Assembly: GCA_902794825.1 (NCBI GenBank)
Contig: CADBIU010000043.1
Coordinates: forward strand, 1-43,451
DNA from: an uncultured Lachnospiraceae bacterium
GTDB lineage: Bacteria; Bacillota; Clostridia; Lachnospirales; Lachnospiraceae
Reading direction: 5' to 3'
Length of the DNA: 43,451 bases
Shown: piece after piece, positions 1-43,451 of the stretch
Layout of the letters: each line of letters opens with the position of its first letter
How positions within the stretch are numbered: position 1 is the first letter of the stretch
Notes under the pieces: model-generated
Database searches by the model: none
What the model was told of the DNA's origin: nothing
Seen by the model: the letters and a program-made list of their open reading frames with translations, nothing else
Made by a program: the position numbers and the translations under genes

Positions 1-1
1 A

Positions 2-1204
2 ATGTTAGAGATTAAAGGTAAGGTCAATACAGCCATATGCTATGCTTCCGTGATCGAAGAGGAAGCAATCGAGCAGATCCGCCGCATGTGCGACTATGAA
101 TTCACTGCGGGCAGCAGGATCCGCATCATGCCGGATGTGCACGCGGGTAAGGGCTGCACGATCGGTACGACCATGACCATTACGGATAAGGCAGTCCCCA
201 ATATTGTGGGAGTGGATATCGGATGCGGAATGTATACGGTTGACCTCGGAAAAACAGATATTGATTATAAGAAACTCGATGAAGCGGCCCACTTCATTCC
301 TTCCGGCATGAATGTGTGGGAAGGAAGACAGGAGCACTTTGACCTTGAGCAGCTTCGCTGCTACAGGGATCTCAACGATACGAAGCGCCTTGAGCGCAGC
401 CTGGGAACACTGGGGGGCGGAAACCATTTCATCGAGATCGATGAGTCAGCGGACGGAGAAAAGTATCTGGTCATCCACAGCGGAAGCCGCAATCTCGGAA
501 AACAGGTCGCTGAACTCTACCAGAAGCTGGCTGTTGAGCTGAGCAAAGGAAAAGAAGAATACTTCAAAAAGAGGGATGAGATCATTCGCGCTCTCAAGGA
601 GCAGGGCAGGAAAAAAGAGATCCAGGCAGCCCTGAAACAGATCAAGTGGGAGAGAAAAGAAAGCATGATCCCGGAGGATCTGTGCTTCCTCTACGGCTCT
701 TACCTGGAGGACTACCTGCACGATGTCGAAGTGTGCCAGCGCTTCGCGCGCAGAAACCGCGAGAAGATGGCGGAGATCCTGCTGGAGCGCACCGGTATCG
801 CGGCGGGGGAGGCGTTCCACACTATACACAATTACATCGATACGGAAGAGATGATCCTGCGCAAAGGGGCTATTGCAGCCCATGCGGGCGAGAAAGTGCT
901 GATCCCGATCAATATGAGGGATGGAAGCGTGCTGGCTGTCGGTAAAGGAAATGCGGAATGGAACTATTCCGCGCCTCACGGGGCCGGAAGGATCATGTCC
1001 CGAAAGGCCGCGAAAGACAGGCTCAGCCTGGAAGAATACCGTGAGACAATGAAAGGGATCTACACGACATCTGTAAATGAAGCCACCCTGGACGAGGCTC
1101 CGATGGCGTATAAATCCCTTGACGATATCATCGATGTGATACGCGACTCTGTCGACATCATTGATGTGATGAAACCTGTGTACAACTTTAAGGCCTCGGA
1201 ATGA
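2..1204 (+). CDS. rtcB: RNA-splicing ligase, RtcB family
   Basis: RtcB joins RNA 2',3'-cyclic phosphate or 3'-phosphate ends to 5'-OH ends in a GTP- and Mn2+-dependent reaction, acting in tRNA/RNA repair in the cytoplasm. The 400-residue product has the usual bacterial length and all family motifs: PDVHAGKG (44-51), VDIGCGM (71-77, with Asp72 and metal-binding Cys75), LGGGNHFIE (137-145), VIHSGSRNLG (157-166), HTIHN (273-277) and SAPHGAGR (323-330), whose His326 matches the guanylylated histidine. The ATG lies at the very edge of the window, so its ribosome binding site cannot be seen. It could start further upstream, but the N-terminus matches the family. The stop codon sits inside the loop of its own terminator. 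No archease or RtcA gene is adjacent. Family assignment is firm; its RNA substrate is unknown. Confidence 0.96.
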   Translation: MLEIKGKVNTAICYASVIEEEAIEQIRRMCDYEFTAGSRIRIMPDVHAGKGCTIGTTMTITDKAVPNIVGVDIGCGMYTVDLGKTDIDYKKLDEAAHFIPSGMNVWEGRQEHFDLEQLRCYRDLNDTKRLERSLGTLGGGNHFIEIDESADGEKYLVIHSGSRNLGKQVAELYQKLAVELSKGKEEYFKKRDEIIRALKEQGRKKEIQAALKQIKWERKESMIPEDLCFLYGSYLEDYLHDVEVCQRFARRNREKMAEILLERTGIAAGEAFHTIHNYIDTEEMILRKGAIAAHAGEKVLIPINMRDGSVLAVGKGNAEWNYSAPHGAGRIMSRKAAKDRLSLEEYRETMKGIYTTSVNEATLDEAPMAYKSLDDIIDVIRDSVDIIDVMKPVYNFKASE

Positions 1205-1215
1205 GGCCTTTTTTT
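1190..1215 (+). terminator. Intrinsic terminator of rtcB
   Basis: A perfect 8-bp stem, AAGGCCTC (1190-1197) with GAGGCCTT (1203-1210), has a 5-nt loop and runs into a T-tract. The rtcB stop codon lies at the loop/stem boundary, so the terminator overlaps the coding end. Confidence 0.85.
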
Positions 1216-1253
1216 GAGGTCAAAATGGTATGTGCACTGATGCCGCGTCTGCG

Positions 1254-1259
1254 TATAAT
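1254..1259 (+). promoter_or_regulatory. -10 element ahead of the ketopantoate-reductase-like gene
   Basis: A perfect TATAAT lies 50 nt upstream of the chosen start and just downstream of the rtcB terminator. The matching -35 position (1231-1236, TGTGCA) is poor, so this is a tentative promoter. Confidence 0.45.
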
Positions 1260-1308
1260 AGAGATATGGAACGCAGCTTAGAGTTTCATGGAAGAAAGGA
1301 GAGCAAGT

Positions 1309-2265
1309 TTGAAGATCCGGTCAGTCGCCGTCCTGGGAGCGGGCGCAGTTGGAGCCTATATACTATATGGTCTTTCTCAGACGAAAGACGTCGACTTCTG
1401 CGTGGTCGCAGACGGAGCGAGAAAAGAGCGCCTTGAGAGGGACGGAATCCTGATCGACGACAAGAAAGCGGTCAGAATATTCCGGCCTGCCGTCAGGACG
1501 CCTCAGGAGGCACGCGGCGCGGACCTTCTGCTTGTGGCGGTCAAGTATACTGCTCTGGATTCTGTTCTGGAGGATATCCGCACCATCGCGGCTCCCGGTA
1601 CGGTTGTCCTCTCTCTGCTCAACGGCATAGACTCCGAGGAGAAGATCGGAAAGGTCATTGATCCTTCGCAGATTGTTTATTCCCTGATGCGGGTGAGCTC
1701 CGAGCGCAGGACCCGGGAAGACGGCAGGAGTGTGATCACATTCGATCCGACGATCAAATGGGGCATTTATCTGGGCGAGAAGGGCATCCCTGTTAAGACG
1801 GAGCGCATCATGGCGATCGAGGAGCTGTTTGAAGGTACGGACTGCAGTGTCTACTTTGTGGAAGATATCGTCCAGGATCAGTGGGCAAAATATGCCTCCA
1901 ATATCTGCTACAACCTTCCCCAGGCTGTCCTTAACCTGCCTTTTGGCGCCTATTTTGACTCGGAACATGTTGCCTTTCTCAGAAAGAAGCTCTTTGATGA
2001 GGTATATCAGGTCGGTGCTGCGATGGGAATCGATGTCCTAAGCCCTGCCTTGGCATGGGACAGCTGCGCGAAGACCGCGAGATTTTCGACTCTGCAGGAC
2101 CTCGACGCCGGAAGGCACACGGAGATCGATATGTTTGCGGGCGTCCTGATGGAGAAAGCGCGGCAGGCCGGCGTCAGTGTTCCATACACGGAGTATACCT
2201 ACCATGCGATCAAAGCATTGGAGGAGAAAAACGACGGAAAATTTGCTTATCAGAAAGAGCAGTAA
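1309..2265 (+). CDS. Ketopantoate reductase (PanE/ApbA) family protein
   Basis: Members of this family reduce 2-dehydropantoate to pantoate with NADPH in coenzyme A synthesis, or reduce related 2-keto acids. The N-terminus holds the Rossmann motif VLGAGAVG (8-15). The C-terminal helical domain carries the family pattern WAKYASN, with the lysine that is catalytic in PanE, and later LQDLDAGRHTEID, the usual substrate-binding segment. I chose the TTG start at 1309 because AAAGGAG (1295-1301) lies about 7 nt before it and the Rossmann strand begins at once; the in-frame ATG at 1288 has no ribosome binding site. The product is 318 residues, normal for the family. No panB, panC or panD is nearby, so a specific role in pantothenate synthesis is not shown by context. 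Confidence 0.85.
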   Translation: MKIRSVAVLGAGAVGAYILYGLSQTKDVDFCVVADGARKERLERDGILIDDKKAVRIFRPAVRTPQEARGADLLLVAVKYTALDSVLEDIRTIAAPGTVVLSLLNGIDSEEKIGKVIDPSQIVYSLMRVSSERRTREDGRSVITFDPTIKWGIYLGEKGIPVKTERIMAIEELFEGTDCSVYFVEDIVQDQWAKYASNICYNLPQAVLNLPFGAYFDSEHVAFLRKKLFDEVYQVGAAMGIDVLSPALAWDSCAKTARFSTLQDLDAGRHTEIDMFAGVLMEKARQAGVSVPYTEYTYHAIKALEEKNDGKFAYQKEQ

Positions 2266-2304
2266 TTTGTATACATAATAAAAAAAGAGAAAAACTAAAA
2301 TATA

Positions 2305-2333
2305 TTGTGGTTTAGCGGATTATGTGATATAAC
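2305..2333 (+). promoter_or_regulatory. Promoter of the first GntR gene
   Basis: TTGTGG (2305-2310), a 17-nt spacer and TATAAC (2328-2333) preceded by an extended -10 TG (2325-2326). A second TATAAT stands at 2368-2373 without a good -35. The leader to the GntR start is about 70 nt. Confidence 0.5.
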
Positions 2334-2408
2334 TGCTTAATGGAAACTTTGGGGGAGAGTCTCAGTTTATAATGACAATTTTTTAACACAGTATGCGGGG
2401 TAGGTGTC

Positions 2409-3200
2409 GTGTCAAGTGAGGGAATGTTCAAGAAAATAAAGAACAAATCAGTCGTACAGACTGTTGTGGACAGTATTACAAAGGCAATCATCGCCGGGGA
2501 GCTCAAGCCCGGAGATAAGATCCCGACAGAACTGGAACTGGCTGAGAGCTTTGGAGTCGGAAGAAACTCGATCAGAGAGGCCATAAAGATTCTTGTATAT
2601 TACGGCATCCTTGAAATACGCAGAGCAGAGGGGACTTTCGTTTGCAACGGTTTTAATAAGATCATGATCGACCCCATGGTATATGGCGTCATGGTTTTAA
2701 TAAGATCATGATCGACCCCATGGTATATGGCGTCATCCTTCATCAGAGTCAGGATTATGTCAATCTGATGGAACTGAGGGAGATGATGGAAGTCGGAGTC
2801 ATGAGGCTTGCCATTGCCAAATACAATGAGGAAGACATTGAAAAACTCAAGGGGAAGCTTGATATCCTTAAAAAGGAGATCGGGAAGGGACCTGAGAATA
2901 TCGAGAACGTTTTTATTGCAGATAATGTTTTTCACGATACAGTCTCGGAACTCGGAAATGGGCCACAATCCGATCGTCGACAGGATCAACAATGTAGTCA
3001 GAGAGATGACCTACAAGATGCGCTATCGTTCTGTGCTGAACATGCTCGAATCCGGAAGAGGAGAGGAACTTTACGACGCGCATGAGACGATTTACAAGAA
3101 GATCCTGAACCGCGACCTCACAAATCTCAATGAGGACATCCGCAGGACATATTTCCCGGAAGAGGCGGATATGGACAACCCGGACGCGGAAGACCTTTAA
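2409..3200 (+). pseudogene. FadR-type GntR transcriptional regulator, broken by a 44-bp duplication and a 1-nt shift
   Basis: The N-terminal part is a typical GntR winged helix (ITKAIIAGELKPGDKIPTE, then GVGRNSIREA and the wing RRAEGTFV). The rest is an FCD-type helical effector domain (LMELREMMEVGVMRLA...). The reading frame breaks twice. A perfect 44-bp tandem duplication (2649-2736) shifts the frame and gives a stop at 2711. A single extra base near 2960-2963 then shifts it again; the third segment runs on to the stop at 3200. Removing one duplicate and one base restores a continuous protein of about 248 residues, normal for the family. Translation could start at GTG 2409 or ATG 2424. As sequenced, only a DNA-binding-domain fragment would be made. 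It probably regulated the adjacent sugar-phosphate genes (inference). Sequencing error is possible for the 1-nt shift. Confidence 0.85.
2649..2736 (+). repeat. Perfect 44-bp tandem duplication inside the GntR gene
   Basis: Positions 2649-2692 and 2693-2736 are identical, directly adjacent 44-mers. Since 44 is not a multiple of three, the second copy throws the gene out of frame; precise loss of one copy would restore it. Confidence 0.97.
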
Positions 3201-3238
3201 AGAAGATTATTTAGAACAATTTGAACAGAATACAAATT

Positions 3239-3284
3239 GCAGAACCCCCCCGCAAAGGATTATCGCCTTTGCGGGGGGTTCTGC
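3239..3284 (+). terminator. Strong GC-rich hairpin between the convergent GntR and transketolase genes
   Basis: Nineteen-base-pair arms with one bulged C, GCAGAAC7GCAAAGG (3239-3258) and CCTTTGCG6TTCTGC (3266-3284), enclose a 7-nt loop. The T-tract is poor (TTGAGG), so its strength as an intrinsic terminator is uncertain. Its place between two converging genes fits a bidirectional barrier. Confidence 0.65.
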
Positions 3285-3316
3285 TTGAGGGTATAGAAAC
3301 ACAGTATATCAGAATA

Positions 3317-3374
3317 AAAGCGCAGGATGCATATTATGGAATGAGCAAGGGAAACGCATAATTACCTGCGCTTT
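3317..3374. repeat. 10-bp inverted repeat in the intergenic space
   Basis: AAAGCGCAGG (3317-3326) and CCTGCGCTTT (3365-3374) are perfect inverted copies 38 nt apart, flanked by TTTTATT on the minus strand and AATCTGTTTTT on the plus strand. It may be a weak bidirectional terminator for the truncated transketolase gene. A smaller hairpin, CCGGG-GTGA-CCCGG, follows at 3390-3403. Confidence 0.5.
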
Positions 3375-3417
3375 AATCTGTTTTTGCAACCGGGGTGACC
3401 CGGAAATACTGCCTTTG

Positions 3418-4197
3418 TTACTGAAGAACTTCTGCAGTCGCGACAATATTCTCGACAGTGATGATCTTGCCGATCTTGTCGATGCAATCCTTTACGCAGT
3501 CAACATCGAGAGGCTTAACAGTGTGCATATCGACGACGCGCGCGTCGATGCCCTTCTTAGCCAGTTCCTCGGCAGCGGTGATCGCAAGGCGGACAGTGTC
3601 GCCGTTAGCGATGATCGCGACATCCTTGCCGTCCCTGATCATATGAGCCTTGCCGATCTCGAAAGGCGTGGAATCATCATAGATCACCGGGATAGCGTCT
3701 CTTGTAAAGCGCAGATAAACGGGTCCGTCATAAGCTGCGGCAGCTGCCACGAGCTTTCTTGCGGAATAGTAGTCAGCGGGCATGATCACGGTCATGTTCG
3801 GGATGGTACGAAGAACGCCCAGGTCCTCTACGCACTGGTGAGAAGCGCCGTCGTTAGCGGGTGTAAGTCCGCCGTGAGAGCAGGCAATCTTGACATTCAG
3901 CTTCGGATAGCAGATTTCCTGACGGATCATCTCGAGCATTCTCTCGGAACCGAATACCGCGTAAGTTACTACGAAAGGAATCTTTCCGCAGGTTGCCATA
4001 CCGGCTGCTACGCCTGCGCCGTTCTGCTCAGCGATACCGACGTTATAATACTGCTCGGGAAGAGCCTTTCTGAAAGCCTGGGTCTTGCAGGACTTACCGA
4101 TATCGATATCTACGACACAAATATTCTTATTGGCTTTTCCAAGCTCAACGATCTCATCTCCAAAACCTTCTCTGGTTGCTTTTAATTGATCGCTCAT
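3418..4197 (-). pseudogene. Transketolase C-terminal subunit, 3'-truncated
   Basis: In split transketolases this subunit carries the pyrimidine-binding and C-terminal domains and pairs with a separate N-terminal TPP-binding subunit to move two-carbon units between sugar phosphates. The ATG at 4197 follows GGAGG at about 6 nt and gives MSDQLKATREG, the normal start. The conserved VGIAEQN motif with catalytic Glu57, the ERMLEMIRQ stretch and the SHGGLTPANDGASHQ segment are intact. The protein ends after 259 residues at ITVENIVATAEVLQ, whereas family members run to about 310: the glycine-rich segment after ITVE and the last 40-50 residues are missing. No N-terminal subunit gene lies upstream on the minus strand, where the divergent dehydrogenase begins instead. 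It is probably non-functional, or rearranged or misassembled at the 3' end. Confidence 0.8.
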
Positions 4198-4346
4198 AGT
4201 TATCCTCCATAGCAGCGAGATCCGCACTCCTCTTGAGAGCGGCATCGCGGCTCTGAAGGTATCCCTTGCGGCTCTTAAGTCCGACAAGGAGAAGGTTGTT
4301 GTTACACTTTGATCTGGTAAGCCTTGCCTGTCATCATCGTCAGATG

Positions 4347-4375
4347 TGTTATAATGCGTTTTGACCGATGATCAA
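4347..4375. promoter_or_regulatory. Overlapping divergent promoters
   Basis: On the plus strand an extended -10, TGTTATAAT (4347-4355), serves the dehydrogenase gene; no good -35 is seen at 17 nt. On the minus strand TTGATC (4375-4370) with a 16-nt spacer and TATAAC (4353-4348) could serve the transketolase fragment. The two -10 elements share bases, so the genes may be expressed in competition. Confidence 0.55.
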
Positions 4376-4407
4376 TATCGCAGTGCGAGCGATCGTGCTG
4401 CGATATT
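4374..4407 (+). promoter_or_regulatory. Inverted repeat in the dehydrogenase leader
   Basis: AATATCGCAG (4374-4383) and CTGCGATATT (4398-4407) are perfect inverted copies with a 14-nt gap, placed between the -10 element and the ribosome binding site (AAAGGAGG, about 4415-4422). It is either an operator for a dimeric regulator such as the nearby GntR proteins or an RNA hairpin; the sequence cannot decide. Confidence 0.6.
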
Positions 4408-4426
4408 TTGTTAAAAAGGAGGACTT

Positions 4427-5392
4427 ATGAAAATAGTTGTACTTGATGGTTATACAGAGAATCCCGGTGACCTGAGCTGGAAAGGAATGGAAGCTTTTGG
4501 CGAAGTAACGGTTTATGACAGAGTCTCTTATGTGGATTCACCCGTGATCGCGGAGAAACTGGGCGACGCCGAGGTGGCCGTTGTCAATAAGACCCCGATC
4601 ACGAAGGCAACAATGGACGCCTGCCCGAACCTGAAGGCGGTCGCTGTTTTGGCTACCGGATATAATGTCGTCGACACTGCCTATGCAAAGGAAAAGGGCA
4701 TTGTTGTGATGAATGTCCCTACTTACGGAACACAGATCGTGGGACAGTACGCGGTGGGACTCCTTCTGGAGATCTGCGCGCACTACGGACATCACGACAA
4801 GACTGTCAAGGAAGGCCGCTGGCAGAACAACATTGACTGGTGCTACTGGGACTATCCGATGATCGAGCTCGCGGGAAAGACCGTCGGCGTGATCGGACTT
4901 GGACGGATCGGCCAGACATCGGCCAAAATATTGGGCGCGCTGGGTATGCGTGTCATTGCCTATGACAGTTTCCAAAGTGAAGCGGGCGCAAAACTAGCGG
5001 AATATGTGGACCTCGATACTTTGTTTGCGCAGTCGGATGTAATCTTCCTTCACTGCCCGCTTTTCCCGTCCACAGAGGGAATGATCAATAAGGACAGCAT
5101 TGCGAAGATGAAAGATGGCGTGATCCTTATCAACAACAGCCGCGGACAGCTCGTGGTCGAGCAGGACCTGGCCGACGCCCTTAACAGCGGCAAGGTATTT
5201 GCCGCAGCTCTGGACGTCGTGTCAACAGAGCCGATCAAGGCGGACAACCCGCTCCTGACGGCGAAGAACTGCCTGATCACGCCGCACATTTCATGGGCGG
5301 CCAAAGAGGCGCGTCAGAGGATCATGGACATTACAGTAGATAATATAAGATCTTATGTGGAGGGTGACCCGAAGAATGTCGTCAACAGATGA
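4427..5392 (+). CDS. D-2-hydroxyacid dehydrogenase, glycerate dehydrogenase/hydroxypyruvate reductase-like
   Basis: The enzyme should interconvert a 2-keto acid and its D-2-hydroxy acid with NAD(H); hydroxypyruvate/glycerate is the closest family guess. The 321 residues show the family order: N-terminal half of the catalytic domain, Rossmann motif GLGRIG (157-162) with Asp180 at the end of strand 2 favouring NADH, catalytic Arg239 (NNSRGQLV), Glu268 (STEPI) and His287 (TPHISW). An AAAGGAGG site precedes the ATG by about 5 nt. It heads a plus-strand run that continues through gntR', pfkA', rpiB and rpe, and diverges from the transketolase fragment, which suggests a role in pentose or glycerate catabolism. 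Substrate is not proven. Confidence 0.88.
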   Translation: MKIVVLDGYTENPGDLSWKGMEAFGEVTVYDRVSYVDSPVIAEKLGDAEVAVVNKTPITKATMDACPNLKAVAVLATGYNVVDTAYAKEKGIVVMNVPTYGTQIVGQYAVGLLLEICAHYGHHDKTVKEGRWQNNIDWCYWDYPMIELAGKTVGVIGLGRIGQTSAKILGALGMRVIAYDSFQSEAGAKLAEYVDLDTLFAQSDVIFLHCPLFPSTEGMINKDSIAKMKDGVILINNSRGQLVVEQDLADALNSGKVFAAALDVVSTEPIKADNPLLTAKNCLITPHISWAAKEARQRIMDITVDNIRSYVEGDPKNVVNR

Positions 5393-5495
5393 GAGTCTGC
5401 TTGCGGGAGGGGGAGAGAGTAGTCTCGCAGACAGAATTCATGCAGAAGACGGGGTAACAAAAACGATTAATGAAGAAAAATGCGGGGAGGAACTT

Positions 5496-5648
5496 ATGAT
5501 TCAGCTCAAGAGAATCAAAAGCGAATCTGTCGTACAACAGATAATAGACAGTCTTGTCGAGGCGATGATACGCAAGGAACTTAAGCCCGGAGACCAGATC
5601 CCTACAGAAATGGAACTTGCGGAAAGAACGGGATCGACGCATTGGTGA
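5496..5648 (+). pseudogene. GntR regulator N-terminal fragment, joined to a pfkA fragment
   Basis: A GGGAGG ribosome binding site about 6 nt before the ATG and the start MIQLKRIKSESVVQQIIDSL, followed by ELKPGDQIPTEMELAER, match a GntR winged helix and resemble the first GntR gene. Homology stops after about 44 residues, before the recognition helix; the reading frame then runs into phosphofructokinase DNA and stops at TGA 5646-5648. The effector domain is missing entirely. The join lies between about 5615 and 5632. Either a deletion removed the rest of gntR and the start of pfkA, or the contig is misjoined here. Confidence 0.85.
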
Positions 5649-6325
5649 TCGCCGGCGGCGACGGGTCCTTTAAAGGTGCCCAGAAGCTTGCTCATAAGGG
5701 GATGAATGTGATCGGTATTCCATGCACGATCGACGGCGACATCTCCTGCAGCGACTATACCATCGGTTTTGACACGGCAGTGAATACCGCTATGCGGGCT
5801 ATAGACAATATCCGCGATACAGCTTCCTCACACGAGAAGTGCAGTATGATCGAGGTAATGGGCAGGAATGCAGGCTACATCGCACTATGGTGCGGTATTG
5901 CCAACGGCGCTGAGTCGGTTGTCATTCCGGAGACTTACGACTATAATGAAGTCAAGATCATGAAGACCATTGCCAAGCATCGTGAGAACGGCAAGAAGAA
6001 CAATATCATCATCAATGCGGAAGGCGTGGGAGACACCAGCAAGATGGCCAAGCGCATTCAGGCGATCAGCGGAATCCATGTCCGCGCGACGATCCTGAGC
6101 TATATCCAGAGAGGCGGAACGCCTACCTGCCGCGACAGAGTATACGCTTCTGTCATGGGCGCGAAGGCGGTCGACCTCTTGTGCGAAGGAAAGTCCAACC
6201 GGATCGTGGCTTACAAGAACGGAAACTTCGTAGATTACGATGTGGACGAGGCGCTGAGCATGAAGGGCGGAATGACCGAGGGCCTGAAGTATATGTATGA
6301 GATCCTTGAAGATCTTTCGGTCTGA
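5630..6325 (+). pseudogene. pfkA: ATP-dependent 6-phosphofructokinase, N-terminally truncated
   Basis: From GIDALVIAGGDGSFKGAQ onward this matches the PfkA family (fructose 6-phosphate + ATP to fructose 1,6-bisphosphate), including GGDGS, TIDGDISCSDYTIGFDTAV, TASSHEKCSMIEVMGRNAGY and RGGTPTCRDRV, and it runs to a normal C-terminus. About 90 residues at the front are missing, including the glycine-rich SGGDxxG ATP-binding loop, and no ribosome binding site or credible start codon is present. The effector/active-site stretch reads PCTIDGD where ATP-type enzymes usually have PGTIDND, although the aspartates are kept. A second, intact phosphofructokinase gene lies at 36.6 kb. It is almost certainly non-functional as sequenced. 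Confidence 0.85.
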
Positions 6326-6432
6326 CGATCTGTACGGAAAACATCATAGAGCAAATTCAGTGTGCAGAAGGCGGCTGAAACACTGGGACAGCGACACATC
6401 GATGGAAAAAGACAGCTGCCGGGAGGTTAATA

Positions 6433-6903
6433 ATGAAAATAGGATTTGGAAGTGACCACGCTGCGATCGAACTCAAGTCAGTTCTTTTCGAGCACTTGAA
6501 ATCTAAGGGCTATGAGTGTGTAGATTTTGGTGCATACAGCCCTGACCAGAAGGTGGATTATCCCATCGCGGGCAGGAAAGTAGCTGAGGCGATCCGCCGC
6601 GGCGACATTGACAAGGGAGTTCTGGTGTGCGGCACCGGCGTAGGCATTTCTCTTGCGGCCAACAAGGTCCCCGGCATCCGCGCGGGCGTCTGCTCGGACT
6701 GCTTTACGGCCAAGATGGTCAAGGAGCACAACCACTGCCAGATCATCGCCATGGGACAGCGCGTCGTAGGCACAGAACTGGCCAAGATGATCGTTGACAA
6801 TTTCTTTGAAGCGGAAGAACTGGGCGGCCGTCACGCCAACAGAGTCGATATGATCACACAGATCGAGAGAGACTACGGATACGCTGACGCTCCGATCAAG
6901 TGA
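6433..6903 (+). CDS. rpiB: Ribose-5-phosphate isomerase B (RpiB/LacAB family)
   Basis: RpiB interconverts ribose 5-phosphate and ribulose 5-phosphate in the non-oxidative pentose phosphate pathway. The 156-residue product has the family start GFGSDHAAIELK, the catalytic loop VLVCGTGVGISLAANK containing the active-site cysteine, the segment RAGVCSDCFTAKMVKEHN and the substrate-binding GQRVVG. The length is typical. A GGGAGG site precedes the ATG. It lies 107 nt after the pfkA remnant and 58 nt before rpe, so rpiB-rpe read as one unit. Some RpiB-like enzymes act on other sugar phosphates such as allose 6-phosphate, but the neighbouring rpe favours ribose 5-phosphate. Confidence 0.93.
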   Translation: MKIGFGSDHAAIELKSVLFEHLKSKGYECVDFGAYSPDQKVDYPIAGRKVAEAIRRGDIDKGVLVCGTGVGISLAANKVPGIRAGVCSDCFTAKMVKEHNHCQIIAMGQRVVGTELAKMIVDNFFEAEELGGRHANRVDMITQIERDYGYADAPIK

Positions 6904-6961
6904 CGCTGCATTGAGTAATATTCGGATATTTGTGCCAAGTGGAGAAGAGAAAGGAAGACAG

Positions 6962-7666
6962 ATGAATATTTTAGCTCCCTCTATACTGTCGGCGGATTTC
7001 GGCAGGCTTAAACAGCAGCTCGACGCGGTGAAGGAAGGCGGTGCCAAGTGGGTCCATTTCGATGTTATGGACGGCCACTTCGTGCCGGAGATCTCATTCG
7101 GAGAGCCGGTGATGCGCAGCGTATGTGCGATCTCGGATCTGTTTGTAGACGCGCATCTGATGGTGTATAACCCTGCGGACCATGTTGAGGCGGTCGCAAA
7201 GGCAGGCGCGCAGATGCTCACCTTTCACTATGAGGTGATGCCCGGCGGCGCTTTCGCGTACGGAGGGATCAACGATCCCGACATGGCTGTCGAGGAAGCT
7301 GCCCGTCTCATAGGCAAGATACATGAAGCCGGCATGCAGGCGGGAATTTCCATTAAGCCCAAGACCTCCTGGGAGGTCTTAAAGCCCCTCATCCCGCTCG
7401 TTGACCTGGTGTTGGTCATGTCGGTGGAACCCGGATTCGGCGGTCAGGCATTTATCCCCGAGTCTCTGGACCGCATCCGCGCGATCCGCGAGGAAGCTGA
7501 CAGGATCAATCCTATGCTCCGCATCGAGGTAGACGGCGGCATTAAGGTAAACAATGTCAAAACAGTGCTGGACGCCGGCGCTGACACGATCGTCGCAGGC
7601 AGCGCTGTCCTTGGCGGCGACGACGCGATGGAGAAAGCCCGCGCGTTTATGGAGATTCTGGCATAG
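6962..7666 (+). CDS. rpe: Ribulose-phosphate 3-epimerase
   Basis: Rpe interconverts ribulose 5-phosphate and xylulose 5-phosphate with a bound metal. The start at 6962 is chosen because AAGGAAG lies about 6 nt before it and MNILAPSILSADFG is the family N-terminus; the in-frame upstream start has no such site. Motifs are HFDVMDGHFVP, DAHLMV, the catalytic-loop VEPGFGGQAF, EVDGGI and AGSAVLG. The product is 234 residues, slightly longer than the usual 215-225 because of an insertion after TFHYEV (MPGGAFAYGGINDPD). The gene is the last of the sugar-phosphate run and is followed by a strong terminator. Confidence 0.95.
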   Translation: MNILAPSILSADFGRLKQQLDAVKEGGAKWVHFDVMDGHFVPEISFGEPVMRSVCAISDLFVDAHLMVYNPADHVEAVAKAGAQMLTFHYEVMPGGAFAYGGINDPDMAVEEAARLIGKIHEAGMQAGISIKPKTSWEVLKPLIPLVDLVLVMSVEPGFGGQAFIPESLDRIRAIREEADRINPMLRIEVDGGIKVNNVKTVLDAGADTIVAGSAVLGGDDAMEKARAFMEILA

Positions 7667-7710
7667 ACAAAAACGGAGGCCTTTCCTCCTGTAAGTTGAC
7701 AAAAGTACGT

Positions 7711-7762
7711 GGCCGGAACATCTGATTTTTCAAATGATCAGATGTTCCGGCCGATCTTTTTT
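7711..7762 (+). terminator. Intrinsic terminator of the rpiB-rpe run
   Basis: A perfect 16-bp stem, GGCCGGAACATCTGAT (7711-7726) with its complement at 7737-7752, has a 10-nt loop and is followed by GATC and six T. Confidence 0.92.
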
Positions 7763-7766
7763 GTCC

Positions 7767-7772
7767 TATAAT
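7767..7772 (+). promoter_or_regulatory. -10 element for the PHP phosphatase gene
   Basis: TATAAT stands immediately after the preceding terminator's T-tract and 69 nt before the start codon. The -35 position falls in the terminator stem and matches poorly. Confidence 0.4.
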
Positions 7773-7840
7773 AGAGGAACAGAGAGCCCGGAGACTATAC
7801 ATGAAAAATCCCGTGTGATCCGGACGGAGGATTCTACACT

Positions 7841-8611
7841 ATGATCGCTAACTATCACACACATACATGGCGCTGCCGCCATGCGGACGGCACGGAGAGA
7901 GAATACGTTGAGACCGCTATTGAGGCCGGGTTTAAGATCCTTGGCTTTTCTGATCATACGCCTCAGGTGTATCCGGGAGGATACGTCTGTCCGGTCAAGA
8001 TGCTGCCGGAAGAGCTGGAAGGGTATGTGGATACGGTTCTGGACCTGAAGCGGGAATATAAGGACGACATCGAGATCCATCTGGGGCTGGAAACGGAATA
8101 CCTTTACACGCTGTGGGAGCCTCTGATGCGGCTGATCGAGCCTTATCCCATCGAGTATCTGATCCTTGGCCAGCACTATCTGGGAAACGGAATGTACGCG
8201 CCGTTCTGCGGTGAGAGGACAAACCGTGCAGAATACCTGCGGCAATACTGCGCGCAGACCCGAGAGGCGCTTGAGACAGGGAAGTTTCTCTATTTTGCCC
8301 ATCCGGATGTGGTCTGGTTCACAGGCCCGGATGAGGTCTATGAGGAGGAAATGACGAAACTGTGCAGGTTCTGCAAAGAGATCGATATGCCCTTGGAGAT
8401 CAATCTCCTTGGGGTGCGCGAGGACAGAAATTATCCCCGCGAGCTCTTCTGGAAGATCGCCGCACGGGAAGGGAACTCCGTGATCTACGGCATGGATGCG
8501 CATCACGCGGCGCACATGAATTCGCCTGAGGTTGTCGCCAAGGCGGACCGGTTTCTGGAGAGATGCGGGATTCCGAGAGAGAGGCTGATCGATGTGCTGG
8601 AGATAGGATGA
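7841..8611 (+). CDS. Histidinol-phosphatase, PHP family (HisK-type)
   Basis: HisK-type enzymes hydrolyse histidinol phosphate to histidinol in histidine synthesis, using a trinuclear metal centre in a PHP fold. The 256-residue product begins MIANYHTHTWRCRHADG, with the metal-binding HTHT and following histidine. It continues with GFSDHTP, LGLETEY (metal-binding glutamate), LGQHYLG, FAHPDV and GMDAHHAAH, which together form the expected His/Asp/Glu metal ligands in the expected order. GGAGG precedes the ATG. No other his gene is adjacent, so other phosphate-ester substrates remain possible. It is a monocistronic unit with its own promoter and terminator. Confidence 0.88.
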   Translation: MIANYHTHTWRCRHADGTEREYVETAIEAGFKILGFSDHTPQVYPGGYVCPVKMLPEELEGYVDTVLDLKREYKDDIEIHLGLETEYLYTLWEPLMRLIEPYPIEYLILGQHYLGNGMYAPFCGERTNRAEYLRQYCAQTREALETGKFLYFAHPDVVWFTGPDEVYEEEMTKLCRFCKEIDMPLEINLLGVREDRNYPRELFWKIAAREGNSVIYGMDAHHAAHMNSPEVVAKADRFLERCGIPRERLIDVLEIG

Positions 8612-8613
8612 AG

Positions 8614-8648
8614 AAAAGGTGTCGCTGCCCGGGGCAGCGGCACCTTTT
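8614..8648. terminator. Bidirectional terminator between convergent genes
   Basis: AAAAGGTGTCGCTGCCC (from 8614) pairs with GGGCAGCGGCACCTTTT (to 8648) with one mismatch and a tiny loop. A-rich and T-rich ends on both strands suit it to the phosphatase gene and to the facing dipeptidase gene. Confidence 0.8.
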
Positions 8649-8659
8649 GTGTCATTAGT

Positions 8660-10147
8660 TTACGCGTCTGACCTCGCATACGCGTTTTTCATCTTGTTGC
8701 TGGTCTCATGCAGAACCTTGCCGAGGACATCGGAAGTTTGCTCCTGCAGCATTTCTGCCAGCGCCTCGTTTGCAGAATCAATGACAGACTGCGGATTCGC
8801 GCCGACTTCAAGCAGTTCACCGACCAGACGGTCCGCCTGGTTTAGGATCCGGTGAGCCTCAGCCATGGTCCTGATCTGATAGCGCTCGATGTGGATCTTG
8901 CAAGGCTTAAACTGTGCGTCTGCAAGCGCTGCGATCAGCCTGCAATTCCAATAAAAACTGCCGGTGTCGACCTGTTCCTCTGTAGTGGCGAGGTAGGCCG
9001 GCACTTTTTCAGTGTTCGTGTAAAATGGAACAAAAGTGTTGAATACATTGGATCCGAAAGTCAGCCACTCGACAGCCTGCACAGTCTGAGGCACATAAGG
9101 CCGCAGCTGCAGCAGAGCGAGGAAATCCGTCCTGTTGACGCCGATAGAGCGGTATGCGCCGCGCATGGAGAGATCGCCGCATTCACTGTAGGGATCGTAA
9201 GGTGTTCCCTGAAAGTGGCTGGAGAGAACATATTTGGCGTCCTCAACGGTGATCTTGCGCTCGGGGACCATGCTCCAGGGAAGGTTATTGTCGCGAGGAC
9301 CGAAATCGGCGTCCGGACCATCCCATTTCGCGCTGCGGGGGTTAAAATGGCGGAGAATAAACCAGGCGCGGGGCGTGTTATATACATGGTCCGCGTCGCT
9401 CTGTGTGCCAAAAGCTTCCCGGGGATCAAGACTGCCGTCCATGGAGAGATCGAGGTGGTTGTCTGTAATGAATTCCTTCAGGTCCGCGCTGCAGAGGTGG
9501 TTAACGCCTTCTCCCAGTGCATCTTCCAGGTCGAAACTGTCGATGCCGGACTCATTGGGATTGACTACGTAGCGGTCATCCGGCACTTTTTTGGCGATCC
9601 AGTGGTGTCCGCCGAGGGTCTCCATCCACCAGATCTCATTGACGTCGGCAAAGGCAATGCCGTTCATCTCATAGGTGCCGTACTTCTCGAGGAGAGAGGC
9701 GGTGCGCAGTACGCCCTCGCGCGCACTGTGGATATAAGGCAGAACGATGGTGACAAGGTCTTCTTCGCCGATCCCACCGGGCTGCATGGGAGTCTCTTCT
9801 GTGGCAGGGTGATAGACGACCAGAGGATCCGCACCAAGAACTCTCTCGTTGGAGGCAATGGTCTCTGTGGCGGTCATTGCGACATTCGCTGCGTTGACGC
9901 CCGCGCCGGCCCAGATGCCTTCACCTTCGAGGGCGTTGGGTACTGCGCTGTAGCGCATAGGGTTGTCAGGAAGATCGATCTCGACATGGCTGATGACGGA
10001 TACGTAGTGCCTGGGCTGATCCCCGGGCAGAACGACCGTGAGTTTCTTGGGTGTAAAACGGCCGGCAGATGCGTCGTCGTTGCGCGCGATCATGGTGGAG
10101 CCGTCGTAACTGGCTTTTTTGCCGATCAGAAGTGTTGTGCAGGACAT
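8660..10147 (-). CDS. C69-family dipeptidase (PepD-like Ntn-hydrolase)
   Basis: Peptidase family C69 enzymes are dipeptidases of the N-terminal nucleophile class: removal of the leader residues exposes a cysteine that acts as the nucleophile. The start at 10147 puts MSCTTLLIGKKASYDGSTM at the N-terminus, the classic C69 beginning with Cys3 as the expected nucleophile, and AAGAGG precedes it by about 7 nt; the open frame further upstream has no such site. The body shows RNDDAS, the EGEGIWAGAGVNAANVAMTATET stretch and EIWWMETLGGHHWIAKKVPDD, all characteristic. Its 495 residues are normal for the family. There is no signal peptide, so it is probably cytoplasmic. It follows two exporter-type permeases on the same strand with a 124-nt gap. 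Confidence 0.9.
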   Translation of the reverse strand: MSCTTLLIGKKASYDGSTMIARNDDASAGRFTPKKLTVVLPGDQPRHYVSVISHVEIDLPDNPMRYSAVPNALEGEGIWAGAGVNAANVAMTATETIASNERVLGADPLVVYHPATEETPMQPGGIGEEDLVTIVLPYIHSAREGVLRTASLLEKYGTYEMNGIAFADVNEIWWMETLGGHHWIAKKVPDDRYVVNPNESGIDSFDLEDALGEGVNHLCSADLKEFITDNHLDLSMDGSLDPREAFGTQSDADHVYNTPRAWFILRHFNPRSAKWDGPDADFGPRDNNLPWSMVPERKITVEDAKYVLSSHFQGTPYDPYSECGDLSMRGAYRSIGVNRTDFLALLQLRPYVPQTVQAVEWLTFGSNVFNTFVPFYTNTEKVPAYLATTEEQVDTGSFYWNCRLIAALADAQFKPCKIHIERYQIRTMAEAHRILNQADRLVGELLEVGANPQSVIDSANEALAEMLQEQTSDVLGKVLHETSNKMKNAYARSDA

Positions 10148-10271
10148 AGAGTGTACCTCTTTTTCGTAAAATGTGTAGTAAAACAAATGATATGCTTTTT
10201 GAGAGGAAAAAACAACTTTGGAAATCGCAGCAGGACATTGAACCCGCATCTTTCAACATCTCTGCAAGTTG

Positions 10272-11183
10272 TCAGTCTCCGCTGTTCATCATCACGACTG
10301 ATCCGACGACCATAACGATTCCCAGGATCTCCAAGAAGTAGAGAGGCTGGTGAAAAAGCAGGCTTCCGAGGATCGCGGCGGTGACCGGCTCGATGGTGGT
10401 GAGCTGGGCGGCCCTGGAGGTTTCCATGCCCTTCATTCCGGCGGTATACAGGACATACGCGAGGCTTCCGGTGAGAAGCCCGCACAGAAGGGCGAGCACC
10501 GTTCTGGCAGGGTTTTCGAAAACCTGACCGATACTCCCGTCAAAGTAGGAGAGAACAAAAAATCCCAGCATTGCGACGCCGAAACTGTAGAACACATTTG
10601 TGTATACGGAGTAACCGCGGTTTAGAATAATGCGGCTGAAAATACTGTACAGCGCGTAGCCTAAGCCTGCTCCCAGCCCCAGCAGGAGCCCTGAAAGGGT
10701 GATCAGATTCCCGGAAGACGTCCCTGTGAACAATTCTCCGCCTATGCCGGAGGCAAAGGCGCATCCGATGACTGCGAGCACGCAGCATAACACTTTGCGG
10801 GCTGTCATGCGCTCGTGGAACAGAATCACGGAGAGCGCCATAACGATGGCCGGCGCAGTGTAGAGAAGGGCTGCTGCAGTCGCAATCTTGGTGACTTTGA
10901 TGGCTGCGGTGTAACAGGCTGTGAAAAAGAGAAGGCTGAGCAGCCCGTTGGCGATAAAGAGCGGTATATCTGCGGGCCGCACCCTGAAGGCGGAACGGTC
11001 CGTCATGCCGATCAGTAAACCTACCGGGACTGAGGTGGCAAACATGCGAAGAAATACGAGTGCGTTGCCGGACAGCCCCATTGAGCTCAGTATTGTCACG
11101 AAAGTGCCGTACAAGCCCCATAGCACTGCGCTTGCAATGACCATGGCGGCGGATAAGGCGAAGTCTTTATTTGTGTTTTTCAT
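10272..11183 (-). CDS. EamA/DMT-superfamily transporter
   Basis: This is a 303-residue membrane protein with about ten hydrophobic segments arranged as two EamA repeats, the drug/metabolite transporter architecture. The second repeat begins near LLLGLGAGLGYALYSIFSRI and ends with the conserved pattern TTIEPVTAAILGSLLFHQPL (about 265-284) that marks the end of EamA domains. Such proteins usually export amino acids or small metabolites; the substrate cannot be read from sequence. It lies 49 nt downstream of a second EamA gene on the same strand, forming a tandem pair. The two are related in fold but clearly diverged. No strong ribosome binding site is seen before the ATG. Confidence 0.88.
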   Translation of the reverse strand: MKNTNKDFALSAAMVIASAVLWGLYGTFVTILSSMGLSGNALVFLRMFATSVPVGLLIGMTDRSAFRVRPADIPLFIANGLLSLLFFTACYTAAIKVTKIATAAALLYTAPAIVMALSVILFHERMTARKVLCCVLAVIGCAFASGIGGELFTGTSSGNLITLSGLLLGLGAGLGYALYSIFSRIILNRGYSVYTNVFYSFGVAMLGFFVLSYFDGSIGQVFENPARTVLALLCGLLTGSLAYVLYTAGMKGMETSRAAQLTTIEPVTAAILGSLLFHQPLYFLEILGIVMVVGSVVMMNSGD

Positions 11184-11232
11184 ATAAAAAGCCTGATTTC
11201 TAAATGCTGTGTACTAAATCACGGGATGGCGT

Positions 11233-12099
11233 TCAGTCTCCCTGAGCAGGGGACATGGTGATGCGCAGGTTATAATACAGGATCCCCGCAAGCACGATAA
11301 CCGCACCGACAAGGGAAAGCTTTCCAAGCATCTCTCCGTAGAAAACGGCGACCAGGATTGGATTGAGGATCGGCTCCAATGCATTGATGATGGAAGCTGT
11401 GACAGGATCAGTGTATTTGGTGCCCGTCGTGAAGAAGATATACGCCAGACCCACCTGGACTGCGCCCAGCAGAAAGACTGAGAGCAGAACCGGAGCAGTG
11501 AATACGGTCTCCCGAAGGACAAGCGGCGACAGGAAGATCCCGCAGGCGAGCTGTCCGAAGAACACCGAAGACAGCGCGTCCCCCTTCTCAAAGCTGTTCA
11601 GCATGAAAACTCCCGCATAGAAGATGCCGGACAAAAGTGCCAGCAGGTCGCCAAGCCATTTGCCGGTGGAGAGCCCTTCAAAGAAGAAGCAGAGGATTCC
11701 CGCGAAGACGATCAGGATGGAGATGAGCGCTGAGCGCGACGGTTTCCGGCCGAAGATCAGAAACATCAGGATCACGATCCAGATCGGCGCTGTATACTGC
11801 AGGATGATCGTGTTGCCTGCTGTGGTCAGCTTGTTGGCGATCGAGTACAGAGTCGTCACGCCTGCCATGGAAATGGCGCCGACAAGTACGGTCGGATTAA
11901 ACCTGAGCTTATGCTTCGTAGCCAAAATATAGAGTCCGATCACGACTGCCGCGATCACATTTCTTGCCCCGTTGATCGCAAGAGGATTCCATGGGATCAA
12001 CTTCATGAGAAGGCCGCCTGTCGAGAAACACAAAGAGGCGGCGAGCATGCATGTTGTGCCGAGGAATTTGGTGTTTTTCTTGGAATTCATTTTAATCAT
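11233..12099 (-). CDS. EamA/DMT-superfamily transporter, first of a tandem pair
   Basis: A 288-residue permease with ten predicted membrane spans in two EamA repeats. The N-terminal repeat includes SLCFSTGGLLMKLIPWNPLAINGARN, a pattern common in DMT exporters, and the C-terminal repeat ends with ASIINALEPILNPILVAVFYGEML. The start could be ATG 12099 or ATG 12090; neither has a clear ribosome binding site. It is the promoter-proximal gene of a likely three-gene minus-strand unit (two DMT transporters, then the C69 dipeptidase). A metabolite-export role coupled to peptide breakdown is only an inference from adjacency. Confidence 0.87.
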   Translation of the reverse strand: MIKMNSKKNTKFLGTTCMLAASLCFSTGGLLMKLIPWNPLAINGARNVIAAVVIGLYILATKHKLRFNPTVLVGAISMAGVTTLYSIANKLTTAGNTIILQYTAPIWIVILMFLIFGRKPSRSALISILIVFAGILCFFFEGLSTGKWLGDLLALLSGIFYAGVFMLNSFEKGDALSSVFFGQLACGIFLSPLVLRETVFTAPVLLSVFLLGAVQVGLAYIFFTTGTKYTDPVTASIINALEPILNPILVAVFYGEMLGKLSLVGAVIVLAGILYYNLRITMSPAQGD

Positions 12100-12214
12100 A
12101 GTCTTTCTAACTATAGCAAAAGAAAGTCAGTGGAGACAGTCCCAACATAAAATCGAGATAAACAAATCCATTGAAAGATAATCCGATTTGTTTGTCAAGG
12201 AAAAGCATGAATTG

Positions 12215-12223
12215 TGATATAAT
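12215..12223 (+). promoter_or_regulatory. Extended -10 promoter for the 152-residue protein and giant gene
   Basis: TGATATAAT (extended -10) ends 49 nt before the start codon. A TTGTCA hexamer at 12192-12197 is 20 nt upstream, longer than the ideal spacer, which an extended -10 can tolerate. Confidence 0.55.
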
Positions 12224-12272
12224 ATCGAAAAGTATGCGGCTGCGCAAATATAAGATTTAAGGCAGGACAACC

Positions 12273-12731
12273 ATGCAGATCAGAATCAACGTAAAGGGCG
12301 CCTCGCGCAAAAAAGCGGCGATCGTACAGACGACCTGTGACTATCCGGACAGGCAGATGACGGTGGAAGAGTTTCTGGCGGAGACGGTCAGGCAGAATGT
12401 AAGAGAATATAACGCAAGGAAAGACGCAGGGGAGATACTGCGCCTTTTTTCGAATGAGGACGGGCAGAACAGGACTCTGAACGAGCAGTTTGAGGAGCAT
12501 CTGGAAAACAGCGCCGCTTCCGGTAAGGTCGCTTACGGCGATCCGATGGACGGCAGGAAAGCCGACGAGGAAAAGGCTGTGAAGAACGCTCTGCAATGTT
12601 TTGACGACGGGATGGTCGCGCTGTTCGCGGACGGGATCAGGTACACAGACAGACAGGAAAAGATGGCGCTGAAGGAACAGAGTGAAGTGACTTTCATCCG
12701 GCTTACGTTCCTTGCGGGCCGCATGTGGTGA
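12273..12731 (+). CDS. Unknown protein, 152 residues, partner of the giant DUF4132-like gene
   Basis: I do not recognise this protein. It starts MQIRINVKGASRKKAA, with no signal peptide or membrane segment, and is highly charged. The first 50 residues read as two short beta strands followed by an amphipathic helix (MTVEEFLAETVRQNVREYN), loosely like a ubiquitin-type beta-grasp start; that is a guess. The C-terminal half is helical (ADEEKAVKNALQCFDDGMVALFADG) and ends in EVTFIRLTFLAGRMW. It stops 15 nt before the next start codon, with an AGGGGG-like site between, so it is very probably co-transcribed with the giant protein and may be its functional partner. Confidence 0.75.
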   Translation: MQIRINVKGASRKKAAIVQTTCDYPDRQMTVEEFLAETVRQNVREYNARKDAGEILRLFSNEDGQNRTLNEQFEEHLENSAASGKVAYGDPMDGRKADEEKAVKNALQCFDDGMVALFADGIRYTDRQEKMALKEQSEVTFIRLTFLAGRMW

Positions 12732-12746
12732 CAGGGGGTACAGGAA

Positions 12747-15700
12747 ATGGCATTTGATTATAATTCAAGGACGAAATGGGAGAAGGAGCGTCAGGAGCGC
12801 TGGAACAAAGAGCACGAGAAGCAGATCAAACAGCTTTCGCCCGCGAAGAAGGAGCTCTTTGACGAAGTTCGATGCTTCAGCAATTATCAGTACTGCGGCT
12901 TTCCGGTGATCCGCAAGTGGACCAGGGAGAAACTCGGAAGAGTACCGCTCGGATTACGAGTATATGCTGGACCAGTATGCGGAGTATCAGTACTCGAGAG
13001 CGCTGTTCCGACCTACGGTGCGCACGAAGGATCCGGGCGCGCATACTCTCGATGCTTTCGGCCTGATGCAGGCTTACAAGGTTCTGGGGATTTATGGCGT
13101 GACGCCTTTTGAGTACCTCGCGGAGAGGACAGCAGAAGGTGCCGGCCTCGACGAGGAGTTCCTGGATTTCAAGAGGAACGATACATATACCCGCGACCTG
13201 CATATGGTGCAGTTTGACGATATACTCGCCGCGCGGATCGACAATGGCGACAGCAAGGTGATCGAAGCCGCGAAGGAGGCGATCCTGAGCGACACCAATA
13301 CTGTGCTGGTCACAGTGCCGCTCATCAGGGGAATCGTGAAGTCGAGGAATACAGAACTGCACGATCTTCTTGCACGTTTCCTTGTCGCCGCGAGGCTGCA
13401 GGAGGGCGTGCGCCAGGCGGTCTGCGAGAACGCGGACTGCGGCAGGGCGGAGGCGTTTCTGACGATCCTGAGCGCAATCGAGGAGAACGACCTGATCCGC
13501 TTTTCAGGCGTTAAGCGCGCCATCGCCACATGGACCGGCATCTGCAGCGTCGACGCTATGGACCGGGTGTCGGACAAGCTTCTGGCAGGCGTCAGCGAAG
13601 CGGTCCGTGACCGCGCCAGAGCCTTTGAAATGACGCAGACCGACGACAGTGTACAGATTGTTACGGGACTGTGGGCACTGGGCTTCTACGAGGCTCAGGA
13701 CGCCTTAGGACGCATGCTGCAGATCGCGGAGAGCGGTACAAAGAACCAGCGCTTGACGATTTCCTACTATAACAGGTATATGCAGCACTCCGATTACAGC
13801 GAGCAGGCCGCAAGGAAGATCCTCGAGACTTACCCGGAGGATCAGCAGATGGCGGCTGCTTTCATGCCCACTTATCTGGACGCTGTGGATACGATCGTCC
13901 GCGGCTGCATCCGGAACAATAAGAATCAGTCTGTCTATATGGCGGACGAGGCGGACGTCCATTACGATCCTCTGCCGGTCAGTGAGATATTTGACAGCGA
14001 GGAGCAGGCGCGGCTGCACTACAGTATTTTGAAGAATCTCGCTGATTCCATGAAGAAGCGCAAAATAGAGTACAATCCCATGATCTTCCCCTGGTACGGG
14101 GCTGTTCTCGACAAAAGCGACCTCACGCAGAGGATGGCTGTGATCGCCTACGCGCTGCAGGACGACGCCCTGATCGACGAAGCCTGCGTGCGCCTGACTG
14201 ATATCATGGATTCCTACTACAACACCCGCAGTTATTATCTGAGGGTACTTCTGCACGCCCCGAGGACGCAGATACAGCGGGACGCTCTGATCGGATATGT
14301 GGCGGAGAAAGAGAGCTTCACGAGAAAAGCTGCTTACCAGATCCTCAAAAAGCTGCAGTCGGATCCGGATACGTCAAAGCATCTCACACAGGACGAGTAT
14401 CGTCAGTTAGAGGGGTACCTGCGTCTCAAGAATGAGGAGTCGAGACGCTTCATCATCGAGATCCTGGAGGAACAGGATAAGGAGGGCGTTTACGCGAGCA
14501 TCCGCAGACTTCTGGGAGGCGGGGGGCCTGACGGGGGCAAAACAGAGACAGCTGTTAAGGGCAAAAAGAAAACCGTCTCCGCGGCCGACAGAGAGCAGAT
14601 GCGTCTCGCAGGCCTTGACATGCTCAAGCGCCGCAGCGAGGAGAGCGAAGCCGCGAAGAAGGAGTGCGCGGCGCTGCTCAGGGAAGTCATTCCGGACGCC
14701 TCTGAACTGTCCGACAAAGAAAAAGTTCTTTACGAAGAGATCGCGGGCAGCGAGGGATCAGGCAGCATCCTGAATACGGAAGGGTACGGCCTATATGACC
14801 CTAAGGCGACATACGAACCGGAACTTAAGGTTCGGGGAACCGCGGGCGCGCAGTCATCGTCCGGCGTTAAAAAAGGCCTTCAGATACTGAAGAATTCTCT
14901 GGGAATGAGCGACACGAAGAAGCTTCTCAAAGACTATTTCAGTCTGAGCGCGAAGGAGATGGATCAGTATTTTGACAAGATCAGGGCGTTTATTGTAGCG
15001 CACGGGAAACTCGAGTATACGAGCGTGAACGGCGACAAGCAGCTTCTGGAGAACGGCCTGTATCTGATCAATTACGACAATTACGACTACAGCGGCGCCA
15101 TTGAGACGCGCTATCCCTTCCCGGAACTCTGGATCGAGGTCTATGAGACGATCATCAAGACCCCCAAGGTGCTGTTCAATCTGTACTTCGCGGCGCGCGA
15201 CGGCTACGATGAAACGGACGTCAAAGATGTTAACGCATACCTGAAAGCTGAGAAGACGATCTTCGGAGAGGCATATTCCGGCTATCACTACGCCGATCCC
15301 AAGTATATGGGCGGGCGCTATGCTCACAGCACTTACCAGACGATCCTGGATATCATCGCGAGCCAGCAGCATCTGGTCCTGCCCGCTGAGATCGCGCAGG
15401 CAGCGGTTCTCGCGGCAACGGAGCTCCCTGAACAGATCCGCTGGATGGAGAGAGCCCCGTCAAAATATGCCTCCTATTACGCACAGCGGCCGCTCTGCTT
15501 CGTGCGCTCGAACAAGTTCCGGTCGATGCTGTCCCGCGCGTCTCATTATGAGAACGACGAGGAGTTCCGCGGAGTATTCCCTCTGCTCTACCACGTGGAC
15601 AGGGTCTATCAGTTTGACGCGCACGAGCCGAATACGACCTATGGCAGGAGTTCTTCCAACATCCTCTCGATCCTCTCCTATGTGAAGGCGCATGAACTGG

Positions 15701-18057
15701 GGATGATCACCAAAGACTTCCTGTATAAGGCGGCCTTCGAACTGGTCGGGCTTAAGTACGCAGTGGGAGATCTGGGCAGCCTGTTCCTTTCGAATGTCAC
15801 GATCTATGCGCTCAGGCAGCTGCAGTTCTACATGCCGGTGGATATGGAGAAGAAGACACTGGATACACAGAACAGCTTCTACAAACTGGGCAAGGAGATC
15901 TACGAAAATATCGTAAACCTCATTCTGGATGTTGAACTCAAGCGCGGCGACACACCTACAGTCTTCTCGGACGCGGTCAGCCGAATCTCCCGGATCGAGG
16001 GCATCCCGCGCCTTATGGAGATCCTGCGCGCGATGGGATCTGACCCTTTGGACAGGAACACCTATTACTCATATAACGGCGGTACGAGCAAGAAGGAGAG
16101 CCTTTCGCATCTGCTGAAGGTCTGCTGGCCTGCTGATTCAGAGACTGCGGCCGATTTGAAGACGGCGGTAAAGAAGAATAAGGTCAGCACAGACCGCCTG
16201 ATCGAGGTCGCGATGTACGCGCCCCAGTGGCTGGACCTGGCCGAAGAAGTGCTGGGGATCGACGGCTTTAAGAGCGGCTGCTATTACTTCATGGCGCACA
16301 TGAACGAGCGGTTTGACGACCGCAAGAAAGCTGTGATCGCCAGATACACGCCTCTGTCGCCTGAAGAACTCAATAACGGGTGCTTCGACACGAACTGGTT
16401 CTTCGAGGTGTATGAGAAACTGGGCGAGAAGAATTTCTCGAAGCTCTACAAGGCGGCAAAATATATCGCGGACGGCAGCAAGCACACCCGCGCGCGCAAG
16501 TACGCGGACGCCGCGACCGGAAAAGTGGACCGGGACGAACTCGAGAAGACCATCGCGGACAAGCGCAACAAGGACCTTCTGATGAGCTACGGCCTGATTC
16601 CCATGAAGGACAGGCAGGACGCTCTGCACCGCTACGAATTCTTGCAGAAATTCCTTAAGGAGAGCAAACAGTTCGGCGCGCAGAGAAGAGCCAGCGAGGC
16701 GCAGTGCGTGCAGTACGCGATGAAGAACATGGCGACCACGGCGGGCTACGCGGATGAACTGCGGCTTACGCTCGCTATGGAGACGGAGCTTGTGACGTCG
16801 AACCAGCAATATTTTGACGGCATTACGATTGGCGACTACGTTGCGCAGATCCTCGTGGACGCGGACGGAAAGTCAGAACTGAAACTCTTCAAAAAAGGCA
16901 AGGCAGTCAAATCCGTACCCGCGGCTCTCAAGAAAGACGAGACCTTTAACGACGTGAAAGAATTCGCCTCAAAGCTCAAGAACCAGTATTCGCGCTGCGT
17001 CTCGATGTTCGAGCGGGCGATGGAAGAGGAGGACGCATACAGCTATGGCGAGCTGCAGCAGCTGTGCCGGAATCCTGTAACTGCGGGAATTCTCGGGAGA
17101 TTGGTGTTTGTGGGGGCGGAGGCTGCGGCTTCGGTTGAAATGGCGAGTGCTGTGAAAGCCGGCGCTGTTGCCGGTGCGCCGGATGCTTTGTTCGGAACTT
17201 TGGAAGAGTTCGCGACGGTAGATTCTGCGCTTGCAGAGGATACGAAGCTGCTTGTTGCGCATCCGATCACACTTTACAGGCTCGGCGTACTGCCGAAGTA
17301 CCAGAGACTCTTCTTCGAAAAGCAGCAGACAAGCGGCACAAAGCAGCCCTTCAAGCAGGTGTTCAGAGAATTCTATCCCAAGCTGGAAGAGGAGAAAGAC
17401 GCTCTGGATTCCAGGTTGTTTGCAGGTTATCAGATCCAGCCCAAGAAGACAGTCGCAGCGCTTCGCGGCCGCAGATGGGTGGCTGACTACGACGAAGGTC
17501 TGCAGAAGATTTTCTTCAAGCAGAACATTGCGGCTACGATCTATGCTTTGGCAGACTGGTTCTCGCCGGCAGATACGGAGTGCCCTACACTAGAATATGT
17601 TTCTTTCTATGACAGAAAGACTTACAAACAGAAGAAACTTTCTGAAGTGCCGGACATCCTCTACTCAGAAGTTATGCGCGATGTGGATCTTGCGGTAAGT
17701 GTGGCCCATGCGGGCGGCGTAGATCCGGAGACCAGCCACTCCACGATCGAGATGCGCAAGGCGATCTTCGAGTTCAACATGGAGCTCTTTGGACTTACAA
17801 ATGTGACCTTCGAGGGGACGCATGCATTTATCAAGGGGACAATGGGGAACTACAACATTCAGCTTGGCAGCGGCGTGATCCACAAGGAGAGCGGAGGAAT
17901 GGTAAATATTCTGCCGGTCCACTCCCAGCAGAGAGGGAAGATCTTCCTGCCATTCATCGACGAGGATCCTAAGACGGCAGAAATTTTGTCTAAGATCCTG
18001 CTGCTGGCGGAGGACCAGAAGATCAAGGATCCGTATATTTTGCAGCAGTTAAGATGA
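12747..18057 (+). CDS. Giant DUF4132-like protein (about 1,770 residues), frame-broken near its start
   Basis: The long open part begins in frame at 12934 and runs to 18057. The natural start is ATG 12747 (MAFDYNSRTKWEKERQERW), whose frame runs to about 12930 at VIRKWTRE and continues in the other frame as NSEEYRSDYEYMLDQYAEYQY. One extra A in the AAA at 12930-12932 explains the break; removing it gives 1,769 residues. From memory, the C-terminal part (RWVADYDEGLQKIFFKQNIAATIYALADWFSPAD, EVMRDVDLAVSVAHAGG, LLLAEDQKIKDP) matches the DUF4132 group of giant bacterial proteins. The middle is almost wholly helical and HEAT-like. No membrane segment, signal peptide or catalytic motif is recognised. 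In other genomes such genes often neighbour MoxR ATPase/VWA genes; none is here. Function is unknown. Confidence 0.75.
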
Positions 18058-18087
18058 TTAAGATAACTAATATTGAGAAAATTGAGG

Positions 18088-18122
18088 CGTCCCTCCAGGC
18101 AAGCTGGAGGGACGTTTTATTG
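18088..18122 (+). terminator. Intrinsic terminator of the giant gene
   Basis: Perfect 11-bp stem CGTCCCTCCAG (18088-18098) with CTGGAGGGACG (18104-18114), 5-nt loop, followed by TTTTATTG. Confidence 0.92.
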
Positions 18123-18130
18123 ACTGCTAA

Positions 18131-18330
18131 TTGTCTGACGTTTAAGTGCCCTTCAAGCACCTCAAAGGGCACTAAAAGGGCAAAAATAGTGTAAAACTGG
18201 TAAATTGCCGTTTAAGTGGCGCTTAAGGTAGTACAGGGGCACTCAAATGGCAGAAATCAAACAAAACTAGTAAATTGCCGTTTGAGTGCCGCTCGAGCAT
18301 CACAAAGGGCACTCAACCGTCAGCCGCCAT
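18131..18330. repeat. Three-unit, 70-bp imperfect tandem repeat between facing terminators
   Basis: Units at 18131-18200, 18201-18270 and 18271 to about 18330 align without gaps at a period of exactly 70 bp. Units 2 and 3 both begin TAAATTGCCGTTT. Shared blocks are CGTTTrAGTG at unit position 9, GGGCACT near position 38 and AAAACTrG at the end of units 1 and 2. In each unit the AGTGCC block is complementary to the GGGCACT block, so each could fold into a hairpin. The array fills the space between the giant gene's terminator and the facing glycosyltransferase terminator. No credible gene was found in it. Confidence 0.9.
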
Positions 18331-18357
18331 CCAAATCACAGGCAGCCGCCAGACGAC

Positions 18358-18400
18358 AAAAAAAGGGGCCCGTCAAAGGAATGAAATCCTTTGACAGGCC
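18358..18400 (-). terminator. Intrinsic terminator of the glycosyltransferase gene
   Basis: Read on the minus strand, GGCCTGTCAAAGGA (18400-18387) pairs with TCCTTTGACGGGCC (18380-18367) around a 6-nt loop and is followed by CC and a run of T (A-run 18358-18364 on the plus strand). Confidence 0.88.
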
Positions 18401-18421
18401 TCGCACCATAATACTCAGGCC

Positions 18422-19402
18422 TTAATTCTTCTTAAAGATCGCCCCCTGGTAAGCCGTCCAGAAGGCTTTATACAGGCCGTAGTTCATGGACAGCAGCCGG
18501 ATCGCGATCTTGTCGCGTCGGGGCGCGCGGGGATCCTTCAGGATCCTCTTTTTGTGGTGCAGGATAAAGCGGATGATCTGTTCGCGCTCCTTTTCGTAGT
18601 CATCGGTTCCCAGCATCTGGTTGAGCGTGCTGAAGCGCGCGTAGACGCGCCGGCGAAGGACTGCCTGTCTGAGGGAAGGGTAGGCCTTAATGACCTCATG
18701 GCCCATCTTGTCGGTCATCTCCAGAAGATCGAGTTTGCGGGGCGAGAAGCTGCTGTTGACTATGGAGTTCATGTGGTACATGTAGTGATATTTTGACGCA
18801 TAGCCGACGGCTATGCCGGCGTCACACTGCATCATCAGGGCGTAGGTCGTGCCGATGTCCTCGAAGATCTTTCCCACAGGATAGCATACCGTGTCAAAAA
18901 GGCTTCGATGGTAGAGTTTGGCCCAGGCGGAAGTATCGATCACATCGTGATAGAGCATTCTGCGCAGGCAGGTCTCGATGTCCATCAGTTCGTCGCCCGA
19001 AGAGCCGTGGTCCTTTACGGTGCCATTGTCGTATTCCGTGACATGCTGGCAGATGGACATTCTGGTCTCGTACTTGTCGATCAGTCTGTAGAGATATTCG
19101 ACATAATCGGGATCCACGTAGTCGTCGGGATCGATGCAGGTGATGTATTCGCCGCGCGCGCGGGCGATGCCGTAATTGCGGGCGTCGGAGAGGCCGCCGT
19201 TCTCCTTGTGGAGAGCTCTGACGCGGGAGTCCTGCTCCGCATAGCGGTCGCAGATCTGCGGGCAGTTGTCAGGCGAACCGTCGTCGACCATGAGGATCTC
19301 AAGATTACTGTAAGTCTGGTTCAGCACCGCTTTCATACAGCGGTCCAGATAAGATTCTATATTGTAAATCGGGAGCACAACAGAGATCAGCGGCGTTTTC
19401 AT
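18422..19402 (-). CDS. Family 2 glycosyltransferase
   Basis: The protein transfers a sugar from a nucleotide-sugar donor, typically in exopolysaccharide or teichoic acid synthesis at the inner face of the membrane. The N-terminal GT-A domain shows ISVVLPIYNIESYLDRCM, VDDGSPDN (Asp40-Asp41), GGLSDARNYGI (70-80) and the DxD-type DPDDYVDPDY (91-100), the standard pattern of EpsJ/CpsJ-like enzymes. It is 326 residues long without a clear transmembrane helix; the C-terminal 60 residues are basic. A GAGG-type site precedes the ATG. No polysaccharide cluster surrounds it, so this is an orphan gene and its donor and acceptor are unknown. A pair of 23-bp direct repeats lies in its leader. Confidence 0.9.
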   Translation of the reverse strand: MKTPLISVVLPIYNIESYLDRCMKAVLNQTYSNLEILMVDDGSPDNCPQICDRYAEQDSRVRALHKENGGLSDARNYGIARARGEYITCIDPDDYVDPDYVEYLYRLIDKYETRMSICQHVTEYDNGTVKDHGSSGDELMDIETCLRRMLYHDVIDTSAWAKLYHRSLFDTVCYPVGKIFEDIGTTYALMMQCDAGIAVGYASKYHYMYHMNSIVNSSFSPRKLDLLEMTDKMGHEVIKAYPSLRQAVLRRRVYARFSTLNQMLGTDDYEKEREQIIRFILHHKKRILKDPRAPRRDKIAIRLLSMNYGLYKAFWTAYQGAIFKKN

Positions 19403-19432
19403 CCGGTTTCCTCCAGGATCAGTGAATTTTCG

Positions 19433-19481
19433 TCAGCCAAACAGTGATGTTTCATATTTCAGCCAAACAGTGACATTTCAT
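19433..19481 (-). repeat. Pair of 23-bp direct repeats upstream of the glycosyltransferase
   Basis: TCAGCCAAACAGTGAtgTTTCAT (19433-19455) recurs as TCAGCCAAACAGTGAcaTTTCAT (19459-19481) with two mismatches and a 26-bp period. A minus-strand TATAAT (19485-19480) abuts the outer copy, so both copies lie at or just after the start of transcription toward the glycosyltransferase. They could be operator sites. Confidence 0.75.
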
Positions 19482-19510
19482 TATACAACAAATCAGAGCG
19501 TTTCCGTGTA

Positions 19511-20110
19511 TCACTTATAAGAGCGGTACGCCTCCGTCAGAGTGAGTCCGTCGACTCTCGAGAGCCTGTAAGCTTCGCTCAGCGCCCTGCAGAAGAGGTC
19601 CATCTCTTCTTCGAGGTCCAGGCGCTCCGCAAGGCCGTAGGACATGCGCCAGACATCGATACAGCGCTGTTTTTCCTTCTCCTCGGGCTTGGAAGCGGCG
19701 ATGCCGAAGAATTTTCTATGGTAGCCGTCCGTCTTGCAGGTATCAAAATATCGCCTTGCCGCGTTTCGTACCTCCAGGTTAAAGGCTTCAGCAAACAGAG
19801 GATCCGTGTGGACTCTCTCGTCGAGTTCGAGGGCTCCGATCGTTGCTTCCACTTCTTTCACATACCTGCCGGGAAGGACACGGCTGCTTCTGTACAGATA
19901 GAGAAAATCCAGGAACGCGAGCATGAAGCGGTCCAGTTTCCTCTGGGGATCCGCGGGATCAACGAAGCGGTATTCATATAGCGCTTTGCGGTAGGCGGCG
20001 GCCGGATCGCTGTCGCCGGCGGCGGCAAGATATTCGTCCAGAGTCTTCTTCCTCTTATCGGGATCTATCTCCTCATAATAGGATTCTAACAGGTCACTGA
20101 AGTCGGCCAT
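19511..20110 (-). CDS. Unknown helical protein, 199 residues
   Basis: I do not recognise this family with certainty. The start at 20110 follows AAAGGAG at about 7 nt; the upstream in-frame extension is not supported. The protein begins MADFSDLLESYYEEIDPDKRKKTLDEYL and is highly charged and predicted almost wholly helical, with no signal peptide, membrane helix or metal-binding motif. The first half has a lipid- or protein-binding-like pattern (RKLDRFMLAFLDFLYLYRSSR). The second half contains EVRNAARRYFDTCKTDGYHRKFFG. It is divergently placed to nadE and 108 nt upstream of the glycosyltransferase on the same strand. A cytoplasmic role is likely, but no function is inferred. Confidence 0.75.
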   Translation of the reverse strand: MADFSDLLESYYEEIDPDKRKKTLDEYLAAAGDSDPAAAYRKALYEYRFVDPADPQRKLDRFMLAFLDFLYLYRSSRVLPGRYVKEVEATIGALELDERVHTDPLFAEAFNLEVRNAARRYFDTCKTDGYHRKFFGIAASKPEEKEKQRCIDVWRMSYGLAERLDLEEEMDLFCRALSEAYRLSRVDGLTLTEAYRSYK

Positions 20111-20171
20111 AGGGGGCTCCTTTCTGTATACGGATTCGCACATCCGATTTTCAAATCTTTCCATTAATGCT

Positions 20172-20177
20172 ATTATA
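20172..20177 (-). promoter_or_regulatory. -10 element for the unknown 199-residue gene
   Basis: A perfect minus-strand TATAAT preceded directly by TG lies about 62 nt upstream of the start at 20110. No convincing -35 is seen. The opposite strand nearby (TATACA around 20197) may serve nadE. Confidence 0.4.
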
Positions 20178-20245
20178 CAGACAGTTGGAACTTTTGGTAT
20201 ACACGGAAAAAGAATTGAATGAAATAAAACAGGAGGCACAGAATC

Positions 20246-21025
20246 ATGCTCAAGGATCCGGTCAAGACCAAAAACGAAATTGTGGAGTGGATTAGGGAAT
20301 ATTTTGAACAGAACGGGAAGGGATGCAAGGCTGTGATCGGCATTTCCGGCGGAAAGGATTCCAGTATTGCGGCAGCGCTGTGCGCGGAAGCCCTCGGCAA
20401 AGACAGAGTGGTCGGCGTTCTGATGCCCAACGGCGTGCAGAGCGATATCTCCGACTCCGTTAAGCTCGTGGAATTCCTCGGGATCCCTTATGTGGAGCTC
20501 AACATCGGCGGCGCCTTCCAGGCCATGAAAGAGATGCTGACGTCAAACAAAGATCTCCTTGCGCTGAGCGGCACAGACGGGATCACCAGAGACACAGAGA
20601 TCAACCTCCCGCCCAGGCTCAGGATGTCTACGCTTTACGCGGTGGGACAGATGCTGCCCGGCGGAGCGAGAGTCGTCAATACCTGCAACGCTTCCGAGGA
20701 CTATGTCGGCTATTCCACCAAATACGGCGACGCTGCCGGCGATTTCAGCCCCCTTTCCCACCTGCTGGTGCATGAAGTGAGGCAGATCGGCGATACGCTG
20801 GGCCTTCCTTACGACCTCGTGCACAAGACGCCGTCCGACGGACTCAGCGGACAGGACGACGAGCAGAAGCTCGGATTCACATACGCCATGCTGGACAAAT
20901 ACGTGCTCACCGGCGAGTGTGAGGACGAGACGATCAAGGCGAAGATCGACCGCCTGCACAGGATCAACCTCCACAAGCTCCAGCTGATGCCGGCTTTTGA
21001 GCCTGCCGAAGAGACGAGGGCGTAA
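20246..21025 (+). CDS. nadE: NAD synthetase, ammonia-dependent type
   Basis: NadE amidates nicotinic acid adenine dinucleotide to NAD with ATP and ammonia, the last step of NAD synthesis. The 259-residue product contains the PP-loop SGGKDSS (34-40), the substrate-binding segment NLPPRLRMSTLYAVGQ, NTCNASEDYVGYSTKYGD and the terminal KTPSDGLSGQDDEQKLG, all diagnostic. There is no N-terminal glutaminase domain, so the enzyme uses free ammonia. AGGAGG precedes the ATG. The gene ends 27 nt before the CydD-like gene and is probably co-transcribed with it, pairing NAD synthesis with a redox-related exporter (inference). Confidence 0.95.
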   Translation: MLKDPVKTKNEIVEWIREYFEQNGKGCKAVIGISGGKDSSIAAALCAEALGKDRVVGVLMPNGVQSDISDSVKLVEFLGIPYVELNIGGAFQAMKEMLTSNKDLLALSGTDGITRDTEINLPPRLRMSTLYAVGQMLPGGARVVNTCNASEDYVGYSTKYGDAAGDFSPLSHLLVHEVRQIGDTLGLPYDLVHKTPSDGLSGQDDEQKLGFTYAMLDKYVLTGECEDETIKAKIDRLHRINLHKLQLMPAFEPAEETRA

Positions 21026-21052
21026 AGGGAGCGGAATCGGAGGAAGCTTTAC

Positions 21053-23014
21053 ATGTTTGACAAACGACTGACGGCCCTGTGCCCGGAGAGCAAAAAATAC
21101 ATTGCGGGAAATGTCATCCTGCAATGGATCGAGCTCTGCATGAACGCCGTGATGATCGGTCTCATCGCCGTTTCGGCGGAGAAGCTTTACCGGGGCGAAC
21201 TGACGCCGCAGAACGCGGCGCCGGCCATAATAGTCATTGCAATTACCATAGTGATCCGTTTCTTTGCGGCGAGATACGCGGTGCGGATGAGCTATCTGGC
21301 GTCCCGCACCGTGAAGCGCAAGCTTCGTGACCTGATCTATAAAAAGCTGTTAAGGCTCGGCATGAGCTACAGGGAGAAGGCGACCACCGCGGAGATCGTA
21401 CAGGAATCGGTGGAGGGAGTAGACCAGCTGGAGAGCTATTTTGGCCAATATGTACCCCAGTTCTTCTACGCTTTTATCGCGCCGGTGACCTTGTTTATTC
21501 TCTTTACGGCGGCGGGAAGCCTGCAGACCGGCCTGATCCTGCTCCTGTGCGTTCCGCTGATCCCGGGCACGATCATGATGGTGCAGAAGATCGCCAAGAA
21601 GATCCTGGCAAAATATTGGGACCAGTACACGAAGCTTGGAAGCGCTTTTCTCGAGAACCTGCAGGGAATGACCACCCTTAAGATCTATCAGGCGGACGGC
21701 TATAAGCATGAGCAGATGAATAAGGAATCTGAGCATTTCCGCGTCGTGACTATGAAAGTCCTGACGATGCAGCTCAACTCCATCATTATCATGGACCTTC
21801 TCGCCTATGGCGGCGCGGCGTTCGGCATCGTGCTGGCGACACATTCCTTCGTGGCGGGGACTCTCGAACTGGCGCCCTGCCTGTTCATGATCCTTCTGTC
21901 AGCGGATTTCTTCCTTCCCATGAGAAGGCTCGGCAGCTACTTCCACGTGGCAATGAACGGAATGGCGGCCAGCGACAGGATCTTCAAATTCCTGGAACTG
22001 GAAGAGCCGGAAGCGAAGACCGTCGAGTTCCCGATAAACGGCGGCAATTTCCTGCTTAAGAGCGTCAGTTTCTCCTACGACGGAGAGAGGGAAGTCCTGC
22101 ACAAGATCAACATGCAGATCCCTAAGAACAGTTTTACGGGCATTGTGGGGGAGAGCGGCAGCGGCAAATCCACCATCGCGTCTCTTCTCATCGGGCGCAA
22201 TACCGTGGAGAGCGGCACGATCATGATCGGCCCCGATCACCTTTCGGAGTGCTCGGAAGAGAGCCGTATGAGGGGGATCACATATATCGGCAGCAGTTCT
22301 TATCTGTTCAAGGGGACTGTCAGGGACAATCTTTTGATGGGAGATCCAGAGGCATACGACGACAGGCTCTGGAAAGTCCTGACAGAGTGCAGAATGGATG
22401 AGTTCCTTAAAGGAGCGGACGGCCTGGACACACAGCTGACCGAGAACGGCCAGAACCTTTCCGGCGGTCAGAGACAGAGGCTTGCCCTTGCAAGGGCTCT
22501 TCTGCATGACAGCCCGGTCTATATTTTCGACGAGGCGACCAGCAACATCGATGTGGAGAGCGAGGAGATCATCCTTGACCGCATCCGCAAGATGAGAGGG
22601 CAGAAGACTATCATCCTGATCTCGCACCGCCTTGTGAATACACGTGACGCTGACCGCATTTTCGTAATAGACAAGGGCAAAATAGCGGAGAGCGGCACGC
22701 ACAGAGAACTGATGAAGTGGGCCGGCACATACTCCGCCCTGTGGAGGACGCAGCAGAAGCTTGAGCGACTGGGAAGAGATGAAGACTCAGGCGAGGAATG
22801 GCTGACCGGAGAGATCGAGAAGATCGCCGCGACAGGGGATCTTGGAGCCACCGGCAGGATCGGCAATACCGGGCGCGTCGGAAATACCGGCCGCGTTGGA
22901 AATACCGGATCGATCGGCAATACCGGCCGCGTCAGAAGCACCGGATCGATCGGAGACACCAGGCGCATCGGAAGTACGGGACAGATCGGAAAGGAGGGGA
23001 GTCAGCATGAGTAA
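21053..23014 (+). CDS. cydD: CydD-like ABC exporter subunit (membrane-ATPase fusion) with a collagen-like C-terminal tail
   Basis: CydDC heterodimers export cysteine or glutathione-type thiols and support cytochrome bd assembly. Residues 1-310 form the six-helix exporter membrane domain. The ATPase domain follows, with Walker A GESGSGKST (366-374), signature LSGGQ (469-473), Walker B IFDEA (491-495) and the H-loop ISHRL. The Q-loop position reads YIGSSSYLF (411-419), where a glutamine is expected; Ser414 is in its place, so the two ATP sites may be unequal. After the normal end of the ATPase comes a tail of Gly-X-Y triplets (598-646). Its stop codon overlaps the next gene by 8 nt. The symbol is by similarity; no cydA or cydB is in view. 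Confidence 0.85.
   Translation: MFDKRLTALCPESKKYIAGNVILQWIELCMNAVMIGLIAVSAEKLYRGELTPQNAAPAIIVIAITIVIRFFAARYAVRMSYLASRTVKRKLRDLIYKKLLRLGMSYREKATTAEIVQESVEGVDQLESYFGQYVPQFFYAFIAPVTLFILFTAAGSLQTGLILLLCVPLIPGTIMMVQKIAKKILAKYWDQYTKLGSAFLENLQGMTTLKIYQADGYKHEQMNKESEHFRVVTMKVLTMQLNSIIIMDLLAYGGAAFGIVLATHSFVAGTLELAPCLFMILLSADFFLPMRRLGSYFHVAMNGMAASDRIFKFLELEEPEAKTVEFPINGGNFLLKSVSFSYDGEREVLHKINMQIPKNSFTGIVGESGSGKSTIASLLIGRNTVESGTIMIGPDHLSECSEESRMRGITYIGSSSYLFKGTVRDNLLMGDPEAYDDRLWKVLTECRMDEFLKGADGLDTQLTENGQNLSGGQRQRLALARALLHDSPVYIFDEATSNIDVESEEIILDRIRKMRGQKTIILISHRLVNTRDADRIFVIDKGKIAESGTHRELMKWAGTYSALWRTQQKLERLGRDEDSGEEWLTGEIEKIAATGDLGATGRIGNTGRVGNTGRVGNTGSIGNTGRVRSTGSIGDTRRIGSTGQIGKEGSQHE
22844..22987 (+). 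repeat. Eight 18-bp units encoding a Gly-X-Y collagen-like tail
   Basis: Eight degenerate 18-nt units encode hexapeptides of the form GNTGRV, GNTGSI, RSTGSI, GDTRRI and GSTGQI. Glycine is kept at every third residue except twice. No proline occurs in the tract. The high nucleotide similarity of neighbouring units (for example GGAAATACCGGC) points to recent slippage expansion. Confidence 0.9.
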
Positions 23015-24701
23015 GAGAACAAAAAAGCGCAAACCCTCCAAGATAGGTACTCTCTTGAGAATGCTCGGAGTGGTCAAACCACTGACCAGTTATATGATCC
23101 TGGCAGTAGTGGCCGGAACTCTTGCATTCCTGGCTGTCCAGTTCATTCCGATCCTCGGAGGATACGCGATCCTGAGCGGGCTCGGCCTGGACGTCCCGAT
23201 CCCGATCAGAACCATTTGGATCCTCCTTCCTGTCCTTGCGCTTTTAAGGGCGGTCCTCCGGTTCGCGGAGCAGCGTCTCAATCACTATATTGCCTTTACT
23301 CTGCTCGCGCTCGTGAGGGACAAAGTGTTCGGCGCGCTCAGAAGACTCTGCCCGGCCAAACTCGAGGGAAAGGACAAGGGAGACCTTGTCGCCCTGATCA
23401 CTTCCGACGTGGAGCTTCTTGAGGTGTTCTACGCGCATACGATCTCGCCGATCTGCATCGCGCTCGTGACCTCGACGATCATGTGCGTCTATATCGGCAC
23501 ATTCCATACAGGACTTGGGCTTCTGGCTCTGGCCGCCTATCTGTGTGTCGGCATTGTTGTTCCTCTTATTATCTCCGGGATCAGCGGCAACATGGGAGAG
23601 AAAGTGCGCAAGCACTCCGCGGACCTCGCCTCCTGCGTTCTGGAGAATATCCGCGGTCTCGATGAGACGATCCAGTATGACAGCAGCCGCAGCCGTATGG
23701 CTGCCATGCACAAGCAATCCAAAGTCCTTCTGTGGCACCAGAATTCGCTGAACCGCCTGACTGGCCTTAACCTGGCGATCGCCAATACCTTTATACTGGT
23801 ATTTGATGTGCTGATGACAGTCTGCGCCGGGTGGCTCTACACGACCGGAAAGGTGGGTTTTGACGGCTTTCTGATCCCGGTACTGGCGCTCCTTTCCTCT
23901 TTTGGCCCGGTTTCGGCACTGGCGAGCCTGGGAACGACTCTGCAAAATACAGTCGCCTCCGGTTCGCGTGTACTTGCGATCCTGGACGAAGAGCCTGAGA
24001 CAGAAGAGATCACGGGAAAACCGGAAGTCGGATTCCACGGAGCGGAGTGCCGCAAGGTCTCCTTCGGCTATGGCAGCACACCGGTGCTGAGAAACTTCTC
24101 CCTGAGTATCCATGAAAACCAGATCATCGGGATCGTGGGCGAGAGCGGCTGCGGCAAGTCGACGCTGCTCAAACTCCTGATGCGTTTCTGGGCGGTCAAC
24201 AAGGGCAGGATCGGAATTGTAGATATTCCCAAGGATTCTGGTGCGGCTGTTGCCTGGGATATCGACCTTGGAGAGATCAATACAACAAATCTTCGAGACA
24301 TGGAAAGTTACATGACTCAGGATACGCAGATGTTCAAGGATACTATTGCGGGCAATATCCGAATCGGGAAACTTGATGCGACGAAAGAGGAAGTGGAAGC
24401 GGCCTGCCGCAAAGCTTCTCTGCACGACTGGATCATGACGCTGCCCGACGGCTACGAAACAGATGTCGGCGAGCTCGGTGACACCCTTTCCGGCGGAGAG
24501 CGCCAGCGAGTCGGACTTGCCAGAGCATTCCTGCACGACGCGCCTTTCATGCTGCTTGACGAGCCGACCAGCAACCTCGACAGCCTCAATGAGGCGGTCA
24601 TTCTCAAGGCGCTTAGGGATGAGGCGAAGGGAAAAACTGTACTGCTCGTATCCCACAGGAAGTCTACTATGAGAGTGGCGGATGTGGAGATACAGATGTG
24701 A
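23007..24701 (+). CDS. cydC: CydC-like ABC exporter subunit (membrane-ATPase fusion)
   Basis: This is the second half of the heterodimer. ATG 23007 follows AAGGAGGGG at about 7 nt; the in-frame upstream extension lies inside the previous gene's repeat and is rejected. The 564-residue protein has the exporter membrane domain (about 25-315) and an ATPase with Walker A GESGCGKST (378-386), a normal Q-loop (MTQD, Gln438), signature LSGGE (494-498), Walker B MLLDEP and SHRKST as H-loop. Translation is probably coupled to cydD by the 8-nt overlap. The gene ends just before a strong terminator. Confidence 0.87.
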   Translation: MSKRTKKRKPSKIGTLLRMLGVVKPLTSYMILAVVAGTLAFLAVQFIPILGGYAILSGLGLDVPIPIRTIWILLPVLALLRAVLRFAEQRLNHYIAFTLLALVRDKVFGALRRLCPAKLEGKDKGDLVALITSDVELLEVFYAHTISPICIALVTSTIMCVYIGTFHTGLGLLALAAYLCVGIVVPLIISGISGNMGEKVRKHSADLASCVLENIRGLDETIQYDSSRSRMAAMHKQSKVLLWHQNSLNRLTGLNLAIANTFILVFDVLMTVCAGWLYTTGKVGFDGFLIPVLALLSSFGPVSALASLGTTLQNTVASGSRVLAILDEEPETEEITGKPEVGFHGAECRKVSFGYGSTPVLRNFSLSIHENQIIGIVGESGCGKSTLLKLLMRFWAVNKGRIGIVDIPKDSGAAVAWDIDLGEINTTNLRDMESYMTQDTQMFKDTIAGNIRIGKLDATKEEVEAACRKASLHDWIMTLPDGYETDVGELGDTLSGGERQRVGLARAFLHDAPFMLLDEPTSNLDSLNEAVILKALRDEAKGKTVLLVSHRKSTMRVADVEIQM

Positions 24702-24719
24702 TATGAATTGTGAGCCACA

Positions 24720-24782
24720 AAAAGGGGCATGACGCATTAAGCGTGAAGGTTTAAAGCCTACGCTTGGCGGCATGCCCCTTTT
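24720..24782 (+). terminator. Long terminator hairpin after the cydC-like gene
   Basis: AAAAGGGGCATG (24720-24731) and CATGCCCCTTTT (24771-24782) pair perfectly over 12 bp. Inside lie a second stem, AAGCG with CGCTT, and a small AGGTTTAAAGCCT-like stem, so the structure is branched. It is nearly symmetrical and could work in both directions. Confidence 0.8.
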
Positions 24783-24849
24783 AAAGTTACATTGGCTGGT
24801 TGGGCAGACTTGTTGGGACAAGTTTTCCAACCATTTTGGCTTGTCGTCA

Positions 24850-25197
24850 AATCCGATGGGACACGAAATGCATGTTTAGCATAAACGCTACATCCATTCC
24901 GGTCTATCGCCAAATTCGATGGGGCTTGAAATGCCAGTCCTGCACAAACTCTCCATCGATATGGGCCTGCATATAAATCGGATGGCGTTTGAAATGACAA
25001 ACTCTCCATCCCAATCCAGGCTTCAGCTGAATCCGGTGGAGAGCAAGCTTTAAAACGCCAAAACAGGCTCCATCCACATATGACCTTTAGTCGAATCCGA
25101 TGGAGAGTAAGCCTTAAAACGCCAAAACAAGCCCCATCCCAATATGACTTCATCTGAATCCGATGGAAAGCAAGATTAAAACGCCCAAATGAGCGCC
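24850..25197. repeat. Six-unit, about 63-bp imperfect tandem repeat between facing terminators
   Basis: Units begin with AATCCGATGG-like sequence at 24850, 24913, 24976, 25030, 25094 and 25157, giving periods of 63, 63, 54, 64 and 63 bp. Later shared blocks are GAAATGC or TTAAAACGCC and CTCCATCC. In each unit GATGG is complementary to CCATC, allowing a short hairpin. The minus strand stays open over 131 codons (25153-24758) with weak 21-residue periodicity, but it has no ribosome binding site. The array fills the space between the cydC-like terminator and the facing symporter terminator. It is not CRISPR: there are no short identical repeats with unique spacers. Confidence 0.9.
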
Positions 25198-25201
25198 AAG
25201 C

Positions 25202-25237
25202 AAAAGGGGCATGCCGCCAATGGCGGCACGCCCCTTA
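25202..25237 (-). terminator. Intrinsic terminator of the symporter gene
   Basis: A 16-bp stem with one G-T pair, AAGGGGCATGCCGCCA (25204-25219) with TGGCGGCACGCCCCTT (25221-25236), is followed on the minus strand by TTTTGC. It shares AAAAGGGGCATG with the hairpin on the other side of the repeat array. Confidence 0.85.
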
Positions 25238-25256
25238 TATAACTAATCTGCTAATG

Positions 25257-26624
25257 TCACATCGAAATCAGCCCAAACGCATTCGCAATCGAACTAAGCA
25301 GAATGATCAGCACGAATACAGGTGCTATATACCTGATCACGACACTGAAGACCTTCTTGCGGCGGAAGGGATGTCCGTCCACTTCTACTTCCTGTTCGAT
25401 GCGCTTAAGGCCGATGCATTTTGAAACGAGCAGGCAGATCGCAAGGGCCGCGATGGGCATCATCACGGAGTTGGTCAGGAAATCGAAGAAGTCCAGGAAG
25501 GGCATTCCGATGATAGTGATAAAGGAAAGCGGTCCGTAGCCGAGGCAGGAGAGCGTTCCGAGAGCGATCATGATCACAGCCATGAATGTGGTGCACTTTG
25601 TGCGGCTCCACTTAAACTCGTCGCAGATGGTGGAGACAGCTGCTTCAGTCAGCGCGATGGAACTCGTGAGTGCCGCGAACAGCACCAGCGTGAAGAACAG
25701 GACGCCTATGATGCGGCCGATCCCCATGCTCGCGAAGATCTTGGGCATTGTGATGAACATGAGAGAGGGACCTGCGCCCAGCTGCTCAGGATCACCGCCC
25801 GAAAATGCGAATACAGCGGGGATGATCATCATGCCGGCCAAAATAGCGACGCCCGTGTCAAAGATCTCGACCTGAACGGTGGAGTCCTCGATGCTGACTT
25901 CCTTCTTCATATAGGATCCGAAGGTGATCAGGATACCCATGGCGATGGACAGCGAGTAGAACATCTGGCCCATTGCTGATACAACAGTCATCCAGGAGAA
26001 GTTCTCAAAGTGGGGGATCAGCATGTAGGAGACGCCCGCCATCGCGCCGGGACGGGTGATCGAGTAGGCGCTTATGACAAGTGCCAGTACCAGAAGGATC
26101 GGCATCATGAACTTGGAAACACGCTCAATTCCGTTTTCCACGCCCATATAGATGATCACAAGGTTGAGGGCTACGAAGACGCAGAACCAGAGTTCAGCGG
26201 AAGCGCCGTTTGTGATGAAATCCGTAAAGAAGGTGTCTGTAGCAATTTCATTCATATCAGTGGTAAGGAATGCAAAAAGATATTTGCATACCCAGCCGCC
26301 GATGACGGAATAGTAAGGGCAGATCAGGACCGGAACGATCGCGTTGATCCAGCCGCCTGCTTTTGCCCAGGGTGAATCACTGAAAAACTTGAACGCGCCC
26401 ACAGGACTTTTCTGCGAAGAGCGTCCGATCGCCGTCTCGGCGATGATCATCGTGTAGCCAAATGTGAGGGCAAGGATGATGTAAACAAGTAGAAAAGCGC
26501 CGCCGCCATATTTAGCAGCCAGATAAGGAAATCTCCAGATATTGCCCAGACCGACGGACGCGCCGGCAGCGGAAAGAACAAATCCAAGCTTACCTGTAAA
26601 TGAACCACGATTATTCTGTTCCAA
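25257..26624 (-). CDS. Sodium-dependent transporter, neurotransmitter:sodium symporter (SNF) family
   Basis: NSS proteins carry amino acids or amines inward with sodium. The 455-residue product begins with the diagnostic first helix region LGFVLSAAGASVGLGNIWRFPYLAAKYGGGAF, where the unwound part of helix 1 binds substrate and sodium, and has about eleven hydrophobic segments, typical of bacterial members. The start is TTG 26624: AAGGAGG lies about 9 nt upstream and the protein starts where the family does. The TTG lies in one arm of a 14-bp inverted repeat whose loop carries the ribosome binding site. A 24-residue membrane peptide is encoded 71 nt upstream. The substrate is unknown; amino acids such as tyrosine, methionine or alanine are family precedents. 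Confidence 0.92.
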   Translation of the reverse strand: MEQNNRGSFTGKLGFVLSAAGASVGLGNIWRFPYLAAKYGGGAFLLVYIILALTFGYTMIIAETAIGRSSQKSPVGAFKFFSDSPWAKAGGWINAIVPVLICPYYSVIGGWVCKYLFAFLTTDMNEIATDTFFTDFITNGASAELWFCVFVALNLVIIYMGVENGIERVSKFMMPILLVLALVISAYSITRPGAMAGVSYMLIPHFENFSWMTVVSAMGQMFYSLSIAMGILITFGSYMKKEVSIEDSTVQVEIFDTGVAILAGMMIIPAVFAFSGGDPEQLGAGPSLMFITMPKIFASMGIGRIIGVLFFTLVLFAALTSSIALTEAAVSTICDEFKWSRTKCTTFMAVIMIALGTLSCLGYGPLSFITIIGMPFLDFFDFLTNSVMMPIAALAICLLVSKCIGLKRIEQEVEVDGHPFRRKKVFSVVIRYIAPVFVLIILLSSIANAFGLISM

Positions 26625-26680
26625 AACTGTTAGCCTCCTTAAAATACAGTCAGTCTCTCAATCATATAACAGTTTTGGAA
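26619..26680 (-). promoter_or_regulatory. 14-bp inverted repeat enclosing the symporter ribosome binding site
   Basis: TTCCAAAACTGTTA (26619-26632) and TAACAGTTTTGGAA (26667-26680) are perfect inverted copies 34 nt apart. In the minus-strand transcript the AAGGAGG site lies in the loop and the TTG start codon inside the 3' arm. This could be a translation-controlling hairpin or a DNA operator. Confidence 0.8.
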
Positions 26681-26695
26681 TAAAATCCATATTTT

Positions 26696-26770
26696 TCAGA
26701 TATTCCACAGCATGAAGCCGACAACAGATGCATCAAGAATGAAAAATAAAAACAAAAACAGATCGCGCAT
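26696..26770 (-). CDS. Small membrane peptide, 24 residues
   Basis: An ATG at 26770 preceded by AAGGAGG with a 5-nt spacer opens a 24-codon frame starting MRDLFLFLFFILD and ending VGFMLWNI, a single hydrophobic span with a charged N-terminus. It lies 45 nt after the response regulator and 71 nt before the symporter, all on the minus strand. Two precedents exist: small subunits of NSS transporters (MetS with MetP) and KdpF-type peptides of potassium systems. I see no sequence match strong enough to choose. The strong ribosome binding site is the main evidence that it is translated. Confidence 0.6.
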   Translation of the reverse strand: MRDLFLFLFFILDASVVGFMLWNI

Positions 26771-26815
26771 AGAGACCTCCTTACAAGGCAGTGATGCAAT
26801 GGGCGGCAGAACCGC

Positions 26816-27508
26816 TCAAAGCCTGTTCATTCTGTATCCGACGCCGATTCTTGTCTGTATGTACTGAGGATGTGTGGTGTCTTTTTCTATTTTTTTCCTC
26901 AGGGACGCCATGAAAACTCTGAGGGAAGCGAGATCGCTGTCAAAAGTATTGCCCCAGATGGCATCGGTGAGGTAGGTGTGAGTGAGTGTCTTGCCGATAT
27001 TTTTACAGAACAGGCATAAGAGTTTGTACTCAATAGGGGTGAGGGCCAGCTCTTCCCCGTTCATGTAGGCGGTACCCGCGGCAAAATCTACTTTCAGGTC
27101 TCCGTTTTCGAAGATATGGGAGTTCATGTTTCCCTGGGAGGCGGCAAGGCGCCTCTGGGTGACACGCAGTCTCGCCAGAAGTTCATCCACGGAGAAAGGT
27201 TTGGTCAGGTAGTCGTCCGCGCCGGCGTCCAGGGCCTCAATTTTGTCAGTGTCCTCACTCCGCGCGCTGATTACAATGATCGGAACCGCGGACCAGGTGC
27301 GGATCTTGCGGATCAGGTCCACGCCGTCCATGTCCGGCAGTCCCAGGTCCAGGAAGATGACGTCCGGATTGTGGGATGTGATCTGCAGGAGTGCGTCGGA
27401 AGCTGAAGCTGCGGTGAGATATTTGTAGTTGTGGATGCCGAGTGTTGTGGTCATCAGGTTCAGGATCAGCTTATCGTCCTCCACAACGAGGACCACGAAT
27501 TTATTCAT
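26816..27508 (-). CDS. Response regulator, OmpR/KdpE-like
   Basis: The receiver domain (1-120) has the acidic pocket Glu10-Asp11-Asp12, phosphorylation site Asp54 (IFLDLGLPDMDG), Ser81 and Lys103 (TKPFS). A winged-helix OmpR-type output domain follows, with LTPIEYKLLCLFCKN, the recognition-helix region SLRVFMASLRKKIEKD and the terminal wing TRIGVGYRM. Its similarity and the partner kinase's DUF4118 domain point to the KdpE group, which responds to low potassium or osmotic stress. AAGGAGG precedes the ATG. The gene starts 15 nt after the kinase stop, so the two are co-translated. A KdpE-type direct repeat stands upstream of trkH at the head of the operon. Confidence 0.92.
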   Translation of the reverse strand: MNKFVVLVVEDDKLILNLMTTTLGIHNYKYLTAASASDALLQITSHNPDVIFLDLGLPDMDGVDLIRKIRTWSAVPIIVISARSEDTDKIEALDAGADDYLTKPFSVDELLARLRVTQRRLAASQGNMNSHIFENGDLKVDFAAGTAYMNGEELALTPIEYKLLCLFCKNIGKTLTHTYLTDAIWGNTFDSDLASLRVFMASLRKKIEKDTTHPQYIQTRIGVGYRMNRL

Positions 27509-27519
27509 GCAGTGTCACC

Positions 27520-27547
27520 TCCTTCATGGGCAGTCCTTCATGGGCAG
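27520..27547 (-). repeat. 14-bp perfect tandem duplication at the kinase 3' end
   Basis: TCCTTCATGGGCAG occurs twice in direct succession (27520-27533, 27534-27547). The copies span the kinase stop codon, and the inner one provides part of the AAGGAGG site of the response regulator. Confidence 0.85.
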
Positions 27548-29143
27548 GGTAAAGGAAAATACACATCCGTGGGGGATGTTGTCGTCCAGCACGATCTCGC
27601 ATCCGTGCGCACGGATGATGGACCGGCACAGAGCGAGTCCAAGGCCCAGACTCCGCTTGGAATCCGTCACTTTTTTGCTCCCGCTGTAAAACATTGTGAA
27701 TACGCTGTCTTTCTCTGAATCCGGAATGCCCGGGCCGTCATCGGCCACGATAACTTTGGCGCAGTCGCCCATGTTCACGCTGCTGATCCGGATCGTGGAG
27801 CCGGGAGGAGTGTACTGGATCGCGTTGTTTATAAGGTTTATGAGAACCTGAACGATCAGGCGTCCGTCAACGTCTATCAGGATCGTCTCTTCGGAGGGCT
27901 CCGCGATGATCGTGTACTGGGAGGCCCTTCTGTCTATATGCAGCAGCGCTTCCGAGATGATGTCGTCGAGGAGCTCGAGCTTGCGGTGAAGCTTCATGGA
28001 GCCGTCTTCGATGCGGCTGACGGCCAGAAGGTTTTCCACCAGACTGATCAGCCAGACAGAATCGTCGTAAATATCTGCGTAGAGCTGCCGCCTCGTCTCT
28101 TCCCCGAAGCTTTCGCCTGAACTCAGGAGGTTGCTGGCATTACCTGAGATGGAAGTCAGCGGCGTGCGCAGATCGTGGGAGATGGAACGGAGAAGATCAG
28201 CCCTTAATCGCTCATTTCTGCGTCGAAGCTCCGTCTCTTCCTTTTCTCTCTGGATCCGCTCCTTTTCGAGGGCCATGGAGCACTCGCCGAGGATGGATAC
28301 GATCAGGGAATAGTCAAACTGTCCGGGCTGCCCGGTCTGATCCATGGGATCTGCCTGCTCGTTCATCGGATCATAACCGACCACGGCGTATACGCGGTCA
28401 TTGCTGCTTATCGGAAGAAAGCGCAGGGGGCTTGACGGAAACATTGCGGTACCGTTTCCTGCCCGTTCATTTTTCATAAAGACCCATTTGACAGCAGCCA
28501 GGCTCTTGTTATCTGTAGGAATCTCCTTAGGAGCGGCCTCTCCGGGGGAGAAGAGAAGACAGTTCTCGGAGCCTTTGTTCCTGTCGTACAGGTATACCGG
28601 ATTGTTTGTGAGCTTAGTGAGCTGCCCGCCGGTGGTACTGAGGATCTCATTGTAGTCGCTCAGCTTGTGGAGCTGGCTCGCCGTATCGGACAGAAGCTTT
28701 GTGCGCGCGTACATCAGGTCAGATTGTACGGCGCTCGCTTTAAGCCTTGCCGCGGTCGTACCTGCAATGAGGGAGACGATCAGCATTACGACAAATGTGA
28801 CCGGATACTCCGCGTCATAGGCGTGCAGCGTGAACAGCGGCTCGGTGAAGAAGAAGTTGAACACGATCATCGCCTCGAAGGAAACAATGAAATTGGTGAT
28901 GTAGCTCGTGGCCACTACCGCGGAGAGCAGGACGCCCAATATATATACGGAGATGATCGTCGCGTCCGAGAAACCGAACCATCGAAACAGCATGCCGATG
29001 AGCGTACAGACTACAAGCACAGCATTACAGATCAAAAAATCGAGAGCCAGGTTTCTGCTGCTTCTGGCGTTCCGGGGGATGATCGACGCGATTTTGCGGC
29101 GAAGATCGCTTAAGTTCGTGTCCGAATTTTTCAGTTCAAACAT
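27524..29143 (-). CDS. Sensor histidine kinase with DUF4118 membrane domain (short KdpD-like)
   Basis: The 539-residue protein begins with four closely packed membrane helices (about 33-135, the DUF4118/KdpD transmembrane module), then a GAF-like cytoplasmic region (about 155-290), a coiled linker, HisKA with ISHDLRTP (phosphorylated His323) and an ATPase domain with N-box NLINNAIQYTPPG (436-448), VADDGPG (466-472) and SLGLGL (498-503). The N-terminal KdpD/universal-stress domains of full KdpD (about 370 residues) are absent. The ATG overlaps the ktrA-like gene by 13 nt, showing tight coupling to potassium uptake. A 14-bp duplication spans its stop codon. Confidence 0.92.
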   Translation of the reverse strand: MFELKNSDTNLSDLRRKIASIIPRNARSSRNLALDFLICNAVLVVCTLIGMLFRWFGFSDATIISVYILGVLLSAVVATSYITNFIVSFEAMIVFNFFFTEPLFTLHAYDAEYPVTFVVMLIVSLIAGTTAARLKASAVQSDLMYARTKLLSDTASQLHKLSDYNEILSTTGGQLTKLTNNPVYLYDRNKGSENCLLFSPGEAAPKEIPTDNKSLAAVKWVFMKNERAGNGTAMFPSSPLRFLPISSNDRVYAVVGYDPMNEQADPMDQTGQPGQFDYSLIVSILGECSMALEKERIQREKEETELRRRNERLRADLLRSISHDLRTPLTSISGNASNLLSSGESFGEETRRQLYADIYDDSVWLISLVENLLAVSRIEDGSMKLHRKLELLDDIISEALLHIDRRASQYTIIAEPSEETILIDVDGRLIVQVLINLINNAIQYTPPGSTIRISSVNMGDCAKVIVADDGPGIPDSEKDSVFTMFYSGSKKVTDSKRSLGLGLALCRSIIRAHGCEIVLDDNIPHGCVFSFTLPMKDCP

Positions 29144-29775
29144 TTATCGATGTCCTTATTTTTTCCTATGACCAGGAGAGTCTGGTTGCTTCGAAGAGGA
29201 GCATCGGGGTTGATGTCGGTGATCAAAAGTTCGCCCTGTTTGATCGCGAAGACATTGATCTTATGTTTGCGCCGCAGATCCAGGGAAACCAGGCTCTTTC
29301 CTATCCAGTTGTCGGGGATCGAGATCTCATAGACCGCATATTCCTCGCTGAGAGGAGTGTAGTCTAAAATATGGTTTGAACTATATCGTATTGCGGTCCA
29401 TTCGGCAAGTTGTCTTTCGGGATAGATCACCTCATCGGCGCCGTTTCTTGCAAGGAACCGCGCATGGACATCTCTTGCGGCTCTTGCCACTACATGCTGC
29501 GCGCCCAGGTCCTTTAAAAGCGCCGTGGTCTCCAGAGAGCTCTGGAAGTCGTCGCCGATCGCGACAATACAGACATCATAATTGCGTACGCCCAGAGTTT
29601 TCATAAAATCCGAGCGCGTGCTGTTGCCGATGAGGCCGTCCGTTACAAAGGGAAGGACGGCATCAACCCGGTCCTCGCGGACATCAATGGCCATGACCTG
29701 ATGTCCCAGCTCGCTGAGTTTTCTGGCGCAATGCCTTCCGAATCTTCCAAGTCCTATAAGTAAAACTGTTTTCAT
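29131..29775 (-). CDS. Potassium uptake regulatory subunit, TrkA/KtrA family
   Basis: KtrA/TrkA proteins form cytoplasmic octameric rings that bind nucleotides and gate the KtrB/TrkH pore. The 214-residue product has an RCK-N Rossmann domain starting MKTVLLIGLGRFGRHCARKL (GLGRFG at 8-13), with Asp31 (AIDVRED), the conserved GNSTRSDFMKTLGVRNYDVCIVAIGDD, and then an RCK-C domain (about 140-214). The start at 29775 is chosen because GGAGG lies 8 nt before it; an ATG five codons earlier overlaps that site. It ends in a 13-nt overlap with the sensor kinase gene. Confidence 0.93.
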   Translation of the reverse strand: MKTVLLIGLGRFGRHCARKLSELGHQVMAIDVREDRVDAVLPFVTDGLIGNSTRSDFMKTLGVRNYDVCIVAIGDDFQSSLETTALLKDLGAQHVVARAARDVHARFLARNGADEVIYPERQLAEWTAIRYSSNHILDYTPLSEEYAVYEISIPDNWIGKSLVSLDLRRKHKINVFAIKQGELLITDINPDAPLRSNQTLLVIGKNKDIDKCLN

Positions 29776-29801
29776 CGATAATACCTCCACAATATAGCTT
29801 T

Positions 29802-29847
29802 CCGCGAATCAGCAGAACTGATTGCGCGGGGCCGCAGAAATGCGGTC
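29802..29847 (-). promoter_or_regulatory. Two hairpins between trkH and ktrA
   Basis: Read on the minus strand, GACCGCA-TTTC-TGCGGCC follows the trkH stop directly, and a second stem pairs CCGCGCAATCAG with CTGATTCGCGG (29829-29802). Neither has a T-tract, so they are more likely mRNA-stability or partial-termination structures than full terminators. Confidence 0.5.
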
Positions 29848-31179
29848 TCAGCCTACAGTGATGTTCTCAAGAGGCAGGCGCTGGTTGCGCATCCTGCGGG
29901 AAGGAACGGCTGCGTAGATCAGGGTCAATCCTCCGACTCTGCCAAAATACATCAAAAAGATCAGGATTCCCCGAGATACAGGACCCAACTGCGGGGTGAT
30001 CCCGAGGGTCAGCCCTACTGTTCCGATCGCGGAAGCCGCCTCGAACATGCAAGTGAGCAGCGGAAGGGATTCCACAAGGCTGATGATCATGGAACTGACA
30101 GTGAACAGGGTCAGGTAGAGAGCGAAGATGGTCGCCGCTATTTTGACCGTCTGGTCACTGATCCTTCGGGAAAACGCGGAAGCCTCGTCCCTGTGGCGGA
30201 AGGTCCCGTTCGCGTTGAGGATCAGGACCGCAATGGTCGTGGTCTTCATACCGCCGGCTGTGGAACCGGGGGATCCGCCGATCAGCATGAGCGCGATGCT
30301 TAAAAGTTTTCCGGAGTCAGAGAATTCGTTGAAGTCCGTGGTGTTAAAACCGGCGGTTCTGGTAGTCACGGACTGAAACAGAGAGGCCAGGATTCTTTCT
30401 TTAAGAGGATAGCCCTGGTATTCAATGATGAAAAATAATAAAGCGGGAACAAAGATCAGGATCGCCGTCGTGGTCAGGATCAGTTTGGTCTGCAGCCGAT
30501 ATTTGTGGAGATGGGTTTTGTTCTTTCCGATATCGCTCCAGGTCCTGAAACCGAGACCGCCCACTACAATGAGGGTCATGATCGTGAGGTTGACCGGAAT
30601 ACTTCCCGTGTATCCGGTGAGGGACGTAAACGGCTGATCCTTTCCCATCAGATCAAACCCTGCGTTGCAGAAAGCTGATACCGAGTGGAAAACGGAATAT
30701 AGAATACTCCTGGACAGTGAATATTTCCGGAAGAAAATGGGGAAGAGAGTGATAACTCCCAGAAATTCCACTGCCAGGGTACCCGACAAAATAAATAGTG
30801 TGTAGCGGACTATGCCGCCGATCTGATCAGCGGATACCGCATCTTTCATGATGCTTCGCTGAAACAGACTGATCTTGCGCCCCGCCAGCATAGTGACGAC
30901 GGTGGCGAGTGTGATCGTTCCCAGACCTCCGATTTGGATCAGGAGCAAAATACAGAGCTGGCCAAAAAGCGACCAGTAGCGGAATGTATCATGTACAACC
31001 AGGCCTGTGACGCAGACTGCGGACGTTGCGGTAAAAAGAGCGTCCCCAAATGAAGTCGCAACGCCTTCCGCAGAAGAGACGGGCAGCATCAGCAGTAATG
31101 TGCCCGTCAGGATAACGGCCAGAAAACTTCCTATTATGATCTGGAAAGAAGAGATCCTCAGCAGTTTAGTGATTCGCAT
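29848..31179 (-). CDS. Potassium uptake membrane subunit, TrkH/KtrB family
   Basis: The 443-residue protein has the four pore repeats of the Trk/Ktr superfamily, each ending in a selectivity-filter segment with its key glycine: TSAVCVTGLVVHD, VSAFCNAGFDLMG, SVTTRTAGFNTTD and ASAIGTVGLTLG. The length and a short N-terminus favour KtrB (sodium-dependent potassium uptake) over the longer TrkH. The characteristic GGSPGSTAGGMKTTT loop is present. It is the first gene of a minus-strand run trkH-ktrA-kinase-regulator; GAGGAGG precedes the ATG. A KdpE-like direct repeat stands about 90 nt upstream. Confidence 0.94.
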   Translation of the reverse strand: MRITKLLRISSFQIIIGSFLAVILTGTLLLMLPVSSAEGVATSFGDALFTATSAVCVTGLVVHDTFRYWSLFGQLCILLLIQIGGLGTITLATVVTMLAGRKISLFQRSIMKDAVSADQIGGIVRYTLFILSGTLAVEFLGVITLFPIFFRKYSLSRSILYSVFHSVSAFCNAGFDLMGKDQPFTSLTGYTGSIPVNLTIMTLIVVGGLGFRTWSDIGKNKTHLHKYRLQTKLILTTTAILIFVPALLFFIIEYQGYPLKERILASLFQSVTTRTAGFNTTDFNEFSDSGKLLSIALMLIGGSPGSTAGGMKTTTIAVLILNANGTFRHRDEASAFSRRISDQTVKIAATIFALYLTLFTVSSMIISLVESLPLLTCMFEAASAIGTVGLTLGITPQLGPVSRGILIFLMYFGRVGGLTLIYAAVPSRRMRNQRLPLENITVG

Positions 31180-31267
31180 AGATGCCTCCTCTGTGTAGAT
31201 CGGTCCTTTTATGTTTTCTTAGTTTACAGTCAATGGCATAAAACGGGGATAAGGGTATTAAGAAAGG

Positions 31268-31284
31268 TATAAAGATGATATAAA
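31268..31284 (-). promoter_or_regulatory. Candidate KdpE-type operator upstream of trkH
   Basis: On the minus strand TTTATA-N5-TTTATA (31284-31268) lies 88 nt before the trkH start. The known Escherichia coli KdpE operator is TTTATA-N5-TTTACA. The downstream AT-rich stretch lacks a clear -10. Confidence 0.55.
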
Positions 31285-31293
31285 GATTTGGAA

Positions 31294-31334
31294 GAAAGAA
31301 AAGACAGCCGGGTCTTTTCGTGAACCCGGCTGTC
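31294..31334 (-). terminator. Intrinsic terminator of the lipoprotein gene
   Basis: A perfect 11-bp stem, GACAGCCGGGT (31334-31324 on the minus strand) with ACCCGGCTGTC (31313-31303), is followed by TTTTCTTTC. It separates the lipoprotein gene from the trkH promoter region. Confidence 0.9.
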
Positions 31335-31359
31335 TCTCAATATGGACTTGTGTGATGGA

Positions 31360-32154
31360 TCATTCCATGTCTGCGGAGAACAGAATCGCTCCGAGCTTTT
31401 CGCCTTCTTCTTCGCTGACTCCCCAGATATTGTTCTGCTCGTCAATGAGACCGTAATGAACAACGACATCCTGAGGCTCGCCGTATTCGGGCTCTTCCAG
31501 ATTTTCGCGGATGATCTCAGCGATTTTGCTATAGATCAGGTTATTGGCGTCTTCTTCACTCAGCCCCGCGATATCATCCTGGGTGATCCTCTCTGCCAGT
31601 TTAGTCTGGGCGCCTGCATACAGCTTCAGAGGTTCAATGGTAACTGTTACATCGTATCCGCCGTCTTCCGTGGGCACCGCGTCGCCGACAGTATATTTTG
31701 ACTTTGCAAACGCTTCGCGCATGACTTCGGCGAAGTCAGCCTGAACATCTTCGCTAAGACCGGAGTCGCTTGCGATGGCTGCGACAGCGCTCTCGATCGT
31801 GCTGTCACGAAGATTGGCTTCTTCTCCCTCCGGAATGTCTGACAGATTTACAGAGTGGTCGTAATCGCCGGTGCACATGATGTCCAGGATCGCCTTGACA
31901 TAAGCCTTTGCATCCTCTGCTGTGGGAGCATCTGCTTTCGGCGCTTCCGCCGGCGCTTCCGCAGCGGCAGCTTCTTCCTTGGCAGCTTCTGCTTCCGCCG
32001 GAGCTTCTGCTTCCGCCTGCGCCTCCTGCACTGCAGCGGGTTCCGCTGCGTCTTTCTTGCCGCCTGAGCCGCTGCCGCCGCACCCTGTGAACACAGTGAC
32101 GGACAACATTGCGACCGCGACCAGAATCGCGGTCAGTCTGAGTTTGTTTTTCAT
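31360..32154 (-). CDS. Surface lipoprotein with an Ala/Glu-rich linker, DUF5105-like
   Basis: The N-terminus MKNKLRLTAILVAVAMLSVTVFTGCGG is a lipoprotein signal with lipobox FTGC and lipidated Cys25. Residues about 27-75 are a low-complexity linker of Ala, Glu and Pro. The rest is a globular domain (AEDAKAYVKAILDIMCTGDYDHS to the end) resembling DUF5105-type lipoproteins, for which no activity is known to me. The start at 32154 is fixed by GGGAGG about 7 nt upstream. It has its own good promoter (TTGACC-17-TATACT) and terminator, so it is a single-gene unit on the outer face of the cell membrane. Confidence 0.85.
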   Translation of the reverse strand: MKNKLRLTAILVAVAMLSVTVFTGCGGSGSGGKKDAAEPAAVQEAQAEAEAPAEAEAAKEEAAAAEAPAEAPKADAPTAEDAKAYVKAILDIMCTGDYDHSVNLSDIPEGEEANLRDSTIESAVAAIASDSGLSEDVQADFAEVMREAFAKSKYTVGDAVPTEDGGYDVTVTIEPLKLYAGAQTKLAERITQDDIAGLSEEDANNLIYSKIAEIIRENLEEPEYGEPQDVVVHYGLIDEQNNIWGVSEEEGEKLGAILFSADME

Positions 32155-32177
32155 AAAAGTTCCTCCCTTCGGACCGG

Positions 32178-32194
32178 ATGGCTCACAAAGCCAT
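32178..32194 (-). promoter_or_regulatory. Small hairpin in the lipoprotein leader
   Basis: ATGGCT (32178-32183) and AGCCAT (32189-32194) form a 6-bp stem with a 5-nt loop, about 20 nt before the ribosome binding site. Confidence 0.4.
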
Positions 32195-32222
32195 TTCCGT
32201 CTGAACAAATAACTACAATTAC

Positions 32223-32251
32223 AGTATATTGCAGTATATATCTGTGGTCAA
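32223..32251 (-). promoter_or_regulatory. Promoter of the lipoprotein gene
   Basis: On the minus strand TTGACC (32251-32246), a 17-nt spacer and TATACT (32228-32223) form a near-consensus sigma-A-type promoter about 70 nt before the start codon. It begins just past the end of the PPK2 gene. Confidence 0.75.
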
Positions 32252-32256
32252 AGACT

Positions 32257-33738
32257 TCACTCTTTTTCTTTGCAGGCCTTTCTAAGCGCCTCTACGACGA
32301 TCTTAAGGGCTTTGATACGGGCGTATTTCTTGTCGTTGGATTCCAAAATATACCACGGCCCGAAAGTGGTGTTAGTCTTTTGGAGCATCTCGTCGATGGC
32401 AGACTCGTACTGATCCCACTTCTCGCGGTTGCGCCAGTCCTCATCGGTGATCTTCCACTGTTTTTCGGGAGTGTTCTGACGGTCGTTGAAGCGCGCGAGC
32501 TGTGTGTCTTTGTCGATCTGCACCCAGAATTTGATGATTACGGCGCCCCAGTCAGCCAGTTCCTTTTCAAATTCGTTAATTTCGTTATAGGCGCGCTGCC
32601 AGTCATTCTCGCTGCAGAAGCCTTCAATGCGCTCCACCATGACGCGCCCGTACCAGGTGCGGTCAAAGACCGCGATGTGGCCGTCCTTGGGAAGCCTGTT
32701 CCAGAACCGCCAAAGGAAGTGCCTGGACTTCTCATGGGGTTCGGGGCTGGCAATGGGATGTACTTCATAGCCGCGGGGATCCAGAGCGCTGGTGATCCTC
32801 TTGATATTGCCGCCCTTGCCGGCTGCGTCCCAGCCCTCATAGGCGATAATGACCGGGATCTTCTTGCGGTAGAGCTCATTGTGCAGATCCCGAAGCTCCT
32901 TCTGCAGACTATCCAGTTCTTTATCGTACTCCTCTTTGCTTATAGTCTTGTCATCAAGAGACACTTCGGAGAGCTTGGGAATTGGATTAAGCTGGAATAT
33001 ATTCTGGCGGATCGGCGCAGCGAGGGAATGGTTTTTGAGGGCAGTGTCAATGCCCTGGTTGAGGAAGCGCAGGACCTGCAGTTCCGCCCATTTCTTATTA
33101 CTGGCGTCAATTATGTACCAGGGAGCCGCGGCGCGGTCTGTGTCCTCAAGATACTGCTCGTATACGTCCAGATACTCCTTGTAATGCTTGTTCTCGTGCA
33201 GGTCGTCGTTATTCACTCTCCAACGGGTATTCTTGTCCTCCATCAGGTCGTCCAGACGCTTTTTCTGCTCTTTTTTGCTGATGTGGAAGAAGAACTTCAT
33301 CACCAGGTAGCCGTTGTCGGTGAGAGAGCGCTCGGTGGTGTTGATGCTGCGCACGCGATGCTTGTACTGATTTTCATCCAGCTCGCCTTCCATATGCTGC
33401 GTGACTACTTCATTCATCCAGTAGGTGTCGAAGAACGTGAATTTTCCGGCCTCCGGGATCTCGAGCAGGTATCTGTGGAGGAAAGGATAGCGTTTTTCTT
33501 CTTCGGTAGGGGAGGCCATTGTCCGGACGCGGAAGAAGCGGGGATCGATGCTCTTGATGACCCTGCCGATCACGCTTCCTTTTCCGGCGGCGCCCCAGCC
33601 CTCGAAGATGACTATTACAGGAAGCTTAGCGTTTTTGATCTCCATCTGATAAGACGCAAGTTTCTCCTGGGCTTCCTTAAGTTCTTTTTTCAGTTCTTCC
33701 TCACCCGGCTCCGCGGGTTTGACAAAATCCTTTAACAT
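32257..33738 (-). CDS. Polyphosphate:AMP phosphotransferase, two-domain PPK2 family
   Basis: Class II PPK2 enzymes use polyphosphate to phosphorylate AMP (or other nucleoside monophosphates). The 493 residues hold two PPK2 domains. Domain 1 (about 35-235) has Walker A GWGAAGKGS (47-55) but FDTYWMNE in place of the usual Walker B DRSWY-type motif. Domain 2 (about 290-490) has GWDAAGKGG (302-310) and the full FDRTWYGR (358-365), and is the likely catalytic domain, as in known two-domain members. GAGGAGG precedes the ATG. The gene lies 52 nt after the ABC permease on the same strand and may be part of that operon. Confidence 0.92.
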   Translation of the reverse strand: MLKDFVKPAEPGEEELKKELKEAQEKLASYQMEIKNAKLPVIVIFEGWGAAGKGSVIGRVIKSIDPRFFRVRTMASPTEEEKRYPFLHRYLLEIPEAGKFTFFDTYWMNEVVTQHMEGELDENQYKHRVRSINTTERSLTDNGYLVMKFFFHISKKEQKKRLDDLMEDKNTRWRVNNDDLHENKHYKEYLDVYEQYLEDTDRAAAPWYIIDASNKKWAELQVLRFLNQGIDTALKNHSLAAPIRQNIFQLNPIPKLSEVSLDDKTISKEEYDKELDSLQKELRDLHNELYRKKIPVIIAYEGWDAAGKGGNIKRITSALDPRGYEVHPIASPEPHEKSRHFLWRFWNRLPKDGHIAVFDRTWYGRVMVERIEGFCSENDWQRAYNEINEFEKELADWGAVIIKFWVQIDKDTQLARFNDRQNTPEKQWKITDEDWRNREKWDQYESAIDEMLQKTNTTFGPWYILESNDKKYARIKALKIVVEALRKACKEKE

Positions 33739-33790
33739 TTTGCTGCCTCCTCAATACTATTATGATCCGGTCTCTGTTCGGTTTGTGAGC

Positions 33791-34783
33791 TTATCTGCGG
33801 TCGTTGTCGATGAACTCCAGGACGATAATCGATAAAACGGCGAATATGAAGGCGAACATCACAAGATGGGCCCAGCAGGAATAAATATTGGTCTTGGACA
33901 TGGTATAGGCTGCTTCCTGCATGGCTTCGCCGCTGCGGGCCAGGATCTCTTCGAGCTGTCCGGCCTTTTCGATCTGATAGAGGGCTTCCTTGAGCTCGGG
34001 ACTGCTGTCCCTGATCCTGAAGATCGTATTCCAAAGGGTGACGGACTTAAGGGAGTTATAATCGCCCTGGGCGCAGAGCGCCACAAGCCCGTACTTGCTG
34101 ATGGTCAGGTTTGTCAGCCAGGCGGCAGGCCCGGACAGAGTGAAGGCTCCTCCGGAGAAGACCAGCTGGAAGATCAGCATGAAAGGCATGACTGTCATCG
34201 CCGTAGTTGTGGTGTGTACAACTGATGAGATGAACAGGGATGTGATGTCCGACGCATAAGTGATCAGGAATATCGTGATCCAGATATCAAGCAGGAACCA
34301 GGGAGTGATGAAGCCCTTCGTGGGGAATTTAATGCCGACGATCTTGCAGACGACTACTGTGATCAGGGCCTGCATGGCGCACAGAAACATCTGATAGATC
34401 AGGTGCGCGATCACATAGGATGAAATATGCATGCCGGATCTGTGCTCTCTCTTGATAATGGCCCGCTCCCTGCACACCGACTGGATGGAATTGAAGAAAC
34501 CGTTCCAGATACAGACGCATGTAAGCGCAAGGGAACACTGGAACTGCCCCTCCATAGTGACGTACATATTCTGGCCGACAACCAGCGCGATCAGCGCGGC
34601 GATCAGAGCGGACATGGGAAGGACCTTCCAGTCGGTTTGGAAGATAAACATGCGAAAATTTTTGCCCAGATAGATCGGAATCTGCGCAAGGCGGCCGCGG
34701 TGTCCCCCTGTCATAAGTTTGAAAGGGGAGCGGCGGGGAGAACTATTATTGGAAGAAACACCGGAGTTTGCTTCATTTTTCAT
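33791..34783 (-). CDS. ABC-2 type membrane subunit, ABCG-like
   Basis: The 330-residue protein has a cytoplasmic N-terminus, about six membrane segments and the ABCG-type stretch ALTCVCIWNGFFNSIQSVCRERAIIKREHRSGMHISSYVIAHL, in which the ERAIIKREHRSG coupling segment before helix 3 is diagnostic. A second conserved block, FQLVFSGGAFTLSG, matches the ABC2 C-terminal part. An insert of about 60 residues between the last two helices (WNTIFRIRDSSPELKE...) is charged and may be extracellular. Its ATG overlaps the ATPase stop by 4 nt. In most ABCG proteins the ATPase and membrane parts are fused; here they are split. Substrate unknown. Confidence 0.87.
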   Translation of the reverse strand: MKNEANSGVSSNNSSPRRSPFKLMTGGHRGRLAQIPIYLGKNFRMFIFQTDWKVLPMSALIAALIALVVGQNMYVTMEGQFQCSLALTCVCIWNGFFNSIQSVCRERAIIKREHRSGMHISSYVIAHLIYQMFLCAMQALITVVVCKIVGIKFPTKGFITPWFLLDIWITIFLITYASDITSLFISSVVHTTTTAMTVMPFMLIFQLVFSGGAFTLSGPAAWLTNLTISKYGLVALCAQGDYNSLKSVTLWNTIFRIRDSSPELKEALYQIEKAGQLEEILARSGEAMQEAAYTMSKTNIYSCWAHLVMFAFIFAVLSIIVLEFIDNDRR

Positions 34784-36120
34784 TTGGTATCCACCTGCCT
34801 TTCCGCATATTTGAGGACGAATTCGTCGGAGCGTCCCTCGCCTCCTTCATCTTTCTGGTTGATCAGGCGAAGGATCCCCTCCATGGAATTCTGCCCGAAA
34901 AACTCCCGCGCTTCATCGATACTGCCGTAAAACGCAAGACGGCCTGTCCTCTTGGAGTCCTTGGCGAGCACGATGACGTCGTCGAAGAGATCGACTACGC
35001 GGTCCGGGGTATGCGTGATGACGATCACTATTTTGCCCTGGTTCGCGATGGCGCGCAGCCGGCGCATCAGATCTCTGGCGATGACGCCGTCCAGACCTGA
35101 GTCGGGTTCATCCAGGACGAAGAGATACGGATCGGAAATGTATTCCATAGCGATGGACAGACGCTTCCTCTGACCGCCGGAAAGCTTCTCAACGAGGCTC
35201 CCCTTGACTGAGGAAAGTCCGAACTGCTCGAGGATTTCATTTACACGATTGCCGATATCGGCAAAGGTGGTGCTTGCCGGAAGGCGCAGGAGAGCGGCGT
35301 CGTAGAGCGTTCTGTAAACAGTATCGTTGCTGCGGATCAGATCCATCTGGGGAACAAATCCGATCGAGTATTTCATCTTGTCATATTTATCGTAGACGTT
35401 CATGCCGTCCAGGAGGATCTCCGCGTTCGCCTTTTCGTAACCGGTCACCGCGTTGATAAAGGTTGTCTTGCCGGCGCCGGATCCGCCCAGCAGAAGGACC
35501 ATGTGCCCGGCCGGCACGTTCATGAAGATCTCGCGCAGGAGATAGCGCTTGTCCAGAAAATTGCGTACCGTGCGGTCCTTGATCTTTACCGCGAGACCGG
35601 AATCGGCAGTATCCACATTTTCATCGAGGGACCTCAGAAGGTCGTCGTCGAGAATGGGGTCGAGACCGTTATAGCGAAGAAGCGTTTTGCTGGGCGTGTA
35701 CTTGTCGTTGTAAGCCCATACAAGGCAGGGGATAATCTCCGCAAAGACCCAGAGCCACGCCCAGTTCTTGTTCACCTTGAGGTCGCCGCACAGATCTATG
35801 CAGATTCTCGCTTTGTAGATCATGCACACGATCCCGAAGAAAATATTGAGAAGCGCCAGATATTTGGCAACCTGAAGGTCGTAATTGATGAGCTGCCCGG
35901 CGAGAAGGATCGGGTAAGTCAGGATCTCAAAGATCATAGCGATCTTGCCGTCCTCCTCTCTGTCCGCACAGCGCCCGAGCCAATATATGCGGGCGCCGGG
36001 AATAAAGGCCCACCAGCCCTCTATATTAAACTTCTTGAAGATCTTCGAGAGACCGTAGGACGCGATCAGCCACATCATGAAACTTATGGCGTCGATAAAA
36101 GAAAAATCAATTATATGCAT
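34780..36120 (-). CDS. ABCG-like ATPase with an N-terminal membrane domain
   Basis: Residues 1-145 form a hydrophobic N-terminal region with about four membrane segments (including GWWAFIPGARIYWLGRC), of the kind found in small DUF5684-like membrane proteins. Residues about 175-446 are an ABC ATPase: Walker A GGSGAGKTT (212-220), PQMDLIRSNDTVYRTLYDAALLRLP (257-281, typical of the ABCG group), signature LSGGQ (313-317), Walker B FVLDEP (334-339) and the H-loop ITHTP. It couples to the following permease through an ATGA overlap. AAGGAGG precedes the ATG. This is a membrane-anchored ATPase whose partner supplies the transport path. Confidence 0.87.
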   Translation of the reverse strand: MHIIDFSFIDAISFMMWLIASYGLSKIFKKFNIEGWWAFIPGARIYWLGRCADREEDGKIAMIFEILTYPILLAGQLINYDLQVAKYLALLNIFFGIVCMIYKARICIDLCGDLKVNKNWAWLWVFAEIIPCLVWAYNDKYTPSKTLLRYNGLDPILDDDLLRSLDENVDTADSGLAVKIKDRTVRNFLDKRYLLREIFMNVPAGHMVLLLGGSGAGKTTFINAVTGYEKANAEILLDGMNVYDKYDKMKYSIGFVPQMDLIRSNDTVYRTLYDAALLRLPASTTFADIGNRVNEILEQFGLSSVKGSLVEKLSGGQRKRLSIAMEYISDPYLFVLDEPDSGLDGVIARDLMRRLRAIANQGKIVIVITHTPDRVVDLFDDVIVLAKDSKRTGRLAFYGSIDEAREFFGQNSMEGILRLINQKDEGGEGRSDEFVLKYAERQVDTK

Positions 36121-36150
36121 TGGATCTCCTCCTTGCGCATTCTTCTCTAC

Positions 36151-36159
36151 AGTATATCA
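36151..36159 (-). promoter_or_regulatory. Extended -10 promoter of the ABCG-like operon
   Basis: Minus-strand TGATATACT (36159-36151) lies 30 nt before the start at 36120; no good -35 is visible. It is back to back with the tRNA promoter. Confidence 0.55.
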
Positions 36160-36197
36160 TGTCAGCGAATATATAGTCTTTAAAAATAAATTCTTCT

Positions 36198-36226
36198 TGC
36201 CTTTAAACGGCAACCTGCCATATAAT
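36198..36226 (+). promoter_or_regulatory. Promoter of tRNA-Ser
   Basis: TTGCCT (36198-36203), a 17-nt spacer and a perfect TATAAT (36221-36226), with the tRNA starting 12 nt further on. Confidence 0.8.
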
Positions 36227-36238
36227 GAATTGCGATAT

Positions 36239-36327
36239 GGAGGATTACTCAAGAGGTCGAAGAGGTCGCACTCGAAATGCGATAGGCCGCTAATACCGGC
36301 GCGTGGGTTCGAATCCCATGTCCTCCG
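36239..36327 (+). tRNA. tRNA-Ser (anticodon CGA)
   Basis: The 89-nt gene folds as a class II tRNA. The acceptor stem GGAGGAT pairs with GTCCTCC (one G-U), the discriminator is G, the anticodon stem TCGCA/TGCGA holds CTCGAAA with anticodon CGA at 36273-36275 (reads UCG), the variable arm is long and GC-rich, and the T-arm carries GGGTTCGAATCCC. CCA is not encoded. It has its own promoter and terminator. Confidence 0.95.
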
Positions 36328-36334
36328 CGAATAT

Positions 36335-36369
36335 ACCTGCTGTCTGTATTTGACAGCAGGTTTTTTGTT
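36335..36369 (+). terminator. Intrinsic terminator of tRNA-Ser
   Basis: Perfect 10-bp stem ACCTGCTGTC (36335-36344) with GACAGCAGGT (36352-36361), 7-nt loop, followed by a T-run. Confidence 0.9.
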
Positions 36370-36388
36370 GTCTTTAGGGGCGGGCGTC

Positions 36389-36417
36389 TTGTTACAATTA
36401 TGGATTAAGTGTATAAT
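36389..36417 (+). promoter_or_regulatory. Promoter of the phosphofructokinase gene
   Basis: TTGTTA (36389-36394), a 17-nt spacer and TATAAT (36412-36417). The resulting leader is about 135 nt long. Confidence 0.7.
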
Positions 36418-36449
36418 CAGAATGTGTAAAAACACAGAATTATTGTGGA

Positions 36450-36518
36450 TTTTGGCCAAAACAGACGGCGGAATCCGCGCTTTATGCCCTGCGCAGCGAC
36501 CGGAAGAGGGAATCCGGT
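36450..36518 (+). promoter_or_regulatory. Palindrome and hairpin in the phosphofructokinase leader
   Basis: TTTTGGCCAAAA (36450-36461) is a perfect 12-bp palindrome about 25 nt after the likely transcription start, well placed for a repressor. Further on, ACCGGA (36499-36504) and TCCGGT (36513-36518) form a hairpin upstream of the AAGGAGG site. No known riboswitch was recognised. Confidence 0.45.
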
Positions 36519-36559
36519 ATAAGTGTTATAAATCATTAATGATCAAGGAGGAGCAGGAG

Positions 36560-37588
36560 ATGTTGAGAATCGGTTTTCTGACGAGCGGCGGCGACTGCCA
36601 GGCGCTCAATGCCGCGATGCGCGGCGTATTCAAATGCATCGTCAACAACGCCAAAGAACCTGTGGAGTTCTACGGATTTGAAGACGGCTACAAGGGCCTG
36701 ATCTACGGCAAGTTCCGCATTCTGACGGGACAGGATTTTAAGGGCATTCTTACAAGAGGCGGCACGATCCTCGGAACAAGCCGCGTTCCCTTCAAGACGA
36801 TCCGCGAGCCCGATGAGAACGGAATCGACAAAGTGGCGGCAATGAAGCAGACATATCACAAACTGCAGCTTGACTGTCTGGTCATGGGCGGCGGCAACGG
36901 CTCTCACAAGACGGCCAACCTGCTCAGTGAAGAAGGACTCAATGTAGTCACTCTTCCCAAGACCATCGACAACGATCTGTGGGGCACGGACATGACCTTC
37001 GGCTTCCAGAGCGCAATTGATATCGCGACAAAGTGCATCGATGATATTCATACTACAGCGAGTTCCCACGGCCGCGTATTTATTGTGGAGATCATGGGCC
37101 ACAAAGTCGGATGGCTTCCTCTCAACGCAGGCATCGCGGGCGGAGCGGACATCATCCTGATCCCCGAGATTCCCTACGACATCAACAAGGTTGTCGAGGC
37201 GATCGAGGAGAGAGACAAGGGCGGCAGCCGCTTCACGATCATCGTTGTCGCGGAAGGCGCGATCTCCAAAGAGGACGCCAAACTTTCCAAGAAAGAATAT
37301 AAGAAGAAAATCACAAAGGCAACCGGCCGCGAAGTCCGCGTGACTGTTCCCGGACACACACAGCGCGGCGGAGCTCCGGATCCCTATGACCGCGTGTTCG
37401 CGACCAGGATCGGCGCAGAGGCAGGCAAGCTGATCCTCAAGAAGGAATTCGGCTACATGGTCGGCTACAAGAACCGCGAGATGGTCAAGGTTCCGCTCAG
37501 CGAAGTTGCCGGCAAGCTTAAGATGGTGGATCCCAAGTCGAGCATCATCAAAGAGGCGAAGATGGTGGGCATCAGCTTCGGCGATTGA
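36560..37588 (+). CDS. 6-phosphofructokinase, unusual Gly104/Lys124 type
   Basis: The enzyme phosphorylates fructose 6-phosphate in glycolysis. The start at 36560 follows AAGGAGG at about 8 nt and gives MLRIGFLTSGGDCQALNAAMRG, the family N-terminus; the upstream open frame crosses the tRNA and is rejected. The 342 residues carry GGNGS (111-115) where most have GGDGS: the Asp at Asn113 normally helps bind Mg-ATP. The next residue is Gly, typical of ATP enzymes (PPi enzymes have Asp). LPKTIDNDLWGTD (132-144) has Lys134, typical of PPi and some ATP enzymes, with catalytic Asp137. MGHKVGWLPL (179-188) is typical of this subgroup. The donor, ATP or PPi, is therefore uncertain, ATP being favoured. 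It is the only intact phosphofructokinase in the window. Confidence 0.88.
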   Translation: MLRIGFLTSGGDCQALNAAMRGVFKCIVNNAKEPVEFYGFEDGYKGLIYGKFRILTGQDFKGILTRGGTILGTSRVPFKTIREPDENGIDKVAAMKQTYHKLQLDCLVMGGGNGSHKTANLLSEEGLNVVTLPKTIDNDLWGTDMTFGFQSAIDIATKCIDDIHTTASSHGRVFIVEIMGHKVGWLPLNAGIAGGADIILIPEIPYDINKVVEAIEERDKGGSRFTIIVVAEGAISKEDAKLSKKEYKKKITKATGREVRVTVPGHTQRGGAPDPYDRVFATRIGAEAGKLILKKEFGYMVGYKNREMVKVPLSEVAGKLKMVDPKSSIIKEAKMVGISFGD

Positions 37589-37624
37589 TCTGCGGAAAAG
37601 TTTTGTTGTTTATGGAAATGTTTC

Positions 37625-37667
37625 GGAAAGGTGTGCTGCGAATGGCAGTGCACCTTTCCTGTGTTTT
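37625..37667 (+). terminator. Intrinsic terminator of the phosphofructokinase gene
   Basis: GGAAAGGTG (37625-37633) pairs with CACCTTTCC (37651-37659); TGCTGC/GCAGTG extends the stem with a mismatch. TGTGTTTTGG follows. Confidence 0.75.
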
Positions 37668-37670
37668 GGT

Positions 37671-37676
37671 TATAAT
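37671..37676 (+). promoter_or_regulatory. -10 element ahead of dnaX
   Basis: TATAAT just past the terminator and 45 nt before the dnaX start; the -35 position is weak. Confidence 0.4.
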
Positions 37677-37720
37677 AGGTAGTGATCATGCAAAATAAAG
37701 AGGCAAGGAAGGATCTATAC

Positions 37721-39388
37721 ATGGCAGATCAGCACTATCTGGCACTATACAGAAAATACAGGCCGCGCACATTTGAGGATGTGAGAGGCAGAGATGTCAT
37801 CGTAAGGACACTCAGGAACCAGATCGTATCCGGGAGGATCGCTCACAGCTATCTCTTCTGCGGAACCAGGGGCACGGGCAAGACGACGATCGCGAAGATC
37901 TTCGCCAAGGCCGTGAACTGTGAGAACCCGCAGGACGGCAGTCCCTGCTGCGAGTGTCCTTCATGCAGAGCGATCGGAGCGGACGCGAGCCTTAATGTAG
38001 TGGAAATGGACGCGGCTTCCAACAACGGCGTCGACGATATCAGAAATATCATCGACCAGGTGGCCTATTCCCCCACTCAGGGGAAATACCGCGTCTATAT
38101 CATCGACGAAGTCCACATGCTGTCTACGGCGGCTTTCAACGCTCTGCTCAAGACTCTGGAGGAGCCCCCGTCCTATGCGATCTTTATCCTTGCGACGACA
38201 GAGCCCAACAAGCTGCCGGTCACTATTTTGTCCCGCTGCCAGAGGTACGATTACGGAAGACTCTCCACGGAGACGATCGAGGGTAGACTGCGGGAGGTTT
38301 CGGACGCTGAAGAACTCCGCGTTGAGGACAAGGCGCTGCGCTACATCGCCGGCGCTGCCGACGGCTCCATGCGCGACGGACTCAGCCTCCTTGATCAGTG
38401 CAACGCCTTCAACTACGGAAACGAGATCCTCACCTATGAAAAGACTCTGGAGATCCTCGGCGCGGTGGACACCAGAGTGTTCAGCAAACTCTATAACCAC
38501 ATTCACGAGGGAGATACGGCCGAAGCGCTGAAAGTACTCGAAGATGTTTTGATGCAGGGACGGGAAATGATGCAGTTCGTGGCGGATTTCCTGTGGTATC
38601 TCAGAAACCTCATGCTCCTGTGCGCTTCCGAGAGCACAAAGGACTCTCTGGATATCTCCGCGGATAATCTGGCGCAGATGATCGAAGACGCCAGAAAGTC
38701 GGAACTTTCCGAGATCATGAGAGAGATCAGGATCTTTTCCTCCCTTGTCGAGCAGATCCGCTACAGCGCAAGCAGGAGGATCCTGACGGAAATGGCCATC
38801 ATCAGGGCGGCCAGAGGAAGGATGGGAGGCGCCGACACGGGCGCTGAAGACCAACTTGATACCCTCAGAAACAGGATCCGGGAACTCGAACAGAGACTTC
38901 TCGACGACGAGAAGAAGATCGCGGAGAGACCTTCGGGCAGCGGATGGGGAACAACCGGCGCAGACGCGGCACAGGCTCCGGGCTCCGGACAGAGAGAGGC
39001 TCCGGCAGGAGGCCAATCCGGCGCGCAGGCGAAACCTGCTGTAAAGAAACAGTATCCCAAAGCGGTCCCTGAGGATGTCGCGGATATCGTTCGCAATTGG
39101 ACCAAATATATCTCCCAGCTCCCTCCCGGAATGACAAGAGTATCGCTCCTTGGAGCGAAACACAGCGTGGGAGACCACGGCCAGCTTGTGATCGTGTTCA
39201 GCAATTATGTGACGGCGGATCACTTTATCCACGACGAGGGATACAGAAACAGGCTGCGTTATTTTCTCAGACAGTGTTCGGGAAAGGATGTTGAAATAGA
39301 GTACAAGGCACTTGACAAGGGTCAGAAATTCACGGACAATTACGTTGATTTATCCGATATTGTCAAGATGAAGATCGAGGAGGAATAG
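37721..39388 (+). CDS. dnaX: DNA polymerase III subunits gamma/tau
   Basis: DnaX is the clamp-loader ATPase that loads the sliding clamp and ties polymerase cores together. The 555-residue product has MADQHYLALYRKYRPRTFEDVRG at the N-terminus, Walker A GTRGTGKTT (48-56), four zinc-binding cysteines Cys67, Cys76, Cys79 and Cys82, Walker B IIDEVHML (127-134) and SRC in the sensor region (LSRCQRYDYGRL). A lid and oligomerisation domain follow to about 375, then a Gly/Ala-rich linker and a short C-terminal domain. ATG 37721 is preferred (AAGGAAGG 8 nt before) over the GTG at 37682. It is first in the conserved dnaX-ybaB-recR operon; ybaB starts 3 nt after it. No frameshift slip site was found. 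Confidence 0.96.
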   Translation: MADQHYLALYRKYRPRTFEDVRGRDVIVRTLRNQIVSGRIAHSYLFCGTRGTGKTTIAKIFAKAVNCENPQDGSPCCECPSCRAIGADASLNVVEMDAASNNGVDDIRNIIDQVAYSPTQGKYRVYIIDEVHMLSTAAFNALLKTLEEPPSYAIFILATTEPNKLPVTILSRCQRYDYGRLSTETIEGRLREVSDAEELRVEDKALRYIAGAADGSMRDGLSLLDQCNAFNYGNEILTYEKTLEILGAVDTRVFSKLYNHIHEGDTAEALKVLEDVLMQGREMMQFVADFLWYLRNLMLLCASESTKDSLDISADNLAQMIEDARKSELSEIMREIRIFSSLVEQIRYSASRRILTEMAIIRAARGRMGGADTGAEDQLDTLRNRIRELEQRLLDDEKKIAERPSGSGWGTTGADAAQAPGSGQREAPAGGQSGAQAKPAVKKQYPKAVPEDVADIVRNWTKYISQLPPGMTRVSLLGAKHSVGDHGQLVIVFSNYVTADHFIHDEGYRNRLRYFLRQCSGKDVEIEYKALDKGQKFTDNYVDLSDIVKMKIEEE

Positions 39389-39391
39389 AAG

Positions 39392-39715
39392 ATGGCAAGA
39401 AGAGGCGGTTTTCCCGGCGGTATGCCCGGCAATATGAATAATCTGATGAAACAGGCGCAGAGAATGCAGCGCCAGATGGAAGAGAATAAGAAGGCCCTTG
39501 AGGAGAAGGAATTCACTGCATCCGCAGGCGGCGGCGCTGTTGAAGTAGTCATTAACGGCAAAAAAGAGCTGAAATCCCTGACGATCTCTCCGGACGCAGT
39601 GGACCCCGACGATGTGGAGATGCTGCAGGACATGATCATCGCCGCTATGGGCGAAGCTACGAAACAGGTAGACGCGGAGAGCGAGAAGCTTTTCGGAGGC
39701 ATGGGTGGTTTTTAA
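39392..39715 (+). CDS. YbaB/EbfC family nucleoid-associated protein
   Basis: A 107-residue DNA-binding protein that forms tweezer-like dimers. The Gly-rich MARRGGFPGGMPGNMNNLMKQAQRMQRQMEENKKALEEKEF start gives a long helix, followed by TASAGGGAVEVVINGKKELKSLTI beta strands and a C-terminal helix. GAGGAGG precedes the ATG within the end of dnaX. Position between dnaX and recR is the standard arrangement and supports a role in replication or recombination. Identification is firm; its precise role is not known. Confidence 0.95.
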   Translation: MARRGGFPGGMPGNMNNLMKQAQRMQRQMEENKKALEEKEFTASAGGGAVEVVINGKKELKSLTISPDAVDPDDVEMLQDMIIAAMGEATKQVDAESEKLFGGMGGF

Positions 39716-39718
39716 CAC

Positions 39719-40318
39719 GTGGAACTCTACAGCGGATATATCAATAAATTAATCGATGAGCTGGCGGCGCTGCCCGGAATTGGAAACAAATCGGCACAGC
39801 GCCTCGCTTTTTATATTATCGGAATGTCTCCCCAGAGAGTGAAGCATCTTGCGGATACGATAGTAAATGCCAAGGAGCATGTGACCTACTGCAAGGTGTG
39901 CCAGAACCTGACCGACGAAGAGGTGTGCCCGATCTGCGGAAATGCAAACAGAGACCACAGTACTATCATGGTGGTGGAGAACTCCAGAGATCTGGCTGCC
40001 TACGAGAAGACGGGCAAGTATAAGGGCGTCTATCATGTCCTGCACGGAGCGATCTCCCCGATGCTGGGGATCGGACCCGGAGACATCAGGCTCAAGGAAC
40101 TGATCAAGAGGCTGGGAGAGGAAGAAGTCTCCGAAGTGATCATCGCCACGAACTCGAGCCTCGAGGGAGAGACGACGGCGATGTATGTAAGCAAACTGAT
40201 CAAGCCCTCCGGCATCAAAGTGACGCGTATCGCCAGCGGCGTGCCTGTCGGCGGCGACCTGGAGTATATCGACGAGGTCACCCTGCTCAGGGCTCTGGAA
40301 GGAAGAACAGAAATTTAA
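39719..40318 (+). CDS. recR: Recombination protein RecR
   Basis: RecR works with RecF and RecO to load RecA at single-strand gaps. The 199 residues hold the helix-hairpin-helix [17 protein letters not shown] (15-31), a zinc finger of Cys58, Cys61, Cys70 and Cys73, and a Toprim domain with [12 protein letters not shown] and [15 protein letters not shown]. The start is GTG 39719, only 3 nt after the ybaB stop, so translation is coupled; the nearest purine-rich site, GGAGGC, lies inside the ybaB coding end. Confidence 0.97.
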
Positions 40319-40347
40319 TACTGTTTATAAATTAAGGAGGTTTGGGG

Positions 40348-41391
40348 ATGAGTGTAGTAAGGGAATATTTTGGCAGACTCGCGGACGGGAAGGAAGTTTT
40401 CCTCTATACGATCCGCACTGGCCGTTTGAGCGCGGCTGTGACGGATCTCGGCGCTGTACTGGTAAGTCTTGAGACGCCTGACAGAAACGGTGAGATGAAA
40501 GACATCGTTCTCGGATACGATGATGTAGAACATTATCTGGAGAACCCCTGCTGCTTCGGCGCGCCCGTGGGTCCTAACGCCAACAGGATCGGCGGCGCCT
40601 CTTTTGTGATCGACGGCGAAGAGTTCCATCTGCCTGTAAATGAGAAGGATAATAACCTTCACTCTGATAAGATGTTCTATAAGAGACTTTTTAACGCCGA
40701 GGCGGGTGATAACAGCGTGACCTTTACGCTCGATCTGCCCGACGGTGACGCGGGCTTCCCCGGAAACAGGAGCTTCACGGTAAAGTATACACTTACAGAA
40801 GAGGAACTCAGAATTGACTATAAAGCGGTCTCCGACAAAAAGACAGTCATCAACCTGACTAATCACTCCTATTTCAACCTTTCCGGAGAAGACAACGGCA
40901 GTATCGGCGATCAGGTCCTTAAGATGAACAGCAGCTTCACCACAAAGGTGAGATCCGATCTGATCCCTACGGGAGAGATTGTATCCGTAGAGGGAACCCC
41001 TTTTGATTTTAGGGAAGGCAAGCCAATCGGACAGGATATCGATTCCGACGATGAGCAGATGATATTCGGCGGCGGTTATGACCACAACTTCGTGATCGAC
41101 GGATACAAAGGTGATAGCAGTCTCCTGACGGCGGCGGAAGTATATGATCCCGCCACCGGCCGCGTTATGGAAGTCCTGACGACAGTGCCCGGCATCCAGT
41201 TCTATACGGCCAATGGTATGGTGGCAGAGGGAGGCAAGAAGGGTCGCACCTATGGCCCCAGATCGGCCTATGCGCTCGAGACGCAGTTCTTCCCCGACAA
41301 CGTGCATCACGACAATTTCCCGAAGGCGATCTTCGGACCCGGCAGGGAGTATGTCCAGACAACCGTCTACCGCTTCCCCGCATGCAGGTAA
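40348..41391 (+). CDS. galM: Aldose 1-epimerase (galactose mutarotase)
   Basis: The enzyme interconverts alpha and beta anomers of galactose, glucose and related aldoses. The 347-residue product shows the beta-sandwich family pattern with GPNANRI, the catalytic-histidine region NLTNHSYFNLSG and the terminal catalytic glutamate in YALETQFFPDNVHHDNFP. ATG 40348 follows AAGGAGG by 7 nt; a TTG two codons earlier is less well placed. It lies 29 nt after recR and may be read from the same transcript, but has no functional link to recombination. Confidence 0.94.
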   Translation: MSVVREYFGRLADGKEVFLYTIRTGRLSAAVTDLGAVLVSLETPDRNGEMKDIVLGYDDVEHYLENPCCFGAPVGPNANRIGGASFVIDGEEFHLPVNEKDNNLHSDKMFYKRLFNAEAGDNSVTFTLDLPDGDAGFPGNRSFTVKYTLTEEELRIDYKAVSDKKTVINLTNHSYFNLSGEDNGSIGDQVLKMNSSFTTKVRSDLIPTGEIVSVEGTPFDFREGKPIGQDIDSDDEQMIFGGGYDHNFVIDGYKGDSSLLTAAEVYDPATGRVMEVLTTVPGIQFYTANGMVAEGGKKGRTYGPRSAYALETQFFPDNVHHDNFPKAIFGPGREYVQTTVYRFPACR

Positions 41392-41402
41392 TTGAGGGAT
41401 AA

Positions 41403-42758
41403 ATGGCTAAAGTTGAACAGTTTCCGGATCAGTCCGGAGAGAACGGAATAACAGAAAACATTAAAGATCAGAAGACCCGCGAAATTATCGGCGCGGGCAG
41501 AAGGCAGGGAAATTCCGCCATGCCCGACGACAGCCTCCTGATGGGAAGCAGCACCGGGCAGAATCCTGCCCGGGAACCGGCGGGAGAAAAGACGGCAGAT
41601 CAGGGCAAAAATCCGACCTATAAAGAGCAGATCAAAAAGCACAGGGACCGGATCCGGATCTACCGTATTTTCGGTGCCCTGATCGCTGTGATCGCGGTCT
41701 TGCTCACGGTGCTGTTTTTCACGACCAGGCACTTTAACCGAGCCGAAATCGTAAAGGTCAGAGACTTCCCCGCGGAAGAAGGAGCGGTCTGTGTAAATTT
41801 TGACGGCCGCGTGCTGCAGTATGGACCCAACGGCGCTACGTGCGCGGATGCGAACGGGCGCGTCAGGTGGAGCATTACATATGAGATGGACCAGCCGATC
41901 GTGAGCATGAGCGGCGGAGTGGCAGCGATCGCTGACTACGGCGGGACTACTATTTACGTGATGAGCGTCAAGAAGCAGCTCTACACAGTAAATACCAGCA
42001 TACCTGTCCACAAGGTCGGCGTATCGGAGAGCGGCGGAGTGGCCGCGATCCTCAACGACAGCACCAAAAGCTGGATCAGGCTCTATTCAAAAGAGGGCAA
42101 GGAGATCGCGTATTTCATCCGCTCAATGGAGGAAAACGGCTTCCCCATGGATGTGGCAGTGTCGCCGGACGGCGAGAAGGTATGCATTTCAAGCCTTCTG
42201 ATGAAAGACGACTCGGTCGTCTCCAATCTGAGCTTCTACAATTTCGGGAAAGCGGGCAAAAAATATGACCAGAATCTGGTCGGATACTTTGAATATACAA
42301 ACGAAGTGTTTCCCTATGTTAAGTTTTTGGGCAATAAATCGTGCGCAGCCGCATCGGACTCCCGCCTGGTGGTTTTTGACACAAGTGCGGTTGAGCCGCA
42401 GAACAGCTTCAACAACATGCTGACAGAGAATCTCCAGGGAATCTTTGAGAGCGAGAACCGCATCGGCCTTTTATTCACTGACCTGACCAGAGAGAACCTG
42501 TATCGCCTCGATCTTTTCGGCCGGGATGGCAAAAAAGAGGGAAGCGTAGGCTTTACCCTGGTATACAACGATATTCAGATCAAGGGAAACAAGGTATATA
42601 TCAACAACGAGCGGTCCATGCAGATCTATACGGTAAATGGAAGAGAAATCTTTAACGGCGGGTTCGACAGGGCGGTGAAAGTCCTGATCCCCTCCAAAGT
42701 ATTGAGCGGTCTGGGGGCAGTCTCGGAAAATGAGATCGATAAGATCAAACTTCGGTAA
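41403..42758 (+). CDS. Single-pass membrane protein with beta-propeller-like outer domain, DUF5711-type
   Basis: The 451 residues comprise a hydrophilic cytoplasmic N-terminus (about 1-85, low complexity and basic), one membrane helix (FGALIAVIAVLLTVLFFTT, about 90-108), and a large external domain with repeating beta-strand units such as SMSGGVAAIADYGGTTIYVM and VSESGGVAAILNDSTKSWIRLY, which look like blades of a WD40-like propeller. From memory it matches the DUF5711 group seen in Lachnospiraceae. Function is unknown. It starts 11 nt after galM and is followed 19 nt later by the CvpA-like gene, an arrangement that suggests co-expression. Confidence 0.8.
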   Translation: MAKVEQFPDQSGENGITENIKDQKTREIIGAGRRQGNSAMPDDSLLMGSSTGQNPAREPAGEKTADQGKNPTYKEQIKKHRDRIRIYRIFGALIAVIAVLLTVLFFTTRHFNRAEIVKVRDFPAEEGAVCVNFDGRVLQYGPNGATCADANGRVRWSITYEMDQPIVSMSGGVAAIADYGGTTIYVMSVKKQLYTVNTSIPVHKVGVSESGGVAAILNDSTKSWIRLYSKEGKEIAYFIRSMEENGFPMDVAVSPDGEKVCISSLLMKDDSVVSNLSFYNFGKAGKKYDQNLVGYFEYTNEVFPYVKFLGNKSCAAASDSRLVVFDTSAVEPQNSFNNMLTENLQGIFESENRIGLLFTDLTRENLYRLDLFGRDGKKEGSVGFTLVYNDIQIKGNKVYINNERSMQIYTVNGREIFNGGFDRAVKVLIPSKVLSGLGAVSENEIDKIKLR

Positions 42759-42777
42759 AGGATAAAGGAGCAGGTCA

Positions 42778-43167
42778 ATGAGCATGACTTTCTGGATTCT
42801 TATTATAGTGGGCGTACTGGTGTGGGGATATTGTATTAAGAAGGGATCAGAGAACGGTCTGGTCCAGTCGCTCAATACAGTCCTGACTCTTGTCTGCGCC
42901 GCGGCATGCTATAACCTGGCAGCAGGCCTCGCCGCCAACTACTCGACGGGAGACATCTCCTCAGCGTTGACAGGCGTACTGCTCATGGTAGTGGTGGTGT
43001 GCGCCTTCGGTCTTTTTCACTTGCTCTTCTCCTCACTCCACATATTCTCCAGGCTCCCGGTGATCAGAATCGTAGACAACATCTTGGGCGTCTTCGGCGG
43101 CTTTATCGAAGGAGCCGTGATCCTGTACCTGGCGGATTCTATTCTCAGATACTTCGTGATGGTGTGA
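42778..43167 (+). CDS. CvpA-like small membrane protein
   Basis: A 129-residue protein with four hydrophobic segments, including FWILIIVGVLVWGYCIKKGSENGLVQSL and a glycine-rich last helix region (DNILGVFGGFIEGAVILYLADSILRYF), in the pattern of the colicin V production protein family. The ribosome binding site AAAGGAG lies about 7 nt before the ATG. It is at the end of the galM-DUF5711-cvpA run and is followed by a hairpin. Function of the family is poorly known (membrane or envelope integrity). Confidence 0.78.
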   Translation: MSMTFWILIIVGVLVWGYCIKKGSENGLVQSLNTVLTLVCAAACYNLAAGLAANYSTGDISSALTGVLLMVVVVCAFGLFHLLFSSLHIFSRLPVIRIVDNILGVFGGFIEGAVILYLADSILRYFVMV

Positions 43168-43216
43168 GATTGGGGGTCTGCGTGGCAGAGAAGAAAATAA
43201 ACATACTGAATCACAT

Positions 43217-43277
43217 AAAAAGAGCGCAGCACTCTTCCAATGATCAATCACCGGCAGGGTCAGCGTTCTTTTTGTTT
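43217..43277 (+). terminator. Probable terminator of the CvpA-like gene
   Basis: AAAAAGAGCGC (43217-43227) pairs with GCGTTCTTTTT (43263-43273) over 11 bp with one G-U pair and a long, 35-nt loop, followed by GTTTTG. Confidence 0.6.
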
Positions 43278-43308
43278 TGTCGACGAAAAATCAGTATGAT
43301 TTGCGTCT

Positions 43309-43391
43309 AAAAAAGTCTCAAAAAACATCTTAAAAATCTTCTCAAAAAATCCAAAATAGTGCTTGCAAATACATATCAGTAGTGTTACTAT
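43309..43391 (+). promoter_or_regulatory. Strong promoter with phased upstream A-tracts, firing out of the window
   Basis: TTGCAA (43363-43368), a 17-nt spacer and TACTAT (43386-43391) with an extended TG (43383-43384). Upstream, runs of four to six A begin at 43309, 43320, 43332, 43344 and 43353, about one helical turn apart, as in UP-element/curved DNA of strong rRNA or tRNA promoters. No start codon or structural RNA is yet visible after it. Confidence 0.7.
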
Positions 43392-43451
43392 TAAATACGC
43401 CGCTGATGAAAGCGAAACAAAATTAACACAATCGTAAAGTTGAGTTAAAAA

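Follow-up and report, generated by a model that had tools for sequence, protein, structure and literature searches.

The intergenic array described here is a member of a real, lineage-restricted family of composite repeats with an unusual internal grammar, whose strictness lies in two module classes, a single order and a fixed motif geometry. Copies of this family are dispersed, gain and lose units in place, keep their modules in strict order, show constraint on their motifs when orthologous arrays are pooled, and lie preferentially at gene ends. Among the explanations considered, we tentatively favour, at close to an even chance, a BOX/BIME-like composite interspersed repeat whose conserved part consists of predicted protein-binding DNA sites, while the DNA-binding protein itself and any insulating role of the arrays are what we infer from these features. 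With this family, a lineage of the Lachnospiraceae would have a repeat system of the BOX/BIME-like kind whose grammar is unusually strict, and comparison of identical sites between sister species makes unit gain, unit loss and constraint directly measurable. If a protein does read the motifs, the arrays also provide an experimentally accessible way to find a new nucleoid or boundary factor. No description of this family was found in the open-licence literature.

The window, that is the whole stretch of 43,451 nucleotides that was analysed, makes up the entire contig C43 of a MAG with a completeness of 84.6% (genome of 2.74 Mb). The array and its immediate neighbours are listed in Table 1.

Table 1. 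Features at the array site, in window coordinates
Feature	Position	Strand	Remarks
ABC transporter gene (PF00664/PF00005)	23007..24701	+	3' end faces the array
Hairpin 1	24720..24782		terminator-like, 3' of the ABC gene, outside the array family
Whole array	24783..25201	+	A-type part, short centre, B-type part; strand by L-then-R motif order
Unit 1	24826..24859	+	L motif TCCAACC (degenerate), then R motif AATCCGATGG
Spacer between units 1 and 2	24860..24888	+	class A
Unit 2	24889..24922	+	TACATCC, then AATTCGATGG
Spacer between units 2 and 3	24923..24951	+	class A
Unit 3	24952..24985	+	TCCATCG, then AATCGGATGG
Short central spacer	24986..25004	+	19 nt (usual length minus about 10)
Unit 4	25005..25039	+	TCCATCC, then AATCCGGTGG
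Spacer after unit 4	25040..25068	+	class B, with TTAAAACGCC
Unit 5	25069..25103	+	TCCATCC, then AATCCGATGG
Spacer after unit 5	25104..25132	+	class B, with TTAAAACGCC
Unit 6	25133..25166	+	CCCATCC, then AATCCGATGG
Terminal B-like sequence	25167..25201	+	TTAAAACGCC; L motif absent thereafter
Hairpin 2	25202..25238		terminator-like for the convergent minus-strand gene, outside the array family
Sodium:neurotransmitter symporter gene (PF00209)	25257..26624	-	convergent with the ABC gene

The earlier note on this DNA had placed six units at 24850, 24913, 24976, 25030, 25094 and 25157, with steps of 63, 63, 54, 64 and 63, and these figures are exact. The GATGG/CCATC self-complementarity that it read in each unit is present, but it departs from perfect pairing in units 1 (CCAAC), 2 (ACATC) and 4 (GGTGG). 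Its view that longer blocks are common to the central four units had to be abandoned, since TTAAAACGCC instead follows units 4, 5 and 6, that is the last half of the array, while exact CTCCATCC is confined to units 4 and 5, with CTCCATCG and CCCCATCC as variants. The central spacer (24986-25004) has GTTTG..CAAAC symmetry and coincides with the switch from the A to the B part. At no more than one mismatch, AATCCGATGG matches 11 times in the window, six of these matches being the units, where 4.6 are expected and the maximum in 100 shuffles is 9, indicating that this core is above chance in the window; the TRF score for 25021-25189 is 222.

Across the family, units of 62-64 bp carry two inverted motifs, L (TMCATCC) and R (WATCSGATGK), some variants of the latter reading GATGTAG. 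The distance from L to R is 24-25 bp in 288 of 292 cases, the step from R to R is 61-65 bp in 255 of 271 (52-54 in nine and 71-74 in four), and the step from R to the following L (n=251) is 37-40 bp in 232 cases, 28-29 in 11 and 47-49 in four, all counted with the antisense duplicate L140 minus and L019 left out. The R-to-L steps resemble whole turns of B-DNA, and helical phasing is only suggestive because independent indels are few, two of the +10 spacer cases are local duplications, and the first spacer of L016/L048 carries a 27-bp insertion. A position-blind mixture model of 187 standard-length spacers (leaving out L140 minus, L019 and L175) yielded two classes, with class A (GtgtGngAAAAGCTTGTcTGGCACAAACTC) on the left side of the arrays and class B (..ccAgAAacGCccAAATngGC) on the right. 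A precedes B in all 44 informative arrays and the order is violated in none of 56, of which 12 hold a single spacer class and cannot violate it; over the 28 independent informative sites, such order would arise by chance with a probability of about 10^-16.6. The possibility that the B spacer is the reverse complement of A was rejected (profile correlation 0.14, interiors at most 0.20).

The earlier note had likened the array to a discrete insert, and it did prove to belong to a dispersed family, with about 60 arrays in stretches from five congeneric Lachnospiraceae MAGs. An array row was defined as a chain of at least four detected units, which gives 61 rows, or 60 once the antisense duplicate is set aside; tighter chaining gives 60 chains, or 59 without it. 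Blastn of the window array against its own genome returned 35 matches at E<=10, eight of them below 1e-4 (self included), and arrays of the same kind were found on nine further contigs, with unit clusters on yet more and an apparent lone unit match on C27 that resembles a decayed array. Three contigs of this genome (C24, C51 and C94) end with arrays, which in such positions may break assemblies. The number of units ranges from 3 to 9; of 60 chains, selected for having at least four, 34 consist of 6 or 7. A sequence-only model built from 68 aligned units was searched against 62 congeneric genomes and gave 65-89 matches in each of five (G000, G012, G045, G068 and G070), counts that are lower bounds (87 or 150 candidates scored); at E<=0.01, three of the remaining congeners had one or two matches and 54 had none. 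In a sample of 392 genomes from the order, in which the own genome is the one array-bearing genome of the five, a motif-pair pattern matched 29 times in the own genome and once in each of 3 of the 391 others, and its reversed control gave 0 matches across the 392. The neighbouring symporter has its closest relatives in MAG records, most of them labelled Lachnospiraceae bacterium and several with titles that point to ruminants, and the habitat of the array-bearing lineage is likely to be ruminants. A viral or plasmid origin was rejected, since viral contigs gave three single unit matches, none of them an array, and blastn of array L046 found no phage or plasmid records.

Other repeats occur in the same stretch. 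At 18139-18316 the window holds a second dispersed tandem family with units of about 70 bp (TTGCCGTTTAAGTGCC..AAAGGGCACTCAAA), which has 17 matches in its own genome including itself (C13, C22, C43, C56, C60 and C61), and a sequence similar to it adjoins a GATGG array in L056. A tandem repeat of 36-bp period lies at 22850-22992, near the junction of two ABC transporter genes, and repeats of this period are likewise present in L058, L060, L062 and L063.

Comparison of flanks, limited to the compared loci, identified 16 sites at which between two and four of the five genomes carry an array; array orientation is conserved at 15 of these, the sixteenth (L015/L144/L168/L174/L175) being blurred by repeats. 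At the window site, the array lies between the same convergent genes in four genomes (the window, L058, L059 and L060), and in G012 its three middle units are missing. Orthologous arrays at the same site differ by whole units, units being gained or lost in place. At the syntenic site UBA4260 (L062) has a 156-bp gap from which the array is absent, and the tandem arrays found in RGIG4446 (L061) are two unrelated ones with a period of exactly 71 bp. The latter adjoin each other at 6499-7494 of L061 (10 and 3 copies) and are mutually unrelated, the larger having palindromic 48-bp cores, and in the intergenic regions of both L061 and L062 hairpin-like words, GTGTCAGGGGGACGTATC..GATACGTCCCCGTGACAC, flank the array site. 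An empty site, as envisaged by the earlier note, was found at another locus, where G000 and G070 have an array directly 3' of a terminator and G012 (G012:C87) has the terminator without the array. Insertion and deletion are not distinguished at this site, which may be a deletion because a word resembling the A spacer is retained. Whole arrays that are 86-96% alike occur at three or four different sites in two genomes, and in these the right end falls right after the last GATGGA. Inspection by eye of the one array-less site and a few array copies revealed no target-site duplication.

When orthologous arrays are pooled, motifs change 2.4 times slower than the remaining columns (36 of 1422 motif columns, or 0.025, against 209 of 3432 elsewhere, or 0.061; p=7e-8), a difference drawn from 15 partly overlapping pairs, after 7 of 22 pairs below 80% identity had been dropped, and possibly exaggerated by profile detection, which favours intact motifs, or by conversion between units. 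A recount over 11 loci (14 pairs, with the local-quality filter omitted) gave a motif rate ratio of 0.41 with a locus bootstrap of 0.24-0.65. At the window site alone the constraint is almost nil (11/189 in motifs vs 28/415 elsewhere); L018 points in the opposite direction on one change each, and L146 has zero changes.

With regard to gene context, genes were called with our own codon-usage script, which recovered the genes known to surround the window array. Both neighbours were called for 53 arrays, of which 21 lie in convergent, 14 in '++' tandem, 13 in '--' tandem and 5 in divergent position, and by independent sites the figures are 14 convergent, 16 tandem and 4 divergent (binomial about 0.015, one-sided). 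Since convergent and divergent junctions are about equally frequent per genome, 14 against 4 represents an excess at gene ends, a preference that is modest and may reflect selection against promoter insertion. Array strand shows no transcription polarity relative to gene direction, as the two tandem counts indicate, and this absence of bias speaks for an element at the DNA level. A terminator-like signal was found within 120 bp to the left of 18 of the 61 array rows and to the right of 20 (165-bp stretch), against 73 of 825 random 125-bp windows placed anywhere in the loci, a control that is not matched for intergenic position. A link with a particular neighbouring gene was rejected, as in the 15 largest groups, array frames aside, no family adjoins arrays at more than two independent sites. 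Neighbours that recur at two sites are the PF00209 symporter (window and L171) and an ABC ATPase (window and L173); at L171 (G000:C3), an independent site, it is a relative of the window's symporter that adjoins the array.

The two hairpins that enclose the window array (24720-24782 and 25202-25238) share AAAAGGGGCATG, just as the earlier note had observed, and their inner arms form a perfect 19-nt inverted repeat. Its suggestion that they are the edges of an insert does not hold, as the word lies within 200 bp of only 6 of the 61 array rows, and three of those six are the window site in three genomes; the pair and the array do co-occur at the window site in four genomes, but the association is not family-wide. 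The hairpin word AAAAGGGGCRTGCCGC has 16 matches at no more than one mismatch in the own genome (reversed control 0), four of them at the window site, and 11 of the 12 others are without a nearby array-unit match. The most plausible reading of the twin GGGGCATG hairpins is that they serve as terminators for the two genes converging on the array, and they belong to a separate dispersed repeat. Two hairpin-word pairs bound an unrelated element of about 215 bp, copies of which, with GGCATGYCCCTTTTAAATT ends, lie in opposite orientation at about 1090-1320 of L040 and about 1030-1260 of L041.

A structured RNA, in which the transcribed array would fold into a single extended hairpin or into several in a row, is in our judgement distinctly improbable. 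The window array has folding z values of -4.8 (plus) and -7.4 (minus) relative to shuffles, and 52 and 57 of 58 arrays, on the two strands respectively, fall below the mean of 12 shuffles each; however, arrays beat shuffles on both strands because inverted motifs necessarily do so. In addition, the left and right halves of an array pair slightly better with each other than with halves of other arrays (p 0.0003-0.0009 for 33 arrays, one array over 300 nt per site, L140 minus, L019 and L175 left out), and complementary runs are slightly longer in nested arms, at 1.33 as compared to 1.02 for cross-array arms (the folding and pairing tests leaving out L140 minus and L019). An excess of half-to-half pairing is also expected because the units are palindromic and homogenised, and the idea that the design serves to form a single nested hairpin was rejected, the excess being weak. 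Against RNA structure, moreover, the 68-unit alignment gives 0 consensus pairs, TACATC commonly stands opposite GATGG with an A/G mismatch, the pairing schemes are not separable and show no clear covariation, and strand preference relative to genes is absent. A covariance-model scan against Rfam at the gathering score had a tRNA-Ser as its sole match in the window and none in the array, and the earlier note, for its part, had recognised no gene family. That the array is a repeated protein-coding segment, in which 63 bp would equal 21 codons of a frame open in several arrays, hardly deserves credence: frames of at least 80 codons span the array at many loci, but 98 of 255 near-unit spacings (61, 62, 64 and 65) are not multiples of three and the codon-usage caller placed 0 genes inside any of the 61 array rows, and coding was rejected on these two grounds. 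It is also very improbable that RAYT-like Y1 transposases in these genomes generate and mobilise the array as a BIME. Although all five array genomes have Y1 transposases, RAYT-like ones of about 270 codons included, a scan of 14 Y1 loci yielded no convincing GATGG unit (best E 1.7), and a cognate rayt flanked by two inverted array units is absent from these 14 fetched loci. Nine of the 11 Y1 loci with inspected flanks carry ACCCCAGAGGTC or variants and two carry neither repeat, and a search of 15 further congeners found Y1 genes in 11, these being genomes with no more than 2 unit matches. At L207, L209, L211-L216 and L218, RAYT-like Y1 frames (about 250-305 codons from stop to stop) have ACCCCAGAGGTC-type repeats in their flanks, and these repeats together with the RAYT-like genes are likely to be a RAYT-REP system of the genus. 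The ACCCCAGAGGTC word also adjoins arrays L013 and L046, and one congener, G051, has 37 Y1 transposase matches, none of the 19 others searched exceeding 8.

A possibility to be taken seriously, although we lean against it, is that of a composite repeat of MITE/BOX-like type, selfish or neutral and without function for the host, whose motifs would be conserved through recognition by the enzyme that multiplies it and whose gene-end placement would reflect selection against damage. The near-identical whole arrays at different sites, presence and absence at one site, and the lineage restriction are all consistent with this, and pneumococcal BOX, RUP, SPRITE and IS elements are likewise biased to convergent junctions according to the part of the source drawn on here (PMC3049150). 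On the other hand, between two and four of the five genomes carry an array at 16 of the compared sites, arrays vary rather little in size (as the unit counts of the selected chains show), and neither an enzyme nor a target duplication was found. In the preferred explanation of protein-binding DNA sites, for which no binding protein was found, a sequence-specific protein would recognise pairs of the L and R motifs in double-stranded DNA. With L and R at a constant distance and units spanning about six helical turns, every site would face the same side of the helix, and one array could thus load a row of paired half-sites and give rise to a single oriented complex. At convergent gene ends such an array might act as a roadblock or topological buffer while being tolerated elsewhere, and its dispersal may be driven by the motif-reading protein or by another. 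A more specific proposal, which we regard as unlikely, would make the arrays loading platforms for an undescribed chromosome-architecture protein, by which convergent gene ends would be insulated or topologically buffered; what it would draw on are oriented and possibly helically phased clusters of paired inverted sites, with A and B parts, amounting to tens of sites.

Among known systems, CRISPR arrays share the regular unit period and the palindromic motifs. However, both parts of the unit are repeated and diverging here, units diverge throughout, spacers are shared between units, and near-identical repeats with unique spacers are lacking, so that the earlier note was right to set CRISPR aside. 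Like MITEs, the arrays are non-coding, dispersed and missing from one site, but no target-site duplication was seen, no related full transposon was found, and their ends are not base-precise. BIME/REP elements are described, in the portions of the sources cited, as tandem imperfect palindromic units located between genes, often at gene ends, with a cognate RAYT (PMC2817692, PMC3733652); the arrays agree in being tandem imperfect palindromic units between genes and often at gene ends, but GATGG units are absent beside the examined Y1 genes, most of which have their own ACCCCAGAGGTC repeats. REP palindromes of this kind bear a GTAG or CGTC tag at one of their ends. The closest kind is the BOX element of S. 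pneumoniae, compared here by description and not by sequence, for which the cited part of the source gives a composite intergenic structure, boxA-(boxB)n-boxC, with fixed order and a variable number of tandem modules, changes in length between strains, an excess at convergent genes and a narrow host range (PMC3049150). The array differs in its host, its 63-bp units and its two internal spacer classes, A then B, and, unlike BOX, which is predicted to fold, it yielded no consensus RNA fold here. In fixed-order tandem modules of variable number, convergent excess and narrow range, the two are nevertheless alike, and the array may be regarded as similar in kind to both BOX and BIME, with no kinship to either being claimed.
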